NCBI GenBank assembly: GCA_019750915.1
Contig: JAIENY010000005.1
Location: 78,952 to 142,951, forward strand
From: Xanthobacteraceae bacterium
GTDB lineage: Bacteria; Pseudomonadota; Alphaproteobacteria; Rhizobiales; Xanthobacteraceae
Reading direction: 5' to 3'
Length of the DNA stretch: 64,000 nucleotides
A program made the position numbers and the translations under genes. Below are positions 1 to 64,000 of this stretch, one piece after another (the stretch's first letter is position 1; the number at the start of each line of letters is the position of its first letter). A model generated the notes under the pieces. The model was not told where the DNA came from. It saw nothing but the letters and a program-made list of their open reading frames with translations, and searched no databases.

Positions 1-262
1 GCGCCAGCCAAAAGCTGACGCCATTCGTCATCAGGACTGCAGAAACATAGGCGCCAATCGCATAGAACCCGATGTGGCCAAGCGACACCTGCCCGCTAAG
101 TCCAAGCAGCACGTTCAACCCGACGCCGACGATCGTGGTCAAGGCTACCAGTGCCAGTACAAAATGAGTGTAGCTCTCGGAGGCCAGCGCGATAGCAATA
201 GCGACCGCCGCCGCGGCGATGATCGCAGGCGTGTCGATAGAGGACAGTCGCAGGCCCCTCAC
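1..262 (-). CDS. Branched-chain amino acid-type ABC transporter permease LivM (N-terminal part, runs off window)
   Basis: Minus-strand frame from GTG at 262 reads VRGLRLSSIDTPAIIAAAVAIAIALASESYTHFVLALVALTTIVGVGLNVLLGLSGQVSLGHIGFYAIGAYVSAVL, the typical LivM N-terminal GLSGQVSLGH motif; directly follows LivH. Confidence 0.85.
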   Translation of the reverse strand, partial: MRGLRLSSIDTPAIIAAAAVAIAIALASESYTHFVLALVALTTIVGVGLNVLLGLSGQVSLGHIGFYAIGAYVSAVLMTNGVSFWLA

Positions 263-263
263 A

Positions 264-1136
264 CTACACCTTCCTTGTTACGGCGCGGCCCAGCAGACCA
301 TTCGGACAAATCGCAAGCGCTGCGATGACCACGGCAAAGGCAACGATTTGGGTGTAACCGGATCCTGCGAATGACGTGACCATGGCCTCGATCAGGCCGT
401 AGAGGATACCGGCAAGCATCACGCCCCAAGCGGATCCGATGCCGCCCAGGATCGCCACCGCAAATCCCTTGATGCCGAACAGCGTTCCCATGTCCGAGTG
501 CACGCTCACCAGTGGCGCGATCATGATTCCAGCCAAGCCAGCCAGCGCGGCCGACAGCGCAAAGGACATTGCGATAGCACTGCGCACGTTGATTCCCATC
601 AGCTGCGCGGCCCGCTTGTTCTGCACAACGGCAAGCAGCGCTTTTCCTCTTGCCGTCTTTCGAAATGCGTACTGCAAAGCAAATGCGATGCCGAGGCCGA
701 CCAGCGGGATTATCACTTGCAGTGGCAAAATCCCGGTGCCGAAGATCGCGACCGGCTTCTGCGCAAGAGTGGACGGAAAACCGCGTGGTTCTTTTCCGAA
801 GGTAAAGAGAACAAGATTGTCGACAACGATTCCGCCGGCGACCGTGGCCATGAGCCAGGCGCTTGATCCACGCTCGGCGAACGGCCGCACCAAAATTCGT
901 TCGACCACCAGACCAAACAGCGCGCATAGCGAAAGCGCTAATACAACAGCCAGCGGCATCGGCAGGCCCAGCCGGATCGCCAGGACGTAACCGAACACCG
1001 CTCCCAGCATGACCGAGGAGCCCTGCGCAAAATTGACCGTGTTCGAAATGGCGTAAGTGACGTGATAGCCGAGCGCAATCATGCCGTACATACTGCCGAC
1101 GGCCACGCCACTGACGATCGCGGAAAACAACAGCAT
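264..1136 (-). CDS. Branched-chain amino acid-type ABC transporter permease LivH
   Basis: 290 aa; GMIALGYHVTYAISNTVNFAQGSSVMLGA and GGIGSAWGVMLAGILYGLIEAM motifs of LivH permeases. Confidence 0.9.
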   Translation of the reverse strand: MLLFSAIVSGVAVGSMYGMIALGYHVTYAISNTVNFAQGSSVMLGAVFGYVLAIRLGLPMPLAVVLALSLCALFGLVVERILVRPFAERGSSAWLMATVAGGIVVDNLVLFTFGKEPRGFPSTLAQKPVAIFGTGILPLQVIIPLVGLGIAFALQYAFRKTARGKALLAVVQNKRAAQLMGINVRSAIAMSFALSAALAGLAGIMIAPLVSVHSDMGTLFGIKGFAVAILGGIGSAWGVMLAGILYGLIEAMVTSFAGSGYTQIVAFAVVIAALAICPNGLLGRAVTRKV

Positions 1137-1153
1137 TCAAACCACTCTGGTGA

Positions 1154-1181
1154 CGACGGGGCACAAGAGCGTGCCCCGTCG
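1154..1181. other. GC-rich intercistronic hairpin (11-bp perfect arms) between SBP and LivH genes
   Basis: cgacggggcac-aagagc-gtgccccgtcg read directly; lies between SBP stop (1189) and LivH start (1136); no following poly-U tract. Confidence 0.8.
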
Positions 1182-1188
1182 CGTTCTA

Positions 1189-2364
1189 TTAGTTGGTGAC
1201 GGGCACGATCGCTCCATCGACGAAATGCGTGAACAGATAATCACTTGACGTCAGCGCGTCGTGATTTTGTTCGCTGAAAGGCTTGTCGTAGGTTTTGATC
1301 AGACCATCGTAATGATCGATGGCATAAAATCCGTCGCGGATCTTCGTGCCGTCGGTCGAGCCGGCTTTTGCGACCGCCATCGCCGTGAGATGCATTGCGT
1401 CATAAGCGTTGGCGATGCCGACCGCCGGTGTCGCGTCAGCGAACGTTTTCACTTCCGGGTATTTTTTCTTGAGCGCCATGAAGACGGCTTCCGCTTTCGG
1501 CGAGGTTTTTCCGGCGAAACTGAAGGTCTGGATGAAGTGGACTTTTTCCGCAGCCGGACCGGCAAGCTCGGTGAAGCGGCCGCCTGCGGGGCCCCAATGC
1601 GAGATCACCGGCACGCTCCAGCCCATGCGCTCAAGCGATTTGACGACCTGCGAAGACGGCGCAACGTTGGCCACCATGAACAGCGTGTCGGCACCGGCGT
1701 CTTTCAGTCGCGTGAGTTGCGGCACCACATCCACATCGGCGTCCTGGAATTTTTCGATCCCGGCAAAAGGCAGGCCTTTGGCGGCGAGCGCTGCCTTCAG
1801 GCCACCCTCGTTCGATTCACCCCATGGATTGTTGATGAGGATCATTCCGGGTTTCTTGGCGCCGTATGTCTTGACGGCGTAGTTGACCAGCGCCTCATCC
1901 ACCAGCTTATCAACCGCAGAAACGCGGAACACATAGTTGTCTGCCGCCCCGTTGCTGGTGATCGCCGTCCCTGCCGCCCATACACCTATGAACGGCACCT
2001 TGCTCTGGTTGGCGAAAGGAACGATCGCCATCGAAACCGGCGTATCAAGGCCACCAAACATGACGGCGACTTTCTCGCGCTGAACCAGTTCGCGCGCGGC
2101 AACCACGCCCTTTGCCGGGTTGCTTTCGTCGTCGCGGACGACCAGCTCGAGTTTTTTGCCGAGCACACCGCCCGCGGCGTTGATCTCATCCATCGCCAGC
2201 GACAGGCCGCGGACGATCGCCTCGCCCGATTTCGCCGATTGGCCTGACATCGCAGCGACCAGACCGAACTTGATGGTGTCGTCCGCCAGCGCGGGCGACG
2301 CGAGCAGAAGGGTGGCGCCGACCAATAGCGCCCGACGCGACAAGGAATGCGAGATTGCGAGCAT
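1189..2364 (-). CDS. ABC transporter substrate-binding protein (Peripla_BP_6 / LivK type)
   Basis: MLAISHSLSRRALLVGATLLLASPALADDTIKFGLVAAMSGQSAKSGEAIVRGLSLAMDEINAAGGVLGKKLELVVRDDESNPAKG; signal peptide; GGAGG ribosome site just upstream of ATG 2364 (track ORF begins at 2406). Confidence 0.9.
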   Translation of the reverse strand: MLAISHSLSRRALLVGATLLLASPALADDTIKFGLVAAMSGQSAKSGEAIVRGLSLAMDEINAAGGVLGKKLELVVRDDESNPAKGVVAARELVQREKVAVMFGGLDTPVSMAIVPFANQSKVPFIGVWAAGTAITSNGAADNYVFRVSAVDKLVDEALVNYAVKTYGAKKPGMILINNPWGESNEGGLKAALAAKGLPFAGIEKFQDADVDVVPQLTRLKDAGADTLFMVANVAPSSQVVKSLERMGWSVPVISHWGPAGGRFTELAGPAAEKVHFIQTFSFAGKTSPKAEAVFMALKKKYPEVKTFADATPAVGIANAYDAMHLTAMAVAKAGSTDGTKIRDGFYAIDHYDGLIKTYDKPFSEQNHDALTSSDYLFTHFVDGAIVPVTN

Positions 2365-2394
2365 GTGTTGATCCTCCGTTGACACGAGACTATT

Positions 2395-2410
2395 GGCAAG
2401 CTCCATGCCA
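2395..2410 (-). promoter_or_regulatory. Putative sigma54 (-24/-12) promoter, proximal copy
   Basis: Minus strand TGGCATGGAGCTTGCC; matches TGGCAYG-N4-TTGC with correct GG-to-GC spacing; lies ~30 bp upstream of ATG 2364. Confidence 0.65.
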
Positions 2411-2417
2411 GACTATT

Positions 2418-2433
2418 GGCAAGCCCCATGCCA
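2418..2433 (-). promoter_or_regulatory. Putative sigma54 (-24/-12) promoter, distal duplicated copy
   Basis: Minus strand TGGCATGGGGCTTGCC, same spacing, exactly 23 bp upstream of the proximal copy. Confidence 0.55.
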
Positions 2434-2523
2434 GTGCACGACAAATAAAATAACGTGTTTTCAGTGCCTTAGATCATTGATCGTCGGCCGCCTGAAATTT
2501 CGCACACGAAAACTGTCCAAATT

Positions 2524-2541
2524 GTATGCAATTGTGCATAC
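2524..2541. promoter_or_regulatory. Inverted repeat, candidate GntR/FCD operator or enhancer-binding site
   Basis: GTATGCA-attg-TGCATAC, perfect 7-bp arms, in the divergent region between SBP (2364, -) and SnoaL-like gene (2610, +); GntR gene is adjacent. Confidence 0.5.
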
Positions 2542-2609
2542 CATTTTTGCTTTCCTTGCTTCGTGTTGCCCCGCATCTTTCCGGTCCTCGCGCCCAGCAG
2601 GAGACCGCC

Positions 2610-3032
2610 ATGCCGACCACCGCCCCCGCCCTGCCGCCCCACGCCTCCGATGACGTTGAAATTGTCCGCGCCTTCCTCGAAGCCTCGATGAAGCCGGACG
2701 TCGAACGCGCGGCGAGCTATGTCGCCAGCAATTTCAAGCTGACGTTCACCGGCGGACGCACCTACGATCATCCCGGCGGAAGCATCGGTTTCAATGCGAA
2801 GCGCTATCGCTGGGTGAAGAAATCAATGGATCGTTTTGACGTCGTGCCCGGCGTCGATGAAACCATCGTCTACAGCATCGGCACGCTCTACGGCGAATGG
2901 CCCGACGGCACAGCATTCGAGGATAATCGCTATATCGACCGTTTCGTCGTTCGCGACGGCAGAATTACGCATATGGACGTGTGGAACGACAGCGCAGAAC
3001 GGATATTGGTCAGAAACGGTATCGAGGCCTGA
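2610..3032 (+). CDS. SnoaL-like / NTF2-fold family protein
   Basis: MPTTAPALPPHASDDVEIVRAFLEASMKPDVERAASYVASNFKLTFTGGRTYDHPGGS...RYIDRFVVRDGRITHMDVWND; SnoaL-like pattern. Confidence 0.65.
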   Translation: MPTTAPALPPHASDDVEIVRAFLEASMKPDVERAASYVASNFKLTFTGGRTYDHPGGSIGFNAKRYRWVKKSMDRFDVVPGVDETIVYSIGTLYGEWPDGTAFEDNRYIDRFVVRDGRITHMDVWNDSAERILVRNGIEA

Positions 3033-3036
3033 CCCG

Positions 3037-3786
3037 TCAGGAACGGTTGCTGTTGGTTGTGCCGGTCCTGCTCCGTGCAGACGGCGCCTCGCCGGCGTAA
3101 CTGTCGAGGACGTCGGCAAGTTCGCGATTTTTGCGGGTCAAAGGCGTAATGAGTGCACGGTCAGCCACCGCCTTGAGATGACCTTCCATCACACCCATTG
3201 CAGCTCCCGCATCACCCGCCACGAGCGCATCGATGATTTCGCGATGCTCGCTGACCGCGCATTCGGATGAATGCGGCCGGCTGTAAAGTGCCAGGATCAG
3301 GCCGAAGCGGGACGAGACCTCACTCACATAGCGAGTAACCGTGGCGCTTCCCGTCATATTCGCAAGCACGATGTGGAATTGGGTCGCCAGACGGATCGAT
3401 AGCGGCTCGTTGGCGCCGCGCGACCGCTCTTCATCTTCGACATGCGCACGCAATTGCTCGATCTGCGCACTGCTCAGGCGGCCGGCGAGCCGCGACATCA
3501 CCAGCCGCTCAAGACCCAGACGAATGTCGAAAATATCCCGGGCCTCCTCCCAAGAGGGAGTCGCAACCACAGCACCGCGGTTACGCCGCAGCTCTACCAG
3601 TCCCTCCGCCGCCAGTTGACCGAGGGCGTGGCGCACAATGGTGCGACTCGCACCGAAGCGCTCGCCAATGGAGTCTTCCGGGAGCTTTGCCCCAGGTGAC
3701 AGGGCCTGCTCCATGATGGCATGGCGCAGTGCCTTGTAGATCTGCCCGGTGCGATCTGTCGTTGGCTTCGTGGTTTTCGCCATCAC
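3037..3786 (-). CDS. GntR family transcriptional regulator with FCD domain
   Basis: N-terminal wHTH GQIYKALRHAIMEQALSPGAKLPEDSIGERFGASRTIVRHALGQLAAEGLVELRRNRGAVV plus FCD-like C-terminal domain. Confidence 0.9.
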   Translation of the reverse strand: MMAKTTKPTTDRTGQIYKALRHAIMEQALSPGAKLPEDSIGERFGASRTIVRHALGQLAAEGLVELRRNRGAVVATPSWEEARDIFDIRLGLERLVMSRLAGRLSSAQIEQLRAHVEDEERSRGANEPLSIRLATQFHIVLANMTGSATVTRYVSEVSSRFGLILALYSRPHSSECAVSEHREIIDALVAGDAGAAMGVMEGHLKAVADRALITPLTRKNRELADVLDSYAGEAPSARSRTGTTNSNRS

Positions 3787-3917
3787 CGCTACTTGATCGG
3801 TTTCACGGTCAAAGCAAAAGCAAAACCCTCAAGCCGTCAAGAGCGCCATCGACGCCGCGTTTGGCCAACGACCTGCCGGCATGCTCGGACGTGGCTAACC
3901 ACCTCGCACACTGCGCA

Positions 3918-5423
3918 TCAGCGGTAGCACGCTTCCAGCGCCGCCGCGGCTCGATAAAGCGTCATCTCATCGAGATGTCGCGCAATCAGCATCGCACCGA
4001 TCGGACGGCCATCCGACGTTTTACCGACGGGAACGGATATCGCCGGATGCCCAGTGATACATGTCGGAGCCGTGTTGCCGACCATCTCGAATGCACGGCC
4101 GATGATCTCTTCCCGCGATGCGTCGATATCCGGCAACCGCGTGGTGGCCATAGGCGTGGTCGGCATCAACAGAAGATCGACCTCGCCCAACGCCCTGTTG
4201 TAGTCAGCGGTCAATAGTCGGTTGAGGTTTTGCGCCTTGCCGTAATACCGACCCCGATTGCGCGATGACATATAATGTCCGGTCAAGATTCCGAGCTTCA
4301 ATGTCTCGGAAAGCTCGTCGGCGCGATCGCGCCAGCGCGCATGAGCATCCATCAGGCTCTCGAGAAATACACCTTTCATGTTCGTTCCATACGCGTTGCC
4401 GCGCATCATCAGATCAGTTGCGCCTTCGAGAAAGATCGGCGTCCAGATCGCGGCGCCAGCCGTATGGAGCGGCACCGAGATATCACGAACATGAGCACCG
4501 GTATGCGCGAGGCGTTCACCCGCCTCACGCACCCGCGAATCGACTTCGGCTTCAGCGCCGGCCGAACCGAAGCCTTCGGGCACGATACCGATACGCAAAC
4601 CGGCCACGCCCTTTGCAAGAGCCTGCGTATAGGGCTGTGCCGGCGCACCGGACTGGCGCGGGTCAAGACCGTCCGGGCCGGCCATGACCTCGAGCATAAG
4701 AGCGTTGTCGGCGACCGTCCGGGTAATCGGCCCGGCATGATCCACGGTCAATTCGACCGCAAATACTCCGGTGTAGGGCACAAGACCGTGCGTCGGTTTC
4801 AATCCGACAGCACCGCAATATGACGCCGGAATCCGGATCGAACCGCCCTGATCGCCACCGGTAGCCATGTCGACGATATTGGCCATCACCAGCGCGGTCG
4901 AACCTGAGGATGATCCGCCAGCGTTGTGGCCAGGCACCAACGGATTTTCAACGACGCCATTGGCCGATGTATGGCTTCCGCCCGATGCGCAGTAATACTC
5001 GCAAACCGATTTCCCGAGTATCTCCGCTCCTTCGTCGAGCATCCGAGTGACGATGGTGGCATCCATTTCCGGCACATAGCCTTCTAGAATGGACGCGCCG
5101 TTCATCATCGGAACGCCGGCAACGCAAACGTTGTCCTTGATCGCGACCCTCTTGCCACTGAGTTTGCCGCGACGGGCGCCTTCAATGCGCGTCTTAACGG
5201 CCCAGGCGCCATAAGGATTATCCTCCGGCTGCGGGCGAACACCAGGCGTCCGGGGGTATTTGACCTCGGGCAGCGGAGCGACCATGTCCTCGACGAGATC
5301 ATAGGCGTCGAGTTGCCCCTGCATCAGACCGTGAAACGAGACCGCGTCGGCATCGCTCAGATGGAGGCCGAGTTCGAGCGCAGCCTGCTGCAATTCAACA
5401 ACATTTGGACGACGGACGGGCAT
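3918..5423 (-). CDS. Amidase (amidase signature family)
   Basis: GKRVAIKDNVCVAGVPMMNG (Lys), AGGSSSGSTALV and GGDQGGSIRIPASYCGAVGLKPTHGLVPYTG (Ser-cisSer-Lys). Start chosen at MPVRRPNVVELQQ. Confidence 0.92.
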   Translation of the reverse strand: MPVRRPNVVELQQAALELGLHLSDADAVSFHGLMQGQLDAYDLVEDMVAPLPEVKYPRTPGVRPQPEDNPYGAWAVKTRIEGARRGKLSGKRVAIKDNVCVAGVPMMNGASILEGYVPEMDATIVTRMLDEGAEILGKSVCEYYCASGGSHTSANGVVENPLVPGHNAGGSSSGSTALVMANIVDMATGGDQGGSIRIPASYCGAVGLKPTHGLVPYTGVFAVELTVDHAGPITRTVADNALMLEVMAGPDGLDPRQSGAPAQPYTQALAKGVAGLRIGIVPEGFGSAGAEAEVDSRVREAGERLAHTGAHVRDISVPLHTAGAAIWTPIFLEGATDLMMRGNAYGTNMKGVFLESLMDAHARWRDRADELSETLKLGILTGHYMSSRNRGRYYGKAQNLNRLLTADYNRALGEVDLLLMPTTPMATTRLPDIDASREEIIGRAFEMVGNTAPTCITGHPAISVPVGKTSDGRPIGAMLIARHLDEMTLYRAAAALEACYR

Positions 5424-5427
5424 CGAG

Positions 5428-7896
5428 TTACATCGCTTTCCAATCGCCGGCCGCTTCGAATGCGGCAGCGGCCTGATAAATAGTCGATTCGGCCCAGTAT
5501 TTCCCGACCAGCATGCAACCCACAGGCAGACCATCGGACATACCGCAGGGAATTGACATGGCCGGGTGCCCCGTCACATTAAAGGGCGCGGTGTTCTCCA
5601 GCATTTCGAACGCTCTCTTCAGAACCATCGCCAGCGGCGCATCAGGCGACGGCATCGGCTGCGCTTTCATCGCTGTTGTCGGCATCATGAGCAGATCATA
5701 CGCGCCGAGCATCTGGTCATAAGCCGCACGCAGCTTCCTCGCGAGATTTTGCGCCTTGGAATAGTAGTGGCCTCGATAGTGGCGTTGAAAGTATTCGCCG
5801 GTGAACATCGTGATTTTGAGGCTTTCGGACAGCTCATCACTCCGACTTGGCCAACTCGCGTGGTGATCGAGCAGCGAAGTGGTATAGAGCCCTTTCCAGC
5901 CCGTGCCCATTCCGTTGCCCTTCATCATCTGGTTGGTCGACCCCTCCGCAGCAATGGCAAGCCAGATCGGCATGGCCTTGTTGTGCATCGGGATGGAGAC
6001 TTCATCGACAGTCGCGCCCAATTTGCGGAACAGATCGCCCGCACGACGCACGCACGCGTCCACATCCGGCTCCGATTCAGGGCGACCGAACCCTTCCCGC
6101 ACAATCGCAATGCGCAAACCGCGCACGCCGCGCGCAAGCGCCGAGGTGTAACGATCGGTCTGAGGGGCATATTGCCGCGGATCGAGTGCGTCCTCACCCG
6201 CCAGCACCTCAAGGAAAAGAGCATTATCGGCCACGGTCATCGTCATTGGACCGGTATGATCAATCGTGTTTTCAATCGGCATCACGCCCGTATAAGGCAC
6301 AAGACCGTGTGTCGCCTTCATGCCATAGCAACCGCTGAATGATGCGGGCATCCGGATCGAGCCACCCTGATCGCCGCCGATGGCCATATCCACTTCGCCA
6401 GCAACCAGCACCGCAGCGGATCCCGACGACGATCCTCCAGCTGAATATCCATGCCGGTGAGGATTATGAACCAGCCCCGTTGAATTGGTGTGGCTCCCAC
6501 CCGACAGGCAGAAGTGTTCGCAATGGGTTTTACCGACAATGGTGCCGCCGGCATCGAGAATGCGGGTCACGATAGTCGCATCGACGTCAGGCGTGTAGCC
6601 CTTCAGAGTCGATGAGCCGTTCATCATCGGCACACCAGCCACGCAGACATTATCCTTGATCGCGATCGTCTTGCCAGCGAGCGGCCCGCGCGGCGCGCCC
6701 CTGATCTCTGACTTCACATACCAGGCGTTGAACGGATTTTCCTCCGCTGATGGACGATAACCCGCAGTGCGCGGATAACTGACGCTCGGCACGTTGTCCG
6801 GCATCGCGTCCAGCTCGTCGTAGCGCCGCATCGATCCTTCCATCTGAACCAGAAATTCCGCGAGACGCTCGTCCGACAGGCTCATCCCAAAATCCTGGGC
6901 GATCGCCTTGAGCTGGCGAAGTGTGGGACGTTTAACGGACATACGGACAGGTCTTTCCGAATCGACTGGAGGGACGAGAGTTGAGCGCGAATGAATTGTC
7001 GCAGGCCGGACTCCGGACGGCGCCATTTTCTCCTGCGCAACCGGTCTTGCTACGGGCGCCGATGGTTGGGTGGCAGAATTCGGTGGCGGCTGTATCGATC
7101 CGCTGCCGGCGACACTCGCGCCTTTGCCATTCCCCTGATGGGGACCGGTCTTGTTCGGACCCGCGGTTCCGTCACTCTTGAATCCAGTGAAATCATCGAT
7201 CAGCGCCGAGTTGTCCAGCGAAGGATCGTCAATCACGCCCGCTATCTGGCCCTTTTTCATGATCAGAACACGATCCGCGAGGCCAGTGATGAATTCCAGG
7301 TTCTGTTCGATCAGAAGGACGGAAAGTCCGCGCTCGCGACTCAGCTCGCGCAGCTTCTCCTCGATCGTATCCACGATCGACGGCTGAATGCCTTCAGTCG
7401 GCTCATCGAGCAACACGATCTGTGGATCGCTGATCAGACAGCGAGCAAGCGCCAGTAGCTGCTGCTCACCACCGGAGAGAGCACCGCCTTGCCGATCCAG
7501 AAGGCGTTCCAACTGAGGAAATTCACGCAGGATCGCAGCCATCGCATCATTCTCGTCGTCCGAGCCGTGCGAAGCGATACCCATGCGCAGATTGTCGCGC
7601 ACGGAAAGTGTGGGAAATATTCCTCGTCCTTGCGGCACATACCCGATGCCGAGGCGAGATCGGCCATGGCTGGACTCCCGAGTGACATCGAGACCGTCGA
7701 ATGTAATCGATCCGCCGGTTACAGGAATGAGTCCCATCACTGTCTTGAGCAAAGTCGATTTGCCCATTCCGTTATGGCCGAGAATTCCGACAATCTCGCC
7801 CTCATGAATTGCGAAATCGAGGCCATGCAGGATTGGCACCCGACCGTAACCGGATCGCAGTCCCTTAACCTCCAGAATAACCGGCGCGTCGCTCAA
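5428..7896 (-). CDS. LivF-type ABC ATPase fused in frame through a Pro-rich linker to an amidase signature domain (822 aa)
   Basis: aa 1-~240: GHNGMGKST Walker A, LSGGEQQLLALAR signature, VLLDEPTEG Walker B; aa ~241-318: Pro/Ser/Gly/Thr-rich linker; aa 319-822: amidase (AIKDNVCVAGVPMMNG, AGGSSSGSAAV, GGDQGGSIRMPASFSG). No stop codon between. An internal ATG at 6942 (MSVKRPTLRQ) could also start a free amidase. Confidence 0.85.
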   Translation of the reverse strand: MSDAPVILEVKGLRSGYGRVPILHGLDFAIHEGEIVGILGHNGMGKSTLLKTVMGLIPVTGGSITFDGLDVTRESSHGRSRLGIGYVPQGRGIFPTLSVRDNLRMGIASHGSDDENDAMAAILREFPQLERLLDRQGGALSGGEQQLLALARCLISDPQIVLLDEPTEGIQPSIVDTIEEKLRELSRERGLSVLLIEQNLEFITGLADRVLIMKKGQIAGVIDDPSLDNSALIDDFTGFKSDGTAGPNKTGPHQGNGKGASVAGSGSIQPPPNSATQPSAPVARPVAQEKMAPSGVRPATIHSRSTLVPPVDSERPVRMSVKRPTLRQLKAIAQDFGMSLSDERLAEFLVQMEGSMRRYDELDAMPDNVPSVSYPRTAGYRPSAEENPFNAWYVKSEIRGAPRGPLAGKTIAIKDNVCVAGVPMMNGSSTLKGYTPDVDATIVTRILDAGGTIVGKTHCEHFCLSGGSHTNSTGLVHNPHRHGYSAGGSSSGSAAVLVAGEVDMAIGGDQGGSIRMPASFSGCYGMKATHGLVPYTGVMPIENTIDHTGPMTMTVADNALFLEVLAGEDALDPRQYAPQTDRYTSALARGVRGLRIAIVREGFGRPESEPDVDACVRRAGDLFRKLGATVDEVSIPMHNKAMPIWLAIAAEGSTNQMMKGNGMGTGWKGLYTTSLLDHHASWPSRSDELSESLKITMFTGEYFQRHYRGHYYSKAQNLARKLRAAYDQMLGAYDLLMMPTTAMKAQPMPSPDAPLAMVLKRAFEMLENTAPFNVTGHPAMSIPCGMSDGLPVGCMLVGKYWAESTIYQAAAAFEAAGDWKAM

Positions 7897-8612
7897 TGCT
7901 TGTGTCCCAGATAAACGTCGCGAACGACGGGATCGGCCGACACCACATCCATGGTATCCTCGATCAGGATTGTGCCGCGGTGAAAAACGGTGACCTTCTG
8001 CGCAATCGCGCGGATGAAGTTCATATCGTGTTCGACGATGACCAGGCTAGCGGTCTTGTTGATCTCGCGGATCAGTTCGGCGGTGAAAAAGGTTTCTTCA
8101 TCGGTCATGCCGGCGGCCGGCTCGTCCAGCAGCACAAGCCATGGCTCTGCGGCAATCACCATAGCCAGCTCGACCCATTGTCGCTGTCCGTGCGCCAGCG
8201 CACCGACGGTCCGTCCGCGAAGATCGCCAAGTCTGACCCGTTCCAGCGTCTCCGCCGTCACGACCTGCGCTCGGCGCGCATCGTGCCAGCGGCGGCAGGC
8301 GAGCCAGACATTTTCCTCAACTGTCAGACCGTCGAACACATTCGGAATCTGCGTCTTGATTCCCACGCCAAGCTGCGAAACCTGATGAGGATCGAAGCCC
8401 GTGGTGTCGGTGTCGCGGATCATAACGGTGCCGCCGGACGGCTTGAGTTGACCGGTTAGACATTTGAAAAAAGTGCTTTTCCCGGCGCCGTTGGGGCCGA
8501 TCAGGCAGCGCAACTCGCCTGCGTAAAGCCTAAAGTTGACCTGATCGTTGGCAACGACGCCACCGAAACGCATTGACAGATCACTGGTTTGAACGACCAC
8601 CTCGCGTCGCAT
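7893..8612 (-). CDS. ABC transporter ATP-binding protein (LivG type)
   Basis: GPNGAGKSTFFKCLTG, LAHGQRQWVELAM, LVLLDEPAAGMTDEE; start at MRREVVVQTSDLSMRFGGVVAND; 4-bp ATGA overlap with downstream fusion gene. Confidence 0.9.
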   Translation of the reverse strand: MRREVVVQTSDLSMRFGGVVANDQVNFRLYAGELRCLIGPNGAGKSTFFKCLTGQLKPSGGTVMIRDTDTTGFDPHQVSQLGVGIKTQIPNVFDGLTVEENVWLACRRWHDARRAQVVTAETLERVRLGDLRGRTVGALAHGQRQWVELAMVIAAEPWLVLLDEPAAGMTDEETFFTAELIREINKTASLVIVEHDMNFIRAIAQKVTVFHRGTILIEDTMDVVSADPVVRDVYLGHKH

Positions 8613-8616
8613 CGAT

Positions 8617-9669
8617 TTACTCCGCCGGCTGCATCGTTTGGCGTCCGCGCCGCCGGTTACGCATTCGATGACGGCGCCCTCCCTTGCGACGCCCCAACCG
8701 AGATGCGATGTCCGCAACAGCGGGCACAACCCCGCGGGGCAATAACAGCACAAACAGGATCAAGACCAATCCCAGCACCATGTTACTGTTGAAATAGGAT
8801 TGCGTGCCGAGCCACGAAGTGAGCCAGAACACCCCGAACGCACCAAGGATCGGACCCAGCAGAGTGCCGCGCCCGCCGACAATCACCCATATGATGGCTT
8901 GCGCGGCATAAGTCAGGTTGAATAGATCCGGTGTCACACGCCCAATTCCGTTGGCGACCAGCACACCACCGACGGCGGCGATCCCTCCACCAACCGAGAA
9001 CAGACCAAGCTTGTACAGCCGGGCATCATAACCGAGCAGTTCCGCACGCGTTTCATTTTCCCGAATTGCGCTGCAGACACGACCGAAATGGCTTCGCGTC
9101 AGCCAGACACAACCGAAATAACACAGCAACAGAGTCCCCATGGATACGTAGAAAACCTGCTGCGGAAACAGCATCATTTTCGCATCCCACGGAATCTGCA
9201 ACGGCGGCACCGAGGTTCCGTTGAAACCGCCGAGCAGTGCCTTTCCAATCTTGTATTCTGGGCCGGATGTCCGACGCAGCAGATTGAAAATGATGAGCGT
9301 CACCGTCAACGTTATCACGCCGAGGTAGACGTCGCTGATACGGCCAAAGAACATAAAGTAACCGAGAACCGCGGCCAATATCGCGCCAGCGGCGATCGCG
9401 ATGACGATGGCGCTCGCAGTATCACCGAAATTCTGCGCGGCAATTGCATAGGCATACGCTCCGATACCGAAGAACGCCGTCTGACCGAAGCAAAGGATGC
9501 CGCCATAACCCCACACCAACCCCAGACTCAGCGCCAGCAGGGCAAGACCGATCGCAGTCGTGAGATTGATGATAGTGAACAACTGCAATACGTGCGGCGC
9601 ACCGAACATCACGATGAGTCCGATGACTGCGATCGCAATTAATCCGCCGTTGGATTGTCTATGCTTCAT
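8617..9669 (-). CDS. ABC transporter permease (LivM/UrtC type)
   Basis: GLALLALSLGLVWGYGGILCFGQTAFFGIGAYAYAIA; SHFGRVCSAIRENETRAELLGYDARLYKL. Confidence 0.9.
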   Translation of the reverse strand: MKHRQSNGGLIAIAVIGLIVMFGAPHVLQLFTIINLTTAIGLALLALSLGLVWGYGGILCFGQTAFFGIGAYAYAIAAQNFGDTASAIVIAIAAGAILAAVLGYFMFFGRISDVYLGVITLTVTLIIFNLLRRTSGPEYKIGKALLGGFNGTSVPPLQIPWDAKMMLFPQQVFYVSMGTLLLCYFGCVWLTRSHFGRVCSAIRENETRAELLGYDARLYKLGLFSVGGGIAAVGGVLVANGIGRVTPDLFNLTYAAQAIIWVIVGGRGTLLGPILGAFGVFWLTSWLGTQSYFNSNMVLGLVLILFVLLLPRGVVPAVADIASRLGRRKGGRRHRMRNRRRGRQTMQPAE

Positions 9670-10535
9670 AGGCTCTTTCGGAAGAAGCGACCGGTAATGC
9701 CATTGGGCATCAGCCGCAACAGCACGATCGCGGCACCCAGCAGGGCAACCTCGCCAACTGTGGGACCAGTAAGAAACGTAACGATGCCGTTCATTGCGCC
9801 GAGCAACACAGCAGCCGTTGCCGTGCCAGCAAGAATAGCCGTGCCGCCGCTAATGACGGTGATAAAGGCCTTTGCGATGTAAGTCGCGCCGATCGTCGGC
9901 ACCACTCCGGTGATAGGCGCGAGGACGCCGCCAGCCAGACCCGCCACGGCAGAGCCAAGACCGAACGTAATCATATAGATCTGGCTGGTGGATACGCCGA
10001 GCGCGGCAGCCATTTCCGCGCGCTGCATCGTGCCGCGTGCCAACAAGCCGAGCTTGCTATAACGCAGCACAGCAAAGACACCCCCAAACAGCGCCAGCGT
10101 CAACAGGATCAGAAACAGCTCATATCCGCTGGACGCATAGTCTCCAATTGTCACCGCGCCGATTGGCGGTGAAATCGTCGTGGCGGTTTGCGGGCCGAAG
10201 ATTGCGGTGACGGCTCCGATCAGGAACAGGCTCAGCCCCCACGTCGCCAGCAACGTGTCCACCGTCCGTCCGTAAAGGAAGCGGATCAACACCCGCTCGA
10301 CGATCACCCCGATAATGCCGACAACGAGTGGCGCCAGCACCAGCATGGCAATCCAGATATTCACACCAAGGTTAGTCGAAACGACGACCGTGTAGCCACC
10401 AAGCATCAAGAACTCGCCGTGAGCGAGATTGATCACACGCATCATGCCGAAAATGATCGCCAACCCGAGCCCGATCAGGGCAAGGTTGGCGATTCCGTAG
10501 GCTATCTGCAAAACGAAGGCGAAGAAGAAGTCCAA
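9666..10535 (-). CDS. ABC transporter permease (LivH/UrtB type)
   Basis: GLAIIFGMMRVINLAHGEFLMLGGY; overlaps downstream LivM start. Confidence 0.9.
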   Translation of the reverse strand: MDFFFAFVLQIAYGIANLALIGLGLAIIFGMMRVINLAHGEFLMLGGYTVVVSTNLGVNIWIAMLVLAPLVVGIIGVIVERVLIRFLYGRTVDTLLATWGLSLFLIGAVTAIFGPQTATTISPPIGAVTIGDYASSGYELFLILLTLALFGGVFAVLRYSKLGLLARGTMQRAEMAAALGVSTSQIYMITFGLGSAVAGLAGGVLAPITGVVPTIGATYIAKAFITVISGGTAILAGTATAAVLLGAMNGIVTFLTGPTVGEVALLGAAIVLLRLMPNGITGRFFRKSL

Positions 10536-10560
10536 GAGAGGCTGATCCTTTCAGCGAAGG

Positions 10561-10584
10561 CGGGCCCGCAATATCGCGGGCCCG
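10561..10584. other. GC-rich intercistronic hairpin between SBP and LivH genes
   Basis: cgggcccgc-aatatc-gcgggcccg, 9-bp perfect arms, between SBP stop (10590) and LivH start (10535). Confidence 0.8.
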
Positions 10585-10589
10585 TAAAT

Positions 10590-11861
10590 TCACTTGATAC
10601 CCGCGGCTTCCAGACCATTCTCAAAATAGAAGGTCGCCTGATCAGGCTTTGCCACCAGATCGCAGACCAGCAGTGTGTCACTTGGCGGCTGCGCCGGGAA
10701 CGACTCCACAATGTGCAGTTTCTGGCTCTTTACCTCCGCCAAATAGATGTTCTGCAGGAGGTGGTTCGTCTTCGGCTCGATCGTGATCTTTCCGCTCGGA
10801 CCGTCAATACTGACAGGGCTATGGAGCGCCTTGATGACTGCCATTCGTTCGGTAGTGCCGGCCTTTCGCACGGCTTCCGCCCACAAATGGACACCCTCAT
10901 ACGACCGCGCGGTCACTTCCGATACATAATTGATCTTCTTGCTGGCGTTGGCACGCAGATCGGTGATGAACTTCTTGTTTGCGGGTGTATCGACTTCCTC
11001 AAAGTAAGCGAACGAGACAAGCATTCCTTCGGATTCTTCCGGCGCGACGAGGGTGTGCTCACCACCGACAGTGAAGACCGTCGAGGCAATGGGGATCGAC
11101 TTGTTGAGCCCGACCGCAGCGTACTGGCGATAAAACGAGATGTGCGCGGCGCCGACCAGCGCCGAGACAATAAAGTCGGGCTTGGCCGCCTCGATCTTCT
11201 TGATGGTTGGACCGAAATTCGTCACATCCAGCGGGAAGAACTCAACGTCAACAGTTGTGCCGCCATTATCCCTGACGTATTTTTTTACCCACTGCGACGT
11301 GATCTGCCCATAGTTGTAGTCGGCCGCCAGAACGTAAACCTTCTTGCCCCACTTCTTCATGGCATAAGGAATAAGCTTCTCGACTGTCTGAGCCGGAGTC
11401 GATCCGGTGCAGAACGTGTTGGCGTCGCATACGCCGCCTTCGTAAAACGTGTTGTAGAAATAAAGCGTCTGGAACCGATCAAGCACGGGCCGGATCGCCT
11501 CTCGCGACGCAGAGGTTATGCCACCCTGCACAACATCAACATGCTCGCCGGCCGCCGCCTGCGTTGCGAACTGGGTATAGAACTGGATCGTGGTTTGCGG
11601 ATCATACGTAATGAGATCGACCTGACGTCCCAGGAGACCCCCGCCGGCGTTGATTTCCTTCACCGCAAGCTTGGTCGCCTCAAGCATCGGCGTTCCAAGC
11701 AGATCGAGCCCGCCCGATTGATCGAGCAGCGCAGCCATCTTGATGGGCGCATCGGCGGCACGTGCTGACCGGATGAGCGCAGGAGCCGACATTCCCAACG
11801 CCGCTGCGCTGACACCCTTCAAAAGGGTTCTGCGATTCAAAATAATCCCACGATTAGGCAT
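10590..11861 (-). CDS. Urea/short-chain amide-type ABC transporter substrate-binding protein (Peripla_BP_5-like)
   Basis: RTLLKGVSAAALGMSAPALIRSARAADAPIKMAALLDQSGGLDLLGTPMLEATKLAVKEINAGGGLLGRQVDLITYDPQ; ADYNYGQITSQWVKKYVRDNGGTTVDVEFFPLDVTNFGPTIKKIEAAKPD resembles UrtA/AmiC/FmdD-type proteins. Confidence 0.85.
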   Translation of the reverse strand: MPNRGIILNRRTLLKGVSAAALGMSAPALIRSARAADAPIKMAALLDQSGGLDLLGTPMLEATKLAVKEINAGGGLLGRQVDLITYDPQTTIQFYTQFATQAAAGEHVDVVQGGITSASREAIRPVLDRFQTLYFYNTFYEGGVCDANTFCTGSTPAQTVEKLIPYAMKKWGKKVYVLAADYNYGQITSQWVKKYVRDNGGTTVDVEFFPLDVTNFGPTIKKIEAAKPDFIVSALVGAAHISFYRQYAAVGLNKSIPIASTVFTVGGEHTLVAPEESEGMLVSFAYFEEVDTPANKKFITDLRANASKKINYVSEVTARSYEGVHLWAEAVRKAGTTERMAVIKALHSPVSIDGPSGKITIEPKTNHLLQNIYLAEVKSQKLHIVESFPAQPPSDTLLVCDLVAKPDQATFYFENGLEAAGIK

Positions 11862-11914
11862 TACAAATCTCCAGTGTTGATCCAGGGCGTCGTCGCCGCC
11901 GTTCCGTTACGTTG

Positions 11915-13525
11915 CTATTTTCCATCAGTTTTTGATGCAGGAGGCGGATTGCGAGCGCCGCCGTCAAACACATTTCCGGTCGCCTGTGCGATACCCGACC
12001 CGATGTTGATGCCGATTTCCTCGCCAAGCTTTTGTATGGCCGGCAATTGCAACGCCATGGAGAGAATGCCGTCGACGACCTGATTGACGACAGGGCCGCC
12101 TGCACCGTTCGTTCCACCACTGGAAGTCGGACCGAAACCTGTGACGTGATTGATGCGGATCGAATCGATCTTCTCCGCGGGCTTCACCATTTCGCGTACA
12201 ATCTGCGGAAGGGCTTCGATCTTGGCGAGATCCACCTTCATCTGGACAATACCGCTCGACTGAGCGTTTTGCGCAGCGAATATCGCGGCATCTCCTTCGG
12301 CCTTCGCAAGAAGCTCGGACCGCGTCGCGCGCGCCTTCATCTCGCTCGCTTCGGCCTCCGCGGCCGCGATCGCCCGAACCGTCTCGGCTTGCGATTCGAC
12401 CCTGACGTCGTCGACGGCGGCCTCTTCCTGGGCCCGGATGAGCGCCACAGCCTTGACGCGCTCAGCCATCGCCGTCTCGCGTGCGGTCGTGACCGCTTCA
12501 CGTGCGGCAGCTTCCTTCGCCAAGCTCGATTGCGCGGCAGCTTCCGCAACAGCTTCCTCTGCCTTCTTCGCAGCCAGTTGAATGTCGGTATCATGCCGCG
12601 CGACTTTGACGGACAGATCAGATTGCAGTTCGAGTTCCCGGATGGCACGGTCGCGCTCAATCTGCTCAGCGCGTACACTTGAATCCCTGTTGATCCTTGC
12701 CAGCTCCCGCCGACCTTCCGCGGTGGCCTGGGCCTCTGACGTTTCAGCCATCGTTCGTGCGCGATAGGTCTCGACGGCATGCTGTTGCGAAAGCTGGGCT
12801 TCTTCTTCTTCCTGCTCGATCAGTAATCGTCGTTTCGCAGCATCGAGATGGCTCTGCCGCACCGCAATTTCAGCGCTATTCTCAATCTCGGCGCGCTCGC
12901 GCTTGTTGACGGCAATGACCTCAGCAAGCCTGCGCATACCGACGGCATTGAAGGCGTTGTTCTGATCAAGGGCATGAAACGGGGTCTGATCGAGGCGCGT
13001 CAGCGAAACCGCCTCAAGCACCAATCCGTTCTGTTTAAGCCTCTCCTGGAGAGCTGCACCGACCTCCGCGACATATTTACCGCGATTATCCTGGAGGGAG
13101 TCCATCGTGTATTGCGCGGCCACGCTCAGCAGCGCATCCACCAGCTTACCGTCCAGAAGATCGGCGAGATCAGCTGCGCGAAACGCCTTGCTGCCCAAGG
13201 CCTGGGCTGCGGTCGCCACTCCTTGTTCTGTTGGCTCAACCCGAACGTAAAACTCCGCGGTCGCATCGATACGCAAACGATCCTGCGTGATGATCGAGCG
13301 CTCACCGCGACGCTCGACCTCAAGCCGAACAGTACGCATGTTGATCTCAGCCACCTTGTGGACAATCGGAAGACTGAGAACACCACCATCGAGAACTACG
13401 CGCTGTCCACCAAGGCCCGTCCGAACAAGAGCCACTTCGCGGCTTGCTTTGATGTAGAAGCGATTGAGAAACAAAATGGCTACAACAAATGCAGCGACAG
13501 CAACTAGGCCGACAAACCAGATCAA
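11915..13525 (-). CDS. Flotillin-like SPFH/band 7 domain protein
   Basis: N-terminal TM, KASREVALVRTGLGGQRVVLDGGVLSLPIVHKVAEINMRTVRLEVERRGE..., long Ala/Glu-rich coiled coil, C-terminal hydrophobic/Gly-rich tail. Confidence 0.88.
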   Translation of the reverse strand: MIWFVGLVAVAAFVVAILFLNRFYIKASREVALVRTGLGGQRVVLDGGVLSLPIVHKVAEINMRTVRLEVERRGERSIITQDRLRIDATAEFYVRVEPTEQGVATAAQALGSKAFRAADLADLLDGKLVDALLSVAAQYTMDSLQDNRGKYVAEVGAALQERLKQNGLVLEAVSLTRLDQTPFHALDQNNAFNAVGMRRLAEVIAVNKRERAEIENSAEIAVRQSHLDAAKRRLLIEQEEEEAQLSQQHAVETYRARTMAETSEAQATAEGRRELARINRDSSVRAEQIERDRAIRELELQSDLSVKVARHDTDIQLAAKKAEEAVAEAAAQSSLAKEAAAREAVTTARETAMAERVKAVALIRAQEEAAVDDVRVESQAETVRAIAAAEAEASEMKARATRSELLAKAEGDAAIFAAQNAQSSGIVQMKVDLAKIEALPQIVREMVKPAEKIDSIRINHVTGFGPTSSGGTNGAGGPVVNQVVDGILSMALQLPAIQKLGEEIGINIGSGIAQATGNVFDGGARNPPPASKTDGK

Positions 13526-13896
13526 GACAATAAGCGCCCCTTTATCGCATCGGTTTACGGTTGGTCGCAGCTCTTATCGCTGCGATCAAACACCAAAAGG
13601 TGATGGGAAACTTATGCTATCGGCCAACGTGATCCATAATGAATTATGCAGATGACAAGTATCGGCTTTGACCATTGGACGTTCAGTAGTTGCTCTCACC
13701 GGAGGCAACGTCGCGTCAAATTTTGTGCACACTGCTTGAAGCTGCGACATTGGGGTGCTCTTGCATAAAAACACCCGCTCGGCTGTGTGGTTGATGAAAA
13801 TTACCTGAAGGATTTTTTAGGCCGACACAGTTACCCGCTGCGCGGTAACGTCGCTATCCAGACACGCCGTTTGCGACGATGGTTTTTGGGAGACCG

Positions 13897-14022
13897 ATGG
13901 CTGATAAGGACGATCGAGCAAAGTCAGGTGACGTTGCATCGCTGTTCGATGACAATCATGCGCTTTTGCGAGTCATCGAAAATCTCATCGTCCAAGCATT
14001 CGCTTGCGCAACCTGTCATTGA
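13897..14022 (+). CDS. Candidate small ORF (41 aa): MADKDDRAKSGDVASLFDDNHALLRVIENLIVQAFACATCH
   Basis: Hand-translated; below the track length cutoff. GGGAG 4-8 nt upstream of ATG; coherent amphipathic sequence ending in a CATCH (CxxC) tail. Confidence 0.3.
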   Translation: MADKDDRAKSGDVASLFDDNHALLRVIENLIVQAFACATCH

Positions 14023-14069
14023 AAAGCCCGTAATAACAATAGCGGGGCACGCCTGATAGCTTCTCTGCC

Positions 14070-15287
14070 TTAGATGTGCCTGATCTTGAAAAGGCTCACG
14101 TCGATCGTTTTTCGAAGAAACCCGATCTCACAATAAGCCAGGTAATATTCCCACATTCGCTTGAAGTGAAGATCGAACCCTAATTCCTCGATCTCGCTCC
14201 AGGATGCCAGAAATCGCGAACGCCAATCGCGCAATGTCTGTGCATAGCTTAGTCCAAAGGACTCCTGCCTTGCGATCTGAAGACCTGCCTTCGTGAGCTC
14301 CCGCTTGATGATATCGACCGTGGGCAACATTCCTCCTGGAAAGATATAGCGCTGAATAAAGTCCGGGCACTCGCGGTATTTCTTAAAACGATCGGGCGCG
14401 ATCGTTATGATTTGCAGGGCACCACTGCCCTGTTCAGCCAGGCACGATTTCAGCTTCTGAAAATAGGTTGTCCAATATTGTTCGCCCACAGCCTCGAACA
14501 TTTCGATTGAAACAACCCGGTCAAAGCGACCGGATATCTCCCGGTAATCCTGAAGGCGAACGTCCGCACGCCCCACAATTATATCCGACAAAAGACGTTC
14601 TCTGGCGTGGCTCAACTGTTCCTCGGATAACGTCACCGCCGTAACGCGAGCATCATGTTTTCGAACGAGATGCTCGGCCAACGCGCCCCATCCACAACCG
14701 ATTTCGAGGATATGCTGGCCACCAGATAATTCCAGGTATTCCGAAACTCGCTCTAGCTTCGATCTCTGCGCCTCTTCGAGAGTCTCTTCTCCGTTGTAGA
14801 TTGCCGAGGAATAAACCAGGTCCTTATCGAGCCAGCATCGGTAGAAGTCATTCCCGAGATCATAGTGCGCGGCGATATTTCTTCTGCTCCCGGCCTTCGT
14901 ATTCCTGTTGGCTCGGTGCTGCAGCCGATCGAGGAATTGCGCGAAATAAGAATCGGTCGCTGAAGAAAATCCCGTCTCGTTGCAAATACAAAAATCGAAA
15001 AGTCCAACGAGATCGGGCGTCGACCAGTCACCCGCGATGTAACCATTCGAAAACCCAGCCTCTCCGGATCTGACAATACGCCATATGCCCCGCCAACGAT
15101 GCACTGTCATCACGGCGCCGGGGCCCGGTTGTTGCCCGCGCAAATCGATATGACCCCCGTCCGGAAGAAAGATCCGCAAATGCCCCACATCCGGCTGAGG
15201 AAGAAACCGGCTGAACAGCCGAGCCAGCAGCCCGGGCTTCGATACGGACGCGCCCGCTGAAATCGACTGCGCTTCTATCTGGTTCAT
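14070..15287 (-). CDS. cfa: Cyclopropane-fatty-acyl-phospholipid synthase family methyltransferase (copy 1)
   Basis: NIAAHYDLGNDFYRCWLDKDLVYSSAIYNGEETLEEAQ, LEIGCGWGALAEHLV, RFDRVVSIEMFEAVGEQYW, RYIFPGGMLPT; start MNQIEAQSISAG. Confidence 0.92.
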   Translation of the reverse strand: MNQIEAQSISAGASVSKPGLLARLFSRFLPQPDVGHLRIFLPDGGHIDLRGQQPGPGAVMTVHRWRGIWRIVRSGEAGFSNGYIAGDWSTPDLVGLFDFCICNETGFSSATDSYFAQFLDRLQHRANRNTKAGSRRNIAAHYDLGNDFYRCWLDKDLVYSSAIYNGEETLEEAQRSKLERVSEYLELSGGQHILEIGCGWGALAEHLVRKHDARVTAVTLSEEQLSHARERLLSDIIVGRADVRLQDYREISGRFDRVVSIEMFEAVGEQYWTTYFQKLKSCLAEQGSGALQIITIAPDRFKKYRECPDFIQRYIFPGGMLPTVDIIKRELTKAGLQIARQESFGLSYAQTLRDWRSRFLASWSEIEELGFDLHFKRMWEYYLAYCEIGFLRKTIDVSLFKIRHI

Positions 15288-16072
15288 CGCGAGGCCCCGC
15301 CGTTCGAAACAATCGTGACAGAATGAACGTCTTTTGGAGCGCGAGGATAGAGACGAAAACCTCGCAACACCATACGCAACGCATGCCAATGAATCGCCGC
15401 CACCACCTTTAAGGTCAGCAGCGGATACATCAAAATGGCTTTTAAAAGCGCGGTGTCCGACAGATCTGCTCGTGTCCCGGACAGAACCGCGGTAATCAGC
15501 GGGCCCTCTTTATCATCGCCGCGGATCGCAATTTTGATTGAACCATCCGGAGGATGAACACGAAATTGATAAGATATGTCCATCCCAAGGAAGGGAGACA
15601 CATAAAATTCCTTGGCGCATTGCTGCTTGATGACATCACGATCCATTGCCTCGCAGGGAACAACGTAGCTGTGTCGCTCACCGAAAGTATTATGAACTTC
15701 GTATATGATCGCCGCTAAAACGCCGTCTCGCCGATAACAAAAGAACACGCTCAGCGGATTGAAGCCGTATCCGAGAATACGCGGCATGCAAAACAGCATG
15801 ATTTTTCCACCGACCGCATCGATACCCGATTTCTCAAGAAGAGCATCGATCTGACCATGGAGCGACAATTTACTCGTTCCGCCATGATCCCCGTCGTGAA
15901 AGCTGACAAGATTGAAACGATTATGCGAAAATAATTTCAGTTTGGCGGACAGCAGGCCGATCTCATCAACGTCCAGCATCATCCAGAATACCCGGTATCG
16001 CAGCCTGTGAATATGTGGCCGCAACCGGTGATGCATCACGCTTCCCGCATAGAGGCACGGCGACCGCGTCAT
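15284..16072 (-). CDS. DUF1365 family protein
   Basis: LYAGSVMHHRLRPHIHRLRYRVFWMMLDVDEI...GYGFNPLSVFFCYRRDGVLAAIIYEVHNTFGERHSYVVP; ATGA overlap with CFA gene. Confidence 0.88.
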   Translation of the reverse strand: MTRSPCLYAGSVMHHRLRPHIHRLRYRVFWMMLDVDEIGLLSAKLKLFSHNRFNLVSFHDGDHGGTSKLSLHGQIDALLEKSGIDAVGGKIMLFCMPRILGYGFNPLSVFFCYRRDGVLAAIIYEVHNTFGERHSYVVPCEAMDRDVIKQQCAKEFYVSPFLGMDISYQFRVHPPDGSIKIAIRGDDKEGPLITAVLSGTRADLSDTALLKAILMYPLLTLKVVAAIHWHALRMVLRGFRLYPRAPKDVHSVTIVSNGGASR

Positions 16073-17409
16073 GCTGCCTGACTTGCCATTGCCGCGATCT
16101 GGCGTTCGATATGGATGCGACCCGATTGGTTCTCGACATGCCATGGACGCTTCACTTCTCCGAGTTGCTCGGCGACGGCAAGTCCCGCCTGTAAGCCGTC
16201 TTCATGAAAGCCCGCCCCGAAATATGCGCCACAAAACCAAATGCGATTTTTACCTTGTAACGACCAAAGTCGTTTTTGCGCAGCCATTGCCCTGACGTCG
16301 AAGACCGGATGCTCGTAGCTCTCTTCGCGCAGGATATTCTGAGGCTCCGTCGACGGATTCAAGGTCACGAAAAGATTTTCTTGTGTTGGCAATTGCTGCA
16401 ATGCATTCAACCAGTAGGTTACCGCAGGACTCCGGCTGATAGCCTCGCGATCCTTTCCTATATAATTCCAGCTGGCCCAGACGGTGCGACGTCGTGGCAT
16501 CAGCCCGGGATCATTGTGGAGCACCGCGCGATTCTGGCTGTATTGAAATGCGCCCAAAATGTCCTCTTCATCCTTCGTCGGATCGCATAACAGGGCGAGC
16601 GCTTGATCAGCATGAGTTGCGACCACGACCTCATCGTACAATTTCGAATGGCCGTCGCTCCCCTGGACTTCAACCTTTGGTCCCGCGCGGCGGATCGCGA
16701 CGGCACCGCAGCCGAGACGAACGTCCAGCTCGCGCATCAACTTCTGTACATAGATCCGGCTTCCGCCAGTCACGGTTCTCCACTGCGGCCGGTTTCGGAT
16801 CCTGAGCAGTCCGTGATTATCGTGAAACCGGATAAAAGAGGCCGCCGGATATTGCAGCATAAGCGAAGGCGACGCCGACCATATCGCAGCCGCCATCGGC
16901 AAAAGATGGTCTTCGCGGAACGCCGAACCGTAGGCTCCGGCGACGAGGTAGTCCTGAAGGGATAACTCTTCATCAAGCAAAGCCAGATCGCGCGGCGCTT
17001 CGCGGTAAAACCGCCACAGATCTGCGAGCATCGACCAGAACCGCGGCCGAAACACATTGGACCGCTGCGCAAAAAGGCCATTCAGGCTGCTTCCGGAGTA
17101 TTCGAAATCTCCATCCGTCAGCGAAACCGCAAATGACATTTCCGACTGCTGCGTGGGTACACCCAAATGATCAAACAGCGCCGTGAGATTGGGATAGGTC
17201 GCCTCGTTGTAGACGATGAATCCGGTATCAACGGAGACCACGCCCTCGGCAGTATCAATCGCCACAGTATTTGAGTGCCCTCCCGGACGTTGGGCTTGCT
17301 CGTAGACCGTCACATCGTGAACCCGGTTCAGGAGCCACGCTGCGGAGAGCCCGGAGACGCCAGTTCCAATGATTGCAATTGCTTTTTTTGGCACACCCGC
17401 CCCTGACAT
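16069..17409 (-). CDS. FAD-dependent amine-oxidase/desaturase-like oxidoreductase
   Basis: AIAIIGTGVSGLSAAWLLNRVHDVTVYEQAQRPGGHSNTV Rossmann motif; NRIWFCGAYFGAGFHEDGLQAGLAVAE C-terminal motif; ATGA overlap with DUF1365. Confidence 0.9.
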   Translation of the reverse strand: MSGAGVPKKAIAIIGTGVSGLSAAWLLNRVHDVTVYEQAQRPGGHSNTVAIDTAEGVVSVDTGFIVYNEATYPNLTALFDHLGVPTQQSEMSFAVSLTDGDFEYSGSSLNGLFAQRSNVFRPRFWSMLADLWRFYREAPRDLALLDEELSLQDYLVAGAYGSAFREDHLLPMAAAIWSASPSLMLQYPAASFIRFHDNHGLLRIRNRPQWRTVTGGSRIYVQKLMRELDVRLGCGAVAIRRAGPKVEVQGSDGHSKLYDEVVVATHADQALALLCDPTKDEEDILGAFQYSQNRAVLHNDPGLMPRRRTVWASWNYIGKDREAISRSPAVTYWLNALQQLPTQENLFVTLNPSTEPQNILREESYEHPVFDVRAMAAQKRLWSLQGKNRIWFCGAYFGAGFHEDGLQAGLAVAEQLGEVKRPWHVENQSGRIHIERQIAAMASQAA

Positions 17410-17430
17410 CTTGTTGATGCTTACAGATGA

Positions 17431-17458
17431 GATACGCACAGAGCTTGGGTTTGGATCA
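17431..17458 (-). promoter_or_regulatory. ECF sigma (RpoE/ChrR, ECF11-like) promoter for the FAD-DUF1365-CFA operon
   Basis: Minus strand TGATCC (17458-17453) -N18- TATC (17434-17431), short leader to ATG 17409. Confidence 0.75.
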
Positions 17459-17468
17459 CCGGCGCAAA

Positions 17469-17498
17469 TGATCCAAAACGGTCGCTCATGCGTATCAA
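17469..17498 (+). promoter_or_regulatory. ECF sigma (RpoE/ChrR, ECF11-like) promoter for the sigma/anti-sigma operon
   Basis: TGATCC (17469-17474) -N18- TATCAA (17493-17498); mirror image of the minus-strand element. Confidence 0.75.
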
Positions 17499-17602
17499 GC
17501 TGTATGCAAGCTCTGGGAACAGCGATAATATTGGAGTCTGGCAATCCACTGCCGGAATCGCGGGAGAAACGGCGGCAATGGCATCGTCGTTCGGAAGCAA
17601 TC

Positions 17603-18175
17603 ATGCGCAGTGACACTGGAAAACTGATCCCGCCACGCAGCGCGGAATCGCTTGTTTTTCTGATCGCCACCCAACGTGACCGCGATGCCTTCAGGGAGCT
17701 TTTCGAGTTTTACGCGCCCCGCATCAACACCATGCTTGCGAGAAGCGGGGCGCCCGCGGATTTGGCTGAAGACCTTGCCCAGGAAACATTGATCACCGTC
17801 TGGCATAAGGCGAAGGTTTATGATCCCGCCCGCGCAACTGTATCGGCGTGGATCTTCACAATCGCCCGAAATCTCAGGATCGATCGTTTTCGCCGTGATC
17901 GACGCGCGAAGCTGCACGAGGTTTACGAGCTCGTTCAGCCGGAGAATACCCCCTCACCCGAAGAGCCGTTCGAAGCGGCCGAACAGGAGAGTTTGGTCCG
18001 CGAGGCGATGCAGAACCTGTCGGACGAACAAGTCCGCGTTGTCGAGCTGTCCTTTTTCGAAGGCCGCGCACACGGCGATATCGCCAAGATGCTCGGTATA
18101 CCACTTGGTACGGTTAAGTCGCGCTTGCGCCTGGCGATGCAGCGGCTGCGCAATTTTCTTGGTGAAAACAAATGA
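17603..18175 (+). CDS. rpoE: ECF RNA polymerase sigma factor, RpoE/ECF11-like
   Basis: FREFLEFYAPRINTMLARSGAPADLAEDLAQETLITVWHKAKVYDPARATVSAWIFTIARNLRIDRFRRDRR; GDIAKMLGIPLGTVKSRLRLAMQRLR. Start taken at MRSDTGKLIPPRS; followed by a ChrR-type anti-sigma factor. Confidence 0.92.
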   Translation: MRSDTGKLIPPRSAESLVFLIATQRDRDAFRELFEFYAPRINTMLARSGAPADLAEDLAQETLITVWHKAKVYDPARATVSAWIFTIARNLRIDRFRRDRRAKLHEVYELVQPENTPSPEEPFEAAEQESLVREAMQNLSDEQVRVVELSFFEGRAHGDIAKMLGIPLGTVKSRLRLAMQRLRNFLGENK

Positions 18176-18804
18176 CCATAACCCACCATCCAAGCGACGA
18201 AACGCTCGCCGCATTTGCTTCGGGCACTCTTGATGAAGCTCGGAGCATCGTTGTTGCAGCGCATGTATCGCTGTGTGCCAGATGCCGCGCGACCGTACAT
18301 GCGCTCGAGCAAATCGGCGGTGCCATGGTCGAGCGCGCAGAGCCGGCGCCCTTGCGGGCCGAAGCTATCGAAGCAGTGATGTCCCGCCTCGATTCAAACA
18401 GCGACGTGTCAGCACGGCCGCACGTACCGAAACAGGATTACCCTCTCGCGCTGAGTCCCTACGACGTAGGGCCGTGGCGACGGATCGGGCGCGGGCTCTA
18501 TTGGAGAAAGGCCGATGTATATTCGCAGGATGGCACACGCGTCTTCATGCTGAAGGCCGCTCCCGGAACATGGCTCCCCCATCACCGCCACGCCGGCACA
18601 GAATGGACCTGCGTTCTCGCGGGCGCTTTTCATCACGACCTCGGCCGATATGGGCCCGGCGATTTCGATGAAGCCGATGAAAGCGTCGAGCACAGACCGT
18701 TTGTGGAACAGGGTGCGACTTGCGTCTGTCTCGTCGCGCTTCAGGGCGGACTTAAACTTCAGGGCTGGATCGGGCGCCTGCTGCAACCCTTTGTGCGGCT
18801 CTAG
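18172..18804 (+). CDS. chrR: ChrR-type zinc-dependent anti-sigma factor with C-terminal cupin domain
   Basis: ZAS motif HVSLCARC (HxxxCxxC); cupin LPHHRHAGTEWTCVLAGAFHHDLGRYGPGDF; ATGA overlap with sigma gene. Confidence 0.92.
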   Translation: MTITHHPSDETLAAFASGTLDEARSIVVAAHVSLCARCRATVHALEQIGGAMVERAEPAPLRAEAIEAVMSRLDSNSDVSARPHVPKQDYPLALSPYDVGPWRRIGRGLYWRKADVYSQDGTRVFMLKAAPGTWLPHHRHAGTEWTCVLAGAFHHDLGRYGPGDFDEADESVEHRPFVEQGATCVCLVALQGGLKLQGWIGRLLQPFVRL

Positions 18805-18857
18805 GCCGTCGCGCGGCGAGTGTTCGAATGGTCAATCGTTAGCCTCGGAGTTTCGAG

Positions 18858-19682
18858 ATGACAGCCTCGGTTTTTTTCATGGGTGCAGCGATCATCGCCC
18901 TGGCGCTGTCGATCAACATGACGCTTGCATGGCTGATCTGGCGCGCGACAAGAAATTCCGGATGGATCGATACGGTGTGGACGTTTGGAATCGGCGCGAT
19001 CGGCAGTTGCTCCGCGCTTTTTCTTTTCCGTGAAGAACCGGGATTTCGAGGCTGGCTTATCGTTGCAATGGCGCTTGTATGGTCGCTGCGGCTTGGGTTT
19101 CATATTGCGCGGCGCACCGCTGGAATCACTGATGATCCCCGTTACGCCAGGCTTGTCCGCGAGTGGGGAGCGAGCGCGTCCAGCCGGATGTTCTGGCTAT
19201 TGCAGAACCAGGCTCTCGTCAGCATTCCACTTGGCATGGCCATGTGGCTCGCGGCCCGTCACCCTCAGCCAAACCTTTTGCCCGGTGATATGATTGGCAT
19301 ACTCGTCTTCGCCGTCGCTGTTCTCGGTGAAGCGATTGCCGATGAGCAACTCCGCCGCTTTAGAAGAAAAGCTGAGAATGACGGGCGCATCTGCGACACC
19401 GGTCTCTGGGGCTGGTCGCGTCATCCGAATTATTTTTTTGAATGGCTGGGCTGGCTCGCCTATCCGATGATCGCGACGGACTTCACCGGAGCCTATCCGT
19501 GGGGAATTGCCGCTTTCGCAGCGCCGGCCTGTATGTACTGGTTACTGGTTTACATCTCCGGCGTACCTCCATTGGAGGCGCACATGCTCGAAAAACGTGG
19601 CGATGAATTCCGTAAGTACCAATCGCGCACTAACGTCTTCTTTCCCGGGCCACCGAAAGCCACCATTGGAGCACTCAAATGA
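18858..19682 (+). CDS. DUF1295 family membrane protein (steroid 5-alpha-reductase C-terminal-like)
   Basis: Multi-TM; NSGWIDTVWTFGIGAIG, GLWGWSRHPNYFFEWLGWLAYP, PPLEAHMLEKRGDEFRKYQSRTNVFFPGPPK. Confidence 0.9.
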   Translation: MTASVFFMGAAIIALALSINMTLAWLIWRATRNSGWIDTVWTFGIGAIGSCSALFLFREEPGFRGWLIVAMALVWSLRLGFHIARRTAGITDDPRYARLVREWGASASSRMFWLLQNQALVSIPLGMAMWLAARHPQPNLLPGDMIGILVFAVAVLGEAIADEQLRRFRRKAENDGRICDTGLWGWSRHPNYFFEWLGWLAYPMIATDFTGAYPWGIAAFAAPACMYWLLVYISGVPPLEAHMLEKRGDEFRKYQSRTNVFFPGPPKATIGALK

Positions 19683-20707
19683 GCCTTGCACGGGCAGCAA
19701 TCCATGTCGGCGAAGCCTTCGCATGGCCCGATGCATTGAGCTCCTTCGTCATCGATCGCCTCGTCGATCGAACCCGGCGTAAGCTGCAAGCGGGCTCACG
19801 CGACGAGGACGAGTCCTTTGCACGGGCCATGAGAGATTTTCCGATTGCCATCAACACCGCCGAGGCAAATACGCAGCATTATGAAATTCCAGCCGAGTTT
19901 TTTGGCCTCGCACTCGGACCGCAACGCAAATATTCTTGCTGTCTCTATGATAAGGGCGTCAATTCACTGGCCGATGCCGAAGAGCACGCACTCGCCGCCA
20001 CCGCGGAAAATGCTCAACTTCAAGACGGCCAGGATATTCTGGAATTGGGCTGCGGATGGGGCTCGTTGTCGCTATGGATGGCGCACCGATTCCCACACTC
20101 CCGCGTCACATCTGTCTCCAACTCGCACTCGCAGCGCCAATATATAATGGGTGCCGCCCGAGAACGGGGCCTTGGCAATCTCGCAGTCGTCACGGCGGAC
20201 ATGAACGAATATGTCCCCTCCTCGGCATTTGATCGCGTGATATCAATCGAGATGTTCGAACACATGATAAACTGGCGCCCGCTTCTGGAACGCATCAATC
20301 GCGCACTCCGGCCGGGCGGCTCATTGTTTCTCCATGTCTTCAGTCATAGGGCGGCATCCTATCGCTTCTGTCCGGATGACCGCGACGACTGGATCGCGCA
20401 GCATTTCTTCACCGGAGGAATCATGCCGAGCCATCAGCTCATCCGGCAGTTCCCCGACATTTTTCGTGTCGATCAGGAATGGCAGTGGAGCGGTCAACAT
20501 TATGCAAGAACAGCCCGTGATTGGCTTGCGAATTACGATCAGAACGATTCCGAAATTTTCGATGTACTAAAGCGAGTCTACGGTAACGACGCGCGCCTAT
20601 GGCAACGCCGATGGCGCCTGTTTTTTCTCGCAACGATCGGGCTATTCGGGCATGCAGATGGCAAGGAGTGGGGTGTCAGTCACTACAGACTTTCTCCATC
20701 GCACTAA
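19679..20707 (+). CDS. CFA-synthase-like SAM-dependent methyltransferase (copy 2, divergent)
   Basis: NTQHYEIPAEFFGLALGPQRKYSCCLYDKGVNSLADAEEHAL, DILELGCGWGSLSLWMA, FDRVISIEMFEHMINWRPLLERI, FFTGGIMPSHQL; ATGA overlap with DUF1295 gene. Confidence 0.9.
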   Translation: MSLARAAIHVGEAFAWPDALSSFVIDRLVDRTRRKLQAGSRDEDESFARAMRDFPIAINTAEANTQHYEIPAEFFGLALGPQRKYSCCLYDKGVNSLADAEEHALAATAENAQLQDGQDILELGCGWGSLSLWMAHRFPHSRVTSVSNSHSQRQYIMGAARERGLGNLAVVTADMNEYVPSSAFDRVISIEMFEHMINWRPLLERINRALRPGGSLFLHVFSHRAASYRFCPDDRDDWIAQHFFTGGIMPSHQLIRQFPDIFRVDQEWQWSGQHYARTARDWLANYDQNDSEIFDVLKRVYGNDARLWQRRWRLFFLATIGLFGHADGKEWGVSHYRLSPSH

Positions 20708-20739
20708 CGCAAGGGCTTGCGGAGTACGGTGCTCGGCAC

Positions 20740-21150
20740 TTACGAAAACCAGCGTGACGTCGCGCGCAAGACAAGAATTCCAGATAACGACGCGATTCCC
20801 GACACCAGCGCTCCGTAGGCAATATCGATCGCGGTGATCTGCAAAGTCCAGTTACGCAATGTCGCAAAATTGGTTAAATCGTAGGTTGCGTACGCAATAG
20901 CGCCGAATAACAACCCATAACCGAAAGCCGATATGGCGGAATTCTCACGCATCGCTGGAAAGACCGCGAACACCAGAAGTCCGACTGGGTAAATCAGATA
21001 GAATGCAAGCGCGGGTGCAAGACGCACGTCCTCGACAAGAATATCTCCCAGAGTAGGACGATATAACAGCCGGCCCATTGCTGATAACCAGGCGGCATCG
21101 ACAGCTCCGAAAATCAACAGGACGCTCACATATCCGACCAAATATTTCAT
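20740..21150 (-). CDS. DUF2177 family membrane protein
   Basis: MKYLVGYVSVLLIFGAVDAAWLSAMGRLLYRPTLGDILVEDVRLAPALAFYLIYPVGLLVFAVFPA...YATYDLTNFATLRNW. Confidence 0.85.
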   Translation of the reverse strand: MKYLVGYVSVLLIFGAVDAAWLSAMGRLLYRPTLGDILVEDVRLAPALAFYLIYPVGLLVFAVFPAMRENSAISAFGYGLLFGAIAYATYDLTNFATLRNWTLQITAIDIAYGALVSGIASLSGILVLRATSRWFS

Positions 21151-21170
21151 CGCTCTCTCCCACCACCTGT

Positions 21171-21200
21171 CTAATACGATCCGACTGGAACTCTGGATCA
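21171..21200 (-). promoter_or_regulatory. ECF11-like promoter for the DUF2177 gene
   Basis: Minus strand TGATCC (21200-21195) -N18- TATTAG (21176-21171). Confidence 0.7.
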
Positions 21201-21237
21201 GTCGCAAAAGACCCAAGACAAAAAATACGCCTTCGGG

Positions 21238-21267
21238 TGATCCAGGCGCCCCTGAACTCCGTACTAA
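21238..21267 (+). promoter_or_regulatory. ECF11-like promoter for the small CxxC ORF (and possibly the hydrolase)
   Basis: TGATCC (21238-21243) -N18- TACTAA (21262-21267). Confidence 0.65.
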
Positions 21268-21339
21268 GTGATATTGCCAACCTGTGTAGGCTGGAGGGCT
21301 CGGTTAAAGCCGCTCAACTGACGTCTGGTACTACGCGCC

Positions 21340-21504
21340 ATGTGCAAAAAGTGTTTGGAACTCGATAAGAAAATCGAACGTGGCCGCCGAATGGCGGAAT
21401 CGATTTTGACGGACAGGAAATTGAAACTCGAAATCAAAATCTTCATAGCCGATCTGGAGCAGGAAAAGAGCTTACTTCATCCCAAACCAACGAAAGAAAT
21501 TTGA
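21340..21504 (+). CDS. Small CxxC ORF (54 aa): MCKKCLELDKKIERGRRMAESILTDRKLKLEIKIFIADLEQEKSLLHPKPTKEI
   Basis: Hand-translated; shorter than the ORF-track cutoff. CxxC at the N-terminus followed by a charged helix; preceded by an exact TGATCC-N18-TA promoter-like element. Confidence 0.6.
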   Translation: MCKKCLELDKKIERGRRMAESILTDRKLKLEIKIFIADLEQEKSLLHPKPTKEI

Positions 21505-21559
21505 GCGCCGAACACCAAATCGATCGAACGAAACCAAGCCTCGTTATCGCCACTTTCGG

Positions 21560-22525
21560 ATGGCCGCATTCATGTGGCCCGCGTCGATGATGCTGGCTGT
21601 ATTAACGCTGACGCTTGCGTTTCTGGCGATCGTGACACAGGTCGGTACCGTCTGGCTTGAGCGGAAATATCCGCCGCAAGGTCGCTTTATTCATGTCAGC
21701 GGGGCCAAACTTCATATTTCGGAAATCGATCCAAATCGCTCATCGGGATTACCAATCGTCCTGATCGCAGGAGCAAGCTCAAGCCTCGAAACGATGCGCT
21801 ATCCACTCGGTGAACACCTCGCTCGCAATCATCGTGTCGTTTTGATTGATCGTCCTGGCCAGGGATGGAGCACGCGCGAGCGACGCACCGACTCCACACC
21901 CGCCATCCATGCCCGCATGATCCATGACGCGCTCGATCAACTCAACATCGACCGGGCGATCTTTGTCGGGCACTCGTGGGGTGGCGCGGTGATCCCGGCG
22001 CTCGCCGTTGCTTATCCGAAACGTGTTGCTGGCCTCGTCATGATTTCGGCAGTTGCCTATCCGTGGAAGGGAGACGTCGATTGGATCTATCGCGCGTCCG
22101 CCACACCCGTCATTGGACCGCTACTGGCCCATACTGTCGTGCTGCCGTATGGCTTGCTGGCCCTCGATACTGCCCTGCGCTCTGTCTTTTATCCACAAAG
22201 ACCACCGGATAATTATTCGGATCAGACGCAAATCCGGCTTGTCCTGCGTCCGGATACGTTTCTGAATAACGCTTGGGATCTTGCGTCACTGCGATCCGCT
22301 CTGGCCAGCCAGTCGCAGGATTACCCTCGGATCACAGCGCCGATTACCTTGATCGCCGGCGACAGCGACACCGTGGTTTCGACCGACATCCATTCGCGGC
22401 AATTTGCCAGATCGCTGACGCAGGCCAAGCTCGTGGTGTTGCCGAACACCGGGCACATGCCTCAGATGACGGCCAGTGATGTGGTCGAACGCGAAATCGA
22501 GGACATGTTGCGGGGTTCGATCTGA
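21560..22525 (+). CDS. Alpha/beta hydrolase
   Basis: VLIDRPGQGWSTRE, VGHSWGGAVIPALA nucleophile elbow, VLPNTGHMPQM catalytic His. Confidence 0.9.
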   Translation: MAAFMWPASMMLAVLTLTLAFLAIVTQVGTVWLERKYPPQGRFIHVSGAKLHISEIDPNRSSGLPIVLIAGASSSLETMRYPLGEHLARNHRVVLIDRPGQGWSTRERRTDSTPAIHARMIHDALDQLNIDRAIFVGHSWGGAVIPALAVAYPKRVAGLVMISAVAYPWKGDVDWIYRASATPVIGPLLAHTVVLPYGLLALDTALRSVFYPQRPPDNYSDQTQIRLVLRPDTFLNNAWDLASLRSALASQSQDYPRITAPITLIAGDSDTVVSTDIHSRQFARSLTQAKLVVLPNTGHMPQMTASDVVEREIEDMLRGSI

Positions 22526-22529
22526 CAGG

Positions 22530-23546
22530 TCAGGCGTGGTGGTAATCGCGATACCAGGCCACAAATCGCTGAATGCCGTTACCGATGTCGGTATCCGGTC
22601 GAAAATCGACGTCTCGCATCAGATCGTCGACATCGGCGTAAGTCGCCTGCACATCTCCCGGCTGCATCGGCAGAAACTCTTTCCTTGCCTCCCGTCCAAG
22701 CGCACCCTCCAGCAACGACACCACACGCATCAGGTCGGTCGGATGATTGTTACCGATGTTGTAGACTTTCCACGGTGCCTTGCTTGAGCCCGGATCAGGA
22801 GCATCTCCCGACCAATCGGCGTTGCCGTCCGGCACCCGATCGATCAATCGCAATATCGCCTCCGTTACATCGTCAACATAAGTGAAGTCACGTTGCATGG
22901 CGCCGTGGTTGAATAGTTTGATTGGTTGCCCTTCAGCGATCGCTTTGGCAAAGATGAAAAGGGCCATGTCCGGCCGGTACCATGGCCCGTACACGGTGAA
23001 GAAACGCAGGCCGGTCGTCGGTATCTTGTAAAGATGGCTATAGGCATGGGCCATCAGCTCGTTGGCTTTTTTACTCGCTGCATAAAGGCTGATCGGATGG
23101 TCGACATTGTCGTGGACCGAAAACGGCAGCTTGGTGTTGGCGCCATAGACCGACGAGGACGATGCGAACAATAAATGCCTGCAGCCGTGATGCCGGCAGC
23201 CTTCGAGAATATTGATGAATCCTTCAAGATTGGAATCGGCGTAAGCGTGCGGATTCTTCAATGAGTACCGTACGCCAGCCTGAGCGGCCAGATGCACGAC
23301 CGTCGGGAATCTGGATTCCGAAAACAGCGCCGACATGCCGTCCCGGTCCGCAAGATCGAGCTTCACAAACCTGAAGTTGGAATATGGCTCAAGCAGCGCG
23401 AGCCGGGCATTTTTCAGCGACGGGTCATAATAATCGTTGAGGTTGTCGATACCGACAACCGTTTGCCCCTGCTCGATCAGCGCCTGACAAACATGGAAAC
23501 CGATAAAGCCCGCCGCACCTGTGACCAATATGGGTTCTGAGCTCAT
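22530..23546 (-). CDS. NAD-dependent epimerase, UDP-glucuronate 4-epimerase type
   Basis: ILVTGAAGFIGFHVCQALIEQGQTVVGIDNLNDYYDPSLKNARL; SLYAASKKANELMAHAYSHLYKIPTTGLRFFTVYGPWYRPDMA. Confidence 0.9.
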   Translation of the reverse strand: MSSEPILVTGAAGFIGFHVCQALIEQGQTVVGIDNLNDYYDPSLKNARLALLEPYSNFRFVKLDLADRDGMSALFSESRFPTVVHLAAQAGVRYSLKNPHAYADSNLEGFINILEGCRHHGCRHLLFASSSSVYGANTKLPFSVHDNVDHPISLYAASKKANELMAHAYSHLYKIPTTGLRFFTVYGPWYRPDMALFIFAKAIAEGQPIKLFNHGAMQRDFTYVDDVTEAILRLIDRVPDGNADWSGDAPDPGSSKAPWKVYNIGNNHPTDLMRVVSLLEGALGREARKEFLPMQPGDVQATYADVDDLMRDVDFRPDTDIGNGIQRFVAWYRDYHHA

Positions 23547-23553
23547 GACAACC

Positions 23554-24873
23554 TCAATAGGCCAACGGCTTGGGACGGCCCACGCCACAGTAAAGAAATC
23601 CGTTGTCTGCAACCTCGTCCGGTGAATAGATGTTTCTGAGATCCACGATGATCGGTGTTGCCATGGTCGCCGACAATGTCCTCAGGTCGAGAGCCCGGAA
23701 CTGCTCCCATTCGGTGACAATCACCAGCGCATGCGATGCCCGTGCACACTCATAGGCGCTGTCGCAAAACGTCACGTTATTGAAGATCTTTCTGGCTTGA
23801 TCCATTCCGACCGGATCAAAAACGCGGATTTCAGCTCCCATGTCCTGCAGCGCAGTGATCAGCGGAATTGAGGGCGCATCGCGCATATCGTCGGTGTTCG
23901 GCTTAAACGTCACTCCGAGAATCGCAACAGATTTACCGCGCAAATTGCCGCCGAATGCGTTGGCGACCTTCCTAGCCATTGCACGCTTGCGCTGATCGTT
24001 GACGGCAACGACCGTCTCGATAATGCGAACGGGCGATTCATTGTCCTGAGCCGTTTTGATCAGCGCCATCGTATCTTTCGGAAAGCAAGAGCCGCCGAAG
24101 CCGGGACCGGCGTGAAGAAATTTCATGCCGATGCGGTTGTCGAGGCCAATTCCACGGGCGACGTCCTGCACGTTTGCGCCCACCTTCTCGGCCAGATCCG
24201 CGATCTCGTTGATGAAGGTGACTTTGGTGGCAAGAAACGAGTTTGCGGCATATTTGGTCAGCTCAGCCGTTCGCCGGTCAGTGTACAGAATCGGAGATGT
24301 ATTGAGATGCAATGGGCGATACACCTCGCCCATCACTTTGCGCGCCCGCTCATCGCTGGTACCAATGACAATGCGGTCCGGATGCTTGAAATCTTGAATC
24401 GCCGCGCCCTCACGCAGGAATTCGGGATTCGAGACCACCGCGAATTCGGCATCCGGCCGTATCTCGCGAATAATGCGTTCAACATCATCGCCGGTCCCCA
24501 CGGGCACAGTGGACTTCGTGACGATCACGGTAAATTTCGAAAGCGATGCTACAATGTCTTTCGCAGCCGCATAGACGTAGCTGAGATCGGCATGACCGTC
24601 GCCACGACGCGACGGCGTGCCCACCGCGATAAAGATGACGTCCGCTTCTCCAGCCGCCTGCTTGATATCCGTCACGAAGCTCAGGCGTCCCTGCGCCCGA
24701 TTGCGAGCGACAAGCTCATCCAGGCCGGGTTCAAAAATCGGAATCTCCCCCCGGTTCAAGGCCTCGACCTTGGCCTCATCATTATCGACGCACGTGACAT
24801 GATGACCAAAATCGGAAAAACACGCCCCTGAAACCAGCCCCACATAGCCGGCTCCGATCATAGCGATACGCAT
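23554..24873 (-). CDS. ugd: UDP-glucose 6-dehydrogenase
   Basis: MRIAMIGAGYVGLVSGACFSDFGHHVTCVDND; HAGPGFGGSCFPKDTMAL; GVTFKPNTDDMRDAPS. Confidence 0.95.
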   Translation of the reverse strand: MRIAMIGAGYVGLVSGACFSDFGHHVTCVDNDEAKVEALNRGEIPIFEPGLDELVARNRAQGRLSFVTDIKQAAGEADVIFIAVGTPSRRGDGHADLSYVYAAAKDIVASLSKFTVIVTKSTVPVGTGDDVERIIREIRPDAEFAVVSNPEFLREGAAIQDFKHPDRIVIGTSDERARKVMGEVYRPLHLNTSPILYTDRRTAELTKYAANSFLATKVTFINEIADLAEKVGANVQDVARGIGLDNRIGMKFLHAGPGFGGSCFPKDTMALIKTAQDNESPVRIIETVVAVNDQRKRAMARKVANAFGGNLRGKSVAILGVTFKPNTDDMRDAPSIPLITALQDMGAEIRVFDPVGMDQARKIFNNVTFCDSAYECARASHALVIVTEWEQFRALDLRTLSATMATPIIVDLRNIYSPDEVADNGFLYCGVGRPKPLAY

Positions 24874-24919
24874 GAAGAATTGCCCCTATAAGACGGTGCA
24901 TGAACGCACCCGGAAGATT

Positions 24920-25726
24920 TTACGGCCTTGCGTTCTTGAGAGCGATTTCCCCGTTGATGTGTGGCGGAAAGAAGAAGAAGTTGTTGACGTACGTGCGCCC
25001 CTCTCTGCGCCCGCCATCCGACATTAACGCGCTTGGGTCCTGCATTCGCGCAGTATCGAAGTCTTCAACTGGCCTGGCTCTATCGCCTTCCAGGAAATAG
25101 CCGCAATAGTTCCACTCGCGAAAGAATTCGAATACCGAGCGCGTCGCCGCCTCGCGATGACGATCCTCCGCTTCAACCAGAAAGATCGGTTGCGATCGCT
25201 TGATAAGTTCAATCGCGCCGCGGAGAGCGGCGAGCTCGTGGCCTTCGACGTCGACCTTCACGAAGGTAACGCCGCGATCAATCAAGGAATCAAGGCGCGT
25301 GGTCCTGACCTGGGCCGCACGCAATGAGGCCGCCTGTTTTCCGGAGGCTTGATGAAGTTCGAGCGAGGCAAGGCCGAAGACTGGTCCATTTTCTCCGTCC
25401 GGCACGAAAAGCTCAGCGCTCCCGTTCCGATCTGAGCATGCCACCTCGTGAATTTGAACGTTCGAGGCAGAGGTCCGCCTGAGTAATGTCGCCATCTGCT
25501 GCGAGGGCTCAAACGCGTGAACCTGCTGTGATAGCCTGGCAAGTTCTCGGGTATACAGGCCACAGTTGGCGCCGACATCAATCGTCACCGAGCCGCGAGG
25601 TAAGAGCTTGTTCAAGTAGAGCAGTTCCCGTTCCGCCGATTTGGGACGACGCGACAAATGCCACCGAAGCCAGAGCTCCGGAAATACGTCTTTGACGACT
25701 TGCTTCGTTGCTTGTGTAAGTTGCAT
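24920..25726 (-). CDS. FkbM family methyltransferase
   Basis: VTIDVGANCGLYTRELARLSQQVHAFEPSQQ; VTFVKVDVEGHELAALRGA. Confidence 0.9.
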   Translation of the reverse strand: MQLTQATKQVVKDVFPELWLRWHLSRRPKSAERELLYLNKLLPRGSVTIDVGANCGLYTRELARLSQQVHAFEPSQQMATLLRRTSASNVQIHEVACSDRNGSAELFVPDGENGPVFGLASLELHQASGKQAASLRAAQVRTTRLDSLIDRGVTFVKVDVEGHELAALRGAIELIKRSQPIFLVEAEDRHREAATRSVFEFFREWNYCGYFLEGDRARPVEDFDTARMQDPSALMSDGGRREGRTYVNNFFFFPPHINGEIALKNARP

Positions 25727-25771
25727 GATCCATCCGCCTCTTGAGTCAGTACTGGCTGTGGGGACGAGACA

Positions 25772-27205
25772 TCAAACTCGCGCATAAATATCCTGCATGC
25801 GCACGATGTCATCCTCACCCAGATAAGCACCCGATTGAACCTCGATCAGATTCAGCGGCACCTTTCCGGGATTTTCCAAGCGGTGCATGCAACCCAATGG
25901 AACGAAGATCGACTCGTTTTCACGAAGCAAAATCTCCTCATCGGCGCGCGTCACAATCGCCGTCCCGTTGACAACCACCCAGTGCTCCGCACGATGATAA
26001 TGCTTTTGCAGAGAGAGCTTGGCACCCGGATTCACCGTGATGCGCTTGACCTGAAACCGCTCGCCGGCGTGAATCGACTGGTAATAGCCCCACGGCCGGT
26101 GGACGTTTTGGGTCTGGGTCGCGGAACGATGACCGTTGGCCTTCAGACGTTGAACCAGCTTTCCGACTTCCTGGTCGCGCCCGCGTGTGGTCACCAGTAC
26201 GACGTCAGGAGTTGCAGTGATAACGAGGTCCTCGACGCCCAGCGCCGCAACCAGCGGACCTTCGCCTCGCAGATAACATCCCTTCGAATCCTCGGAAACA
26301 ACATCCCCGATTTCGACGTTTTCCGATGAGTCTTTCGATGCAACACTCCAGAGCGCCGACCAGCTACCGATGTCATTCCACTCAAAATCGGCTTTAACCA
26401 CCACGCTCCGCTGCGTGCGCTCCATCACCGCATAATCGATCGAGATCGATGGTGCGCTGGCGAATGCCGCATCGTCGAGCCGGAGGAAGTCGAGATCCTT
26501 CGTCGCGCCCGAAATCGCCGCGCGGCAGACTTGGAGTATCTCTGGCGCGTAACACTCCATCTCTGCGATGAGCTCGCGGGCCGGCAAAAGAAAAATGCCG
26601 CTGTTCCAGAGATAGCTTCCGCTCGCAAGATAGCTTTCCGCGGTGGCGAGGTCCGGCTTCTCTACAAAACCCGACACCCGATGAAGTCCGGCCCCGGATG
26701 AAACGTCCTCGTCCGCGCAAATATAGCCGTATCCCGTTGCGGGCGTGGTCGGGGAAATACCAAACAAGACCAGTTTCCCCTCAAGCGCCGCTTTCAGTCC
26801 CCGCTCGATCGTCTCCTGGAAGGCTGCCTGATCGCCGACCCAGTGGTCGACCGGTGTAGCCAGAATAATCGCATCCGGATTTTGCTCGAGTGCAAGCAAC
26901 GCTGCGACCGCAACCGCCGGCGCGGTATTCCGACCCACAGGTTCCAGAATGATCATTGCATCGTCGATACCCGCTTCCCTGAGCTGCTCCCCAATCGCGA
27001 ACCGATGCTCGGCGTTGGCGATCACTATCGGTTTCGCGAATTTTTCGGAATTTCCGGTGCGAAGCGCGGTTTGCTGCAGAAGTGTTTTTTCACCCAAAAG
27101 AGATAGCAATTGCTTGGGATAAGCCTCGCGAGACAATGGCCAAAGACGGGAACCGGCTCCCCCGGACAGAAGAACAGGCACAATTCGATTGTTTGCAGAC
27201 ACCAT
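25772..27205 (-). CDS. manC: Mannose-1-phosphate guanylyltransferase / mannose-6-phosphate isomerase
   Basis: VPVLLSGGAGSRLWPLSREAYPKQLLSLLG; FVEKPDLATAESYL; RPWGYYQSIHAGERFQVKRITVNPGAKLSLQKHYHRAEHWVVVNGTA. Confidence 0.95.
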   Translation of the reverse strand: MVSANNRIVPVLLSGGAGSRLWPLSREAYPKQLLSLLGEKTLLQQTALRTGNSEKFAKPIVIANAEHRFAIGEQLREAGIDDAMIILEPVGRNTAPAVAVAALLALEQNPDAIILATPVDHWVGDQAAFQETIERGLKAALEGKLVLFGISPTTPATGYGYICADEDVSSGAGLHRVSGFVEKPDLATAESYLASGSYLWNSGIFLLPARELIAEMECYAPEILQVCRAAISGATKDLDFLRLDDAAFASAPSISIDYAVMERTQRSVVVKADFEWNDIGSWSALWSVASKDSSENVEIGDVVSEDSKGCYLRGEGPLVAALGVEDLVITATPDVVLVTTRGRDQEVGKLVQRLKANGHRSATQTQNVHRPWGYYQSIHAGERFQVKRITVNPGAKLSLQKHYHRAEHWVVVNGTAIVTRADEEILLRENESIFVPLGCMHRLENPGKVPLNLIEVQSGAYLGEDDIVRMQDIYARV

Positions 27206-27249
27206 CGTCGCCCCCTTGTTGGATAACAAAACTGCCGAAATAGTCGGAG

Positions 27250-28005
27250 TCAGTAGCCGCTACCGGACAGGAATTCCCTGCGGACCGTACGGAGAATGAT
27301 GACGACATCCAGTCGAAGCGACCATTTCTCGATGTAGTCGAGGTCGTAATCGATACGGGAGATCGCATTGTCGGCTTCTGCCGTGCTTCCCCGACATCCG
27401 CTCACCTGCGCAAGGCCGGTGATCCCGGGACGCGCGATATGTCGATGAAAGTAATAAGGCACCAGATCCTCATACAGCCGATCCGCCGCAAGCATGCCCG
27501 GAACATGCGGACGGGGACCGACGAGGGACATGTCGCCCCTGATTACGTTGATCAACTGAGGAATCTCATCGAGACTCGTTTTGCGCAGGATGCGTCCCAC
27601 TTTCGTAACGCGCGAATCGCCCTGCACCGTTTGCCTCACGCCCGTGACATCGCCCTTCTCCACACGCATTGACCGAAACTTATAGATTTTGAAACGCCGG
27701 TTCCGATACCCATACCGATACTGGTGAAAAAGAATTGGCCCGGGCGAACTGACCTTAATCGCCACGGCAACAGCGATCAGGAAGGGTGCGAAGAACAGCA
27801 ATGCCAACCCGGCTGCCGTGATATCAAATAAACGTTTCGACAAAGCCGCTGCCGGTTCTTTTCGGAGCGTGCGCCGCGCGTGTCTGCTGCGATATGCGCC
27901 GTGACCGACATATTCGACAGGCCGCGCTGAAATGAATCGCCTGTCTTTCCAGAGCGGCGCAACATTGCTGCTTTGATCGAAATGGGCGGTGACCGTCGAA
28001 ACCAT
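27250..28005 (-). CDS. Exopolysaccharide initiating sugar transferase (bacterial sugar transferase family)
   Basis: KRLFDITAAGLALLFFAPFLIAVAVAIKVSSPGPILFHQYRYGYRNRRFKIYKFRSM; LRKTSLDEIPQLINVIRGDMSLVGPRPHVPGM. Confidence 0.93.
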   Translation of the reverse strand: MVSTVTAHFDQSSNVAPLWKDRRFISARPVEYVGHGAYRSRHARRTLRKEPAAALSKRLFDITAAGLALLFFAPFLIAVAVAIKVSSPGPILFHQYRYGYRNRRFKIYKFRSMRVEKGDVTGVRQTVQGDSRVTKVGRILRKTSLDEIPQLINVIRGDMSLVGPRPHVPGMLAADRLYEDLVPYYFHRHIARPGITGLAQVSGCRGSTAEADNAISRIDYDLDYIEKWSLRLDVVIILRTVRREFLSGSGY

Positions 28006-28113
28006 CGTGCGTGTCCTTCCCGTTTCTCACCATTCGCAGCTGCGAAGGCAGCGACAGTTAAATCGGCGAGAGCATCAACTCGTCGATAAAGTTTTCTTAA
28101 CTTTTTGAACAAA

Positions 28114-28157
28114 TTGCGGCGAAGTTTGCAGCGCAATGCATTTTAGTTGCGGCGCAA
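28114..28157. repeat. Three TTGCRGCG(C)AA-like direct repeats upstream of the EPS sugar transferase gene
   Basis: ttgcggcgaa (28114-28123), ttgcagcgcaa (28126-28136), ttgcggcgcaa (28147-28157). Confidence 0.5.
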
Positions 28158-28476
28158 AATTGAGCAGCGCGGGCCATTCGGAAATTACGAAGAGCTCAGA
28201 AGCTGTTACGGAAAACGGGAATTAGTTTCGTGCGTGAACGTCGGCACTGCCATGCAAATATGGGAGCACTGGCTCACGATTTGATTCCTGTTTGAGCACT
28301 CCGCTTATTTTGGTGGCGTGATGCGCACATCAAACACCGCGCACTTCGAATGGAAATGTTCACTGAATAATAATTGAGAGCTCTTATGAGATTTAGAGCA
28401 CGATTGGCTCCAGCTTTAGGCATTTCAGATGATGGCCGGCCTTCAGAACGTCAAAACGCCGCGCGAATTGCCCTCT

Positions 28477-28629
28477 ATGTCAGCGACGCCGTCAGACAGC
28501 CATCATGACCAAGAGACTGATTCCGCGTTGACCGAAGAGCGTGACCGCAGCCTCCGCAATCGAATCATCCTTGCAAACGCCGCTGCATGGGTCGCGATCG
28601 GCCTGGTCTTCAGCTACTTCTTTCTCTGA
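28477..28629 (+). CDS. Small membrane protein (50 aa), hypothetical
   Basis: MSATPSDSHHDQETDSALTEERDRSLRNRIILANAAAWVAIGLVFSYFFL; charged N-terminus, single C-terminal TM. Confidence 0.4.
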   Translation: MSATPSDSHHDQETDSALTEERDRSLRNRIILANAAAWVAIGLVFSYFFL

Positions 28630-28695
28630 CAAATCCCCGATGTATTCTATGACTGGAACCGGCTTCGAAACCAACGCCGCGAAACATGTCATTCA

Positions 28696-29430
28696 ATGCG
28701 TCCTCGTGAATCCGCAGAACCGCGTTTTACGACTCCCGCGCTACCTCCGGGGACGCGGATTTATGCCGTGGGCGACATCCACGGCCGCTCTGATCTTCTG
28801 ACGGAACTCATTCAACGCATTGATGAAGATCGCCTTCGCAGGCCCATCGCTCATGCTTTCGAGATTTACCTCGGCGACTACATCGACCGGGGTCCTCACT
28901 CCAGCGCGGTCGTTGAAACTCTCGCCTGGCGCATTGTCAGGACCGGAGCGATATGCCTCCGCGGCAATCACGAGGCGCTGCTCGAGGCAGCACTCGACGA
29001 TGCATCCTATCTTCGTCCATGGCTGAGTGTGGGAGGGAATGACACATTAGAGTCATACGGACTTCCCGGCGACGACGACGCAATATCCGACGTCGAACTT
29101 CACCTGCGCCTGAATATCGTGTTTCCCGAAGCGCACCGCTTATTTCTCAGATGCCTACGGAATATGTTTTCCTGTGGCGATTTCTTGTTCGTCCATGCTG
29201 GAATTCGCCCAGGGATTCCGCCGCGCGAGCAATCAACACAGGACCTGCTCTGGATTCGTGATGATTTTCTCCTCTCGAAACAGAATCATGGCCCGATTGT
29301 TGTGCACGGACATACGCCCGTCATGCATCCCGAATTTCTTTTCAACCGCATCAACATTGATACCGGAGCCTGGTTTAGTGGTGTGCTGACGTGCATCGCG
29401 ATCGAGGGAACGGATGTCATCGTTCTGTGA
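28696..29430 (+). CDS. PPP-family serine/threonine-type metallophosphatase
   Basis: AVGDIHGRSDLL, YLGDYIDRGPHS, CLRGNHEALL, VVHGHTPVMHPEF. Confidence 0.92.
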   Translation: MRPRESAEPRFTTPALPPGTRIYAVGDIHGRSDLLTELIQRIDEDRLRRPIAHAFEIYLGDYIDRGPHSSAVVETLAWRIVRTGAICLRGNHEALLEAALDDASYLRPWLSVGGNDTLESYGLPGDDDAISDVELHLRLNIVFPEAHRLFLRCLRNMFSCGDFLFVHAGIRPGIPPREQSTQDLLWIRDDFLLSKQNHGPIVVHGHTPVMHPEFLFNRINIDTGAWFSGVLTCIAIEGTDVIVL

Positions 29431-29528
29431 CACCTCTCCCAACTTTCCCGGCAATCGGTCGCATGAATTCGCCGCATTTTCTCTCGTATATTTTTAATTC
29501 GCATGGTGATCACGATACGGGGGAGATA

Positions 29529-30116
29529 ATGATCAAGCACGAGTTTGGTTTTTGCAGAACGATTGCTCTATTTGGCTTGCTCGTTTTGTGCGCTTTATTC
29601 TCCGCCATAGGCACGCCTGCGACCGCTGAGACGACAGCCCCGACATTTTCTCCTTCCGGAGCGTACGTACTCGGCCCGAATGACAAGGTTCGCGTCAAAG
29701 TCTATGGCGAGACTGACATCACTGGCGAATATGAAGTCGACGGGAACGGCAATGTGTCCATTCCTTTGGCAGGCCGCATTCGCGCCGCTGGCTTGACGAC
29801 GAAACAACTTGAAGGAGCCATCAGATCTGCCCTTTCGAAGGGCATCGTTCGCAATCCCAACGTCAATGTCGATGTTGCATCGTATCGCCCCTACTACATT
29901 TTGGGCGAAGTGAAGAATAGCGGTGAGTATCCATACAAGGTCGGACTGACCGTGCTCGATGCTGTCGCGACCGCAGGCGGTTTCACCTATCGCGCGAACG
30001 AACACAAAGTCTATTTGCGGCGCGCGGGCGTCAGCGCGGAGGAAGTATACACGCTCGACGCTCCCGTTCTTGTGTTCCCCGGCGACAACATCAGAATTCC
30101 CGAGCGATATTTCTGA
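29529..30116 (+). CDS. Polysaccharide export protein (Wza/OPX type, short)
   Basis: SPSGAYVLGPNDKVRVKVYGETDITGEYEVDGNGNVSIPLAGRIRAAGLTTKQLEGAI; PYYILGEVKNSGEYPYKVGLTVLDAVATAGGFTYRA (SLBB). Confidence 0.93.
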   Translation: MIKHEFGFCRTIALFGLLVLCALFSAIGTPATAETTAPTFSPSGAYVLGPNDKVRVKVYGETDITGEYEVDGNGNVSIPLAGRIRAAGLTTKQLEGAIRSALSKGIVRNPNVNVDVASYRPYYILGEVKNSGEYPYKVGLTVLDAVATAGGFTYRANEHKVYLRRAGVSAEEVYTLDAPVLVFPGDNIRIPERYF

Positions 30117-30409
30117 CGACAAAGAATTCCCGTGTGTCAGCACGGCGGATTCTGTAACTAATCTTCCGCTCGCCACACTCTCGTCCCTTTGCAGTACTTT
30201 TCTTTCTGCATCGCGAAAACTTTTTTCGCGAATGCACGTTGTTCGTTTGAAGATCGAGTCTGTCGATAAGGGGGGCATCTCATGATTCAATGTGGCGACG
30301 ACCGGTTCTATCAATCATCTGCATCACAGTTAGGCTTTCGGTGACTTCGTAGGCAAACGGTCGCCGCAAGATTTGGCAATCGTCGGCTGGTGTTACCCGT
30401 AAGGGATGC

Positions 30410-31825
30410 GTGATGAGATGTATCTATCTTGCTTGGCGTCAGCTTTCGTTCCGCGCCGGAGATTTTTCGTCAGTGATCGAAGGCCGCGCGATTTTCGTTG
30501 TGTCGGCGGCAACCGTCTTTGTTTTCATGTTCGCTTCGCCGGCAAAAGCGCAGGCGATCCCACTGAATTTCGATGATGTGTCGCCGCCATGGAATGCTTT
30601 GCAAGTGTTCGAAACGTCTCCGCTTCCGGACTTTCGCGATCCGGATCGCGGCGATGCCATTCCGCCTGAGGATATGCCAGTGAAAAAGCGACAGCAGCCC
30701 GGCTACGAGCCGGTCGGAATCCGATACGGCTCGTGGATGTTTAATCCGGCGCTGATCAGCGGCGGTCTGTTCGACAGCAACGTATTCTCATCCAACACGA
30801 CCAAACAATCGGACTTCGCGGCGATCGTGGAACCGACGTTGCGTGCCCACACCTTGTGGGAGCGCCACGGCATCGACCTCAAGCTCGATGCCCAGTCCAT
30901 GATTTACGACCAGTTCTCGAGTCTTAACCAGAACAATATCAGCCTGAAGGGAAACGGCTGGTACGACGTATCGAGGGACCTGAAGGTGCTCGGCAGCTTC
31001 CAGGTTGCTCACCTGAACGAGGGTGTCGGCACCCTAAGCTCACCCGCCAATGCAATCTCGCCAACACCTTATAATCTGTATTCCGGTGATGTTGCGGTCC
31101 GCAAGGAATTCAATCGCCTTGCGGTATCTACCGGGATAGGCGTCGCCTCATACGATTATCAGTCAACTCGCGCCCAAGATGGCACGACCATCAACCAAGA
31201 TGGCCGCGACGGCCAGATCTACCGAACTTATGGAAGGGTCGATTATGCGATCTCTCCCTTGCTCGGCTGGTTCACGGCGGTCGAAGGCAATCAACGGAAC
31301 CTTCGCGGCACACCCGGGCATACACTTAATTCCGAGGGTTATCGTGCGCTCGCGGGCATCACTCTCGGCGTCCCAAGCCTGTTGAGCGGCGAAATCGGCG
31401 GCGGGTATGTAAGTCAACACTTCGATGATCCGACGATCGGCACCATCGAAGGTCCCTCGTATCACGTCAAAGTCACTTGGAGTCCCACCCGTTTGCTCGA
31501 TGTTCATGCCAAGGCCGAACAGCTGGTGACAGAGACATCGACGACGAGTTCGAGTGGCGTACTGGCCAACGCCTATCAGGTCGGAGCCGACTATGAACTG
31601 CTTCGCAACGTCGTGATCTCAGCAACGGGCGGGTTCGAAAACGACAAGTTCTTCGGTCAAACCCGCAACGACAAAGTCATCTCGACCGATGAACGCATCA
31701 AATACCTGCTCAACCGGTTCGCGGCGATTTCGCTTTATCACCGCTATACCGACCGGGAGAGCGACATTTCGGCATTCAGTTATCAGAAGCATCAGGTGGG
31801 CATCAATGTTACAGCGCAGTTCTGA
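30410..31825 (+). CDS. Outer membrane beta-barrel protein (EPS secretion associated)
   Basis: Signal peptide, alternating beta-strand pattern, LLSGEIGGGYVSQHFDDPTIGTIEGPSYHVKVTWSPTRLLDVHAKAEQ, ends YQKHQVGINVTAQF; within the EPS operon. Confidence 0.8.
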   Translation: MMRCIYLAWRQLSFRAGDFSSVIEGRAIFVVSAATVFVFMFASPAKAQAIPLNFDDVSPPWNALQVFETSPLPDFRDPDRGDAIPPEDMPVKKRQQPGYEPVGIRYGSWMFNPALISGGLFDSNVFSSNTTKQSDFAAIVEPTLRAHTLWERHGIDLKLDAQSMIYDQFSSLNQNNISLKGNGWYDVSRDLKVLGSFQVAHLNEGVGTLSSPANAISPTPYNLYSGDVAVRKEFNRLAVSTGIGVASYDYQSTRAQDGTTINQDGRDGQIYRTYGRVDYAISPLLGWFTAVEGNQRNLRGTPGHTLNSEGYRALAGITLGVPSLLSGEIGGGYVSQHFDDPTIGTIEGPSYHVKVTWSPTRLLDVHAKAEQLVTETSTTSSSGVLANAYQVGADYELLRNVVISATGGFENDKFFGQTRNDKVISTDERIKYLLNRFAAISLYHRYTDRESDISAFSYQKHQVGINVTAQF

Positions 31826-34121
31826 TCAGCCCCCTTTTGCGACTGCCGAACCGATCGGCACAGGCATCGAGGATCCGCGAAATGCCTCCGTCGACTTGCG
31901 TGAGATCGGACGAATTCTCTGGCGCCGTTGGCGAACGATTGCTTACGTCTTGGCGGCAATGGTTGCTGCGGCTTTATCATATGCGTTCCTTGCCACGACA
32001 CGGTATACCGCCACCGCCACCATCCTGGTGGATCCGCGTCACGCCAACGTCGTCGATACAACTCAGCCTGTTCTGTCGAGCTATGGCACCGACGATGCGA
32101 CGATCGAGAGCCAGGTTCTCCTGATCCAGTCCATCGTCATTCTTCAGCGAGTCGTCGACAAACTGAAGCTGACGGAGGACACAGAATTTATGCCGAAAGC
32201 CGGGCTTCTTGACCCGGTCAAACAGATCATTGGCAGCCTTTTAAATGGTCCAGCGGATGCGGAACCAGACGATTCCGCACGCTCCAAATCAGTCGAAATC
32301 CTACAGCGGCAGCTAAAGGTCGTCCGGCAAGGCACAACGTTTCTTGTCGATATCAATATGGCGTCCGAATCTCCTCGGAAAGCTGCAGCCATCGCCAACG
32401 CCATCGCCAACGCGTACCTTGAAGAGCAGATCAAGGCGAAGTTCGATGTCACTCGAACCGCTGCGAGTTGGCTGAACGGACAGCTCGATGCCCTTAAGGC
32501 GAGAGTCGTCAGCTCCGAGAAGGCAGTCGAGGATTTCCGAACGGCAAATAACCTGGCTGTATCTCAGGGTGTCACGCTGAATGACCAGCAGATCACCGAT
32601 CTGAACAACAAGCTCGTTGCAACCCGTGCGGAAACTGCCGAAGCCCGTGCCAAATACGAACAAGTTCAGCAGCTGGCAAAATCCGGCGGCGATCCTGGCG
32701 GCTTCAATGCCGCCATCACCTCGGACGCCGTCACGAAGCTGCGGACGCAATACGCCGATATAGCAAAGAACGAAGCCGATCTGTCGAGCCGGTATGGGCC
32801 GCGCCATCCCCTGGTGGCCAGCGTTCACGCCCAGCTGCTGGATACCCAACGTCTGATCAATCAGGAAATCCAGCGCATTCTGCAGAGCACCGCCCACGAT
32901 TACGACGTGGCGCGATCGCGCGAAAAATCCCTGCAGGACAGCCTGGATCAACTCCAGAACATTTCCAGTGCCTCGGGGCAATCGCAAATCCGGCTACGTG
33001 AATTGCAGCGCGAGGCGGAAGCGAACCGCACGCTGTACGAATCCTATCTTGCACGCGCCAAGGAAACGACCTCTCAGGAGAGCCTTGATCTGCCGGATTC
33101 GCGAATCGTGACCAAGGCTTCCGTTCCGCTTCGCCCTTCTTCGCCAAAAAGCATGCTGGTCTTGGGACTGTCGATCGTGCTCGGGAGTGGCCTCGGGGTG
33201 ATCCTGGCGCTTGTGCTCGACTATCTCGACAGCCGTATCAAGACTCTTGAGCAGGCGGAAGCGATAGCGGGAGTTCCGGCGCTGGCCGCCCTGCCCCGGA
33301 TAGGGGTGCGTGAGCTGGCCGGCCGGGCCAAGCGAGGGCGAAACGAACTCAACGGCTACGACCCGCGAATTACGCGCCTTCTGCCCGCGCCGTTGCAGCC
33401 CCCATTGATGCGGTATGCCATCGAAGAGCCCGGAACGTTTTTTGCGGAAGCCATACGGGCCACCCGGCTTTCAATTCAGAGATCGCTACGCACGCAGTCC
33501 GTAAAGGTCATCCTGGTGACATCGCCACTCGACGGTGAGGGAAAAACAACGCTCGCCTGCAATCTTGCGCTTTCCTTCGCCACGCTCGGCGTCAAAACAC
33601 TCCTGATTGACGGAGATCTTCGCAATCCGGGTTTGACGCGGGCGTTGAGCCCGAACGCCGACGCCGGCTTGATGCAGGTGGCGACCAACCAATGCTCGAT
33701 CGAGCGTGCGATTCTCTTTGATCGCAGCTCCGGCCTTTCGATCCTGCCCTCGCCCGTGGTGGACAATGACGATACCATCACCGAATTGATGTTCTCGGAG
33801 GAGATCGTTTCAGTAATCGACCGGCTGCGTGTCCATTACGAGCTGATCATCATCGACTCGCCGCCGCTCATCCCCCTTGTCGACGGCCGAGCACTCGCCG
33901 AACTTGCTGACCGTATTGTTCTTGCGCTCGCGTGGGACCAGACACCGCGAGAGATTGTCGCTCACACAATGGAATTGCTCGCCCCGGTGTCGGATCGCGT
34001 TCTCGGCACGGTGCTGACCCAGGTCGATCTCAGCCGTTTGCGGTTCTACGATTACTATCGGAGTTCCGCCTACCTGAAACCGTACGGAGCACCTCAGGCT
34101 GCACGCGGAGCCGTTCATTGA
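31806..34121 (+). CDS. Wzc-type polysaccharide co-polymerase / BY-kinase
   Basis: Wzz domain VDLREIGRILWRRWRTIAYVLAAMVAA; Walker A VTSPLDGEGKTTLACNLA; YELIIIDSPPLIPLVD; C-terminal Tyr cluster FYDYYRSSAYLKPYG. Overlaps preceding OMP gene. Confidence 0.93.
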   Translation: MLQRSSDQPPFATAEPIGTGIEDPRNASVDLREIGRILWRRWRTIAYVLAAMVAAALSYAFLATTRYTATATILVDPRHANVVDTTQPVLSSYGTDDATIESQVLLIQSIVILQRVVDKLKLTEDTEFMPKAGLLDPVKQIIGSLLNGPADAEPDDSARSKSVEILQRQLKVVRQGTTFLVDINMASESPRKAAAIANAIANAYLEEQIKAKFDVTRTAASWLNGQLDALKARVVSSEKAVEDFRTANNLAVSQGVTLNDQQITDLNNKLVATRAETAEARAKYEQVQQLAKSGGDPGGFNAAITSDAVTKLRTQYADIAKNEADLSSRYGPRHPLVASVHAQLLDTQRLINQEIQRILQSTAHDYDVARSREKSLQDSLDQLQNISSASGQSQIRLRELQREAEANRTLYESYLARAKETTSQESLDLPDSRIVTKASVPLRPSSPKSMLVLGLSIVLGSGLGVILALVLDYLDSRIKTLEQAEAIAGVPALAALPRIGVRELAGRAKRGRNELNGYDPRITRLLPAPLQPPLMRYAIEEPGTFFAEAIRATRLSIQRSLRTQSVKVILVTSPLDGEGKTTLACNLALSFATLGVKTLLIDGDLRNPGLTRALSPNADAGLMQVATNQCSIERAILFDRSSGLSILPSPVVDNDDTITELMFSEEIVSVIDRLRVHYELIIIDSPPLIPLVDGRALAELADRIVLALAWDQTPREIVAHTMELLAPVSDRVLGTVLTQVDLSRLRFYDYYRSSAYLKPYGAPQAARGAVH

Positions 34122-34255
34122 AGACGAGATTCGCACCGGCCGGCTATCATTATGCCGCATCCGCAGCGGCACGGCGTGCTTTCGCAATTGACGATGACGG
34201 CCATTCCCAGCGTATACGAACGTCTCGACACGGACTGGATGGCGTCCACGGCTTG

Positions 34256-35542
34256 ATGGATCTCACAATTGTCGGCCTCGCCGCACTCGCGGTCCTTCTT
34301 CTTCTCACTGTTTCCTCGTCGTTGCTCACTAATTTTCACATCCACTACGTATCAGCCGGGGGTATGTTTTTCGAAAAACTCCATGCGGCGACGTACCTGG
34401 TCCTTCTCGCCCTCACACTCTGCATGGTCCGTCATGGCGATCCGATTGGCGATTTATTAAAGCTCCTGTCACAGGCGAGGCTGACGCTTGTGTTGGTGCT
34501 GTGCTGGTTCGCGCTGCTCGCCCAATTGATTGTCCTGAAGCGCCCATTCACGCCAATCATCGACACGTTTCTCCTCCCACCGCTGATTTTCTTGATGCTG
34601 CTCCGGCTGTCGCCGCCGCAGAAGCATTTTCTGGCATCTGTCTTTCATGCTGGAATATTCCTGAACGTCGCCTTGGGATATTATGAATATTTTTCGGGCC
34701 ATCGTTTAATCCCGCTGACGGTCGGTAACGTCGTTGTTCTGGGCGAATGGCGATCAGCGGCCTTGCTTGGTCACCCGCTGACCGCCTCCGGCCTGATCGC
34801 TGCCTACCTTATGGCGCTAATCATGCGCCCTGCCATCCTGCCGCCATCGATCCGGTTGACTGCCATCGCATTTTGTTTTCCGTCCCTGATGGTGTTCGGC
34901 GGCCGCACCGCGTTAATCACGACAATCGCGGTTGTCGGAATTCTGGTTTTTGCGGAATCGATCCGGCTGATGCGTGGCAAGCGAACTTCGCTCCTGACAG
35001 TGATCGCCTCGCTGTGTCTGATCTGTGTTGTCACCGCACTGATCGTCGTTGCGCTCGGCACGGGCGTATTCGACAAGATGCTTTTGCGGTTTTCCTCGGA
35101 CAAGGGAAGCGCACTCGCTCGCTTTGCAACGTTACATTTTCTTTCGTATCTGGATTGGCACGAACTGCTCTTCGGTGCGGCTCCTGACCGCATCACATCA
35201 CTTCAATCACAGCTCGGACTGAACTACGGCATCGAGAACTTCTGGGTATCCTGCGTTGCGCAATTCGGAATCGTGCACACCGCTCTCATGACGATTGGGC
35301 TAATGTGTTTTTTCGCCGATCTGGCGCGACGGTCGCATCCAGGAATATGGGCGATATTCCTGTTGCTCCTCATGATCGCCGCGAGTTCTGTGAGCTTCTC
35401 CTCGAAGAACATTCAGCTCGCCCAATTTATCGTCCTGATCGTGCTGCTGCTGCCGAAAGAGCGGCCGGCGAGCCCGGTCAGGAGGACGCAACCATCCTTC
35501 GAGCGACAACGCCGCCTTTCTTCATCGCCATCGATCTGGTGA
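34256..35542 (+). CDS. Polysaccharide polymerase / O-antigen ligase-like multi-TM protein (Wzy-like)
   Basis: Many TM segments from MDLTIVGLAALAVLLLLTVSSSLL; EPS locus context. Start uncertain: TTG at 34118 overlapping the wzc stop is an alternative. Confidence 0.75.
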   Translation: MDLTIVGLAALAVLLLLTVSSSLLTNFHIHYVSAGGMFFEKLHAATYLVLLALTLCMVRHGDPIGDLLKLLSQARLTLVLVLCWFALLAQLIVLKRPFTPIIDTFLLPPLIFLMLLRLSPPQKHFLASVFHAGIFLNVALGYYEYFSGHRLIPLTVGNVVVLGEWRSAALLGHPLTASGLIAAYLMALIMRPAILPPSIRLTAIAFCFPSLMVFGGRTALITTIAVVGILVFAESIRLMRGKRTSLLTVIASLCLICVVTALIVVALGTGVFDKMLLRFSSDKGSALARFATLHFLSYLDWHELLFGAAPDRITSLQSQLGLNYGIENFWVSCVAQFGIVHTALMTIGLMCFFADLARRSHPGIWAIFLLLLMIAASSVSFSSKNIQLAQFIVLIVLLLPKERPASPVRRTQPSFERQRRLSSSPSIW

Positions 35543-35551
35543 GGTCTCAAT

Positions 35552-36634
35552 ATGACGATCTACGTCGACCATACCCACCTCGGCCGCCATGTCACCGGGC
35601 TGGAGCGAATCACACTCGAGTTGTTTACCGAAAGTGCATTGGCACCGCTGAGTGTCGTCCCGGTCACCGCGCAGGGAACCCGCCGCATGGTGACGGCGCA
35701 GACGATCGGATTACCCCTTCGGCTTGCAGCATCTTCTTCCGTATTGTTGTGTCCCGGATTTCCACCCAGCCCGTTACTTCGGCCGTTTGCGTCGCGGGTC
35801 CTGCCATATTTCCACGACGATTTCTTGATCTCGCGGCGGCAGGATCTCAACATCCGCGCCAAACTCTATATGGCAGCGCCGTTCAGGCTGGCACTCAGGA
35901 CCTTTCCTCGCTTTTTGACGAATTCGGCAACCACACGCGGTCGCCTGATGAAATACAGCCGCTCCGACGCGTCGATCACATTATATAGGCCTCCGGTCCG
36001 GAACGTTTTCTCGGTATCGCACAACGCGCGCGCCGAAAGGCCCCTTTTGACAAAGGCTCCGCGTCTGATCGCGCTGGGTACCGTCGAACCTCGAAAAAAC
36101 CTGATCGCCGCCGGAAAGCTCCTCTGCGAACTTCGCGCAGCCGGCTTCGACGCCGCGACGCTCGACATCGTCGGGCGGCGCGGCTGGGGTAGCGACTGGG
36201 ACATACTTCAAGCCATTCCCGGCGTAAGATTGCATGGCTATCAATCGTCGGATCGCGTAGCGGAGTTGCTGCAGGCGGCGGACATCTTCGTCTGCACTTC
36301 TCACGACGAAGGCCTCGGTCTTCCATTGCTGGAGGCGCAATATGCCGGGCTTCCAATCGTCGCGCCCGATGCCGATGTGTTCAGGGAGGTTCTCGGCCTC
36401 TCCGGTCTCTTTATCGATCCGGCCAATGCGGTGGCGAGCAGCCGAACGCTTTCCGAGCTGATGCGAGGCGACGACTGGCGGCGTCGTTATGCCCAGCTCG
36501 CAAGAGACAACCTGGCGAGATGGAACGCCCTCGCCGCTGCTGACCGCGACAACGTCATCGATATCATTTCGCAAATGGAGACCGAACCGAAATCCCGCGC
36601 GCAGCAATTGCCGCGGCATACAGCGGCGCGTTGA
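35552..36634 (+). CDS. Glycosyltransferase (GT4/family 1)
   Basis: ALGTVEPRKNLIAAGKLL, DIFVCTSHDEGLGLPLLEAQYAGLPIVAPDADVFREVLG. Confidence 0.9.
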   Translation: MTIYVDHTHLGRHVTGLERITLELFTESALAPLSVVPVTAQGTRRMVTAQTIGLPLRLAASSSVLLCPGFPPSPLLRPFASRVLPYFHDDFLISRRQDLNIRAKLYMAAPFRLALRTFPRFLTNSATTRGRLMKYSRSDASITLYRPPVRNVFSVSHNARAERPLLTKAPRLIALGTVEPRKNLIAAGKLLCELRAAGFDAATLDIVGRRGWGSDWDILQAIPGVRLHGYQSSDRVAELLQAADIFVCTSHDEGLGLPLLEAQYAGLPIVAPDADVFREVLGLSGLFIDPANAVASSRTLSELMRGDDWRRRYAQLARDNLARWNALAAADRDNVIDIISQMETEPKSRAQQLPRHTAAR

Positions 36635-36665
36635 CGATGATGTCTGTTTTAAGCGGGGACCCGGC

Positions 36666-37718
36666 ATGACCATAGCCGCACGGGGTTTGACGAATTGGGC
36701 TACGACGAAAGATGCCGCGAGCACGACTCGAGAGCGAAACATCTCGGTCGATACGATGCGGGGCGCTGCCATTCTGATGGTGATCGGCATTCATTCTCTG
36801 CCACAGCCGCTGTCGGCACCTTGGCAGATCCTCCTCGATTCCGCGCTACGCCCTTGCGTGCCAATCTTTCTGTTTGCCTCGGGTTTTCTCTCGGCGGGAA
36901 AGGACGGCATTCCGATCCCGCGTCGGTTGAAAGCGGCGATGATCCCCTATGCGATCGCGTTCGTTGCGGCGTATCTGTACATGGCGCTCCACAATCCGCA
37001 GATGGATCATCGTCCGGTCGTTGCGTTTGCCCGCTTCTCGCTCGCTTACGTTTTTGTCTATTATTATGTGTTCGTATATGTCGGTTGCACGATCTGCATC
37101 TGGCTCGTGTTGAAGCTTGCAAGGCCTGACGAAAACGGACTCGCGTTTCTTGCAGCCTTATTGATGACGGCGATCGGGCTTGGCCTTTTGGCAGGCGCTT
37201 ATATCGATCCGCTGATGACGAAATATAACCTCTCGCCCTCATTGATCGAGGAAGCACGAATGAGGGATATTCCGTTCTGGTTTTCTTTTTTGGCGCTCGG
37301 ATTCCTGGTCGGAATGTTACCCGATCGCGCCGTCCTCTCGGACATGAAGCCCACTCTCCTCATCATCACCCTTGCGACTTTCGCAGCTTACGGAGCTGTG
37401 CGGCTCGCGCGCATCGGCGACTACGCCGATTATGATTCGATCGCCTTTTTCCTCTATGCGTCGTTCGCCACTCTCTTGCTATTTTCGTCGGGGCTGTCTT
37501 CGACCCTGATCGCCAAGCTCGGCTCCGGCAGCTATTTCATTTATCTGTGGCACATCTTCGTCATCATGCTTTTGCGTGATCATGCCGGACTTGGGCAATT
37601 CAATCCGTTGATCGAGTTCACAGTAACATTTGCGATCACAACAGCTGTGATTGTAACGATATTGATCGCGGTACGCCGGTTCTCCAGCTCCCGCGTTGCC
37701 CATTGGCTGGGAGCCTGA
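36666..37718 (+). CDS. Acyltransferase 3 family membrane protein
   Basis: ISVDTMRGAAILMVIGIHSLPQPL; multi-TM; GSYFIYLWHIFVIMLLRD. Confidence 0.85.
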   Translation: MTIAARGLTNWATTKDAASTTRERNISVDTMRGAAILMVIGIHSLPQPLSAPWQILLDSALRPCVPIFLFASGFLSAGKDGIPIPRRLKAAMIPYAIAFVAAYLYMALHNPQMDHRPVVAFARFSLAYVFVYYYVFVYVGCTICIWLVLKLARPDENGLAFLAALLMTAIGLGLLAGAYIDPLMTKYNLSPSLIEEARMRDIPFWFSFLALGFLVGMLPDRAVLSDMKPTLLIITLATFAAYGAVRLARIGDYADYDSIAFFLYASFATLLLFSSGLSSTLIAKLGSGSYFIYLWHIFVIMLLRDHAGLGQFNPLIEFTVTFAITTAVIVTILIAVRRFSSSRVAHWLGA

Positions 37719-37720
37719 CA

Positions 37721-39163
37721 ATGCTGCTGCGGCACACGATTCTGTATCTTCCGGCGCAAATCATCGGTCCGCTGTTCCAGCTTCTGGCAATGATCATCTG
37801 GACGCACGTCGTCAATGATCACACGCTCGGCGTCATCACGCTGATCACGGCTTCACACGAGTTACTTCAGATCGCGTTTCTGGCCTGGTGGTCGCAATTC
37901 GCACTTCGATTTTTCGGACGTTATCAAGGCGCGGACGATGAACAGCGCTTTTACAGAACTGAGAGTTTCATCCTGCTGATCTCGATCGCACTGCAGAGCA
38001 TCGCCATCGTCGGGATCATACTGATCGTGATCGCGCCAGACGCCAGCTCCTTCCTGCTGATGGCAGGAGTCGGTTATGTCATAACAAGATCACTCAATCT
38101 CTATATCGCGGAACGCGCGCGCGCCCGGCAACAGATCGCTGTTTACACGATACAGCAGATCGTCGGCCCATCTGCGGGCCTTCTCGTCGGATTGATTCTC
38201 ATTCACCTATTCGGCCAAGCGCCGGAATGGCCGCTGGCCGGATATTCCGTCATGCAGCTTCTGGCGGCCGTCGTGGTGCTCCCATCAATGGGATACAGCA
38301 AACGTATATGGCCGGTCGACCGCGAGATATTTGCACACGCCCTGCACTACGGCGTGCCGATTATCATCGGCGGAGCGCTTGGCTGGGTGGGCCTGAACGC
38401 GTCGCGCTTTGTCATCAACGATATGCTCGGAGTTGCTGCGGCGGGTCTCTTCGCGGTGGGTTATGGTTTGGGCCAGCGTGCCGCGGCCGTTGCGGCCATG
38501 CTGGTCACGGCCGCGGCCTTCCCCCTGGCTGTCAAGCATATGGAACAGGGGGGCAGCAAGGCCGCGATGCGGCAATTGGTGGATAACAGCGCACTTTTGT
38601 TCGCTATCCTGGTTCCGAGTGTCGCGGGGATTTATTCGCTGCGCGCCGAGATAGTGCATCTTCTGATCGCGATGCCGTTTCAGCAGGTCACGCTCGCTAT
38701 TCTCCCGCTGTCGACTCTGGCCGGATCGATCCGCAATTTGCGAGCCCACTTCGGCGATCAGGTCTTTTTACTTCATAACCGCACACGCCTGATGGTCGTG
38801 GTTTCCTCTATTGATGCTGCTGTCACCGTCATCTGCAGTATTGTGTTTATCAGATACTGGGGCCTCGTCGGCGCCGCCGCGGCAACCGTCGTCTCCGCAT
38901 GTGCCGCCGCCTCCGTCAGCTTCGCGATCGGCTTCAGCCGCTTCGGATTGAGCCTCCCCGTCTCTCATCTGACACGATCGGCGCTGGCAACAGCCGTCAT
39001 GATGATCGTGCTGTATAATGTTTCAGAGGCTGGAAATCTCGGCGTTTTCGGTCTTCACATTATACTGGGGGCTGCCGCCTATGGCGCAACGCTTGCGCTG
39101 CTTTACGCCCCTCAGCTCATTAAGTTGAGAGCCATACGAGCCCAGCAGCCGCTTCAGGGTTAA
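37721..39163 (+). CDS. Polysaccharide flippase (Wzx-like, MATE/MVF fold)
   Basis: ~12 hydrophobic segments; LGWVGLNASRFVINDMLGVAAAGLFAVGYGLGQR. Confidence 0.82.
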   Translation: MLLRHTILYLPAQIIGPLFQLLAMIIWTHVVNDHTLGVITLITASHELLQIAFLAWWSQFALRFFGRYQGADDEQRFYRTESFILLISIALQSIAIVGIILIVIAPDASSFLLMAGVGYVITRSLNLYIAERARARQQIAVYTIQQIVGPSAGLLVGLILIHLFGQAPEWPLAGYSVMQLLAAVVVLPSMGYSKRIWPVDREIFAHALHYGVPIIIGGALGWVGLNASRFVINDMLGVAAAGLFAVGYGLGQRAAAVAAMLVTAAAFPLAVKHMEQGGSKAAMRQLVDNSALLFAILVPSVAGIYSLRAEIVHLLIAMPFQQVTLAILPLSTLAGSIRNLRAHFGDQVFLLHNRTRLMVVVSSIDAAVTVICSIVFIRYWGLVGAAAATVVSACAAASVSFAIGFSRFGLSLPVSHLTRSALATAVMMIVLYNVSEAGNLGVFGLHIILGAAAYGATLALLYAPQLIKLRAIRAQQPLQG

Positions 39164-39172
39164 GTCGGCGGC

Positions 39173-40273
39173 TCATGCCCTTTTGGCGTTGGCGAATGCT
39201 CGCTGCATGGCGAACCAGAGCGGCTTGCGCTGAAGCTCCGAATCGTAAGGAAGCGGGCGAGGCATTCGTACCGACGTCGGATCCTTCTTTTTGGCAGCGT
39301 CGGTATAAAATGAATACTTATCCGCGAGCTCCCAGGCAATGACGACCTTTACCGCCGGGATACGGAGTACCGTATTGAGAAATTGCTCCGCCGTCTTTGC
39401 GACCATCTCATCGCGCGCCTTGATATCATCCGGAAATGTGTCGTCTCTCACGTCAAACTCGGTAATATAAATGTCGACGCCCAGACCTGCGAGTTCATGG
39501 ACAAATTCTGCGAATCGCTGAGGATCGTGCGGGTATTTTGGCTGAAGATGCCCCTGTAGTCCCACCGCGTTCAGCCGAACGCCGCCATCCTTCAGCTCCC
39601 TGACAAGTTTGAGAATTCCGGCACGAACCGCAAGACCGACATCGTCGTCGCGCTCGGTCTGGGCTTCGTTCAAAACAAATTTGGTGGTCTTGTCGACAGA
39701 GTTCGCACGTTCAAAAGCGCGCCTGATGTAGTCTGTTCCGAATGCATCATACCATGGACCCAACCTGTATCCGCCTGGCGCCTTGTGCCCTGGCCAAAAT
39801 GGCTCGTTGACAATGTCCCATGAATGCAGCTTGCCAATGTACCGGCCAACAACCTCCTCGATATAGCCGTCAAAGAACGTCTGCCGCTCCGATTTCGACA
39901 TGCTGCGAACCCATTGCGGAACCCATTCATTCCAAATCACGCAATGCCCCCGCATCGGAATGCGATTCGTCGCACAGAATTTCAGCAGACGATCGGCGCT
40001 CTCGAAATGTTTGGCGCCCGGCTGTGGAGCAATGCTGCCCATTTTCAACGCGGTGTCTGTTGTGATGATACGCGCTTCGTCGGTGTAAAGATCGCGATAC
40101 CCAACATCCTTGTCGATTTCATAGCCAGCTGCCGCCCCGAACATCAATCCGCTGCCCGCAGCGGCGGCGCCCAACGTGCTTTGAGAACCGGCAGCTGATT
40201 TATTTTGCGACATCATCGTCACTGCGCTGCCCGAAATAATCGCGACTGCATCTCTCCGCGTCACTGTTCTCAT
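39173..40273 (-). CDS. GH10 endo-1,4-beta-xylanase family glycoside hydrolase, exported
   Basis: RGHCVIWNEWVPQWV, SWDIVNEPFWPG (acid/base), VGLQGHLQP, IYITEFDVRDD (nucleophile); signal-like N-terminus MRTVTRRDAVAIISGSAVTMM. Confidence 0.92.
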   Translation of the reverse strand: MRTVTRRDAVAIISGSAVTMMSQNKSAAGSQSTLGAAAAGSGLMFGAAAGYEIDKDVGYRDLYTDEARIITTDTALKMGSIAPQPGAKHFESADRLLKFCATNRIPMRGHCVIWNEWVPQWVRSMSKSERQTFFDGYIEEVVGRYIGKLHSWDIVNEPFWPGHKAPGGYRLGPWYDAFGTDYIRRAFERANSVDKTTKFVLNEAQTERDDDVGLAVRAGILKLVRELKDGGVRLNAVGLQGHLQPKYPHDPQRFAEFVHELAGLGVDIYITEFDVRDDTFPDDIKARDEMVAKTAEQFLNTVLRIPAVKVVIAWELADKYSFYTDAAKKKDPTSVRMPRPLPYDSELQRKPLWFAMQRAFANAKRA

Positions 40274-40461
40274 CGCATCATCTCCGTTCAAAATTATTTT
40301 GTTCGTCGCGCTGCACGCATCGCCATCGTTGCGACGCAATGGTTCGATTTCATGACCATGTTCGCCGATGAGGACAATCGGTGAGCACATCATCACAGCA
40401 TGATGTTCGATGAGACGTTTTGTTGCGTGCGTGCGTCACTATCTCATGTCGTCATTGGGGA

Positions 40462-41265
40462 ATGAACATGTTGGACACGCATTCGTCACGCACCGGCCAC
40501 AGTCTCTCTGTCAACAGCGTTTCGATAAATATCGCATCGATATCGGAAGCGGTGTCCGCAATCGTCGACGCTGCGGAACGAGGCGACAACTTTTCTGTCT
40601 GCACGCTCAACCTTGATCACGTTGTTTTACTGGAGCGGCGCGCTGATTTCAGAAACGCCTACCGACGTGCGCGTTTTGTCACAGCGGACGGCTTCCCGAT
40701 CGTCGCACTGAGCCGCATGATCGGGTCTCAGATTACGCGGACGACTGGCGCTGATCTCGTCGATCCTCTGTGCGAGGCCGCACGGCGTCACAATTTGCCG
40801 ATATTTCTGCTCGGCACCAATTCTCTGGCACTTGCAGCGACGGCAAAACAGCTTTCGCAAAAATATCGCGGCATCAATCTTGCGGGCTACTTCACACCAG
40901 GGCGCAATTTCGATCCCTACTCACGCGAGGCCGATTTCGCCATCGAGGCGATACGACGATCGGGAGCGCGTCTCTGTTTTGTGGCGTTGGGCGCGCCCAA
41001 GCAGGAAATCTTCGCCGCACGCTGTCTCGACCGGCTCGACGGGACAGGCATGCTGTGCATCGGCGCCGCGCTGGACTTCATCGCGGGAACTCAGACTCGA
41101 GCGCCTCTCTTCACTCAGAAGGCCGGTCTGGAATGGGCTTGGCGAATGATGCGAGAACCGCGGCGTCTTGGCCCGAGATATGTTCGTTGCATGGCCGTCG
41201 TCCCTAAACTCGTGGTCAAAACCCTTCCCCAGATCATCAGCGCGCGAATGAGGAGTGCCGTATGA
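40462..41265 (+). CDS. WecG/TagA/CpsF family glycosyltransferase
   Basis: TLNLDHVVLLERRADFRNAYRRARFVTADGFPIVALSRMIG; RLCFVALGAPKQEIFAARCLDRLDGTGMLCIGAALDFIAGTQTRAP. Confidence 0.93.
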   Translation: MNMLDTHSSRTGHSLSVNSVSINIASISEAVSAIVDAAERGDNFSVCTLNLDHVVLLERRADFRNAYRRARFVTADGFPIVALSRMIGSQITRTTGADLVDPLCEAARRHNLPIFLLGTNSLALAATAKQLSQKYRGINLAGYFTPGRNFDPYSREADFAIEAIRRSGARLCFVALGAPKQEIFAARCLDRLDGTGMLCIGAALDFIAGTQTRAPLFTQKAGLEWAWRMMREPRRLGPRYVRCMAVVPKLVVKTLPQIISARMRSAV

Positions 41266-42536
41266 CGTCGAATTTGACACTTGCCCAACGTGCAAGGAAC
41301 ACCCACGCGCGTTATCAAATCTGCCTCATCCACCCATTCGATCCGCGCGGCCAGAAAGTTGGCGGTCTCGAGACATACATTCGCGATTTCATTACGTTTC
41401 ACCCCGCCGACACCGATCTTTTGTTCATCGGCGTTGATTCGATCGGTGACCTTGAACTTGGCCGAATCCATCGGCTGACATTTCGAGGGCGCGATTTCGA
41501 TTTTCTGCCGATCCTGCATTATTCTGACGAACAGGCGCGCGAGGCCGCGAAAACGATCCGGTCATCGCTGACGGGGCAGTTCTTTGCAGCGTTATTGCGT
41601 CATTTCACGATGATCGCCCGGCAAATTCGCTCCCGGCGGTGCACGATCGACCTGCGGCGGGTGGAATTTTCCTGGCTTCCCGTTATCCTTCGGTTGCCAT
41701 TTGTGCAGATGCTTCATGGTGAAGGCGCACCGAAACTGAAGATGGACTCGCTGCTGCGGAAATACTCTTTCGTGCACAACGCGGGCGAGCGGTTTGCGAT
41801 CGCCACAAGTGAGAAGTTTCTGTGCGTCAATCCGTTCATCACGGAGCGACTGCAAAAGACCTATCCCGGTCGGAAGGACAAGATCGATACACTGTGGACC
41901 TGGGTCAACACGGATATCTTCCAGCCGAAGCCGTTTCCGGCGGACACATCTGCATTTCGGTTGATTTTCGCCGGCCGCCTTGACGAATTCAAGCAGCCTG
42001 CCCTGATGTTCCAAACCATCAACCGGCTCAAGCAAAAGCTTGCTGGAAAGATAAAGATAGAGTTTCACTATGTCGGCACCAGCGATCCTTCGCGTTTTCC
42101 CGAATTTGGTGAAATCGCGGATGTCACCATTCGCCACGGCTTCAAGGATGCTGTTGGATTGGCGAATCTGATTGCCTCCGTCCACGCAGGAATCCTGACG
42201 TCCGAATTTGAAGGTATGCCGCGATGTGTGTTGGAAACTCTGGCTGTTGGGCGGCCCGTGGTTGCGATGCATCTGCCCCAACTTGAGGCGGTCATTCGCG
42301 ACGGCAAGAGCGGGTATCTGGTCGAACGCGATAGCACGCCTGACAAATGGGCCGATGAGCTGGCGAACCGCTTCATCATGATTCAAGAGCGCATCAATGC
42401 GGGGGAAATCTCGCCGCAGACCGTCGCCACGTCCATTGAGACTTTTACACCAGGAACCCAGCTCGCCCGCGTATTTCGCTATCACCAGCAAATCCAGAAC
42501 GCACGCCGATCGGTTGCAATGTCATCGACGTCATGA
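41262..42536 (+). CDS. Glycosyltransferase (GT4-like)
   Basis: IHPFDPRGQKVGGLETYIRDFI; FAGRLDEFKQPALMFQTI; GILTSEFEGMPRCVLETLAVGRPVVA. Confidence 0.9.
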   Translation: MTSNLTLAQRARNTHARYQICLIHPFDPRGQKVGGLETYIRDFITFHPADTDLLFIGVDSIGDLELGRIHRLTFRGRDFDFLPILHYSDEQAREAAKTIRSSLTGQFFAALLRHFTMIARQIRSRRCTIDLRRVEFSWLPVILRLPFVQMLHGEGAPKLKMDSLLRKYSFVHNAGERFAIATSEKFLCVNPFITERLQKTYPGRKDKIDTLWTWVNTDIFQPKPFPADTSAFRLIFAGRLDEFKQPALMFQTINRLKQKLAGKIKIEFHYVGTSDPSRFPEFGEIADVTIRHGFKDAVGLANLIASVHAGILTSEFEGMPRCVLETLAVGRPVVAMHLPQLEAVIRDGKSGYLVERDSTPDKWADELANRFIMIQERINAGEISPQTVATSIETFTPGTQLARVFRYHQQIQNARRSVAMSSTS

Positions 42537-42545
42537 GAGGCAGGC

Positions 42546-43766
42546 ATGAAGCTCCTGTTGCTGACAAGTGAATTTTCTCCTGCGAATGGCGGAATCGGTA
42601 CTTATGCGCGCGAGATCGCAACGGCGGCGTGGGAACTCGCGGCCGATGTTACCGTCATCGCGCCGGATTATGGGAAGGATAACGACGATAGCGTTTACCC
42701 TTTTCAGGTATCGCGCTTTCGCGGCGGACTTCATTCCATGCGTGATCTGCCTGCGAAGATCCGGCTGACTCACAGCCTGACCGCGAAACATCATTACGAT
42801 GTCGTCCATGCCGCCGATTGGCCTTTTTTTATTCCGGTCGCGATGGCGCGCCGTCAAATCAACGGACGGATTCTCATGACGGTGCACGGCACCGAGATCA
42901 ACGAGACTCAGACGCCGCTCAAGCGGCTTGCGATTCGCGGTGCCGGCGTATTCGGCCCACGCATGGAAGTTGCCGCCAACAGCCGCTTCACGAGAAACCT
43001 CTTCTGCGAGCGATTTCCGATCGAGCCGGAAAACATCACCTCCATTCCGCTCGGCGTATCGGATTTCTGGTTCGACGGCCCCCCGGCGCACATGAGCTCA
43101 CGTTGGAAGTACGGACTGGAGCCCGACCGAATCGTCATGGTGACGGTCGCCCGGATCACCCGGCGTAAAGGCCATCATTTGACATTGGCGGCGCTTGAAA
43201 TGCTTCCGGAGGAGATACGACAGTCCGTGAGCTGGCTTGTCGTCGGCCCGCCGGGTGAGCGAGATTACTACGAGGAATTCCGCGACATGGTCGAGCGCTC
43301 GCCCTGCGACGTAAGGCTATTGGGTGCGTTCCCGGACGAGAACATCCGTGAACTCTACAGCAACGCCGACGTTTTTTGCCTTACAGGTGTTCCGGATGCA
43401 TCCGGCCGCGTTGAAGGATTCGGACTGGTGTATCTCGAAGCCGCCGCTTGTGGCCTGCCGAGTGTCGCCACCGCAATTGGCGGGGTGGCAGATGCCATCA
43501 TCACGGAAAGGACGGGTGTTTTGGTCGACCCCAATGTTGCGAGCGTGAGCAGCGCGATCGCGCGAATTGTCACCAACGATGATCTGCGCAAAAGAATGGC
43601 AAATGACGCTCATTCGCATGCACGCACAATGTCCTGGCGGCGTTGCGCGAGCAGAACTTACGGCCTGCCTCACACCGCGTCACCTTTACCAGCCGAGGAT
43701 CTTTTGAATAGCGCGATTCCGCTCAGAGTTGCCCCGCAAACGGCTTTGCTTCGGACGTCCGGCTAG
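42546..43766 (+). CDS. Glycosyltransferase (GT4 family)
   Basis: LLTSEFSPANGGIGTYAREIA; VARITRRKGHHLTLAALEML; GFGLVYLEAAACGLPSVATAIGGVADAI. Confidence 0.93.
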   Translation: MKLLLLTSEFSPANGGIGTYAREIATAAWELAADVTVIAPDYGKDNDDSVYPFQVSRFRGGLHSMRDLPAKIRLTHSLTAKHHYDVVHAADWPFFIPVAMARRQINGRILMTVHGTEINETQTPLKRLAIRGAGVFGPRMEVAANSRFTRNLFCERFPIEPENITSIPLGVSDFWFDGPPAHMSSRWKYGLEPDRIVMVTVARITRRKGHHLTLAALEMLPEEIRQSVSWLVVGPPGERDYYEEFRDMVERSPCDVRLLGAFPDENIRELYSNADVFCLTGVPDASGRVEGFGLVYLEAAACGLPSVATAIGGVADAIITERTGVLVDPNVASVSSAIARIVTNDDLRKRMANDAHSHARTMSWRRCASRTYGLPHTASPLPAEDLLNSAIPLRVAPQTALLRTSG

Positions 43767-43768
43767 AT

Positions 43769-44182
43769 ATGCGGCGAGCGGCTCTATTCCTCTTCGCTGT
43801 TTTTGCTGGATGTTCGTCCGCGATGGCGACAGACAATTGCATCAAGAGCCGTGAATATCTGTTCGGCGGACTGGCCGGTACTTTGCCGATGCCATCGGCG
43901 GCGTATACGGATCGAATTAAGACCTGCCAGGCAGCGGCAGCGATGCCTAACGTCAAAGATGCCTATATTCTGAGAGATGGCGGCATCGCAGTTGTGCCGA
44001 AGCAGAATACGATCTCAGCAACAGCTGCGACGTTGTCGCAGTTTTGCGACACATACCCGACCTCGACTCTGCGCTTTCTGAGCCAGAAGGACCTGCTTCT
44101 AAACCGATCTCTGCCGGATATCGTACGTATTTCATCGACGTCCGCGACAACTTGCAAGAAAGTCAAGGGACTGGACTATTGA
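43769..44182 (+). CDS. Exported Cys-containing hypothetical protein (137 aa) of the EPS operon
   Basis: Signal sequence MRRAALFLFAVFAGCSSAMATDNC; ATG 2 nt after previous stop; no family recognised. Confidence 0.65.
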   Translation: MRRAALFLFAVFAGCSSAMATDNCIKSREYLFGGLAGTLPMPSAAYTDRIKTCQAAAAMPNVKDAYILRDGGIAVVPKQNTISATAATLSQFCDTYPTSTLRFLSQKDLLLNRSLPDIVRISSTSATTCKKVKGLDY

Positions 44183-44238
44183 ACGACCCGGATCAGGCCC
44201 GGGTACGCCACGTTGTACGGCGGCCCAAATGCGGGGCA

Positions 44239-46416
44239 TCAATCGAGGACGACTTCGACATTCCCATCGTTTCTCAGGACTTCGCCCCTCACCGCCAACC
44301 CATCGCGGTAAAATCCTAGCTCGACACGATGACCGTTGACCTCGAGATTCCTTATCTCCACAGCATCGATAAACGACGGCAGGGCTGGGCCAACGACCGC
44401 GATCCGATTTCGACCGGCGTCGAACTCAAAACCAAGACAAGCCTGTAACAATGCGAGCGGTGTCGCACTTGCCCAGGCTTGCGGTGAACATGCCACCGGG
44501 TAGCTGGTTGGCGCCTGTCCCCGACTCCGTTTGAAGCCGCAGAACAATTCCGGCAGTCTGTTCAACTCCATCTGTGACGCGGCATCGCTAAGTGACTCCA
44601 GCACAGTCGTTGCCGCCTTTTTGAAGCCATAGCGCGCAAAGCCGAGGGCGGCCAGCGCGTTGTCGTGTGGCCAGACCGAGCCATTATGATATGACATCGG
44701 ATTGTAGCGGCTTTCCCCGTCTGCCACCGTACGAAGTCCCCACCCCGACAGAAATCTCGGTGACATCATGGTCTGCACGACGCGTTCTGCGCGTTCGCCG
44801 GACGCCACTCCCGAATACAAGACATGCGCGGCGTTCGAGGTTTTGACCTTGCACAGGTCACCCTTGCCGTCGATCGCAATTCCGTAAATGCCAAGCTCTT
44901 CGCACCAGAACCGATCCTCCAACTTCGCGGCGAGCCGAGTGGCGTCCCGGAGCAACTTCTCTGACTTTTCTCCAAGACCCAGCTGCTTGGCGACGAGGGC
45001 GATCGAACGCTTTGCCGCGACGACATATGCTTGCACCTCAACCAAGGCGATGGTTCCCTCAGCTAAACGACCATCCGCATGGAAGATGGAATCGAAAGAA
45101 TCTTTCCAGCCCTGATTGACGAGACCGTCTTCCGAGTTACGCGCATGCCTCAGAAATCCGCTTGGATCATTTAACGAATGACGATCAATCCAATCAATCG
45201 CTGCCTCGATATTCGGCCAAAGCTCCGCAACCAGTCTCAGATCACCAGTCCGCATTACGTATTCACCGGCCAGGAAAACGAAAAGCGGCGTTGCGTCGAC
45301 ACTGCCATAGTATTGTCCAAAGGGCACTTCGCGGAGCCGGGCCATTTCACCGCGGCGCATCTCGTGAATGATCTTGCCCGGCTCGGCATCGTTGAGTGGG
45401 TCAACGGAAGTCGCCTGGAGCGCCGCGAGTCTTTTAAGAACACCTGCGGCAACCGACGGCATGCACCACAGTAACTGCAGAGCGGTGATGATCCCGTCCC
45501 TGCCGAACGTGGTGGAGTACCATGGCACCCCCGCGTAGGGATAATCACCTTCTGGCGTGCGTGTCATCAGCAGACTCAAATCCGCAAGCGAACGTAAAAT
45601 GATCTTGTTGAAGATGTCGCTCGATGTCTCCACCGCGATTTCGCCGCGGCAGGCCTGAATGCGGGTTCGCGCGGAGTCGCGCAAATTCAAAAAGAAATCT
45701 GGTGTGCGTATCTTCCGGGTCTCTCCCACCGCAATTGCGACAAAAATCGAGCTGCGCCCCTTGGGCGGAAGCCGAAGCCGATAAGTTGCGCGATGCTCCG
45801 AGAGCATATTTGGCGCCGGCTCAAAATGCAGGGTGGTGGCATAGGGCACGCCGTCCAGCGACGTATATTTCAGCTCAATGTCTTTGGCATCGAGAACAGA
45901 CTTGGCTCTTACGCCGCGCTGGTCGCGCCGCATTCCCCGTGCTTCAAAGATGTCGGCAAAATCGTTCTCGAAAAGGACGTCCAGTTGAAGCTCGACGTCT
46001 CTTTCGGCAAAATTACGAATTCCGAAGCGGGTAAAAAGAGTGTCATTCCAGACGAACAGCGTCCGAACGATATGAATTGAATCTTTCGGCAACACGACTT
46101 TGCCATGTTCATCGCAGAAATCAGGATTGGTCAAATCTACCCGGATCAGCTCGTTGTCGTTGCGTACGCTCGATCCGAGAAGAAGGGTCGGGTGGCTGTT
46201 CAAGAGCAGCTCAAGCCGGGACAAAAATCGCGTATCCTGATTGAACATTCCATCGGATTCACCCGAAGCAACACCGATGTCACCGTGACTGTCGATAACA
46301 GCGAAGGTGTCATTATGCTTGAGTGTATATCTGGGCCGTTCCGGCGCACCTTTCGCCGGAATATAGAACGGTGTTTCTCTCGGCGTCTGATCAGGCTTAA
46401 AGACTTCGCGACCCAT
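44239..46416 (-). CDS. Amylo-alpha-1,6-glucosidase / glycogen debranching-type glycosidase
   Basis: NDTFAVIDSHGDIG...DGMFNQDTRFLSRLEL; GVPWYSTTFGRDGIITALQLLWCMPS; NPMSYHNGSVWPHDNALAALG. Confidence 0.9.
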   Translation of the reverse strand: MGREVFKPDQTPRETPFYIPAKGAPERPRYTLKHNDTFAVIDSHGDIGVASGESDGMFNQDTRFLSRLELLLNSHPTLLLGSSVRNDNELIRVDLTNPDFCDEHGKVVLPKDSIHIVRTLFVWNDTLFTRFGIRNFAERDVELQLDVLFENDFADIFEARGMRRDQRGVRAKSVLDAKDIELKYTSLDGVPYATTLHFEPAPNMLSEHRATYRLRLPPKGRSSIFVAIAVGETRKIRTPDFFLNLRDSARTRIQACRGEIAVETSSDIFNKIILRSLADLSLLMTRTPEGDYPYAGVPWYSTTFGRDGIITALQLLWCMPSVAAGVLKRLAALQATSVDPLNDAEPGKIIHEMRRGEMARLREVPFGQYYGSVDATPLFVFLAGEYVMRTGDLRLVAELWPNIEAAIDWIDRHSLNDPSGFLRHARNSEDGLVNQGWKDSFDSIFHADGRLAEGTIALVEVQAYVVAAKRSIALVAKQLGLGEKSEKLLRDATRLAAKLEDRFWCEELGIYGIAIDGKGDLCKVKTSNAAHVLYSGVASGERAERVVQTMMSPRFLSGWGLRTVADGESRYNPMSYHNGSVWPHDNALAALGFARYGFKKAATTVLESLSDAASQMELNRLPELFCGFKRSRGQAPTSYPVACSPQAWASATPLALLQACLGFEFDAGRNRIAVVGPALPSFIDAVEIRNLEVNGHRVELGFYRDGLAVRGEVLRNDGNVEVVLD

Positions 46417-46541
46417 TCGAAACTCCTGCTTGTCGCAAGCGAACGTCCTCTTCGGCGCACTGTTCCATAATTGCCCGGAATGGAACAACTCACAGCGCCG
46501 GCGCATTGTGCGAATAGCCAAAATCCGGCCTGAGGTACACC

Positions 46542-47180
46542 ATGCTTCTCAACAATGATGAAAAGTCGGCACTCCAAAAAGGAGCAATTACGCTCTCAAT
46601 ATGGATCTTGTTTTTGTTGGGGCCGACGCAGGTCGCATGGTCCCAGACACCTGACAGTTCCTCCCCGCAACCTTCGCCGAGTCCCGACAGTACCACAAGC
46701 CAGCCGGCACAAAATCCAACTTCTCCACCACTCCCGGCGACTGGCACCGATAAAAATTCGACGCCAAATCCACGTTCCGGCTCGGACGGAATTCCCGCGA
46801 TGGTTATCGATAGTAGCCAGGCCCAGGGAATTCTCGGCACTCAGGTTCGCAGCAGCGCCGGCGAGGATATGGGCCGCATCGTTGATGTGGTGGTGGATAA
46901 GCAAGCGCAGGTTCGCGGCGTTGTCATCGATTTCGGCGGATTCCTTGGCGTCGGAAACAGGCAAATCGCCGTCGCCTGGAGCGCCATACGCTTTTCCCTG
47001 CAAGACAAGAGTGAAACGCTCGTTGTCGATTTCACACGCGATCAACTGAGGGCAGCTCCCGCCTATAAGGCCGGTGAGCAGATCGTCCTGTTAGGGCCGC
47101 CGAAAAATAAGGCGAGCACAACAAATGCCACCAATGGAATGGCGGGTGACGCGCCTGAGAAAAAAGCGCCAGCGCAATAG
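46542..47180 (+). CDS. Exported PRC-barrel domain protein
   Basis: Signal peptide, Pro/Ser-rich linker, ILGTQVRSSAGEDMGRIVDVVVDKQAQVRGVVIDFGGFLGVGNRQIAVAWSAIRF. Confidence 0.88.
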   Translation: MLLNNDEKSALQKGAITLSIWILFLLGPTQVAWSQTPDSSSPQPSPSPDSTTSQPAQNPTSPPLPATGTDKNSTPNPRSGSDGIPAMVIDSSQAQGILGTQVRSSAGEDMGRIVDVVVDKQAQVRGVVIDFGGFLGVGNRQIAVAWSAIRFSLQDKSETLVVDFTRDQLRAAPAYKAGEQIVLLGPPKNKASTTNATNGMAGDAPEKKAPAQ

Positions 47181-47191
47181 GCGATTTTGTC

Positions 47192-48445
47192 ATGGACGCG
47201 CCGCGTCATCCAAAACGAGCCGGTGCAAACCGCGCCAAAACCGCGATGAGTTCGGCCAGAAGCGCATCGGGACTGGATTGGTTCGTTTTCTTCCTCGCCG
47301 ACATACAGACGGGGTTCGGTCCGTTCATCGCAGTTTATCTGACCGCCAGCAAATGGAGCCAGTCCGATATCGGACTTCTCCTGACCGTCGGCTCGTTGAT
47401 CGCCCTATTCGGCCAGATTCCGGCCGGGGCACTTCTGGATGCAATTGCAACGCCTCTTCGCGTGGCCGCAATTGCCGTTGCAGTGATCGGAGTAAGCGCA
47501 CTGATTTTTGCGCTTGCTCCGACCTATCTCGGCGCCTACACCTCACGCGTCATGCAGGCAGGTGCAAGCTGCCTGCTCGGACCCGCGATAGCCGCGATCA
47601 GCCTCGGCCTTGTCGCGCGCAGCAAGGTTGCAGAGCGGCTGGGCCGCAATGCTTCGTTCGCTTCTGTCGGAACGGCCATTGCAGCGGCTGGAATGGGATT
47701 GTGCGGATATTATATCTCCAATCAAGCCGTGTTTTTCGTCACCGCCGCTTTTGCCCTTCCCGCTTTGGCCGCGCTGTTTTTCATTTCCCCGAGCGATATT
47801 GATCCGCAACGGGCGCACGGAGGCAACAAGAAAAGCTTCGTGAGTGTTCGGGACGTTGTGGAATTCGCCCTGCAGCACAAGGCGGTCTTCATCTTTGCGC
47901 TATGCGTTTTTCTTTTTCACCTCGCAAATGCCGCGGTATTGCCGATCGTCGCGGGAAACTTGACACAGCGATCCAGCTCCACCGCAACAATTTTCATTGC
48001 AGCGGCAATGCTAGTCCCGCAATTCATCGTCGCAGTGATTTCTCCGTGGGTCGGGCGCATGTCTCAGCGTCACGGCCGAAAGTCATTCCTGCTGGCGGGG
48101 TTTATCGCGCTCGCGATAAGGATTGTGCTGACCAGCTATGTGACGGATCCGGTCATGATCGTTGTGATTCAATCGATCGACGGGATATCCGCCGCCATTA
48201 TCGGCGTGCTGGTGCCGGTGACTGTTTCCGACCTCACCCAGGGCACAGGCCGTTTCAACACCGTTCAGGGCTTTATTGGGTCTTCAATGGGCATCGGTGC
48301 ATCGATCAGCACGACACTCGGTGGATTTCTGGCAGATCGCTATACAACATCAACGTCACTAATGATGCTGGCCGCCGTAGCTGCCCTTGCAGCCATCGTC
48401 GTGTGGCTCCTGATGCCGGAAACTCTGCAAGATGACAACGCCTGA
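47192..48445 (+). CDS. MFS transporter
   Basis: WFVFFLADIQTGFGPFIAVYLTASKWSQSDIGLLLTVGSLIALFGQIPAGALLD; 12-TM pattern. Confidence 0.9.
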   Translation: MDAPRHPKRAGANRAKTAMSSARSASGLDWFVFFLADIQTGFGPFIAVYLTASKWSQSDIGLLLTVGSLIALFGQIPAGALLDAIATPLRVAAIAVAVIGVSALIFALAPTYLGAYTSRVMQAGASCLLGPAIAAISLGLVARSKVAERLGRNASFASVGTAIAAAGMGLCGYYISNQAVFFVTAAFALPALAALFFISPSDIDPQRAHGGNKKSFVSVRDVVEFALQHKAVFIFALCVFLFHLANAAVLPIVAGNLTQRSSSTATIFIAAAMLVPQFIVAVISPWVGRMSQRHGRKSFLLAGFIALAIRIVLTSYVTDPVMIVVIQSIDGISAAIIGVLVPVTVSDLTQGTGRFNTVQGFIGSSMGIGASISTTLGGFLADRYTTSTSLMMLAAVAALAAIVVWLLMPETLQDDNA

Positions 48446-48456
48446 CAGCTCAGGCG
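48439..48456. terminator. Candidate bidirectional hairpin spanning both stop codons of the convergent MFS and GT genes
   Basis: CGCCTGA-cagc-TCAGGCG; MFS stop 48443-48445, GT stop 48450-48452. Confidence 0.4.
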
Positions 48457-49517
48457 CGGATCAGTTGAGGACGAAATGCAGTCGCGGCTTTCTTTTCAGC
48501 AATCATGCTCCGGTACAGCGTCAGATAGTCCTGCGCCATCCGCGTCGATGTAAATCGCTCCTCAAATCGCCGGCGCACGTTTTCTCTGGAAATTTGACGC
48601 AAATTATTTACGGCGCCCACTGCGCTGGTCTCGTCCTCGACGACAAATCCCGTTTGACCATCCTCGATGATCTCCTGCACCGATCCGCGGTTGTAAGCAA
48701 TCACCGGCGTGCCGCATGCCATCGCTTCGATCATTACCAGGCCAAACGGCTCTGGCCAGTCAATTGGTACCAGCAGCGCGAGGGCGCCACTGAGAAAATC
48801 CGGCTTCTGTGCGTCCGTGATCTCACCGATGAAATCGACGTGCGGCATACTCATCAGCGGCTCAATCTCATTCTTGTAATAGTCCGCGTCGGCGCGATCG
48901 ACCTTGGCCGCAACCTTCAACGGCAATCCACTTCGCTGGGCGATTCTGATCGCACGATCGACGCGTTTTTCCGGCGAAATTCGCCCGAGAAATGCGAGGT
49001 ACGATGGCTTAGCGGGCTGCGGAACCAAAAGGCTCTGCGGTAATCCATGGTGGATTGTAGCTGCCCAATTTGCCTTATGAACAGGCCGCCGTTGTGCATT
49101 CGAGATCGAAACCACCGGAACGGACGAAAACGTCTCGAACACCGGCTGATGTTCCGGCAAATCCAGACGCCCGTGCAAGGTCGTCACGAAAGGAACATTT
49201 TGGCGCATCATCACTGAAAACGGATAGTAATCGAGATGGAAGTGAAGGATGTCGAACTCTTCCGCGCGGCGCCGGACATGTTCGATCATCATCATATGCA
49301 AGGCGTAAGGATCACGTACGGATCCATCGAGCCTCAATGCCTTGGGCCACATCGGCTCGAGCTTCGCACTCGTGAGCGAGTCGCCGCTCGCAAATAACGT
49401 AACGTCGTGTCCCAGCGTAACAAGTTCCTCCGTCAGCCAGGAGATGACGCGTTCCGTGCCTCCGTAAAGCTTGGGAGGAACGGCTTCCGTGAGTGGCGAA
49501 ACCTGAGCGATGCGCAC
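48450..49517 (-). CDS. Glycosyltransferase (GT4 family), GTG start
   Basis: VRIAQVSPLTEAVPPKLYGGTERVISWLTEELVTLGHDVTLFASG; LGRISPEKRVDRAIRIA; WPEPFGLVMIEAMACGTPVIAYNRGSVQEII. Confidence 0.93.
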   Translation of the reverse strand: MRIAQVSPLTEAVPPKLYGGTERVISWLTEELVTLGHDVTLFASGDSLTSAKLEPMWPKALRLDGSVRDPYALHMMMIEHVRRRAEEFDILHFHLDYYPFSVMMRQNVPFVTTLHGRLDLPEHQPVFETFSSVPVVSISNAQRRPVHKANWAATIHHGLPQSLLVPQPAKPSYLAFLGRISPEKRVDRAIRIAQRSGLPLKVAAKVDRADADYYKNEIEPLMSMPHVDFIGEITDAQKPDFLSGALALLVPIDWPEPFGLVMIEAMACGTPVIAYNRGSVQEIIEDGQTGFVVEDETSAVGAVNNLRQISRENVRRRFEERFTSTRMAQDYLTLYRSMIAEKKAATAFRPQLIRA

Positions 49518-49653
49518 GGCAGACCTCACTTTCTGACTATTATGTGAACGCGCGAGCGTCGTGAAAAAACAACAAGTCCTGGGCTCAATCGTTCCTGCGA
49601 CGCAACAATTTTGCTGGCTACGTGTTGTCTGTGGGCGCAACGGAAGAAGAGCC

Positions 49654-51405
49654 ATGACTGATCTGACCAGACGCAGCAGAAGCCCAATTGCCTATCTTTG
49701 GCATTACGTTGTTGGACGGCCGGTTGCCCACGCGACGATCCTGTTCGCCGTCTGCGCGGCGGTTGCCTGTTCGGTGAGCACTCAGTACGGAATCAAGATG
49801 CTCGTCGACGCGCTCACGACGCGCAGTTTTTCTCCATGGACGGCCTTCGCCGTACTGGTATCGCTTATTGCCGCAGACAATATGTTCTGGAGGGTCGCGA
49901 GCCTGATCGGAAGCTACACGTTCGTTCAGGTCACTGGCGACGTCAGAAAAGACCTGTTCCGGCATCTGACCCAGCATTCCCATAGCTTTTTTTCCGAGAA
50001 GTTGCCCGGCGTCCTGACCAGCCGTATTACCTCCACGTCGAACGCCACTTTCACGATCGAAAACATGTTCGTCTGGAACGTGCTGCCGCCCTGCCTCGCC
50101 TCGATCGGCGCCATCGGCTTTCTCGCATCGGTGAATCTGGCGATGGCAGGTTTTCTGCTGTTGACTGCGGGCATTATCGTAATGGCTCTGTTTCGCTATG
50201 CCTCTATGGGAAAGCCACTCCACCATGAGTTTGCGGACAAGGCAGCGCTTGTTGATGGTGAAATGATCGACGTCATCGGCAACATGAGCTTGGTCAAGGC
50301 ATTTTGCGGCCTGGGCAGAGAGCATGCCCGCTTCGACCGGACCATCCAACACGAGCTCCGGGCGCGCCGCAAAAGCCTTCTCCATCTTGAACGTCTGCGC
50401 GTCGCTCATGCAGTAACGACTGTCGTTCTGACTCTTGGTCTTCTGGCGTGGGCGATCGATCTATGGCAGCGCGGATCGATCAGCTCCGGTGACGTCGTGA
50501 TGGTTTGCTCGCTCGGTATCTCTGTACTCAGCGCCACCCGCGATCTTGCCGTGGCCCTCGTCGATGTGACGCAGCACTTTGCGCGACTGTCGGAGGCCAT
50601 CGCGACGCTTCTGGTGCCGCACCAGCTTTCCGATCATCCCGAGGCGGTTCCGCTGGTCCATCGCAGTGCGGACATTCATTTTCACAATGTCGGGTTTGCT
50701 TATCCGGGCAAGAATGGGCTGTTTCGCGATTTCGACCTGCACATTCGTCCCGGGCAACGGGTGGGACTTGTGGGCCCATCGGGCGGCGGGAAGTCCTCGT
50801 TGTTCTCTCTGTTGCAACGTTTTTACGAGGTTCAACGCGGTGAAATCCTGATCGACGGCCAATCGGTCAACCGCATCACCCAGGAAAGCCTATGGGCGGC
50901 GATCGCGACCGTTCCTCAGGACACCGCCCTTTTCAACCGCTCCCTGCTTGAAAACATTCGCTACGGACGGCCGGATGCAAACGATGAGGATGTCTGGCGC
51001 GCGGCATTGGACGCACGCTGCGACTTTATCAATTCGCTTCCGGACGGGCTGAGCACCACAGTCGGAGATCGCGGGCTTCTTCTCTCTGGCGGTCAAAGGC
51101 AGCGTATTTCCATTGCCCGGGCTTTCCTGAAGAATTCGCCCATACTTCTGCTTGATGAGGCGACATCTGCTCTCGACCCAGATGCTGAAGAGGCGATCCG
51201 TGACGCATTGAACAGGTTGATGGAAGATCGCACGGTCATTGCGATTGCACACAGGATCTCGACGCTTCGTAATTTTGACCGGATTATCGTAATCGAGAAC
51301 GGCAAAATCATCGAGGACGGGCCGCCGTCTTCCCTGATGAAGCAGGACGGCCACTTCAGTCGGCTCATTCGAAAGGAAGTCTCATTGCTGAGATCGGCAG
51401 CCTGA
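49654..51405 (+). CDS. ABC transporter ATP-binding protein/permease (exporter half-transporter)
   Basis: N-terminal TMD, GLVGPSGGGKSSLFSLLQRFYEVQRGEILIDGQ, LLSGGQRQRISIARAFLKNSPILLLDEATSALD. Confidence 0.93.
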   Translation: MTDLTRRSRSPIAYLWHYVVGRPVAHATILFAVCAAVACSVSTQYGIKMLVDALTTRSFSPWTAFAVLVSLIAADNMFWRVASLIGSYTFVQVTGDVRKDLFRHLTQHSHSFFSEKLPGVLTSRITSTSNATFTIENMFVWNVLPPCLASIGAIGFLASVNLAMAGFLLLTAGIIVMALFRYASMGKPLHHEFADKAALVDGEMIDVIGNMSLVKAFCGLGREHARFDRTIQHELRARRKSLLHLERLRVAHAVTTVVLTLGLLAWAIDLWQRGSISSGDVVMVCSLGISVLSATRDLAVALVDVTQHFARLSEAIATLLVPHQLSDHPEAVPLVHRSADIHFHNVGFAYPGKNGLFRDFDLHIRPGQRVGLVGPSGGGKSSLFSLLQRFYEVQRGEILIDGQSVNRITQESLWAAIATVPQDTALFNRSLLENIRYGRPDANDEDVWRAALDARCDFINSLPDGLSTTVGDRGLLLSGGQRQRISIARAFLKNSPILLLDEATSALDPDAEEAIRDALNRLMEDRTVIAIAHRISTLRNFDRIIVIENGKIIEDGPPSSLMKQDGHFSRLIRKEVSLLRSAA

Positions 51406-51465
51406 ACAGATCGATATTCCACCGGACTGTATCTTTAAGCCATCAAACAACCGTTCGTCGAACCG

Positions 51466-52191
51466 CTAAACCTTCTCCCAGCTCTCTGCGCTAGCGCCTG
51501 CCAAGGCGCGAACTCTCTCCTCATCCTTGGCGAACTCAGCCGCGTTACCCGAATAGACGACCTGACCATCGTCCAGAACGTAAGCACGATCGGCAACCTC
51601 GACGGCCGCCCGCACATTCTGCTCGACAAGAAGAACTGAAATGCCTTCGTCGCGGGCGGTCATGATGGTTCGAAACACTTCCTGCACGATAAGCGGCGCC
51701 AATCCCTGCGAAGGTTCATCGAGCAGGATAAGCTCTGGATTGAGGAGAAAGGCGCGCGCGATAGCCAGCATTTCCTGTTCGCCGCCGGAGAGCTGACCGC
51801 CGCGATTGGTCTTGCGTTGGGCCAATCTGGGAAACAGCTCGTAAACGCGATCAATCGTCCACGGACCAGGACGATCAACCGGCACCTTCAAATTTTCCTC
51901 CACTGTAAGGTTGGGGAAAATCTTTCGCCCTTCCGGCACGAACCCGACGCCAAGACCGGCGATGCGATAAGGGCTGAAATTCGTCGTGTCTTTCCCGAAG
52001 ATGTGCACGCTACCCTCACGTGCGCGGGTGAGCCCCATCAAGCTGCGCATGGTGGTGCTTTTTCCTGCACCGTTGCGCCCGAGCAGAGTGACAATCTCTC
52101 CTCGCCGGACTTCCAGACTGACGCCGTGCAGGATGTGGCTCTTGCCATAAAATGTATGCAGCCCTTCCGCCTTAAGAATGACCTCGCTCAT
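51466..52191 (-). CDS. ABC transporter ATP-binding protein LivF type
   Basis: TLLGRNGAGKSTTMRSLMGLT, LSGGEQEMLAIARAFLLNPELILLDEPSQGLAP. Confidence 0.93.
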   Translation of the reverse strand: MSEVILKAEGLHTFYGKSHILHGVSLEVRRGEIVTLLGRNGAGKSTTMRSLMGLTRAREGSVHIFGKDTTNFSPYRIAGLGVGFVPEGRKIFPNLTVEENLKVPVDRPGPWTIDRVYELFPRLAQRKTNRGGQLSGGEQEMLAIARAFLLNPELILLDEPSQGLAPLIVQEVFRTIMTARDEGISVLLVEQNVRAAVEVADRAYVLDDGQVVYSGNAAEFAKDEERVRALAGASAESWEKV

Positions 52192-52940
52192 GCTGCACCC
52201 TTTCCGAGATATGCCGCCTGGACGACCTCATCGGCAGCAATCTCCGCCGGCGTCCCTTCAGCCAGCAATTTTCCTTCCCCGAGCACGGTGATCTTGTCCG
52301 CCAGATGGAAGACAACCCGCATGTCGTGCTCGATGAGAACAATCGTCAGTTTTTCGTCGTGATGCAATTTCCGGATCAACTGGGTGATGTCATAGGTTTC
52401 CTGATCGCCCATGCCAGCTGTTGGTTCGTCGAGCAACAGCAATTTCGGCTGGAGCGCAATCGCCATCATGATTTCAGTTGAACGCTGATCGCCGTGCGAT
52501 AACTCGCCGACGATCCGATCAGTTTTTCCGGCGAGTCCGCCAAGCCTGACCAGTTCCTCAACCCGGTCGTGCGTCGATCTCGCAACACCAGGGGAGGCCC
52601 AAAGACTTAGCCGTTGCGCCGAAGCAACCTCAACTGGAATACGAAGATTTTCGTAAACCGTCAGTTCGGGAAAGATCTCCGTGATCTGGAATGTCCTCGC
52701 CATGCCGCTCCAGACACGATTAACGGGATCGACATTGGTCACGTCTTTGTCGTTGAAGATGATCGATCCGCTGGTTGGCTGCAGAAATCCGCTGATCATG
52801 TTGAAAAACGTTGTTTTCCCGGCACCATTTGGACCGATCACAGCTCGCAGCTCACCTGCGTTAACGTTGAGCGATACATTGTCGACAGCAACAAGGCTGC
52901 CAAAGCGTTTGGTCACGCCTTCGATTCTCAGAAAGCTCAT
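52188..52940 (-). CDS. ABC transporter ATP-binding protein LivG type
   Basis: GPNGAGKTTFFNMISGFLQP, LSHGDQRSTEIMMAIALQPKLLLLDEPTAGM. Confidence 0.93.
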   Translation of the reverse strand: MSFLRIEGVTKRFGSLVAVDNVSLNVNAGELRAVIGPNGAGKTTFFNMISGFLQPTSGSIIFNDKDVTNVDPVNRVWSGMARTFQITEIFPELTVYENLRIPVEVASAQRLSLWASPGVARSTHDRVEELVRLGGLAGKTDRIVGELSHGDQRSTEIMMAIALQPKLLLLDEPTAGMGDQETYDITQLIRKLHHDEKLTIVLIEHDMRVVFHLADKITVLGEGKLLAEGTPAEIAADEVVQAAYLGKGAA

Positions 52941-53893
52941 GACGTAGCCTTTCTCCGGATCGCACCAAGAATGCCGCGCGGGAAGAACAGAACGATCAGG
53001 ATGAAGAATATGCCGACAAACGACATCCAGTTCTCAGTCTGGCTCGAAAGATAATCCTGCAGCACAACGAAAATTGCTGCGCCGATCAGCGGTCCCCAGA
53101 ACGACCGCATACCGCCCAGCACCGCCATGATCACGAAATCGCCGGATTGCGTCCAATAGAGCGCCCGCGGATCGACGAAATTGTTCAGCAGCGCATACAG
53201 CGCACCGGCGAGGCCGACAAACGCACAGGAAATCGTCCATGAAATCCAGATATGCTGGTCGACCGGAATTCCGAGGAAGCGCGCTCGCCTTTCGTTTTCA
53301 CGAATGGCGATGAGGGTTCGCCCGAATGGTGAGCGCAATATCCAGGCCATGATGCTAACGGCAAGAGCGAAGATCACCAGCACGAAGAAATAGAATAATT
53401 TCGAGCTACTCTGGATATCGAGGGTCGTAAATCCGAGATGAATCGGAAGGCGCGTCCATCCGGTCAGACCATCGTCGCCACCGGTCACTGTATTCCAACG
53501 GAATGCAATGAAGTAGAAGACCTGAGCGAAAGCGATTGTCACCATCGCAAAGTAAACTCCGCGCAGCCTGATGATCATCGGCCCAATCAGCGCACCGGCA
53601 ATCAACGCGACCAGCATGCCGACGATCAGGCCAAGGCCGGTGCTTGGCGCGATATAGCGAAGCGTGAGGCCCACGCCGTATGCGCCGAGACCAAAATATG
53701 CAGCGTGGCCGAAAGACAAGACGCCGGTATAGCCGAGCAGGAAATTCAGCGACATCGCCGCGAGCCCGAGGATGACGACACGGGTCCCCAATTCCGTATA
53801 GCCACCGATTGCGGGCAGCCAGTACGGCATAGTGATGAGGAGAATCCAGACCGCGATGTTCGCGAGCTGTTTTTTGAACATTGCCGTTTCCAT
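52937..53893 (-). CDS. ABC transporter permease LivM type
   Basis: AAMSLNFLLGYTGVLSFGHAAYFGLGAYGVGL; SPFGRTLIAIRENERRARFLGIPVDQH. Confidence 0.93.
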   Translation of the reverse strand: METAMFKKQLANIAVWILLITMPYWLPAIGGYTELGTRVVILGLAAMSLNFLLGYTGVLSFGHAAYFGLGAYGVGLTLRYIAPSTGLGLIVGMLVALIAGALIGPMIIRLRGVYFAMVTIAFAQVFYFIAFRWNTVTGGDDGLTGWTRLPIHLGFTTLDIQSSSKLFYFFVLVIFALAVSIMAWILRSPFGRTLIAIRENERRARFLGIPVDQHIWISWTISCAFVGLAGALYALLNNFVDPRALYWTQSGDFVIMAVLGGMRSFWGPLIGAAIFVVLQDYLSSQTENWMSFVGIFFILIVLFFPRGILGAIRRKATS

Positions 53894-54759
53894 TAGAACC
53901 GCCCCTCTTCACCGAACAAGCCACGAGGACGGACCAACAAGATCGCTGCCATCATGACGTAAATCACCGCCTCGGTCGCTGAGGGAAAGAAGACCGTCGT
54001 CAATCCGGATGCGACCCCGATCAGCAGGCCGCCAGCCAGAGTACCCGGCAAGCTCCCTAATCCGCCGACGATGATCGCGACAAAGCTCGGCATGATCAGC
54101 GTGCTGCCGATCGTCGGCTGCAATCCAAGCTGGCCGACTGCCAGAACACCGGCAAGTCCGGCGAGATAAATGCCGAGTCCAAAGTTCAGATTCCGCAACA
54201 CCCTGACGTTGACGCCGAGCACAGAGACAGTCTCCAGATCATGCGTACCCGCGCGGATGCGGATGCCGAGCCGTGTGCGCCCGAGGATCAGAAAGATCGC
54301 CCCGACCGCAAGGGCCACGATCACAACCATGAACAGGCGATAGCCGGTGACGAAGAAGTAACTTGGGCTCAGCGGCGAGACGAGCCAGCCCGGCACCTGA
54401 AAAGGCAAGCTCTGCGCACCCCAGATGAAGCGCGTGGCATCCTCCAGAACAAACGCCAGACCGAAAGTGAGAAGAAGACTATAAAGCGGATCACGACCAT
54501 AGAGACGGCGGATCAAAAACCGCTCCACGATGAGTCCAAGCATCGCGGTGAAGATCGGAGCAAGAATAAGCCCACCCCAAAATCCAACATAAGGCATTAG
54601 CGCATAAGCGATGTAGCCACCGAGAGCCAGGAAGCCGCCATGGGCGAAGTTGATCACCCCTGAGAGGTTCATGATCAGCGAAAGGCCCAAGGCCATCAGA
54701 GCGTAGAATGCGCCGACGATCAGACCATTAAAGACATTAAAGAGGATCAGTTGTGCCAT
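53893..54759 (-). CDS. ABC transporter permease LivH type
   Basis: MAQLILFNVFNGLIVGAFYALMALGLSLIMNLSGVINFAHGGFLALGGYIAYAL. Confidence 0.93.
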   Translation of the reverse strand: MAQLILFNVFNGLIVGAFYALMALGLSLIMNLSGVINFAHGGFLALGGYIAYALMPYVGFWGGLILAPIFTAMLGLIVERFLIRRLYGRDPLYSLLLTFGLAFVLEDATRFIWGAQSLPFQVPGWLVSPLSPSYFFVTGYRLFMVVIVALAVGAIFLILGRTRLGIRIRAGTHDLETVSVLGVNVRVLRNLNFGLGIYLAGLAGVLAVGQLGLQPTIGSTLIMPSFVAIIVGGLGSLPGTLAGGLLIGVASGLTTVFFPSATEAVIYVMMAAILLVRPRGLFGEEGRF

Positions 54760-54778
54760 TTTTTTAAAGGCTCCCCGT

Positions 54779-54805
54779 CGCCTCCGATGCAAACCATCGG
54801 AGGCG
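54779..54805. other. Intercistronic hairpin between SBP and LivH genes
   Basis: cgcctccgatg-caaac-catcggaggcg, 11-bp perfect arms; on the minus strand an A-rich stretch follows. Confidence 0.8.
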
Positions 54806-54876
54806 AGAGTTAGATTTGAAAAACGCGCTGAACTTTCATTGCGAAGCGGACTGAACGGACCTCAAAACGTCCCGCC

Positions 54877-56142
54877 TCAGGCGGGCCATGTGAGCTTGCA
54901 ACCGGTTTCCTCGACCGGCAACGCCGCAGTCACGCCTTCAACCTCCTGATCGACCACGAACAAATCCTCGGGATCAGCCTTGCCTTGGGATTGCGCATGA
55001 CCGACAAACAAGGTCGGCATCAACTGGTTGTCGCCTTCGCGGTAGAATGCATCCTTCGGCATCAACGCGATTTCAGGCGGCAGTTTGAACCCCTGCAGGG
55101 CCTTGGCCATCTTCACCGCGTCCAGCGACTTTGCGTTCTGCGCCGCCAAGGCGCAGCTCCATGCCGATGCATAGCCAAACCACGTTCGTGCTGTCGGAAC
55201 ATGACCGCCTGTTTTCTTGCGGATCTCTGCGACGAACTCCTTCACATGAGGCGTGTTCGGCTGATTCCAGTACCACTCGAACACCCAATTTCCAATCCGC
55301 GCCTCCGGCGGAAGGCCAATCAACGCCTCCAGCTCTTGCTGCGCGCCAGCCAGATGGAACCGTTTATCCAACCCGAACTGAACGGCCTGCTTGAGCGCGT
55401 TGATCATGTCGTCACCTGCGTGCAGCAAGATGATGACGTCCGGATTGGCCGCCTGTGCTTTGATCAGGTAAGAAGAAAAATCCGTGGTGCCGAGAGGGGT
55501 GAGATCTGCGCCAACCTCAGTGCCACCAAACTTCTTCAGACTGGCTTCGAAGCCCTGCTGAAGCGTGTGACCGAAGGCATAGTCCGGCGTGATGAAGTAC
55601 CATTTTTTGCCGAACTTATCGAACAGCAACTTCGAAATCGAATTGGTTTCCATGCGCGTCGTATTGCAGACGCGGAAAACATTCCAATGGCAATTCGACC
55701 CGGTGATCGAATCCGTATGTCCACCGGGGACAATATGCAGAACCTTTTTCTCGAAAGCGACGTTCGCAATCGCTTGAGCGAGTGCGGAGTTCACGTTTCC
55801 AAGGATGAAGTTGACGTTATCGCGGTCAATCAGCTTGCGGGCTTTCTGCACGGCTGTACCAGCGTCGCCGCTGGTTGAGTCTTCGATCAGAAGCTCAGCC
55901 TGCCGGCCGAGAACTCCACCCTTGGCGTTAATCTGCTCGATGGCGAGCTGCATGCCGATGAGTTCATTTTTACCCAACGCCGCGTAAGTCCCTGTCAGAC
56001 AATTATCGAAACCGAATTTGACGGTGTCTGCGGCACGTGCAGCAATAACAAAAGGCGACGCCACCTGGGCAACACCGACCAAGGCAGCGGACTTCAGCAG
56101 AGTTCGCCTGCTGAGGTTCAGCGAATCAACACGAGCTTTCAT
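54877..56142 (-). CDS. ABC transporter substrate-binding protein (paralogue A)
   Basis: MKARVDSLNLSRRTLLKSAALVGVAQVASPFVIAARAADTVKFGFDNCLTGTYAALGKNELIGMQLAIEQINAKGGVLGRQAELLIEDSTSGD. Confidence 0.92.
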   Translation of the reverse strand: MKARVDSLNLSRRTLLKSAALVGVAQVASPFVIAARAADTVKFGFDNCLTGTYAALGKNELIGMQLAIEQINAKGGVLGRQAELLIEDSTSGDAGTAVQKARKLIDRDNVNFILGNVNSALAQAIANVAFEKKVLHIVPGGHTDSITGSNCHWNVFRVCNTTRMETNSISKLLFDKFGKKWYFITPDYAFGHTLQQGFEASLKKFGGTEVGADLTPLGTTDFSSYLIKAQAANPDVIILLHAGDDMINALKQAVQFGLDKRFHLAGAQQELEALIGLPPEARIGNWVFEWYWNQPNTPHVKEFVAEIRKKTGGHVPTARTWFGYASAWSCALAAQNAKSLDAVKMAKALQGFKLPPEIALMPKDAFYREGDNQLMPTLFVGHAQSQGKADPEDLFVVDQEVEGVTAALPVEETGCKLTWPA

Positions 56143-56288
56143 TTTGTCCTCCCTGACTTTGTTTAAATTGCTTTTTTTGTTTTTGGGACGCGGCCATTCT
56201 CGCCGCACCAAGTCACCTGCACGTTCAAGTCTGCCTTTGGGTCTCCTTCATGTTTTCAAAGGATGCTTCCGGTTGAACAAACACCGGC

Positions 56289-57554
56289 TCAAGCAGGCCA
56301 TTCCATTTTGCATCCGGTCTGACCAACCGGAGGCGCGGCTTGGTTGCCATCGACCTCCATATCGACCACGAATAGATCTTCGGGATCGTCCTTGCCCTTG
56401 GACTGGGCATGACCGACATAAAGCGTCGGCATCAACTGATTGTCCCCCTCGCGGTAGACCGTGTCCTTCGGCATCATCGCGATTTCCGGCGGCAACTTGA
56501 AGCCTTGCAACGCCCTCGCCATCTTGACGGTGTCCAGCGACTTCGCATTCTGCGCCGCCAACGCGCACGTCCACGCCGATGCATAGCCGAACCAGGTTCG
56601 CGCCGTCGGCACATGGCCGCCAGTCTTCTTCCTGATCTGTTCAACAAACTCCGCGACATGCGGAACATTGGGTTGCTTCCAATACCACTCGAACACCCAG
56701 CTTCCGATGCGCGCCTCCGGCGGCAAGCCAATCAGAGCTTCAAGTTCCTGCTGGGCGCCAGCGATATGAAAACGCTTGTCCAGGCCAAACTGCACGGCCT
56801 GTTTGAGCGTATTCACCATGTCTTCGCCGGACGTCAGCACGATGATGATATCGGGGTTGGCAGCCTGCGCCTTAATCAGGTAGGACGAGAAATCCGTGGT
56901 CTGCAAAGGAGCGAGATCCGCGCCGACCTCCGTGCCTCCCAGTTCCTTCAAGCTGGCTTCAAAGCCCTGCTGAAGCGTGTGACCAAAGGCATAATCCGGC
57001 GTGATGAAGTACCATTTCTTCCCGTACTTCTCGAACAGCACCTTTGCGATGGAATTGGTCTGCATGCGGGTTGTGTTGCAGACGCGAAAGACATTCCAGT
57101 GGCAGTTTGAACCGGTGATGGAATCGGTATGACCGCCCGGAACAACATGAAGTATCTTCTTTTCGTAAGCGACGTTCGCCATCGCCTGAGCAAGCGCTGA
57201 GTTGACGTTGCCCAGCAGGAAGCTGACCTGATCGCGATCAATCAACTTGCGTGCCTTTTGAACTGCGGTACCGGCATCGCCGCTTGTCGAGTCCTCAACC
57301 AGCAGTTCGACCTGACGACCGAGTATGCCACCCTTGGCGTTGATATGCTCCACCGCAAGCTGGGCGCCGATGACTTCGTTCTTTCCGGTCGCCGCGTACG
57401 TACCTGTCAGACAATCGTCCATACCGATCTTGACAGTGTCGGCCGCCCAAGACGTGACCACGTAGGGCGATGTCACCTGAGCGACAGTTGCCAATGCTGC
57501 TGTCTTGAGCAGCGAACGGCGATTAAGCGTTAGCGGTTGAAATTTGGACGTCAT
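56289..57554 (-). CDS. ABC transporter substrate-binding protein (paralogue B)
   Basis: Near-identical layout to paralogue A: VKIGMDDCLTGTYAATGKNEVIGAQLAVEHINAKGGILGRQVELLVEDSTSGDAGTAVQKARKLIDRD. Confidence 0.92.
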   Translation of the reverse strand: MTSKFQPLTLNRRSLLKTAALATVAQVTSPYVVTSWAADTVKIGMDDCLTGTYAATGKNEVIGAQLAVEHINAKGGILGRQVELLVEDSTSGDAGTAVQKARKLIDRDQVSFLLGNVNSALAQAMANVAYEKKILHVVPGGHTDSITGSNCHWNVFRVCNTTRMQTNSIAKVLFEKYGKKWYFITPDYAFGHTLQQGFEASLKELGGTEVGADLAPLQTTDFSSYLIKAQAANPDIIIVLTSGEDMVNTLKQAVQFGLDKRFHIAGAQQELEALIGLPPEARIGSWVFEWYWKQPNVPHVAEFVEQIRKKTGGHVPTARTWFGYASAWTCALAAQNAKSLDTVKMARALQGFKLPPEIAMMPKDTVYREGDNQLMPTLYVGHAQSKGKDDPEDLFVVDMEVDGNQAAPPVGQTGCKMEWPA

Positions 57555-57603
57555 AAGCCAACCTCCCCGGACGGCGTGATTTCAATTTTTGCGTTCCTCG
57601 GCC

Positions 57604-57648
57604 GTGCGGGCATTTGCCGCACTGCGCACGTCTTTTTTATGTGCGGCA
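57604..57648. promoter_or_regulatory. Cluster of GTGCGG/TGCCGCAC half-sites upstream of SBP paralogue B
   Basis: GTGCGG (57604-57609), TGCCGCAC (57615-57622), GTGCGGCA (57641-57648), ~50-95 bp upstream of start 57554. Confidence 0.35.
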
Positions 57649-57811
57649 GATTGTCCCAAGAAACGCGGAAAGGAAACCGTGTTCGTTCGCGTTGGAGAGA
57701 TCGAGGTGAAAGACTTTCGTCTAATCAGACGACACGTTTCTATTGCAGCGCAACCCAGCGACGTAATTATAAGCGGCAAACGCCGGCCAATGAACGCACT
57801 GCAAAAAACTC

Positions 57812-58300
57812 TCATTGCAGCGGAATCGCATTGCGTGAATGAACTTTGCGGCGCTCGACAATACCGATAATTGCGTTCAGTAGAAGCGCCGCCATTGTCA
57901 ACACGACGATGGCCGCAAAAACGGTGTTAACGTCGAACACACCTTCGGCCTGCAGGATAAGATATCCAAAACCTGCCGACGACCCCAGATACTCGCCTAC
58001 GACAGCGCCGACAAATGCCATGCCCACCGAGGTATGAAGGCTCGAAAAGACCCAGCTTGTCGCCGACGGCAAATATACTGTTCGCAGCAGCTGCCCCCTG
58101 CTCGCGCCAAGCATACGGGCTTTGGCCAGAACAACAGGGCTCACCTCGCGAACGCTGAGCGCAAACCAAAGTCCGCAAACCAACGCCAGCGACGCACCAA
58201 TGACGAAGCCGAGCACCGTTTCGACGGAAGTGATCCAGAGATGATAAAAAATCTCATCACGCGTGGACCAAAGCGATCCAGAAAGCTCCCCGTCGATATG
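57812..58300 (-). pseudogene. C-terminal remnant of a TauC/SsuC/NitT-type ABC permease
   Basis: Frame opens right after an in-frame TGA (58303-58301): HIDGELSGSLWSTRDEIFYHLWITSVETVLGFVIGASLALVCGLWFALSV...KARMLGASRGQLLRTVYLPSATSWVFSSLHTSVGMAFVGAVVGEYLGSSAGFGYLI; N-terminal part and partner SBP/ATPase genes absent. Confidence 0.65.
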
Positions 58301-58811
58301 TCAATCCGCAACATTTGAAACGCGGCGAAAGCATCAGCCGTTTGTCCAGATTGGGGGCACTTCTTCTGGCGTACGGTATGCCAGAAGCTTTCGATGCGTG
58401 AAGGGATGTCAGAGCGCGTGGCTGAAAAAGCCAAGACAGTCGCGCACGGCGATGCCGACCACCCGACCTTGGCGGGAATCCAATTCATAGGCACCGCTCA
58501 ATGACTTGATAAGTATAAGCGCAGCGAGTTCATGTCTATTCAGCGCCCGAGACACGCCATTGGCCGTTACAATCGCCAGACTGAACGGCACGGGTTCTAG
58601 CCGCACCCGATATCCGCAACCATGTCCCAATGCTTCAGAGCGAGGTCGAGAGAGCCAGCCTCGGACGAACAACATGCCCGGCCGGGGTTCCAAATAAATG
58701 CGAGGCTATCCTGTGCTCCCTCCCTCCGGCGTAGCGCTCAGGCTCCGCGACAGATCGCCTAATCCCTTTCCTGCCTTGAATTTGCCGGATCTCGACTGGT
58801 AAGAGGGTGTC

Positions 58812-59174
58812 ATGAACAACGGTTCGGCACGGTTTAATAACGCTCGACTGACGCGGCAGCCGCGAAAGCTGTCGCTTGTTCTGACATTGACGCTCGCTTT
58901 GCTTGTCTCCCTGGCCCATTGCGCCACCTGTGACCTCGCGTTTTCAGGCAATGGATCGGCGGCCCTCACATCTTCGGATGGCAATACGTCACACTCGGCG
59001 CCGGACAAACAGTTGCCAGCCTGTAGCGGCCATTGCCTTTCCCATCTCGCCGGCATCGCGATGGCAACGGTCATCATGCCAGCGGATATCGTGGACGAAC
59101 CGCCGTCCCTCGGCCACGTGCAATCGCCAGCTTCGCTCGCCGGCCTCCCCCTCTTCGAGCCACCCCGCGCCTAA
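58812..59174 (+). CDS. Small exported protein upstream of RND efflux genes (Cys/His-containing)
   Basis: 120 aa; signal-like LSLVLTLTLALLVSLAHCATC; CSGHCLSHLAG; same strand, 124 bp before the RND adaptor. Confidence 0.55.
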   Translation: MNNGSARFNNARLTRQPRKLSLVLTLTLALLVSLAHCATCDLAFSGNGSAALTSSDGNTSHSAPDKQLPACSGHCLSHLAGIAMATVIMPADIVDEPPSLGHVQSPASLAGLPLFEPPRA

Positions 59175-59297
59175 GCGTCTACGCGGCTTCCTGAAGTCGC
59201 TTGGTTTGACCGCCGCCTATCCATTAGCGGCGCGAGAGCCTGCACGCGTTTAATCGATCCGGCGAATGCACGGCAATGCTCGTGCGGGATATAGTCA

Positions 59298-60473
59298 ATG
59301 AAACGAATCTGGTGGCTGCCGATTGGCGCACTGAGCCTTTCCCTATGCGCAGCTCCGTTGTTGCGCGCCCATAATGAAAAGCCTGCTGAGAGCAAGCCTG
59401 ATCTTCACGAAGAGACCGGCGTCAGGCTCTCCGAAGATCAGATCAAAGCCGGCGATTTCGGCATTCGTGAAGTCGGTGGCGGTATTCTGACAAGACAATT
59501 ATCCGTTCCGGGCTCCATTGTACCGGCGGGTGACCGCATCGCGAAAGTATCCGTCCGCCTGCTCGGAATAGTTGCCGAGCTGCGCAAGCAGTTGGGAGAT
59601 CAGGTTGAAGTTGGCGATGTTCTTGCCATTATCGAAAGTCGCGAGATCGCCGACGCAAAAAGCGAATATCTGGCGACAAGGCTCACGTTCGATCTTCAAC
59701 AAACGCTGTTCAACCGATCCAGAACACTCTTCGAATCGAAAGTGACCAGCGAGAACGATTTCCTGCGTGCGAGAACCAATTTTCTTGACGTGCAGAATAA
59801 ATTCGAGGTCGCTCGGCAGAAGCTGTTTGCACTTGGTCTCACCGAGGAGCAGCTCGCGGCATTGCCCAACCAGCCGGTCGCAACGCTGCGGCGTCAGGAA
59901 TTGCGCGCTCCCATCGCCGGTCGCATTGCCGAGCGTCGCGTCGATCTCGGTTCTCTGGTCGGCCGCGAGGGCCAGGAAAGCGAACTGTTTGTCATCGTGG
60001 ATGCGAGCGTTGTTTGGGCGGATTTAGCCGTCTCTCCCGTTGATCTGCCTGCGATACATGAAGGACAGGACATCAACATCACGACAGACAGCAGCACGTT
60101 TTTGTCGGCTCGCGTCAAATTCGTCAGCCCGATGTTGGACAAGGACACCCGGTTCGCGCGGGTAATCGCTTCCGTTGAGAACGCAGACGGCTCGTTGCGC
60201 CCCGGCAGCTTTGTGACAGCCGCGATCAGGTACGAGCCGATTTCCGTCCCCCTCGCCGTGCCGAAATCGGCACTCCAGAAGATAAAAAACGAACCGGTGG
60301 TTTTCGCCAGAAATGGCGGTGGATTCGAACCGCGCAGTGTCGTCATCGGCCGCGAGGATCGTTACAACGCCGAGATTCTGAGCGGTCTTGCGCGCGGTGA
60401 CAAAATCGCAACCACGAACACTTTCATCCTCAAGGCCGACCTTGGCAAAGGCGAAGCCGAGCATGCCGATTAG
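59298..60473 (+). CDS. HME-RND efflux periplasmic adaptor (CzcB-like)
   Basis: HlyD/CzcB pattern: RQLSVPGSIVPAGDRIAKVSVRLLGIVAELRKQLGDQVEVGDVLAIIESREIADAKSEYLA; LRAPIAGRIAERRVDLGSLVG. Confidence 0.92.
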   Translation: MKRIWWLPIGALSLSLCAAPLLRAHNEKPAESKPDLHEETGVRLSEDQIKAGDFGIREVGGGILTRQLSVPGSIVPAGDRIAKVSVRLLGIVAELRKQLGDQVEVGDVLAIIESREIADAKSEYLATRLTFDLQQTLFNRSRTLFESKVTSENDFLRARTNFLDVQNKFEVARQKLFALGLTEEQLAALPNQPVATLRRQELRAPIAGRIAERRVDLGSLVGREGQESELFVIVDASVVWADLAVSPVDLPAIHEGQDINITTDSSTFLSARVKFVSPMLDKDTRFARVIASVENADGSLRPGSFVTAAIRYEPISVPLAVPKSALQKIKNEPVVFARNGGGFEPRSVVIGREDRYNAEILSGLARGDKIATTNTFILKADLGKGEAEHAD

Positions 60474-60482
60474 GGACGCAAC

Positions 60483-63400
60483 ATGATTAGCCGTATTCTT
60501 GAGGTCGCTATTCGTCAACGCGCGCCGGTTGTCCTACTCGGCATTGGCCTGGTCTTGTTGGGAACGTGGTCTCTGGTTCATCTGCCCATCGACGCCGTCC
60601 CTGACATCACCAACAAACAGGTCCAGATCAACACCACGGCGCCCGCGCTCTCACCGCCCGAGATCGAAAAGCAGGTAACGCTTCGAGTTGAATCCGCATT
60701 GGCTGGCATCGCCGGATTGGAAAGCACGCGCTCGATCTCACGCAACGGTTTCTCGCAAGTAACCGCCGTCTTTGCAGAGCAGACGGATATCTATTTCGCA
60801 CGGCAACAGGTCAACGAACGCCTGATCGAACTGCGGTCAACTCTTCCTCCAGGAGCCGAGCCCAAGCTTGGACCGATTTCCACCGGTCTTGGCGAGGTTT
60901 ACATGTGGTCAATCCGCTATGCGGATAAAGGGGCCGAAGCTGGCAAGCCAGGGCTTCAACCGGATGGTTCGTATCTCACCGACGCTGGCGAGATGCTAAA
61001 GGCAGATGTTGAACGCGACGCCTATCTTCGAACAGTGCAAGACTGGATCGTCCGACCGCAAATCAAGAGTGTGCCGGGCGTGGCGGGCGTCGATACAATC
61101 GGCGGATACGTCAAGCAGTACCAGGTTCAGCCTAACCCGCAGAAGCTGACAGCACTTGGGCTGTCTTTCGGCGACCTCGTTAAGGCCATTGAATCCAACA
61201 ATGCAAGCCGCGGCGCAAGCGTCATTGAACGCAATGGCGAAGGCCTCGTCGTGCGAACCGGTGGACGCCTGGAGACAATGATCGACATTGGCAACGTGAC
61301 CGTCAACACACGCAGCGGCGTTCCGGTCCGGGTCCGGGATGTCGCCGACGTTATGATCGGCGGCGAGATCCGGACCGGCAGCGCGAGCGAAAACGGCCGC
61401 GAGGTCGTGATAGGCACGGCCCTGATGCTTTTTGGTGGAAATAGTCGCGCGGTTGCTTCAGCCGTCGATGCCAAGATCAGTGAGTTGCGGAAGATACTGC
61501 CGCGAAGTATCGAACTCCAAACCGTTCTGAACCGCACACAACTAGTTGATGCCACCGTGACAACGGTCGCCAAAAACCTTGCCGAGGGAGCACTGCTGGT
61601 CATCGCGATCTTATTTGTTATGTTGGGTAACGGGCGAGCAGCGTTCGTCTCGGCCATGGTGATTCCGCTCGCTATGTTGATGACCGCCACGGGCATGCTT
61701 CAAGGGCACATTAGCGCAAATCTGATGAGCCTCGGCGCGCTGGATTTCGGATTGATCGTCGATGGCGCTGTGATCATTACTGAAAATGCCCTACGGCACC
61801 TCGCCGAAAAGCAGAGGGAAATGGGCCGCGTCCTGACGACCGACGAGCGTCTCTCCGTGGTCAAACGCTCAACCGAAGAAATGATTGCACCGAGCGTCTA
61901 CGGTCAAGCCATCATCATTTTGGTTTACGTGCCGCTGCTTACCTTCACGGGGGTCGAGGGAAAGATGTTCCAGCCGATGGCTGTGACCGCTATTCTCGCC
62001 CTTATTTCAGCCCTCGTTCTCTCACTCACATTCGTACCGGCATTGATCGCCGTTCTCATCAGCGGCAGGGTTAAGGAAGGCGATAGCCGCATCGTTGCCA
62101 AACTTAAAGCCACATACGAACCACTACTAAAGCGAGTAATTGCGCAACCTAAACCGGTCGTGTTCTTTGCGGCTGGGTTGTTTGTCGCCGCGCTGTTCGT
62201 ATTTCCACGGCTCGGCCAGGAATTCGTTCCGACGCTGGATGAGAAGAACCTGGCCATGCACGCCCTTCGCATTCCAAGCACCAGCCTTGCGCAGTCGCAG
62301 GCCATGCAGTTGACGATCGAAAATGCCGTGAGCGCCTTGCCTCAAGTTGCCTACGTCTTTTCCAAAACAGGCACAGCCGAGATCGGTTCAGACCCGATGC
62401 CGGCGAATGCCTCGGACACGTTCATTATACTGAAGCCACAAAGCGAATGGCCCGATCCCGGCTTGACCAAGGAAGCGTTGCTCGCACAGATCGAAACGGC
62501 AGTTCGCGAACTTCCCGGCAACAACTATGAGTTCACCCAACCTATCCAAATGCGCTTCAACGAGTTGCTCGCGGGGGTGCGCGGCGATCTCGCCATTAAA
62601 GTATTCGGGGACGACTTCGACACTCTTCTCTCCAGAGCCAACCGGGTCGCGGCCGTCCTCCAAAAGACCCGAGGCGCAACTGACGTAAAAGTCGAACAAA
62701 GTGCTGGACTATCGATTCTGGATATCACGGTGGATAAAGCCGAAATCGCCCGACGTGGCCTGAGTCTTGCATCAGTGCAGGACGTGATCGGGATTGCAAT
62801 CGGCGGGCGCGGCGCTGGCGTGATTTTCGAGGGGGACCGGCACTACGACGTCGTGATCAGGCTTCCTGATGCCACAAGAAACGATCTGGATGTTTTGAAG
62901 AACCTGCCGGTATCTCTGCCCTCGGCCGGCAACGTCGCACTGACTGTGCCATTGGGTCGGCTGGCATCGTTCACACTCAACGAAGGACCGAACCAGATCA
63001 GCCGCGAAAATGGGAAACGCCGGGTGGTCGTCACAGCCAACATACGGGACCGCGACATCGCTTCGGTCGTCAATGAAGCGCGAGATCGTATCGATGCTCA
63101 GGTTAAACTCCCTCCGGGATACTGGATGGTGTGGGGCGGACCATTCGAAAATCTGGCGGCGGCGCGGAAACGGTTGATGCTGATTGTGCCGGTCTGCTTT
63201 GTCCTGATTTTCATTCTGCTCGCAAACGCATTGGGATCCGCGCGTGACGCGCTGATGGTATTCAGCGCCGTCCCCCTGGCTCTCACGGGCGGCGTCTTTG
63301 CACTCTGGCTACGCGGAATCCCGTTTTCGGTTTCAGCAGCGGTCGGATTTATTGCGCTGTCGGGAGTCGCGGTACTCAATGGATTAGTGATGCTGACCTA

Positions 63401-63725
63401 CATCAAGCAACTCATGGCAAATGGACAACACCGTCTCGTGGCGATTTTCGAGGGAGCGATAACTCGCTTGCGACCTGTCGCAATGACAGCGTTGGTCGCG
63501 TCGCTGGGTTTTGTGCCCATGGCCTTGGCCACCGGAACCGGGGCCGAGGTCCAACGCCCCATCGCAACAGTCGTTATCGGTGGCCTGATCTCGGCAACTC
63601 TTCTTACGTTGTTTGTACTGCCGGCGCTCTACGCATGGTTTGGCGCTGAGATCAGAAGCGCTGACTTACCGGCCGCAGTCAGTGAATCGCTTGATGACCT
63701 TCGAGCCATCTCGCGCGTCGGTTGA
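60483..63725 (+). CDS. Heavy-metal efflux RND pump (CzcA family)
   Basis: 1080 aa; HLPIDAVPDITNKQVQINTTAPALSPPEIEKQVT; TM4 motif DFGLIVDGAVIITEN typical of divalent-metal HME-RND. Confidence 0.95.
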   Translation: MISRILEVAIRQRAPVVLLGIGLVLLGTWSLVHLPIDAVPDITNKQVQINTTAPALSPPEIEKQVTLRVESALAGIAGLESTRSISRNGFSQVTAVFAEQTDIYFARQQVNERLIELRSTLPPGAEPKLGPISTGLGEVYMWSIRYADKGAEAGKPGLQPDGSYLTDAGEMLKADVERDAYLRTVQDWIVRPQIKSVPGVAGVDTIGGYVKQYQVQPNPQKLTALGLSFGDLVKAIESNNASRGASVIERNGEGLVVRTGGRLETMIDIGNVTVNTRSGVPVRVRDVADVMIGGEIRTGSASENGREVVIGTALMLFGGNSRAVASAVDAKISELRKILPRSIELQTVLNRTQLVDATVTTVAKNLAEGALLVIAILFVMLGNGRAAFVSAMVIPLAMLMTATGMLQGHISANLMSLGALDFGLIVDGAVIITENALRHLAEKQREMGRVLTTDERLSVVKRSTEEMIAPSVYGQAIIILVYVPLLTFTGVEGKMFQPMAVTAILALISALVLSLTFVPALIAVLISGRVKEGDSRIVAKLKATYEPLLKRVIAQPKPVVFFAAGLFVAALFVFPRLGQEFVPTLDEKNLAMHALRIPSTSLAQSQAMQLTIENAVSALPQVAYVFSKTGTAEIGSDPMPANASDTFIILKPQSEWPDPGLTKEALLAQIETAVRELPGNNYEFTQPIQMRFNELLAGVRGDLAIKVFGDDFDTLLSRANRVAAVLQKTRGATDVKVEQSAGLSILDITVDKAEIARRGLSLASVQDVIGIAIGGRGAGVIFEGDRHYDVVIRLPDATRNDLDVLKNLPVSLPSAGNVALTVPLGRLASFTLNEGPNQISRENGKRRVVVTANIRDRDIASVVNEARDRIDAQVKLPPGYWMVWGGPFENLAAARKRLMLIVPVCFVLIFILLANALGSARDALMVFSAVPLALTGGVFALWLRGIPFSVSAAVGFIALSGVAVLNGLVMLTYIKQLMANGQHRLVAIFEGAITRLRPVAMTALVASLGFVPMALATGTGAEVQRPIATVVIGGLISATLLTLFVLPALYAWFGAEIRSADLPAAVSESLDDLRAISRVG

Positions 63726-63923
63726 CCACTGCGTCCGACTTCTCTCTCTGGCGCGGCCATGGCGGGCTCACTGCGAAATTAACTCGGCGTGTGGGCACTC
63801 CGAGTGATCGTGCCTGATTTCCCCCTTTTGCAACCCTCTCGCCAGGCGTCACTCCCACTTCTACCGGACTGCTCAGCGCGGATCGTCAACCGTGGAAGCG
63901 CGTCAGCACGCGGCGGATCTTTT

Positions 63924-64000
63924 TTAACCGATCAATCCTGCCCCGCGCGCCCATTTATATTTGGCGCCGAGCACCTCGACGGGCAGTTCGGTCGAATAGG
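63924..64000 (-). CDS. C-terminal end of an unidentified CDS (runs off window)
   Basis: Minus-strand frame ...YSTELPVEVLGAKYKWARGAGLIG-stop (TAA at 63926-63924); too short to assign. Confidence 0.4.
   Translation of the reverse strand, partial: YSTELPVEVLGAKYKWARGAGLIG

Follow-up and report, generated by a model that had tools for sequence, protein, structure and literature searches.

Tandem duplication of a predicted sigma-54 promoter upstream of a branched-chain-type transporter operon in a member of the Xanthobacteraceae

In Azoarcus sp. BH72, nifB and narK have each been reported to be preceded by predicted tandem RpoN sites, and P. putida CA-3 is cited as another such case (PMC3916325). 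As in the operon analyzed here, two -24/-12 elements precede one gene at nifB and at narK. However, the Azoarcus sites are predictions, and the passage that describes them gives neither their spacing nor a sign of copying, unlike the 23-bp duplication considered below. A literature search for tandem sigma-54 promoters returned nothing beyond the Azoarcus report. A further comparison is offered by the single sigma-54 promoters of orthologous substrate-binding protein (SBP) operons, which have in common with the focal operon the gene, the consensus, the upstream palindromes and the distance to the ATG (46-69 nt); these operons carry one element each, whereas the focal operon carries two.

The initial annotation of this locus described the duplication as unusual, which holds for its rarity but not in the sense of uniqueness: in addition to the literature reports, a strict tandem -24/-12 pattern with a spacer of 2-32 bp was found in 81 stretches among 84,980 genomes, many of them inside coding repeats. 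Among the intergenic cases, pairs 18 bp apart lie before rpoN in two Halomonadaceae genomes (L094 and L170), a third (L130) has a pair with the same spacing before a gene that is cut, and a Poribacteria MAG (L128) carries a pair before an hsp20-type gene with the 23-bp spacing of the focal pair. All of these resemble the focal pair in that both elements lie on one strand and precede a gene, at a spacing of 18 or 23 bp; however, their copies are less alike than the focal ones (0.65-0.78 over the unit). Although rare, tandem sigma-54 elements do recur, and the focal pair is a further case. The Halomonadaceae pair is older, since it is common to several genomes, and it suggests conserved sigma-54 self-regulation. 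A pair in Bradyrhizobium DOA9 (L111; 24 bp, 96%) was rejected as a parallel owing to a transposase-like ORF downstream and the lack of a clear gene start close by. In L131 and L105, strict -24/-12 elements form runs of three or four that span no more than about 150 bp on single MAG contigs, with no clear gene start nearby.

In this study, the duplicated element was analyzed within a 64-kb stretch of DNA, referred to as the window, and was compared with the upstream regions of orthologous operons. The features are collected in Table 1.

Table 1. Features of the operon, its promoter region and its neighbours (window coordinates)
Feature	Coordinates	Strand	Basis
Permease, LivH type, BPD_transp_2; second operon gene	264..1136	-	Domain search; conserved order
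Substrate-binding protein, branched-chain-type ABC transporter, Peripla_BP_6; first operon gene	1189..2364	-	PF13458, E=2.3e-59
Ribosome-binding site GGAGG	2373..2377 (2377-2373)	-	Sequence
Predicted start from proximal copy, ~2384	2383..2385	-	Predicted from the sigma-54 spacing rule
Duplicated unit, 2 x 23 bp, 22/23 identical	2387..2432	-	Repeat comparison and TRF
Proximal -24/-12 element TGGCATGGAGCTTGCC	2395..2410 (2410-2395)	-	Perfect consensus match; conserved in orthologues
Predicted start from distal copy, ~2407, within proximal -24 box	2406..2408	-	Predicted
Distal -24/-12 element TGGCATGGGGCTTGCC	2418..2433 (2433-2418)	-	Perfect consensus match
Palindrome pair, GntR/FCD operator-like	2521..2544	-	Motif search in upstream regions
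SnoaL-like protein gene, divergent, conserved neighbour	2610..3032	+	SnoaL_2, weak (23 bits versus cut-off of 27)
GntR-family regulator, FCD domain, conserved neighbour	3037..3786	-	Domain search; gene order

The repeat and its two -24/-12 elements

The repeat consists of two 23-nt units arranged head to tail (2387-2409 and 2410-2432) that differ at one position, and the corresponding TRF array (2387-2434, 96% match) is the top-scoring tandem repeat in the window. The initial annotation had placed it at 2388-2433; the tandem 23-mers with one mismatch were confirmed, but the first base is 2387. Its spacing of about two helical turns likewise stands as an approximation, 23 bp being 2.2 turns at 10.5 bp and not exactly 2. 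The two successive minus-strand -24/-12 elements that it proposed both match TGGCAYG-N4-TTGC perfectly, in the form TGGCATG-N4-TTGC and with the GG and GC boxes 10 bp apart, and the single difference between the copies falls in the unconstrained N4 spacer. These two elements are the only perfect matches in the window. Base counts give an expectation of about 0.06 perfect matches per 64 kb, and a pair 23 bp apart is therefore not attributable to chance. With at most one mismatch, five matches were found in the window against 3.7 expected, the other three being background-like, and perfect matches across the genome numbered 11 compared with three for a reversed control pattern.

An artefact of draft assembly might be suspected, as the genome is fragmented (3.35 Mb in 87 contigs, 83% complete) and the repeat has been observed a single time. 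However, the 46-bp array fits inside one short read, its copies differ by one base and both flanks align to relatives, making such an origin highly improbable.

Orthologous operons and the origin of the duplication

Searches for the SBP covered 100 relatives and, in a second step, 399 genomes of the family, and upstream DNA was compared for 32 orthologues (69-87% protein identity) from 14 other genera, or 15 with that of the focal genome. A -24/-12 element is located 46-69 nt 5' of the start codon in all 32, with 0-2 mismatches and with the GG and GC boxes kept, and it has been retained despite divergence of the surrounding sequence. Paralogues at 68% identity or less are without the element, except for a one-mismatch site in L040. 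The focal genome contains one rpoN gene. It also encodes six enhancer-binding proteins (EBPs), each with a full AAA+ domain; NCBIfam names three of them as NtrC, NtrX and FlbD, and the remaining three are one PAS-type EBP and two response regulators. No sigma-70-like promoter was found in the promoter region. The sigma-54 reading first put forward for this locus is supported by the element in every orthologue compared and by the rpoN and EBP genes, and the operon at ATG 2364 is, as judged from sequence, very likely driven by a sigma-54 promoter.

Each unit also holds a 5-bp inverted repeat (TGGCA...TGCCA), and the duplication could accordingly be read as paired regulator sites of the form TGGCA-N7-TGCCA instead of promoters. 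What the orthologues conserve, however, are the letters of the -24/-12 consensus. The base after TTGC is G, C or T, so that the right arm TGCCA lacks conservation, and the operator was rejected. Paired operators thus appear to be a very remote explanation of the repeat.

Alignment of the upstream region in relatives, suggested at the outset as a check, revealed a single copy in every orthologue, including the closest relative (G396; 87% identity), and two copies in the focal genome only. This relative has a single TGGCACGGTGCTTGCC, at 47 nt from the ATG and 101 bp from its palindrome; the corresponding distances in the focal genome are 46 nt for the proximal element, counted from its first base to the ATG, and 99 bp for the distal element, measured to the palindrome upstream. 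When the two regions are aligned, a gap of 21 columns stands opposite one repeat unit, with flanks that align on both sides. One copy in all orthologues, together with this gap, indicates that an ancestral sigma-54 promoter was micro-duplicated on the focal lineage, and a recent duplication specific to this lineage is very likely. Because the duplication inserted one unit, the proximal copy retains the old, short leader, and the distal copy retains the ancestral spacing from the regulatory sites upstream.

Upstream palindromes and the neighbouring regulator

The gene order GntR-SnoaL-SBP-LivH-LivM/G/F is common to relatives; in the focal genome, a fused LivM/G/F-type protein and then an amidohydrolase follow LivH to the left of the window. 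On the other side of the conserved neighbours, an 822-aa open frame (5428-7896, minus strand) combines a LivF-type ABC ATPase (residues 23-167) with an amidase (396-806), an uncommon transporter-enzyme fusion, and is adjoined by a separate amidase gene (3918-5423). The start of the SnoaL-like gene (2605-2649) contains an imperfect 21-bp tandem repeat (79%).

The palindrome ATNGTATACNAT was found in 32 of 33 upstream regions compared with 1.5 in shuffles. In the focal genome it is represented by ATTGCATACAAT at 2532-2521, with one mismatch, and by ATGGTATGCACA at 2544-2533, with three. The strict 12-mer ATYGTATACRAT, whose placement upstream of the SBP gene was derived from coordinates, occurs once each in three whole genomes searched and twice in a fourth; the focal genome and its closest relative are without the exact 12-mer, and both carry one-mismatch versions. 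We take the T-GTATAC-A palindrome class to be of the GntR/FCD operator type. A GntR orthologue is present in 15 of 18 genomes and adjoins the SBP gene in most of them. In G084 both the regulator and the palindrome are absent; G040 and G123 are without a close GntR and still have weaker palindrome sites, a combination found in one genus. A dedicated regulator is likely because the palindrome is nearly unique to this locus, and the GntR protein is its neighbour. Most likely, the palindromes, about 100-135 bp upstream, would be bound by this neighbouring GntR-type regulator, adding substrate-specific control. Their use as a genome-wide EBP site is disfavoured by the near-uniqueness to the locus in the genomes searched. 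Furthermore, NtrC-type enhancer sites were not enriched upstream (6 of 33 sequences versus 8.8 in shuffles), and an unbiased dyad search of the upstream regions returned no conserved motif beyond the GTATAC palindrome.

Across genera, the palindrome lies at clustered distances from the -24 box, namely 99-102, 111-114, 124-127 and 134-136 bp, although the intervening spacers are only 21-27% identical. Equally periodic placements were obtained in none of 5,000 uniform random sets, a result that is suggestive only, as the genomes are related and adjacent sites are not independent. The clustered distances across genera, the randomized spacer and the lack of a visible separate enhancer site would be consistent with a palindrome-binding regulator, probably of the GntR/FCD type, that acts helix-phased with the sigma-54 promoter, a possibility that we consider unlikely. 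If it were true, the 23-bp duplication would have shifted one promoter copy by about two grid steps.

Predicted use of the two copies

Transcription from sigma-54 promoters starts 12 nt past the -12 C of the GC box. For the proximal copy this places the predicted start near 2384, about 20 nt ahead of ATG 2364, in agreement with the initial proposal and with the GGAGG site inside the leader. An in-frame ATG at 2406 (ORF 1189-2406) adjoins the start predicted for the distal copy, which could, speculatively, yield a leaderless mRNA and a protein or signal peptide longer by 14 residues.

The model that we favour, with some reserve, is that the sigma-54 promoter of the operon was duplicated on the focal lineage and that both copies bind polymerase as alternative start positions. 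Both would still bind sigma-54 RNA polymerase and, since the footprint of the sigma-54 holoenzyme exceeds 23 bp and the footprints therefore overlap, the copies would be alternative positions that polymerase could not occupy at the same time, initiating near 2384 and near 2407, some 23 nt apart. Activation would need an AAA+ enhancer-binding protein. The net effect would probably be a modest shift in promoter occupancy and output rather than a new type of control.

Alternatively, one copy works, likeliest the proximal one with its ancestral leader, and replication slippage produced the other as a neutral copy that will drift or vanish. The restriction of two copies to the focal genome is consistent with this, as are the recent-looking event implied by copies that are 96% identical and the near-perfect 20-25 bp pairs that also occur in several unrelated genomes, as slippage predicts. 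Moreover, the duplication is known from one draft genome (83% complete) and is thus indistinguishable from a neutral, recent polymorphism. However, all consensus positions are intact in both copies, the sole difference having fallen in the N4 spacer, and the palindrome distances of both are inside the range of the orthologues. A single working copy is accordingly considered possible but somewhat doubtful, and use of both copies remains the reading to which we lean, on the strength of their intact consensus and placement.

The locus offers a clean natural example of an entire sigma-54 promoter duplicated in situ, for which the many relatives with one copy serve as controls, and it could be used to test directly how output depends on enhancer-promoter distance and on overlap between polymerase sites. 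For the family, the conserved arrangement of sigma-54 promoter and GntR regulator leads to the prediction of an uptake system that depends on RpoN and probably serves a nitrogen-containing compound.
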